Of a DNA stretch of 13,113 nucleotides, positions 1 to 13,113 are shown piece after piece (positions within the stretch are counted from its first letter, which is position 1; each line of letters begins with the position of its first letter). Source of the stretch: Betaproteobacteria bacterium (GTDB lineage: Bacteria; Pseudomonadota; Gammaproteobacteria; Burkholderiales; Nitrosomonadaceae); the NCBI GenBank assembly GCA_022601315.1, contig JAHZIU010000396.1, forward strand, positions 1 through 13,113, read 5' to 3'. The notes beneath the pieces were generated by a model. The model was not told the origin of the DNA, searched no databases, and saw nothing but the letters and a program-made list of their open reading frames with translations. Position numbers and translations under genes: made by a program.

Positions 1-2382
1 GGAGAAATAAATGTTTCAAGAACACTAGGCAATTTGTTTAATCTGGCTGATAAGGAAGCGCAAAAAAGAGGTGACCAATTTATTGCCTCGGAAATGTTTT
101 TATTGGCTGCGGTTAAAGACAAAGGTGAAGTTGGCAACATATTGAAACAACATGGCGCCAGTTATAGTGCATTGGAAGAAGCAGTTAATACGGTACGCGG
201 CGGTGAGCAAGTGAACAGTGCTGAAGCAGAGAGCAGCCGTGAAGCATTAAAAAAATACACGCTTGATCTGACAGAGCAAGCACGTCTCGGCAAGCTTGAC
301 CCGGTCATCGGGCGTGATGATGAGATTCGCCGCGCGATCCAGGTATTACAACGACGTACTAAAAACAATCCAGTCCTTATCGGTGAACCGGGAGTGGGGA
401 AAACAGCCATTGTAGAAGGTCTGGCGCAGCGCATTATTAATGGTGAAGTACCTGAGAATTTAAAAGACAGACGGGTTTTATCGTTGGACATGGCGGCGCT
501 TCTGGCTGGTGCTAAGTTTAGAGGAGAATTTGAAGAGCGCCTTAAATCAGTATTAAAAGAACTGGCACAGGATGAAGGCACGACTATTTTGTTTATTGAC
601 GAATTGCACACGATGGTTGGCGCTGGCAAAGCTGAGGGTGCAATGGATGCCGGCAATATGCTGAAACCAGCACTGGCCCGTGGGGAATTACATTGTGTTG
701 GCGCGACGACATTAGATGAATACCGCAAATTCATCGAAAAAGATGCCGCATTGGAAAGGCGATTTCAAAAAGTGCTCGTAGAAGAACCCACTGTTGAAGC
801 AACGATAGCCATTTTACGTGGGCTTCAGGAAAAATATGAAGTCCATCACGGTGTTGATATCACTGATCCAGCCATTGTTGCCGCCGCCGAATTGTCCAAT
901 CGCTATATTACGGATCGTTTTTTACCCGACAAAGCCATCGATCTGATCGATGAAGCTGCCGCACGCATAAGTATGGAGATAGATTCCAAACCGGAAGCAT
1001 TGGATATACTAGATCGGCGCCTGATACAACTCAAGATTGAACGTGAGGCGATTAAAAGAGAAAAAGATGAAGCTTCATTAAAACGCTTACAATTACTCGA
1101 AGACGAGATTAAACAGAAATCACGTGAATATGCTGATCTGGATGAGGTCTGGAAAACAGAAAAATCTCAAGTCCAGGGGACTCAGCATATTAAGGAGGAA
1201 ATGGAGAAGGTTAAACTGGAAATGGATGCGGCAACGCGGAAAGGAGATTGGCAAAAAGTCTCTGAACTGCAATATGGTCGTATCCCACAATTAGAATCAC
1301 AACTCCAGACACAACTCAGTGTCCAGGATAAGCAATCAAATCTTTCAGAACAAGATACCGAATCCGAACAACCAAAACTACTACGAACACAAGTAGGTGC
1401 AGAAGAAATTGCAGAAGTTATTTCACGTGCCACAGGGATTCCTGTATCAAAAATGATGCAGGGCGAACGTGACAAATTACTATTGATGGAACAAAAATTA
1501 CATGAACGTGTCATAGGACAGAATGAAGCGGTAAGACTTGTATCTGATGCAATTCGCCGTTCCCGGGCTGGTTTAGCTGACCCAAACCGGCCTTACGGGT
1601 CATTTCTATTCCTCGGCCCAACGGGTGTTGGAAAAACTGAATTATGTAAAACACTGGCAAATTTTTTGTTTGATTCAGAGGATCATTTAATTCGTATTGA
1701 TATGTCTGAATTCATGGAAAAACATTCAGTTGCACGTTTGATAGGTGCGCCCCCGGGCTATGTCGGCTATGAAGAAGGTGGATACCTGACCGAAATTGTG
1801 CGTAGAAAACCTTATTCTGTCATTCTCTTGGATGAAGTTGAAAAGGCACACCCAGATGTCTTTAATGTGTTGTTACAAGTATTAGACGATGGCAGAATGA
1901 CTGATGGACAGGGACGTACGGTCGATTTTAAGAATACGGTTATTGTCATGACGTCCAATCTTGGATCACAAATGATCCAGGAGATGGCTGGTAATGAATA
2001 TACTGCCATTAAGCAAGTGGTTATGGAAGAAGTAAAAACATATTTCCGACCAGAATTTATTAATCGTATTGATGAAGTGGTTGTTTTTCACGCATTAGAT
2101 GAGAAAGATATTCAATCAATCGCACAAATACAACTACAGCATCTACATACTCGATTAGCAAAACTGGAAATCAGCTTACAAGTGAGTAAAGAAGCACTTG
2201 CAGCATTATCACATGTTGGTTTTGATCCCGTTTTTGGTGCACGACCGCTTAAGCGAGCAATACAATCACAAATTGAGAATGCACTAGCAAAAGAGATTTT
2301 AGAAGGTAATTTTGCTGCCAAAGACACAATTTCTGTTGACTATTGCGATGGTTTGATGCAGTTTAATAAAATAGTCCAGTAG
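1..2382 (+). CDS. clpB: ATP-dependent disaggregase ClpB (5'-truncated by window edge)
   Basis: ClpB is the Hsp100 AAA+ ring chaperone that, with DnaK, threads aggregated proteins through its pore in the cytoplasm. The frame is open from base 1, and residues before the first in-window TTG still fit the family. About 65-75 N-terminal residues of the usual ~860 therefore lie upstream, and 793 are present. Seen in order: the rest of the Clp N domain; NBD1 with Walker A GEPGVGKT (382-405) and Walker B ILFIDE (586-603); the coiled-coil M domain (about 990-1330), rich in Glu/Lys/Gln; NBD2 with Walker A GPTGVGKT (1615-1638), the pore loop [13 protein letters not shown] (1744-1782), Walker B VILLDE (1819-1836), and the sensor-2 GAR motif (2236-2244). 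The linker between M domain and NBD2 is about ten residues longer than in E. coli. The gene is single and ends at its own terminator. No heat-shock promoter can be judged, as it would lie upstream of the window. Confidence 0.98.
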
Positions 2383-2415
2383 AATGTTATTTGTTAGTTT
2401 AATTGCAAGTCATAC

Positions 2416-2460
2416 ATCTCAGCTTGGCATTACTACCGAGCTGAGATAGTTCTTTTCTTA
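2416..2460 (+). terminator. Probable intrinsic terminator after clpB
   Basis: A 12-bp stem (2416-2427 with 2436-2447, one T.G wobble, otherwise perfect) closes an 8-base loop and is followed by a T-rich run (2451-2460). It starts 34 bases past the clpB stop. The tail is interrupted by C and A, so termination may be incomplete, but stem and tail fit Rho-independent termination and separate clpB from dapA. Confidence 0.8.
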
Positions 2461-2546
2461 TTAGAAAAAATCCGGCATATACTGCGAATCTACTTAATTG
2501 ATGCGAGTTTCGGGTAAAATACGTTTTTTTCACGGGATAGATAGTC

Positions 2547-3434
2547 ATGTTTAAAGGTAGCTTGGTTGCTATCGTCACTCCTATGGAGACAGATGGTAGT
2601 CTAGACCTGGAACGTTTTCGCACCCTTATTGACTTCCACATAGAACAAGGCACCGATGGTATTGTCGTGGTAGGCACGACGGGTGAATCACCCACCGTTG
2701 ATTTTGATGAACATCGACTGCTGATGCAAACTGCGGTTGATCATGTGGCTGGTCGTATACCAGTAATCGCTGGCACTGGTGGGAATTCAACACGCGAAGC
2801 AATTGGTTTATCAATTGACGCAAAGACTGCAGGGGTAGATGCTTGTCTTTCCGTAGCACCATATTACAACAAACCAACCCAGCAAGGGTTATATCAGCAT
2901 TTCAAGGCGATTGCTGAAGCAGTAGATATCCCCCTTATTTTGTATAATGTGCCGGGTAGAACCGTTGCAGATATTGCTAACGACACTGCACTACGCTTAG
3001 CACAAGTACCCAATATCATTGGCATCAAAGATGCGACTGGTAATATTGGAAGAGGATCTGATTTATTGCGCCGTGCACCGTCTGATTTCTTCATTTACAG
3101 CGGTGATGACATAAGTGCGCTAGCGTTATTGTTACTAGGCGGGCATGGCACTATTTCCGTTACTGCAAATGTTGCGCCCAACTTAATGCATAAAATGTGT
3201 GCAGCTGCATTTTCTGGCGATTTAAATACAGCACGGGCAATCAACAATAAACTAATGAGGCTACATGTTGACTTATTTGTAGAATCCAATCCAATTCCGG
3301 TAAAGTGGGCTGTTGCACAAATGGGGCTTATTTCTTCAGGTTTGCGTTCACCATTAACACCATTATCTGATGAGCACCATCAACTTGTCAGAGATGCGAT
3401 GAATTTAGCCAATATTCTCGATTCCAAGGGGTAA
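2547..3434 (+). CDS. dapA: 4-hydroxy-tetrahydrodipicolinate synthase
   Basis: DapA condenses pyruvate with aspartate semialdehyde, the first committed step to diaminopimelate and lysine, in the cytoplasm. The 295 residues align end to end with the E. coli enzyme. Lys161 (in GIKDATGN) is the Schiff-base lysine; Thr44 and Thr45 (GTTGES), Tyr107 (PYYN) and Tyr133 with Arg138 (YNVPGRT) form the catalytic relay and substrate site. In the lysine feedback site Ser48, His56, Asn80, Glu84 and Tyr106 are kept, but the E. coli His53 is Phe and Ala49 is Pro. The ATG at 2547 gives the family's standard N-terminus; its ribosome site is weak (GGGA at 2534-2537). A -10-like TAAAAT lies at 2515-2520, without a convincing -35 box. 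The bamC start follows after one base, so the two are co-transcribed. Confidence 0.97.
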
Positions 3435-3451
3435 AATGAGGGGTAAAATGA
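3428..3451 (+). repeat. 12-bp perfect tandem duplication spanning dapA stop and bamC starts
   Basis: GGGGTAAAATGA occurs twice head to tail (3428-3439 and 3440-3451). Each copy carries a G-rich ribosome-site-like block and an ATG four bases later, so bamC has two in-frame starts (3436 and 3448). The first copy also contains the dapA TAA stop. Confidence 0.95.
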
Positions 3452-4596
3452 CAAAAGTGAGACGGCAGAGTGTAACTATACTATATTCGGCACTGATACT
3501 TTCGTTAGCATTAACAGGTTGTAATATTTTCTCTGAAAACAAGAAAATAGACTATAAATCAACGGGAAGATTACCAGCATTGGATGTCCCGCCTGATTTA
3601 ATCACACCGATTACAGATGATCGCTATGCTATTCCAGACGCTGATTCGCCGGGTAGCACAACGTTCTCTTCTTATAGTAATGAACAGGGAACTCAACCAA
3701 GAGTCGGCTCCTCTTCTCTGTTGCCCATGTCAGTCCAAGATGTGCATATTGAGCGCGCAGGCACGCAACGCTGGCTGGTTATCCCTCAAGCACCAGAAGC
3801 AGTATGGCCAATCGTTAAAGAATTCTGGCAGGAGTTGGGGTTTTTAATCAAAACTGAAGTTCCTGAAGCGGGCGTAATGGAAACGGATTGGGCAGAAAAT
3901 CGTGCCAGCATTCCTCAAGATTTTATTCGAAATTTTCTTTCTACTTTTTTAGATAGTATTTATTCCGCTGCTGAACGAGATAAGTTTCGAACACGCCTGG
4001 AGCGAAATGAAAATGGTTATACCGAAGTTTACATTAGTCACCGTGGTATGGACGAAGTACTGGAGGGCGGAAGCACACAGCGCACTATCTGGCAACCTCG
4101 CCCTTCTGATCCGGATCTTGAGGCTGAAATGCTTTCTCGATTAATGATTCGATTTGGCGTCGAGGAAGAACGCGCTAAACTTGAACTTGCAACAGTAGGT
4201 ACGACTCAGGATCGTGCATATATTGATACTGATACAGGACAAACACTCATCGTCGATGAAGCATTTGATCGGTCTTGGCGTCGTGTTGGATTAGCACTTG
4301 ATCGAATTGGATTTACAGTTGAAGACAGAAATCGTATTGATGGCATCTATTATGTACGTTATATCGATCCTGAATCAGATAGCCATAAAACGGGCGATGA
4401 TGATGGCCTCTTATCAGGGCTAATGTTTTGGCGTAAAAATGATGAAAAAGATTCCAATGCAGACAAATATCATATCTTGGTCAGAGAAGTCGGAACAAAT
4501 AGCAGCATTGTTACCGTCTTGAATGAAGATAACACACCGGTAAGTGCCAGTATCGCTACACGCATTCTTAATTTGCTACATGAGCAACTTAAATAA
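3436..4596 (+). CDS. bamC: Outer-membrane assembly lipoprotein BamC (NlpB)
   Basis: BamC is an accessory lipoprotein of the Bam complex that inserts beta-barrel proteins into the outer membrane. The N-terminus has a basic region, a hydrophobic stretch and the lipobox LTGC with Cys29 as the lipidated residue (Cys25 if the second ATG, 3448, is used). Residues 40-67 match the unstructured BamC segment that contacts BamD (LPALDVPPDL, then ITDDRYAIP). Two helix-grip domains follow, about 110-215 and 268-386, joined by a helical linker (225-255). At 386 residues it is longer than the 344-residue E. coli protein, with an inserted helix-rich part around 155-190. The dapA-bamC order is conserved in many proteobacteria. 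Either ATG could be used. The second has GAGGGG four bases before it, is closer to typical lengths and is slightly preferred, but 3436 cannot be excluded. Confidence 0.93.
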   Translation: MRGKMTKVRRQSVTILYSALILSLALTGCNIFSENKKIDYKSTGRLPALDVPPDLITPITDDRYAIPDADSPGSTTFSSYSNEQGTQPRVGSSSLLPMSVQDVHIERAGTQRWLVIPQAPEAVWPIVKEFWQELGFLIKTEVPEAGVMETDWAENRASIPQDFIRNFLSTFLDSIYSAAERDKFRTRLERNENGYTEVYISHRGMDEVLEGGSTQRTIWQPRPSDPDLEAEMLSRLMIRFGVEEERAKLELATVGTTQDRAYIDTDTGQTLIVDEAFDRSWRRVGLALDRIGFTVEDRNRIDGIYYVRYIDPESDSHKTGDDDGLLSGLMFWRKNDEKDSNADKYHILVREVGTNSSIVTVLNEDNTPVSASIATRILNLLHEQLK

Positions 4597-4685
4597 GGTA
4601 ATACTATAATTAATAAATCGAACTGTAATGATCAAGTCTTGAAGTAAAAATTATAGTTCTATCGTACAGTAGGCGGAACCACAAA

Positions 4686-4714
4686 AGGTTGCCCAGGATC
4701 TCCTTGGGCAGCTT
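4686..4714 (+). other. RNA-type hairpin in leader of the zinc-ribbon membrane protein gene
   Basis: Bases 4686-4697 and 4703-4714 form a 12-bp stem with three G.T wobbles around a 5-base loop (ATCTC). There is no following T-run, so it is not an ordinary terminator. A possible enclosing pairing is GGAACC (4675-4680) with GGTTCC (4758-4763), and AACC of the first strand can alternatively pair with GGTT at 4687-4690. The rest of the 196-base gap holds a 9-bp AT-rich inverted repeat (ACTATAATT 4603-4611 with 4649-4657) and no gene. It may be a cis-regulatory leader or a small RNA; no known riboswitch class was recognised. Confidence 0.5.
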
Positions 4715-4792
4715 CCTAGGAAAGGCCGATATCTAACAAACAGATCCAAAATTTCTAGGTTCCATCGTGTCAATCATAATCTGGAGCTTGTA

Positions 4793-6187
4793 ATGGATAT
4801 TTCGTTTTATCTGCTAAGTCTTGCTGTTATTCCGCTCTTTGCTGCAAGAGGTGCGCTCTCACTATTGTGCATGGTTCTTCTGGCAGAATATTATGTATAT
4901 CTCAGGTATTTAGGCATTGACCCAGACAGTTTATTGACACAACTTGCAGATGCACCCGGATCATCTCTTTGGCTTGATGCTAGCTTACATGAATGGCTTA
5001 TATCAACCACAACCCCCCTGGCATTACTCACCGCTCTGCCGGAATGGTTAACATCTCCGACATCAATAGGTGTGCTGTTTGTCCTAAGTATCATTGAGTA
5101 TATCTATAACAAATCTCCTGATATGCGCCAGCTTTTTCCATTTGGGGAATCAGAGCTAAAAGGGATATTTGCAGCCACATTATGCTTTTCTCTAGTTGGC
5201 GGGAATATTGAAGATCTTGTTCAACATTTTAAACATGCAGGTGTTACCTCTGATTTTGCAGGGTTTATCTCGATTGAATATGTATGGTCTTTTGTTGTTG
5301 GCTGTCTTACCTGGTTCGTATCTGGCATAAGAAATGGCTTTTACTTATTATTAACAGAAATGGACCCAACAGATGAAATTGGTGTTCGCAACTTACTTTC
5401 TTTTGTGGAAACCAGCCTGGGCATTTTTGGCCCATTATTTGTTGTGCTCATGCCCCTCGCAGCAGTTATTGTTGCCGGTCTGGCTGTATTAATCCTGTAT
5501 TTAATTAAATATCAGTTAGAAAAAAGAGAGGCCAAACAGTATCGCGCCTGTACGAATTGTGGCCACGAGAATCATCTTTGTGCGCCTAATTGCGGACAAT
5601 GTAATACAGTTATGCAATCACCGGTTGCTGTAGGTTGGTTCGGACAGGCAACTGAAACACCAATAACAAATTTGCATCAGCATAAATTGGAACTGCTAGA
5701 AAACAAGCGTTGCAGCTACTGTGCAGCAAGATCCAAAGAAAATGGACTCAATATTGATTGTGAAGTTTGTGGCAAACCGTTTTTTGGCACTATTGAAGAA
5801 ATCGACGCTTATTTAGCACATCTGCGGAAGAAATTGCCTAAAACATTACTGGTTACCGCTGCCTTTAGTGCAATCCCCATTGTTGGCATTATTCCTGGTA
5901 TTTTGTATTACCGGTTAGCATTAATCAGTGGTTTGCGTCTGTATTTACCACGTATATCCAATTTTTGGGCACGATGGTTTGTTCGACTTGGCAGCCTGAC
6001 ACTACTTTTTTTACAATGGATTCCCGGTCTAGGTATTGTATCGTTACCATTGATGTGTCTACTCAATTATGGCGTATATTCTTCAAGTTTTAATAGGCAG
6101 CGAGAAAAACACATTTCAAATAAACCCGCTTTTGAAGCCCAGAGACAGATTCAAAGCCCGAGCCTGGATACTAATAATACTAAGTAA
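4793..6187 (+). CDS. Polytopic membrane protein with double zinc ribbon, function unknown
   Basis: I do not recognise the family with confidence. The 464-residue product has hydrophobic segments at about 3-30, 92-106, 123-136, 160-178, 205-238, 351-375 and 398-428. Between the fifth and sixth lies a soluble region with two successive zinc ribbons: Cys253/Cys256 with Cys267/Cys270 (plus Cys263), and Cys307/Cys310 with Cys323/Cys326. The C-terminal tail after 430 is polar. A membrane protein with an internal double zinc ribbon recalls PqiA-type or DUF4126-type proteins only loosely. The start is set by GGAG (4783-4786) six bases before the ATG. It stands alone, behind a leader with a strong hairpin, and its 3' end overlaps the convergent dehydrogenase gene by eight bases. 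No substrate or pathway can be assigned. Confidence 0.85.
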   Translation: MDISFYLLSLAVIPLFAARGALSLLCMVLLAEYYVYLRYLGIDPDSLLTQLADAPGSSLWLDASLHEWLISTTTPLALLTALPEWLTSPTSIGVLFVLSIIEYIYNKSPDMRQLFPFGESELKGIFAATLCFSLVGGNIEDLVQHFKHAGVTSDFAGFISIEYVWSFVVGCLTWFVSGIRNGFYLLLTEMDPTDEIGVRNLLSFVETSLGIFGPLFVVLMPLAAVIVAGLAVLILYLIKYQLEKREAKQYRACTNCGHENHLCAPNCGQCNTVMQSPVAVGWFGQATETPITNLHQHKLELLENKRCSYCAARSKENGLNIDCEVCGKPFFGTIEEIDAYLAHLRKKLPKTLLVTAAFSAIPIVGIIPGILYYRLALISGLRLYLPRISNFWARWFVRLGSLTLLFLQWIPGLGIVSLPLMCLLNYGVYSSSFNRQREKHISNKPAFEAQRQIQSPSLDTNNTK

Positions 6188-7139
6188 TACCGACTTGATT
6201 AAAGGGCTTATTTTGAAAAAAATTATTGATATTTTCCGCTATTTGATCCAATAAACGTTGTCTGGATTCTCTGCTGGCCCAGGCAATGTGCGGGGTTACA
6301 ATCAGATTAGGTAATTGGTATTGTAATATCATACTGTCTTTTGCAGGCGGCTCCTCTTGCAAAACATCGATACCTGCACCTGCAATACTATTTGTCGATA
6401 AACTATGTAGCAGGTCTTTTTCATTCAGTAACCCGCCGCGTGCTGTATTTATAAGATATGCCGTGGGCTTCATCAATTCAAGTTCTCTGCGGCTTATCAA
6501 GTTACGCGTTTCTGGTGAAAGCGGGCAATGCAGTGTTATGAAATCCGCTTGTCCGATTACTTCGTCAAATGCTGTTCTACCAGATCGTGCAGGTTTGTTT
6601 TTATGTTCCGCTATTAATACATTCATGCCGAATGCTTCGGCGACTTTAGCCACGCCCCTACCCAATTCACCGTAACCGATTATTCCCAAAGTTTTACCAG
6701 ACAATTCTTCAATACTAAAGTCAAGTGGACAAAAGTATTTGCTGGCCTGCCAACCACCACTTTTTACTAAGGCCTGATATTCCAAAAATCGGCACGATAA
6801 ATTCAGCATGAGCATTAAAACATGTTGCACGACAGATGATGTGGCATAACCGCGTACATTACAAACAGGAATATTGCGTTCAGCCGCAGCAGAAAGATCG
6901 ACATTGTTGAATCCGGTTGCAGCGATACATATTAATTTCAAGCGATTTGCTGCAAAGATTGCTTCGCGATTAAGAAACACTTTGTTGTTAACAATGATTT
7001 CTGCTTCCTTGATTCTCTCCAACACCTCCTGCTCAGAAGAATCTTGGTAGTATCGCCAGGGAGATATCGCCTGTTCCAGTGCCGTACAGTCCATATCACC
7101 ACGGCTACCGGAACCAAAATCAAGAAAAACTGCACGCAT
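6180..7139 (-). CDS. D-2-hydroxyacid dehydrogenase (hydroxypyruvate/glycerate reductase type)
   Basis: A cytoplasmic NAD(P)H-dependent oxidoreductase interconverting a 2-keto acid and a D-2-hydroxy acid. The 319 residues match the family length. The nucleotide-binding motif GYGELG is at 155-160 and the substrate-side ATGFNNVD at 74-81. The catalytic triad is Arg234 (TARGG), Glu263 (QEEPP) and His284 (TPHIAW). The acidic Glu178 at the end of the second Rossmann strand favours NADH over NADPH. ATGFNNVD and the overall pattern fit glycerate dehydrogenase/hydroxypyruvate reductase (HprA) best, but substrate cannot be read from sequence alone. The ATG at 7139 has GGAG (7147-7150) upstream and a near-consensus promoter. 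With gph nearby, a role in two- and three-carbon acid recycling is plausible but inferred. Confidence 0.93.
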   Translation of the reverse strand: MRAVFLDFGSGSRGDMDCTALEQAISPWRYYQDSSEQEVLERIKEAEIIVNNKVFLNREAIFAANRLKLICIAATGFNNVDLSAAAERNIPVCNVRGYATSSVVQHVLMLMLNLSCRFLEYQALVKSGGWQASKYFCPLDFSIEELSGKTLGIIGYGELGRGVAKVAEAFGMNVLIAEHKNKPARSGRTAFDEVIGQADFITLHCPLSPETRNLISRRELELMKPTAYLINTARGGLLNEKDLLHSLSTNSIAGAGIDVLQEEPPAKDSMILQYQLPNLIVTPHIAWASRESRQRLLDQIAENINNFFQNKPFNQVGIT

Positions 7140-7168
7140 TTATTCGCTCCAATTGTATTGTTATGTGA

Positions 7169-7198
7169 ATTATATAAAGTAGAAAATAATAGCCGCAA
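7169..7198 (-). promoter_or_regulatory. Candidate sigma-70 promoter of the D-2-hydroxyacid dehydrogenase gene
   Basis: On the minus strand TTGCGG (7193-7198) is followed after 18 bases by a perfect TATAAT (7169-7174), which lies 29 bases before the start codon. The -35 box is only a half match, so strength is uncertain. Confidence 0.5.
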
Positions 7199-7214
7199 AA
7201 TTGTATTTATAACA

Positions 7215-7241
7215 CTGTATGATCATATCGTAACGATACAG
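7215..7241. promoter_or_regulatory. Operator-like inverted repeat between divergent genes
   Basis: Two nested inverted repeats occupy this stretch: CTGTAT (7215-7220) with ATACAG (7236-7241), and TATCGT (7226-7231), one base, ACGATA (7233-7238). They lie upstream of the dehydrogenase promoter and about 50 bases before tpm, a position suited to a regulator of either gene. No known operator was matched. Confidence 0.35.
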
Positions 7242-7290
7242 ATGAATAGATTCAGACATTTCAAATTACTGTAACAGGGGATACGCCTAT

Positions 7291-7962
7291 ATGACAAAAG
7301 AATATTGGTTAGATCGATGGGAACATGACGAAATTGGCTTTCACCAAAATGAAATTAACCCATACTTGCGTCAGTATTGGCGGGAATTAAACTTGCCCAG
7401 TGACTGTAAGGACTGTCAAGTATTCGTACCATTGTGCGGTAAAAGCCATGATTTGCTTTGGTTGCGTGAGCAAGGTCATAAAGTATTAGGCGTAGAATTC
7501 AGCACCCAGGCAGTGCAAGCATTTTTTGACGAAAACAAACTTAGCCCGCAGCTTCAAACCCTTGAAAAACTGGAATGCCTAAGTGCAAATGATATTAGTA
7601 TTCTATGCGGTGATTTTTTTGACGTGCACTATCACCATCTGTCGCAGGTAGGCGCAGTTTATGACCGCGCATCATTGGTTGCGTTATCGCCGGAAATACG
7701 TAAAAAATACGTACGCCACCTTTTAGATATCCTGCCACCAGCCACCCAGATTTTATTGATTACATTTGACTATCCACAGTTTGAAATGCCCGGCCCACCA
7801 TTTGCAGTTTCAGCGGAAGAAGTCAGAGCACTCTATGATCAACATGCCCAGATTCATTTACTGGCGAAATTCGACGTAACCGCACAGAATCCACGCTATC
7901 AGGCGTATGGTCTAAGTAAAGTCCAAGAAAGTATATATTTGCTAACAACAAATCCCAAATAA
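7291..7962 (+). CDS. tpm: Thiopurine S-methyltransferase
   Basis: An S-adenosylmethionine-dependent methyltransferase of the TPMT family; bacterial members methylate thiopurines and can methylate oxidised selenium and tellurium species. The N-terminal pattern (YWLDRW...IGFHQ, residues 5-19) and the SAM-binding VPLCGKSHDLLWL (46-58) with GVEFS (67-71), GDFFD (107-111) and YDRASLVAL (124-132) are diagnostic. The length of 223 fits the family (about 215-225). The ATG at 7291 has AGGGG (7276-7280) ten bases upstream. The gene stands alone, transcribed away from the dehydrogenase, and its stop lies only 14 bases from the convergent apaG stop with no clear terminator between. The physiological substrate in this organism is unknown. 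Confidence 0.95.
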   Translation: MTKEYWLDRWEHDEIGFHQNEINPYLRQYWRELNLPSDCKDCQVFVPLCGKSHDLLWLREQGHKVLGVEFSTQAVQAFFDENKLSPQLQTLEKLECLSANDISILCGDFFDVHYHHLSQVGAVYDRASLVALSPEIRKKYVRHLLDILPPATQILLITFDYPQFEMPGPPFAVSAEEVRALYDQHAQIHLLAKFDVTAQNPRYQAYGLSKVQESIYLLTTNPK

Positions 7963-7976
7963 ATCATCAATGTAAA

Positions 7977-8360
7977 TTAATGAATCACTCTTGGCACGCT
8001 TAGAATAAATTCAGGTATCGAAACATCAAAATGAACGCCATCTTCTGCCGCCATTTGATAGCTTCCTTTCATCGAACCAACAGATGATGAAATAACCGTA
8101 CCACTGGTATATTCAAAGCTATCACCAGGCCGCAGCAATGGCTGCTCACCGACCACCCCTAACCCACGAACTTCCTGAATACTGCCATCGCCACTGTCTA
8201 TAATCCAGTGTCGACTAATTAACTGCGTTGCAACTAATCCATTATTTTCAATGGTGATTGTGTATGCGAACACATGACGTGCTTCATCTTCTGAAGATTG
8301 ATCAGGTAAGTAAGTCGTACGAATACTAATATCTATTTCATATTTATTATTTTCTGACAT
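7977..8360 (-). CDS. apaG: Co2+/Mg2+ efflux-associated protein ApaG
   Basis: ApaG is a small fibronectin-type beta-sandwich protein linked to cobalt resistance and magnesium efflux and, in some species, to diadenosine tetraphosphate metabolism; its biochemical role is unsettled. From the ATG at 8360 the product is 127 residues, matching the usual ~125, and starts MSENNKYEIDISI in line with the family. The conserved glycine-rich GVVGEQP (68-74), LRPGDSFEYTSG (76-87) and GSMKGSYQM (95-103) are present. The frame stays open to an ATG at 8462, adding 34 residues that no ApaG needs, so I chose the inner start. Its ribosome site is weak. A -35/-10 pair placed so that transcription would begin at about the A of the ATG suggests a possibly leaderless message. 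It is divergent from rpe, an arrangement frequent in betaproteobacteria. Confidence 0.93.
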   Translation of the reverse strand: MSENNKYEIDISIRTTYLPDQSSEDEARHVFAYTITIENNGLVATQLISRHWIIDSGDGSIQEVRGLGVVGEQPLLRPGDSFEYTSGTVISSSVGSMKGSYQMAAEDGVHFDVSIPEFILSVPRVIH

Positions 8361-8366
8361 TTGCCC

Positions 8367-8395
8367 ATTGCACACTATTTTTTGAATGGTTTCAA
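8367..8395 (-). promoter_or_regulatory. Candidate promoter of apaG, possibly leaderless
   Basis: Minus-strand TTGAAA (8390-8395; five of six consensus bases), a 17-base spacer and TGCAAT (8367-8372; four of six) lie directly before the apaG ATG (8358-8360). Transcription starting 6-7 bases past the -10 box would begin at about the start codon. Confidence 0.4.
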
Positions 8396-8502
8396 GAAGA
8401 AAATGCATTACATGATAAGAATTTGATAATCTAATGTGTTTCTCAATCGTTATTTTAGTCATTTGCGGTTAAAATACGCTCTTTAATAAAAAGAGGTCTC
8501 AC

Positions 8503-9180
8503 ATGTACCGAATAGCACCAAGCATTTTATCTGCTAATTTTGCAAAACTTGGCGAAGAAATAACCGCCGTTATCGATTCTGGTGCAGATATTGTGCATTT
8601 TGATGTAATGGATAATCATTATGTTCCAAATCTGACCATTGGCCCACTAGTGTGTGAAGCCATTCGTCCTGTAACCGATGCAATTATTGATGTTCATCTG
8701 ATGGTTGAACCCGTTGATCGAATTATTCCTGATTTTGCTAAAGCTGGCGCAAATATCATTTCATTCCACCCGGAAGCATCCAACCATATAGACCGCACCA
8801 TTGGACTCATCAAGGAGCAGGGTTGTAAAGCGGGTCTTGTTTTTAATCCCGCAACACCACTACATTATCTGGATCATGTTCTGGATAAATTGGATTTAGT
8901 CCTGATTATGTCAGTGAACCCAGGTTTTGGTGGACAAAAATTCATACCTGAAGCACTAACCAAACTATCAGCAGTGCGTAAACGCATAGATGCCAGCGGA
9001 AAAGATATTATGTTGGAGATTGATGGCGGCGTAAAAGTTGACAATATCGCTGAAATTGCACGCGCAGGCGCCGACACCTTTGTTGCTGGATCAGCCATTT
9101 ATAACGCGGGCAAAGACAGTGACCCACATCGCTATGATTCCGTTGTCTCAGCGTTACGTGCTGAACTAGCAAAAGTATAA
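8503..9180 (+). CDS. rpe: Ribulose-phosphate 3-epimerase
   Basis: A cytoplasmic TIM-barrel metalloenzyme that interconverts ribulose 5-phosphate and xylulose 5-phosphate in the pentose phosphate pathway and, in autotrophs, the Calvin cycle. The length of 225 is typical. Metal ligands and acid/base residues are visible: His32 and Asp34 ([13 protein letters not shown]), His65 (DVHLMV) and Asp174 (EIDGGV). The phosphate-binding glycine loops are [10 protein letters not shown] (136-145) and the C-terminal VAGSAIY. GAGG (8493-8496) lies six bases before the ATG. gph follows after 42 bases on the same strand with no terminator between, so the two are probably one transcript. Upstream lies a 142-base region shared with the divergent apaG. 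Confidence 0.97.
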
Positions 9181-9222
9181 TTACAATAAAGAAAATATTT
9201 TACGATATTTTCAAGGATCTAA

Positions 9223-9951
9223 ATGAATAGTCAAAACTTTAACACAGCCCAGTCATCGGTTAAAAAAATAGATATCCCGCTACCTGTAAAAGTAATCATG
9301 ATTGATTTAGACGGGACATTACTAAATACAGCGGATGATCTTGCACTGGCGGCAAATTTAATGCTGCGTGAACTGGATCTTCCCGAAAAATCACCGGCCA
9401 CCATTCAGTCATATATTGGTAAAGGTATTGAGCGATTGGTCAAACGTACTTTGACAGGCCATATGGATGAAGAACCGGAGGCAACGCTCTTTGCAAAAGC
9501 TCTGCCTATCTATAAGAATCATTATGCAACAAATTTGAGCATAAACACACGACCCTATCCAGGCGTGATAAACGGTATTGAAGCGTTGTTAAAAGCTGGT
9601 TTTAAACTGGCTTGCATTACCAATAAATCAGAAATATTTACATTACCACTACTACAGGCTACCGGCTTAATTGATCAATTTGAGATTGTATTATCAGGTG
9701 ACAGCCTACCAAGAAAGAAGCCGGATCCCTTACCTTTACTACATATTTGTAAACATTTTGATGTACATCCGAGTAAAGCCTTATTAATCGGCGATTCGCT
9801 CAATGATGCGATTGCTGCACGTGCAGCAGGTTGCCATATTTTTTGTGTCCCTTATGGGTATAATGAAGGGCGCGATGTCTATGATTTGGATTGCGATGCT
9901 ATTGTTAATTCACTAGAAGACGTGTCAGCATTAATAAAAGTTATGGATTAG
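9223..9951 (+). CDS. gph: Phosphoglycolate phosphatase (HAD family)
   Basis: Gph dephosphorylates 2-phosphoglycolate to glycolate, clearing the product of DNA 3'-end repair and, in Calvin-cycle organisms, of RuBisCO oxygenation. The HAD motifs are complete: motif I DLDGTLLNT with nucleophile Asp28 and acid/base Asp30, motif II in CITNKSE, motif III lysine in RKKPDP, and motif IV GDSLNDAIAA. A helical cap lies between motifs I and II. The length of 242 is slightly above the usual ~225-235 because of about 20 extra N-terminal residues. AAGGA (9213-9217) five bases before this ATG supports the start. It sits behind rpe as in many beta- and gammaproteobacteria, but the trp genes that often follow are absent. 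Substrate specificity within the HAD group rests on length and neighbourhood. Confidence 0.9.
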   Translation: MNSQNFNTAQSSVKKIDIPLPVKVIMIDLDGTLLNTADDLALAANLMLRELDLPEKSPATIQSYIGKGIERLVKRTLTGHMDEEPEATLFAKALPIYKNHYATNLSINTRPYPGVINGIEALLKAGFKLACITNKSEIFTLPLLQATGLIDQFEIVLSGDSLPRKKPDPLPLLHICKHFDVHPSKALLIGDSLNDAIAARAAGCHIFCVPYGYNEGRDVYDLDCDAIVNSLEDVSALIKVMD

Positions 9952-9965
9952 TATTTCTAAATTTA

Positions 9966-10045
9966 AATCCTGTGCATTTTCAATAATTTAGCATCCATAT
10001 ATTGGTTATGTCGGTGATCAATACTTGATTTGCTTGCACAGGGTT
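9966..10045. repeat. Inverted repeat in the convergent gph / LOV gene gap
   Basis: AATCCTGTGCA (9966-9976) can pair with TGCACAGGGTT (10035-10045) over 11 bp with one T.G wobble, enclosing 58 AT-rich bases. A separate 8-bp palindrome TACCGGTA is at 10076-10083. The pair is wide for an intrinsic terminator and no T-run follows. The 139-base gap holds no gene. Confidence 0.4.
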
Positions 10046-10090
10046 CTAATAATCCATTCAATATAAATTCTGTGATACCGGTACAGTAAT

Positions 10091-10543
10091 TTATTTTTTC
10101 AATGCTTCAAGTTCTTCTTTTAACTTTTTAATTTCTTCATCTGCACGAATCTGATCAGTAATCTCGTATTGCACACCGAGGAAATACAATATGTCTCCAT
10201 TAGAATCGAACAGCGGTGTCATACTCAAGTGGTTATAGAATAACTCACCATTCTTGCGATAATTTCTGAGTGTTACAACAATCGGTTCTTTATTTTTAAT
10301 CGCTTCTCGTAATTGTTTTACACCTTCTTGATCATGATCGGTTCCTTGTAAAAAACGACAATTTCTACCGATCGTATCCTCCTGTGAATAGCCCGTTATG
10401 CTTTCAAATGCTTTATTCGCATATACCAGCGGTAAATCTTTTTGATCAGGGTCAGCTAATGTCACGCCGTTCACACAAGAGTCGAGGATTTCTGCTAATA
10501 CTTTTGGAATTAATCCAGGGTCTTTCTCAGCGATAAAGTCCAT
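10091..10543 (-). CDS. Short LOV blue-light photoreceptor (stand-alone PAS/LOV protein)
   Basis: A single flavin-binding LOV domain with short caps and no effector domain, expected to be cytoplasmic. The signature GRNCRFLQG gives Cys62 as the photoadduct cysteine. Asn94, Asn104 and Gln125 stand exactly 32, 42 and 63 residues after it, the same spacing as in oat phototropin LOV2 (Cys450, Asn482, Asn492, Gln513), so FMN binding and photochemistry should be intact. Residues 126-150 form an acidic/basic helix resembling a J-alpha/dimerising coiled coil; residues 1-20 form an N-cap helix. At 150 residues it matches short LOV proteins of Pseudomonas putida, which signal by dimer rearrangement. GGAG lies eight bases before the ATG (10552-10555). 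It is last in the gluQRS-oxidoreductase-SRPBCC series, 82 bases after the SRPBCC stop, so it may also have its own promoter. The partner it controls is unknown. Confidence 0.95.
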   Translation of the reverse strand: MDFIAEKDPGLIPKVLAEILDSCVNGVTLADPDQKDLPLVYANKAFESITGYSQEDTIGRNCRFLQGTDHDQEGVKQLREAIKNKEPIVVTLRNYRKNGELFYNHLSMTPLFDSNGDILYFLGVQYEITDQIRADEEIKKLKEELEALKK

Positions 10544-10570
10544 TATTTTTTCTCCAGGTTAATCTATTAC

Positions 10571-10624
10571 AACCAATAAAAAAACAACTTAACTTGCATA
10601 ACTTTTCATAATTGGTCAAACCAA
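10571..10624 (-). promoter_or_regulatory. Repeat-rich spacer upstream of the LOV gene
   Basis: This 54-base stretch holds a 5-bp hairpin TTGGT/ACCAA with a 3-base loop (10612-10624), a more distant ACCAAT (10572-10577) complementary to ATTGGT (10611-10616), and three AACTT copies (10586, 10591, 10600). It could hold an operator or a weak attenuator between the SRPBCC and LOV genes; no promoter is convincing. Confidence 0.25.
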
Positions 10625-10625
10625 A

Positions 10626-11096
10626 TCAGGATTGTTTTGTTTCAATTAATTTTTTAATGTTTTTTACTGTTGTTTCTGTACCCCCCTGAATAGCAATTCG
10701 CACAAGCTTCTCAAATGGTTTTATATGTAATTCAAGATCCAGCAACTCGAATGAAAATGTAAGGCGACTCTCTGTTGAATTGACCGATTCTATAACATAA
10801 TCACATTGATAAGGGTTTGAAACACCTTTAAAGCTAATACGTGTACCTTCATCAAAAACAGTTATTTTAAAAGTTGATTCTGATCGATTACCCTGATCAA
10901 TACGTACTTGACGACACAAAGTTCCAAGCTGCATCGGACCATCTGTTAATTTCTCCAGTTCTTTAACTTCAGGCGACCATATAGGATAATTTACCAGCAA
11001 ATCGGTCCCTATAAATTGAAATAAGCTATCACTCGAACTATGAATCAATGTGCTGGCTTTACCAATAACCGGCGTTTTATTTAACAAACCAAACAT
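10626..11096 (-). CDS. SRPBCC (START-like/polyketide-cyclase-like) ligand-binding protein
   Basis: A 156-residue protein with the helix-grip pattern of the SRPBCC superfamily: an N-terminal strand (14-20), short helices (22-37), a conserved WSP turn (40-42), a run of amphipathic strands (58-122), and a long C-terminal helix (126-153). Members bind small hydrophobic ligands such as lipids, quinones or polyketides. No catalytic residues or signal peptide are seen. I chose the ATG at 11096 because AGGAG lies eight bases upstream (11105-11109); the frame opens two codons earlier at a TTG, but that is only two bases from the ribosome site. It starts 24 bases after the oxidoreductase stop, so the two are surely co-transcribed. 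The ligand is unknown; a quinone or lipid would suit the neighbour, but that is inference. Confidence 0.8.
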   Translation of the reverse strand: MFGLLNKTPVIGKASTLIHSSSDSLFQFIGTDLLVNYPIWSPEVKELEKLTDGPMQLGTLCRQVRIDQGNRSESTFKITVFDEGTRISFKGVSNPYQCDYVIESVNSTESRLTFSFELLDLELHIKPFEKLVRIAIQGGTETTVKNIKKLIETKQS

Positions 11097-11104
11097 AATC
11101 AAGT

Positions 11105-11109
11105 CTCCT
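11105..11109 (-). promoter_or_regulatory. Ribosome binding site deciding the SRPBCC start
   Basis: Minus-strand AGGAG lies eight bases before the ATG at 11096, which favours it over the in-frame TTG at 11102. Confidence 0.8.
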
Positions 11110-11120
11110 GCCTAGAAACG

Positions 11121-12278
11121 CTAAATCAGGTATGTATCGACACCAACAAGTAGCAAGTCATATTGTGTCTCTACCAATTCTTTAATTGCCAGTGCCGGCA
11201 TACCTGAAACGACATTACCTTCTGAAACCAACCAACCAACCGCATCTGTCGACCCAAGACTCACAACATAGCCTAATTCATGGTGTAAATATGGCTCTAG
11301 TAATCCAATAACACTAGAATGCCGTAAAATATTGCGCGCTGCAAGTTTACCTTTGCGCACTGCGGATTGTGCCGCTAGTATATTGGAGCCTAATGAGTTA
11401 TAAAAAGAACAATCCCCGGCGACAAAAATATTTTGCAATACTTTTTGATCGATTAACAGTTGCCCAAAAGCATTAGCAACCAACTGTTTTTTCTTTTTTT
11501 TACCTAAAAACAGCAGTGTTAAATCTGAAGGCAGCTCAAATTGTTTTTTTGAATTTTTTTCCTCCAATAAAATTTTTTCGATCTGTTGTTCACGATAATA
11601 AGTATTAGGAAAAAACTCTATCCCAGAATCTTGTATACATGACTGCACATAAGAATCAAAACCTTTAGGAAACTGCTCAAGCACCCGATCTCCAGAATGA
11701 ATTAAGCGAAGTTTGGCATTAATTCTTTTTCTGCGTAAAAACTGCTCGACTTCAAATAAAAATTGAATGCCCGTCGCACCGCCACCGATTACAGAGATTG
11801 AGTGTTCGGTTTTTTCACTTTTGGCGAGGTGGTTTGTTAATAAATCTGACCCGGCTAATGTCATGAAATCCTGTAAACTCAATACATTTTCAATCTGTTG
11901 ATTCACTGCCTCACCACAGCCCGATGCAATTAACAGATAATCAAACGCTACAACCTCATCATGCAACGCAATACATTTATCTGCTTGCCATTGTTGCAAA
12001 ATATTTTCATCAAATAATAATTCTTCCTGTATATGACGAAAGTCAAAACGTGCTGTTAAATCGGCAAATGATACTTGCAGATCAGACAAGGGATAACGGA
12101 ATGTTTCATGTAAATGCGTTACCTTAATATGTTGTTCACGTGGGTCAACAATTATAATTTCAATATTCTCGGCATAACGTGTCAATGCAGAAAGCGCAGC
12201 CATTCCCGCATAACCTCCACCGACAATTATTATTTTTATTCGCTTTTTATTCGGTATATAAAATGGCAAAAAAGCCAC
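11121..12278 (-). CDS. NDH-2-like FAD/NAD(P)-dependent oxidoreductase
   Basis: A two-Rossmann flavoprotein that probably moves electrons from NAD(P)H to a quinone or other acceptor. From the GTG start it has 385 residues. The FAD-binding IVGGGYAG is at 18-25 with Asp45 ending the second strand; ASG (118-120) and the NAD(P)-binding VIGGGATG (163-170) follow. The second FAD motif is VAGDCS (286-291), then AAQSAVRKGKLAARN (302-316). The C-terminal GYVVSLGSTDAVG (336-348) resembles the tail of type II NADH dehydrogenases and FSP1-like reductases. There is no CxxC redox pair, so it is not a disulfide reductase. No transmembrane span is evident; NDH-2 enzymes attach peripherally. A perfect AGGAGG (12283-12288) lies four bases before the GTG; no ATG is available nearby. 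It follows gluQRS by 19 bases. A run of five lysines (260-264) carries an in-phase A_AAA_AAG slippery heptamer. Confidence 0.85.
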   Translation of the reverse strand: MAFLPFYIPNKKRIKIIIVGGGYAGMAALSALTRYAENIEIIIVDPREQHIKVTHLHETFRYPLSDLQVSFADLTARFDFRHIQEELLFDENILQQWQADKCIALHDEVVAFDYLLIASGCGEAVNQQIENVLSLQDFMTLAGSDLLTNHLAKSEKTEHSISVIGGGATGIQFLFEVEQFLRRKRINAKLRLIHSGDRVLEQFPKGFDSYVQSCIQDSGIEFFPNTYYREQQIEKILLEEKNSKKQFELPSDLTLLFLGKKKKKQLVANAFGQLLIDQKVLQNIFVAGDCSFYNSLGSNILAAQSAVRKGKLAARNILRHSSVIGLLEPYLHHELGYVVSLGSTDAVGWLVSEGNVVSGMPALAIKELVETQYDLLLVGVDTYLI

Positions 12279-12282
12279 GAAG

Positions 12283-12288
12283 CCTCCT
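12283..12288 (-). promoter_or_regulatory. Perfect Shine-Dalgarno deciding a GTG start
   Basis: Minus-strand AGGAGG, fully complementary to the 16S 3' end, sits four bases before the GTG at 12278. The alternatives in frame are a TTG at 12314, ahead of this site, and a TTG at 12269, 13 bases past it; both are poorer. Confidence 0.75.
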
Positions 12289-12297
12289 GTTAAATTA

Positions 12298-13113
12298 TTA
12301 TGGGATTTTATCAATCCGCCAATTACTAATTGCCCATTGCCAAAGTGATGCTAAGTTACTTGCTCGCAATTCCTTGGGAGGTGCCTGCCCTAAAAATTGT
12401 AACGCGGCAATTAATTGTGATGAGGTATCTGAAAGATTAATTGGTTCTGCAAGCGTTTGTTTGCTGAGTTTCTCTCCCAGTGAATTGGTTACAACAGGTA
12501 AATGCATATATGTTGGTGTAGTATATCCCAATAATTGCTGCAAATAGATTTGGCGTGGTGTTGAATCCAGCAAATCAGCGCCTCGCACGACATGTGTAAT
12601 GTGTTGCGATGCATCGTCGACCACCACAGCTAATTGATAAGCATAAACACCATCCGCCCTGCGCAACACAAAATCTCCAATATCGCGTTCGAGACATTGA
12701 CAAGTTGAGCCTCTCAAAATATCTCTAAATTGTATAAGGTGGTGATGCGTTCTAAGTCGCAATGCGAATTGCCTGCCTACATGGGAGACACCGTTCCGAC
12801 AAGTTCCTTGATATACAGGGCCGCTGAGACCCACTATACTGGAGTCAACAATTTCTTTGCGTGAACATGTACAGGGATAAATCTTCGCCATTTGCGTTAA
12901 ATTGCTTAATGCAAGCTGGTATGCTTCATAACGTCGGCTTTGAAAAATTACTTCACTATCCCATTCCATGCCAAGTTTTTCAAGTGTTCTAAGGATATCA
13001 TACGACGCGCCCGCTACCATTCTTGGTGGATCTAGGTCTTCAATTCTGACTAACCATTCACCATTATTAAATTTTGCATCCAAATAACTGCCAATCGCTG
13101 CCACCAACGAACC
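12298..13113 (-). CDS. gluQ: Glutamyl-Q tRNA(Asp) synthetase (5' end outside window)
   Basis: GluQRS (YadB) is a glutamyl-tRNA synthetase paralogue lacking the anticodon-binding domain. It activates glutamate and attaches it to queuosine at the wobble base of tRNA-Asp. The frame runs off the window edge: the first in-window residues GSLVAAIGSYL align just after the HIGH-like motif of the E. coli protein, so about 20-25 N-terminal residues are missing and 271 are present. Visible are LVRIEDLDPPR, the zinc-site pattern C-x-C (CTCSRKE), Tyr (GPVYQGTC) and a final Cys, the active-site DGVYAYQLAVVVDD with HVVRGADLL, and the KLSKQ version of KMSKS near 12456-12473. It ends 19 bases before the oxidoreductase start. 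In gammaproteobacteria it often follows dksA; that region is out of view here. Confidence 0.96.
   Translation of the reverse strand, partial: GSLVAAIGSYLDAKFNNGEWLVRIEDLDPPRMVAGASYDILRTLEKLGMEWDSEVIFQSRRYEAYQLALSNLTQMAKIYPCTCSRKEIVDSSIVGLSGPVYQGTCRNGVSHVGRQFALRLRTHHHLIQFRDILRGSTCQCLERDIGDFVLRRADGVYAYQLAVVVDDASQHITHVVRGADLLDSTPRQIYLQQLLGYTTPTYMHLPVVTNSLGEKLSKQTLAEPINLSDTSSQLIAALQFLGQAPPKELRASNLASLWQWAISNWRIDKIP

Follow-up and report, generated by a model that had tools for sequence, protein, structure and literature searches.

A short LOV protein and an adjoining SRPBCC protein in Nitrosomonadaceae as a candidate blue-light switch

Gene series and encoded proteins

Four minus-strand genes stood in series at the end of the window, by which we mean the whole 13,113-nt stretch of DNA analysed. 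The first, gluQRS (12298–13113), encodes a tRNA glutamyl-Q(34) synthetase (NCBIfam GluQRS, 354.1 bits, cut-off 256); its 5′ end is missing, as the contig itself stops at 13113. The second encodes an NDH-2-like FAD/NAD(P) flavoprotein (11121–12278; 385 aa), recognised by Pfam, NCBIfam and PDB matches, with a GTG start and AGGAGG ahead of it (read by eye). The third encodes an SRPBCC (START-like, helix-grip) protein of 156 aa (10626–11096), a putative LOV effector based on the AlphaFold2 model, Foldseek and its conserved position. Its start is ATG with AGGAGA before it, an alternative TTG at 11102 in the ORF list being less likely. After a spacer of 82 nt (10544–10625, minus strand), the series ended with the gene of a short LOV blue-light receptor (10091–10543; 150 aa), which comprises a LOV core and a C-terminal helix according to Pfam, NCBIfam and PDB matches. 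The coordinates bear out the original prediction of four same-strand genes with gaps of 19, 24 and 82 nt, and the Pfam and NCBIfam results agree with its description of the last gene product as a short LOV protein (~ 150 aa) devoid of an output domain. Judged by comparison of sequences, the series is not due to chance, because the order flavoprotein-SRPBCC-LOV was repeated at 78, and SRPBCC-LOV at 103, of 105 LOV loci in Nitrosomonadaceae. Scans of the window gave no excess of promoter-like sites (8 vs 10.2 expected) or terminator-like sites (1 vs 2.0 expected), and no terminator-like site lay inside the 82-nt spacer. The SRPBCC-LOV spacers of 68 loci fell into 64 distinct sequences, and the only part common to them by eye was the ribosome-binding stretch ahead of the LOV start.

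The LOV protein matched PAS_9 in Pfam (7e-22) and solved short LOV proteins in the PDB, e.g. 7a6p (7.2e-34). Its best NCBIfam model was YtvA, the LOV-STAS protein of Bacillus, with 166.2 bits against a cut-off of 250; the match covered only model residues 2–135 of 243, i.e. the LOV part and nothing of STAS, and we did not assign the protein to the YtvA family. The photoactive Cys lies in the motif GxNCRFLQ, and the flavin contacts Asn, Asn and Gln follow at +32, +42 and +63, a spacing which we take to be that of oat LOV2. These residues (C62, N94, N104 and Q125) were invariant in 30/30 aligned LOV rows, one of which has a two-residue insertion at the spacing site. The fixed spacing was found in 71/73 clade-I LOV rows, the remaining two failing the fixed count, and the open frames of the 105 family LOV rows were 121–213 aa long. 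The window LOV carries the residues for a predicted flavin-cysteine photocycle.

The SRPBCC protein gave only a sub-threshold Pfam match (Polyketide_cyc2, 24.4 bits vs cut-off 27.4), no match to PDB sequences at E ≤ 1 and none to NCBIfam. Its AlphaFold2 model (mean pLDDT 92.2) fits the helix-grip fold, in which a curved sheet wraps a long helix at the C-terminus (residues 123–155). Foldseek searches with this model returned PR-10, PYL2 and ZhuI with probability 1.00 and TM up to 0.78. The predicted fold is common to the window SRPBCC, the PYL abscisic acid receptors, PR-10 and the aromatase/cyclase ZhuI, at only 10–17% identity among the 50 Foldseek matches listed. The model predicts a helix-grip pocket protein with high confidence, and the protein is probably ligand-binding. 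The PYL receptors show that a protein of this fold can engage a second protein under the control of its ligand. We know of no SRPBCC of the PYL, PR-10 or ZhuI type that has a LOV partner.

The flavoprotein matched Pyr_redox_2 in Pfam (3.1e-23) and NDH-2 from S. aureus in the PDB (5na1, 6.9e-21), the latter across query residues 24–389 of 397, so that its sequence relation to type II NADH dehydrogenases extends over nearly the whole length. Canonical NDH-2 enzymes have the quinone motif AQxAxQ and a catalytic Glu, whereas the window flavoprotein has AQSAVR and GGGATGIQ, and differs from the canonical motif. Among 73 flavoproteins of this kind, AQSAVR was found in 68 and GGGATG[ILV]Q in 66.

Conservation of the SRPBCC-LOV pair

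The sample of 125 genomes of Nitrosomonadaceae, a family of ammonia oxidisers (assigned to it by record names), contained 105 short LOV genes in 100 genomes; the locus count leaves out one further LOV row, G009:C30, whose frame of 317 aa (E 2.8e-30) is not that of a short LOV. Both LOV genes lacking an SRPBCC gene directly upstream begin at contig ends. Each of the family's four genera has members with the pair, and several separate lineages lack it. Of the 25 genomes without this short LOV (E ≤ 1e-25), 14 had no SRPBCC match at all, nine had only matches within the E-value range of a methyltransferase-type paralogue, one had an intact SRPBCC gene and a broken LOV gene (L269), and one was cut by a contig end. 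In named records, LOV was present at 78/80 loci and the other two stop at a contig end; these loci overlap with the 125 genomes and are not independent of them, several contigs having the same length in both sets (e.g. L150 and G056:C177, L228 and G100:C52). A lone SRPBCC was found in G077, and therefore LOV and SRPBCC need not disappear at the same moment. At least 66 SRPBCC copies without an adjoining LOV were counted among the matches listed. A paralogous SRPBCC next to a methyltransferase gene was free of LOV at 25/25 places read, and for this reason SRPBCC proteins of this type can presumably work without LOV. No LOV-SRPBCC fusion was seen among the matches listed, in which SRPBCC frames reached 224 aa.

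Relocated copies of the pair were also observed. The window's own genome holds a second SRPBCC-LOV copy adjoining a lipocalin gene, and other second copies lie near genes for a pyrimidine-dimer glycosylase (L150), lipocalins (L150, L255) and ferrochelatase (L177). In 12 Nitrosospira genomes, a diverged (clade-II) pair stands ahead of an O-methyltransferase gene at all 12 clade-II loci, with an SRPBCC-LOV spacer of 17–36 nt in nine of the ten loci listed; in the clade tree, the g1 rows of the LOV-linked set are sampled at one in three. A tree of 65 flavoproteins requires at least six changes between loci with and without an adjoining pair, and for five of them the branches concerned are well supported. 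The Nitrosospira group accounts for one of the six, and in four of its five genomes the pair is located elsewhere. Sequence comparison thus shows the SRPBCC and LOV genes, always read in one direction, as almost obligate companions, which are inherited together, relocate together and are lacking together. A mirror-tree test, weak in itself, gave a distance correlation (third protein removed) of 0.53 for LOV-SRPBCC, just moderately above the 0.39 and 0.42 of the other two pairs.

Adjacency of the flavoprotein to the pair varied between groups, with 65/74 loci in g1, 5/5 in g2, 8/8 in g4 and 0/18 in Nitrosospira (g3), and the gap was 22–31 nt (10th to 90th percentile, measured between match ends and not gene ends). 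One of the loci without an adjoining flavoprotein (G028) lies at a contig end. The flavoprotein itself was matched in 120/125 genomes, 21 of them without this LOV. At 14 loci read that have no pair, gluQRS still preceded the flavoprotein at nine and was not beside it at the other five. We rejected gluQRS as a module member and regard it as a plain neighbour. The reductase belongs to the gluQRS locus and is a possible output in the architecture of the window. The four-gene module proposed earlier is too wide: its SRPBCC-LOV part is conserved, and gluQRS and the reductase, which stays when the pair is gone, fall outside it.

Searches over 399 genomes of the order did not reveal the SRPBCC-LOV pair beyond Nitrosomonadaceae. 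With at most nine candidates per genome scored, a limit that may pass over weak or crowded cases, the SRPBCC model matched ten genomes, all inside the family, and the LOV model matched 116 at E ≤ 1e-24, the non-family matches lying in frames of at least 308 aa. The expectation that the neighbourhood would be kept beyond close relatives thus holds across the four genera for SRPBCC-LOV and only in part for the reductase; these searches found nothing outside the family.

A proposed two-protein switch and its alternatives

We propose that the two proteins together work as a blue-light switch: LOV would act on SRPBCC, which would bind a hydrophobic ligand and hand the signal on to a neighbouring enzyme; we give this reading about even odds (probability ≈ 0.5). 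Blue light would produce a flavin-cysteine adduct in LOV, and the adduct would alter the binding of LOV to SRPBCC. The altered binding would open, close or block the pocket of SRPBCC. The ligand of this pocket would be hydrophobic and might be a quinone-like or aromatic compound, and such gating would control its delivery to a nearby enzyme. The receiving enzyme may be the NDH-2-like flavoprotein in the architecture of the window and the O-methyltransferase in Nitrosospira, and the use would probably be protection under light stress. A light-controlled quinone or lipid step is possible. The partnership of LOV and SRPBCC is the firmer part of this proposal, whereas the ligand, the enzyme and the use are guesses. 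We must also note that co-expression by itself can be enough to keep two genes paired.

The partnership is supported by the precedent of PmSB-LOV from Pseudomonas mendocina, a short LOV (148 aa) with the gene of its partner PmlR2, a class II LitR, next to its own; the interaction depends on light, and the lit form binds PmlR2 directly (PMC9758184). PmlR2 is, however, a MerR-type DNA-binding repressor, whereas the constant neighbour of the window LOV is an SRPBCC pocket protein. The ORF lists, read by eye, showed no MerR-like gene next to the pair, and we did not assign the pair to the LitR-coupled type. LdaP of Dinoroseobacter shibae likewise works through a separate partner, in this case PpsR, a repressor of photosynthesis; at 38.5 kDa including its tag, LdaP is the larger protein (PMC10890935).

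In both of these accounts, the partner of the stand-alone LOV protein is a transcription factor (PMC9758184, PMC10890935), and LOV in our family could similarly act on one encoded elsewhere, with SRPBCC and LOV as members of one light-stress transcription unit. MerR_1 matches in 12/13 genomes and the second pairs near pyrimidine-dimer glycosylase, lipocalin and ferrochelatase genes fit this explanation, which we consider the strongest rival, with perhaps one chance in four or five. Nevertheless, no regulator gene is constantly beside the pair (by eye, loci with ORF lists), G013 keeps flavoprotein-SRPBCC-LOV without a MerR_1 match, and co-regulation alone would not require adjacency at 103/105 loci through several relocations. 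Somewhat less probable is the reading of the original prediction, that reductase, SRPBCC and LOV make up one light-controlled redox module. The flavoprotein does adjoin the pair at 78/105 loci, at least one miss (G028) being at a contig end, but it is kept in 21 LOV-less genomes, never adjoins the pair in g3 and remains behind gluQRS at 9/14 pair-less loci. As to the related claim that LOV works on one of the proteins encoded close by, conservation lends it strong support for SRPBCC alone, the reductase gene being kept in LOV-less genomes and away from LOV in Nitrosospira. It is improbable that the LOV-like protein serves not as a light sensor but as a flavin-based redox or flavin-buffer protein, with a pairing that reflects lipid or quinone stress. 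Cys-less LOV variants can still respond via flavin photoreduction (PMC5645311), but here the Cys and three flavin contacts are invariant in 30/30 rows and have the expected spacing in 71/73.

Relation to light responses of ammonia oxidisers

The proposed switch would tentatively define a new effector class for stand-alone LOV proteins, a START-like ligand carrier and not a DNA-binding partner or kinase, that places small-molecule chemistry under direct blue-light control. The chemistry concerned would be quinone redox for Nitrosomonas and O-methylation for Nitrosospira. In the literature covered, which leaves subscription papers including broad LOV surveys outside its scope, no paper was found combining SRPBCC with "short LOV" or "LOV domain", and none among the matches listed for Nitrosomonas or Nitrosospira with LOV concerned a nitrifier LOV protein. 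In PMC12627116, Nitrosomonas is named nowhere but among the references, "nitroso" is absent from the main text of PMC4844311 and PMC4416707, and PMC10818357 contains Nitrosomonas, LOV and photoreceptor. Ammonia oxidisers are inhibited by light, and more so by short wavelengths, as stated in a paper on nitrifier photoinhibition in which the words LOV and photoreceptor are absent (PMC9797979). Our results suggest that the SRPBCC-LOV pair may be a light switch in these light-inhibited organisms. If true, the light response of ammonia oxidisers would become genetically testable, and short LOV proteins would gain a partner from outside the transcription factors, which could serve in optogenetic tools as well. 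We also observed photolyase (PF00875) matches in 38/100 LOV genomes vs 2/25 LOV-less genomes, a comparison not corrected for kinship and given no weight; the window's own genome had no such match, and two of the 38 (G012, G088) contained broken pieces only.

The SRPBCC-LOV pair in the Nitrosomonadaceae

The end of the window carries four minus-strand genes: gluQRS (12298-13113, cut at the contig end), an NDH-2-like flavoprotein gene (11121-12278), an SRPBCC gene (10626-11096) and a short LOV gene (10091-10543). Their common strand and gaps of 19, 24 and 82 nt agree with the original prediction, and plausible ribosome-binding sites precede the last three genes (by eye). We searched 125 Nitrosomonadaceae genomes with each protein and then compared the match positions. 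SRPBCC matches were found in 111 genomes, LOV matches in 100 (E ≤ 1e-25) and flavoprotein matches in 120 (E ≤ 1e-40).

With one 317-aa row left out, there were 105 short LOV copies. At 103 of them the SRPBCC gene lay directly upstream on the same strand, at 45-231 nt (median 80, between match ends, 103 loci); the remaining two copies sit at contig starts. The flavoprotein gene immediately preceded SRPBCC at 78 of the 105 loci, namely 65/74 in Nitrosomonas (genus g1), 5/5 in g2, 8/8 in g4 and 0/18 in Nitrosospira (g3). One locus lacking it, in genome G028, ends there at the contig end. The four-gene module proposed earlier was not borne out, and a tighter, better supported two-gene SRPBCC-LOV module takes its place. 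Named loci were also compared, taken as the 80 top-ranking among 334 relatives. The pair occurred in 78 of them, and the other two, L206 and L213, stop at the contig end; these loci overlap with the 125 genomes, so the two counts are not independent.

By record name, the SRPBCC relatives listed come from Nitrosomonas (including N. ureae, oligotropha, aestuarii, marina, communis, nitrosa, halophila and mobilis), Nitrosospira (briensis and multiformis), Nitrosovibrio, other Nitrosomonadaceae and a few loosely named records. One record (L226) is labelled alphaproteobacterial; its flavoprotein groups with Nitrosomonadaceae members on the flavoprotein tree. The window organism belongs to the Nitrosomonadaceae.

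Genomic neighbours of the pair

At least 66 SRPBCC matches had no adjacent LOV gene. An SRPBCC paralogue with about 50-55% identity directly preceded an O-methyltransferase gene (Methyltransf_2) at all 25 places read, and genome G084 holds one further, broken copy. Among individual loci, L111-L115, L117-L119 and L142-L147 show the paralogue followed directly by a BchU/CrtF-like O-methyltransferase gene, without LOV, an order shared by many Nitrosomonadaceae; a MerR-like regulator gene (L113:7682-8122, genome G010) lies ~3 kb from such a pair and is not adjacent to it.

A diverged pair (clade II, as distinct from the window-type clade I) occurs in 12 Nitrosospira genomes, all 12 with the order SRPBCC-LOV-methyltransferase; in most, the locus end truncates the methyltransferase gene, which is whole in L122-L125. 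Two versions that have diverged and that neighbour different enzymes thus both keep LOV next to SRPBCC. The clade II SRPBCC falls together with the methyltransferase-type paralogues, outside clade I (support 100/100), and its LOV protein has a C-terminal tail unlike that of clade I. As to a single versus a double origin of the LOV linkage, the best tree requires two changes, and 47% of bootstrap trees require one. The clade II spacer between SRPBCC and LOV was 17-36 nt in nine of the ten printed and 167 nt in one, and clade I spacers share only a ribosome-binding stretch, TTAACCTGGAGA in many Nitrosomonas loci (by eye). Two spacers are far longer than the others, at 210 nt (L044) and 167 nt (L100); that of L044 has seemingly matching inverted ends, perhaps of a small mobile element (by eye).

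Thirteen clade I pairs lacked an adjacent flavoprotein gene (seven in Nitrosomonas, six in Nitrosospira). A lipocalin gene fell within the available flanks of six of them, a raw count with short flanks at the rest. One is the second pair of the window's own genome (contig C121, L255, 3107-4790), of which both proteins are 80% identical to those of the window; it lacks flavoprotein and gluQRS genes. There, as in G096, the lipocalin gene follows the pair directly on the same strand, whereas one gene intervenes in G056 (L150) and two in G060 (L177), and in G097 and G100 (L084 and L085, repeated as L228 and L229) it is convergent to LOV. In the named loci L216 and L225, flavoprotein-SRPBCC-LOV is followed by a diverged lipocalin (34 and 39% identity). 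A pyrimidine-dimer glycosylase gene adjoins the lipocalin gene in L150, and ORFs in C121 and L177 look like it (putative). In L177 (6036-9079), a ferrochelatase gene begins 29 nt past LOV and is followed by a CIA30-like gene (so named from its resemblance to the one in L150), a lipocalin gene and a gene that probably encodes a pyrimidine-dimer glycosylase.

Absence, loss and relocation

LOV matches were missing from 25 of the 125 genomes, 14 of which also lacked any SRPBCC match. Nine had SRPBCC matches only in the paralogue's E-value range; at least one place was read in six of these, always beside a methyltransferase gene (G050, G070 and G079 were not read). The other two keep a LOV-type SRPBCC: G005, where the contig ends, and G077, where LOV is broken. 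In G077 (Nitrosomonas), the broken gene (L269:855-1155) adjoins an intact SRPBCC gene, and a transposase-like frame lies ~500 nt off. In G042, only a 33-residue remnant resembling the SRPBCC start was found. The G042 remnant and the broken G077 gene are losses.

At 14 pair-less flavoprotein loci read, gluQRS still preceded the flavoprotein gene at nine and not at five. Five of the 14 are from Nitrosospira, and four of these genomes (G093, G096, G099 and G105) have a pair at another place. The loci L270, L271 and L273-L275 form a Nitrosomonas group with neither the pair nor gluQRS beside the flavoprotein gene; in the flavoprotein tree it stands close to N. halophila and N. mobilis. Among the 65 flavoproteins of this tree, at least six switches between having and lacking an adjacent pair are needed, five of these forced by well-supported branches, a count that does not separate gain from loss; one switch is the Nitrosospira group and the others are groups in which both genes are absent. 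It is thus the flavoprotein gene that stays in place, and SRPBCC-LOV that is gained or lost as a unit.

A putative split light switch

The data are best read as a split light switch made of a LOV sensor and an SRPBCC effector. The two genes stand together, are missing together and have moved together; LOV retains the residues for photochemistry, and SRPBCC is predicted to fold into a pocket protein. LOV would sense light and act on SRPBCC by direct binding; SRPBCC would bind a hydrophobic ligand, and the switch may control the neighbouring enzyme. Neighbours as varied as an NDH-2-like enzyme, an O-methyltransferase and a lipocalin would fit a hydrophobic small molecule, e.g. a quinone.

LOV residues Cys62, Asn94, Asn104 and Gln125 were invariant in 30/30 aligned proteins of both clades, with the spacing of oat phototropin LOV2. 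The AlphaFold2 model of SRPBCC (34 sequences, window and named loci) had a mean pLDDT of 92.2, and its Foldseek matches included PR-10 proteins, PYL2, ZhuI (TM 0.78) and TTHA0849. The nearest solved relative of the flavoprotein is S. aureus NDH-2. We term it only NDH-2-like because AQSAVR (68/73) and GGGATG[ILV]Q (66/73) stand where NDH-2 has its canonical quinone motif and glutamate. Over 73 loci, partial distance correlation was highest for LOV-SRPBCC, at 0.53, with the two other pairs at 0.39 and 0.42; this carries little weight, as all three genes are linked and the margin is small.

In the two reports consulted, stand-alone LOV proteins have transcription factors as partners: PmSB-LOV has PmlR2, a class II LitR whose gene is adjacent (PMC9758184), and LdaP has PpsR (PMC10890935). 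Here, in contrast, the constant neighbour is an SRPBCC protein, which makes this a short LOV system with an apparently new type of partner. Of 13 genomes examined for MerR_1, 12 gave a match; the exception, G013, has flavoprotein-SRPBCC-LOV. Among the matches listed for literature on SRPBCC with LOV or on nitrifier LOV, the pair was not found. Inhibition of nitrifiers by light, stronger at short wavelengths, is established, according to the accessible parts of two papers (PMC9797979; PMC9239080).

The window makes up contig C77 of a draft genome of 2.29 Mb that is 75% complete. The remainder of the window (1-9951) looks ordinary, with the 3' part of clpB, dapA, and genes for a bamC-like lipoprotein, a membrane zinc-ribbon-like protein and a D-2-hydroxyacid dehydrogenase-like protein (all by eye), and with tpmt, apaG, rpe and a HAD hydrolase (gph) identified by Pfam.
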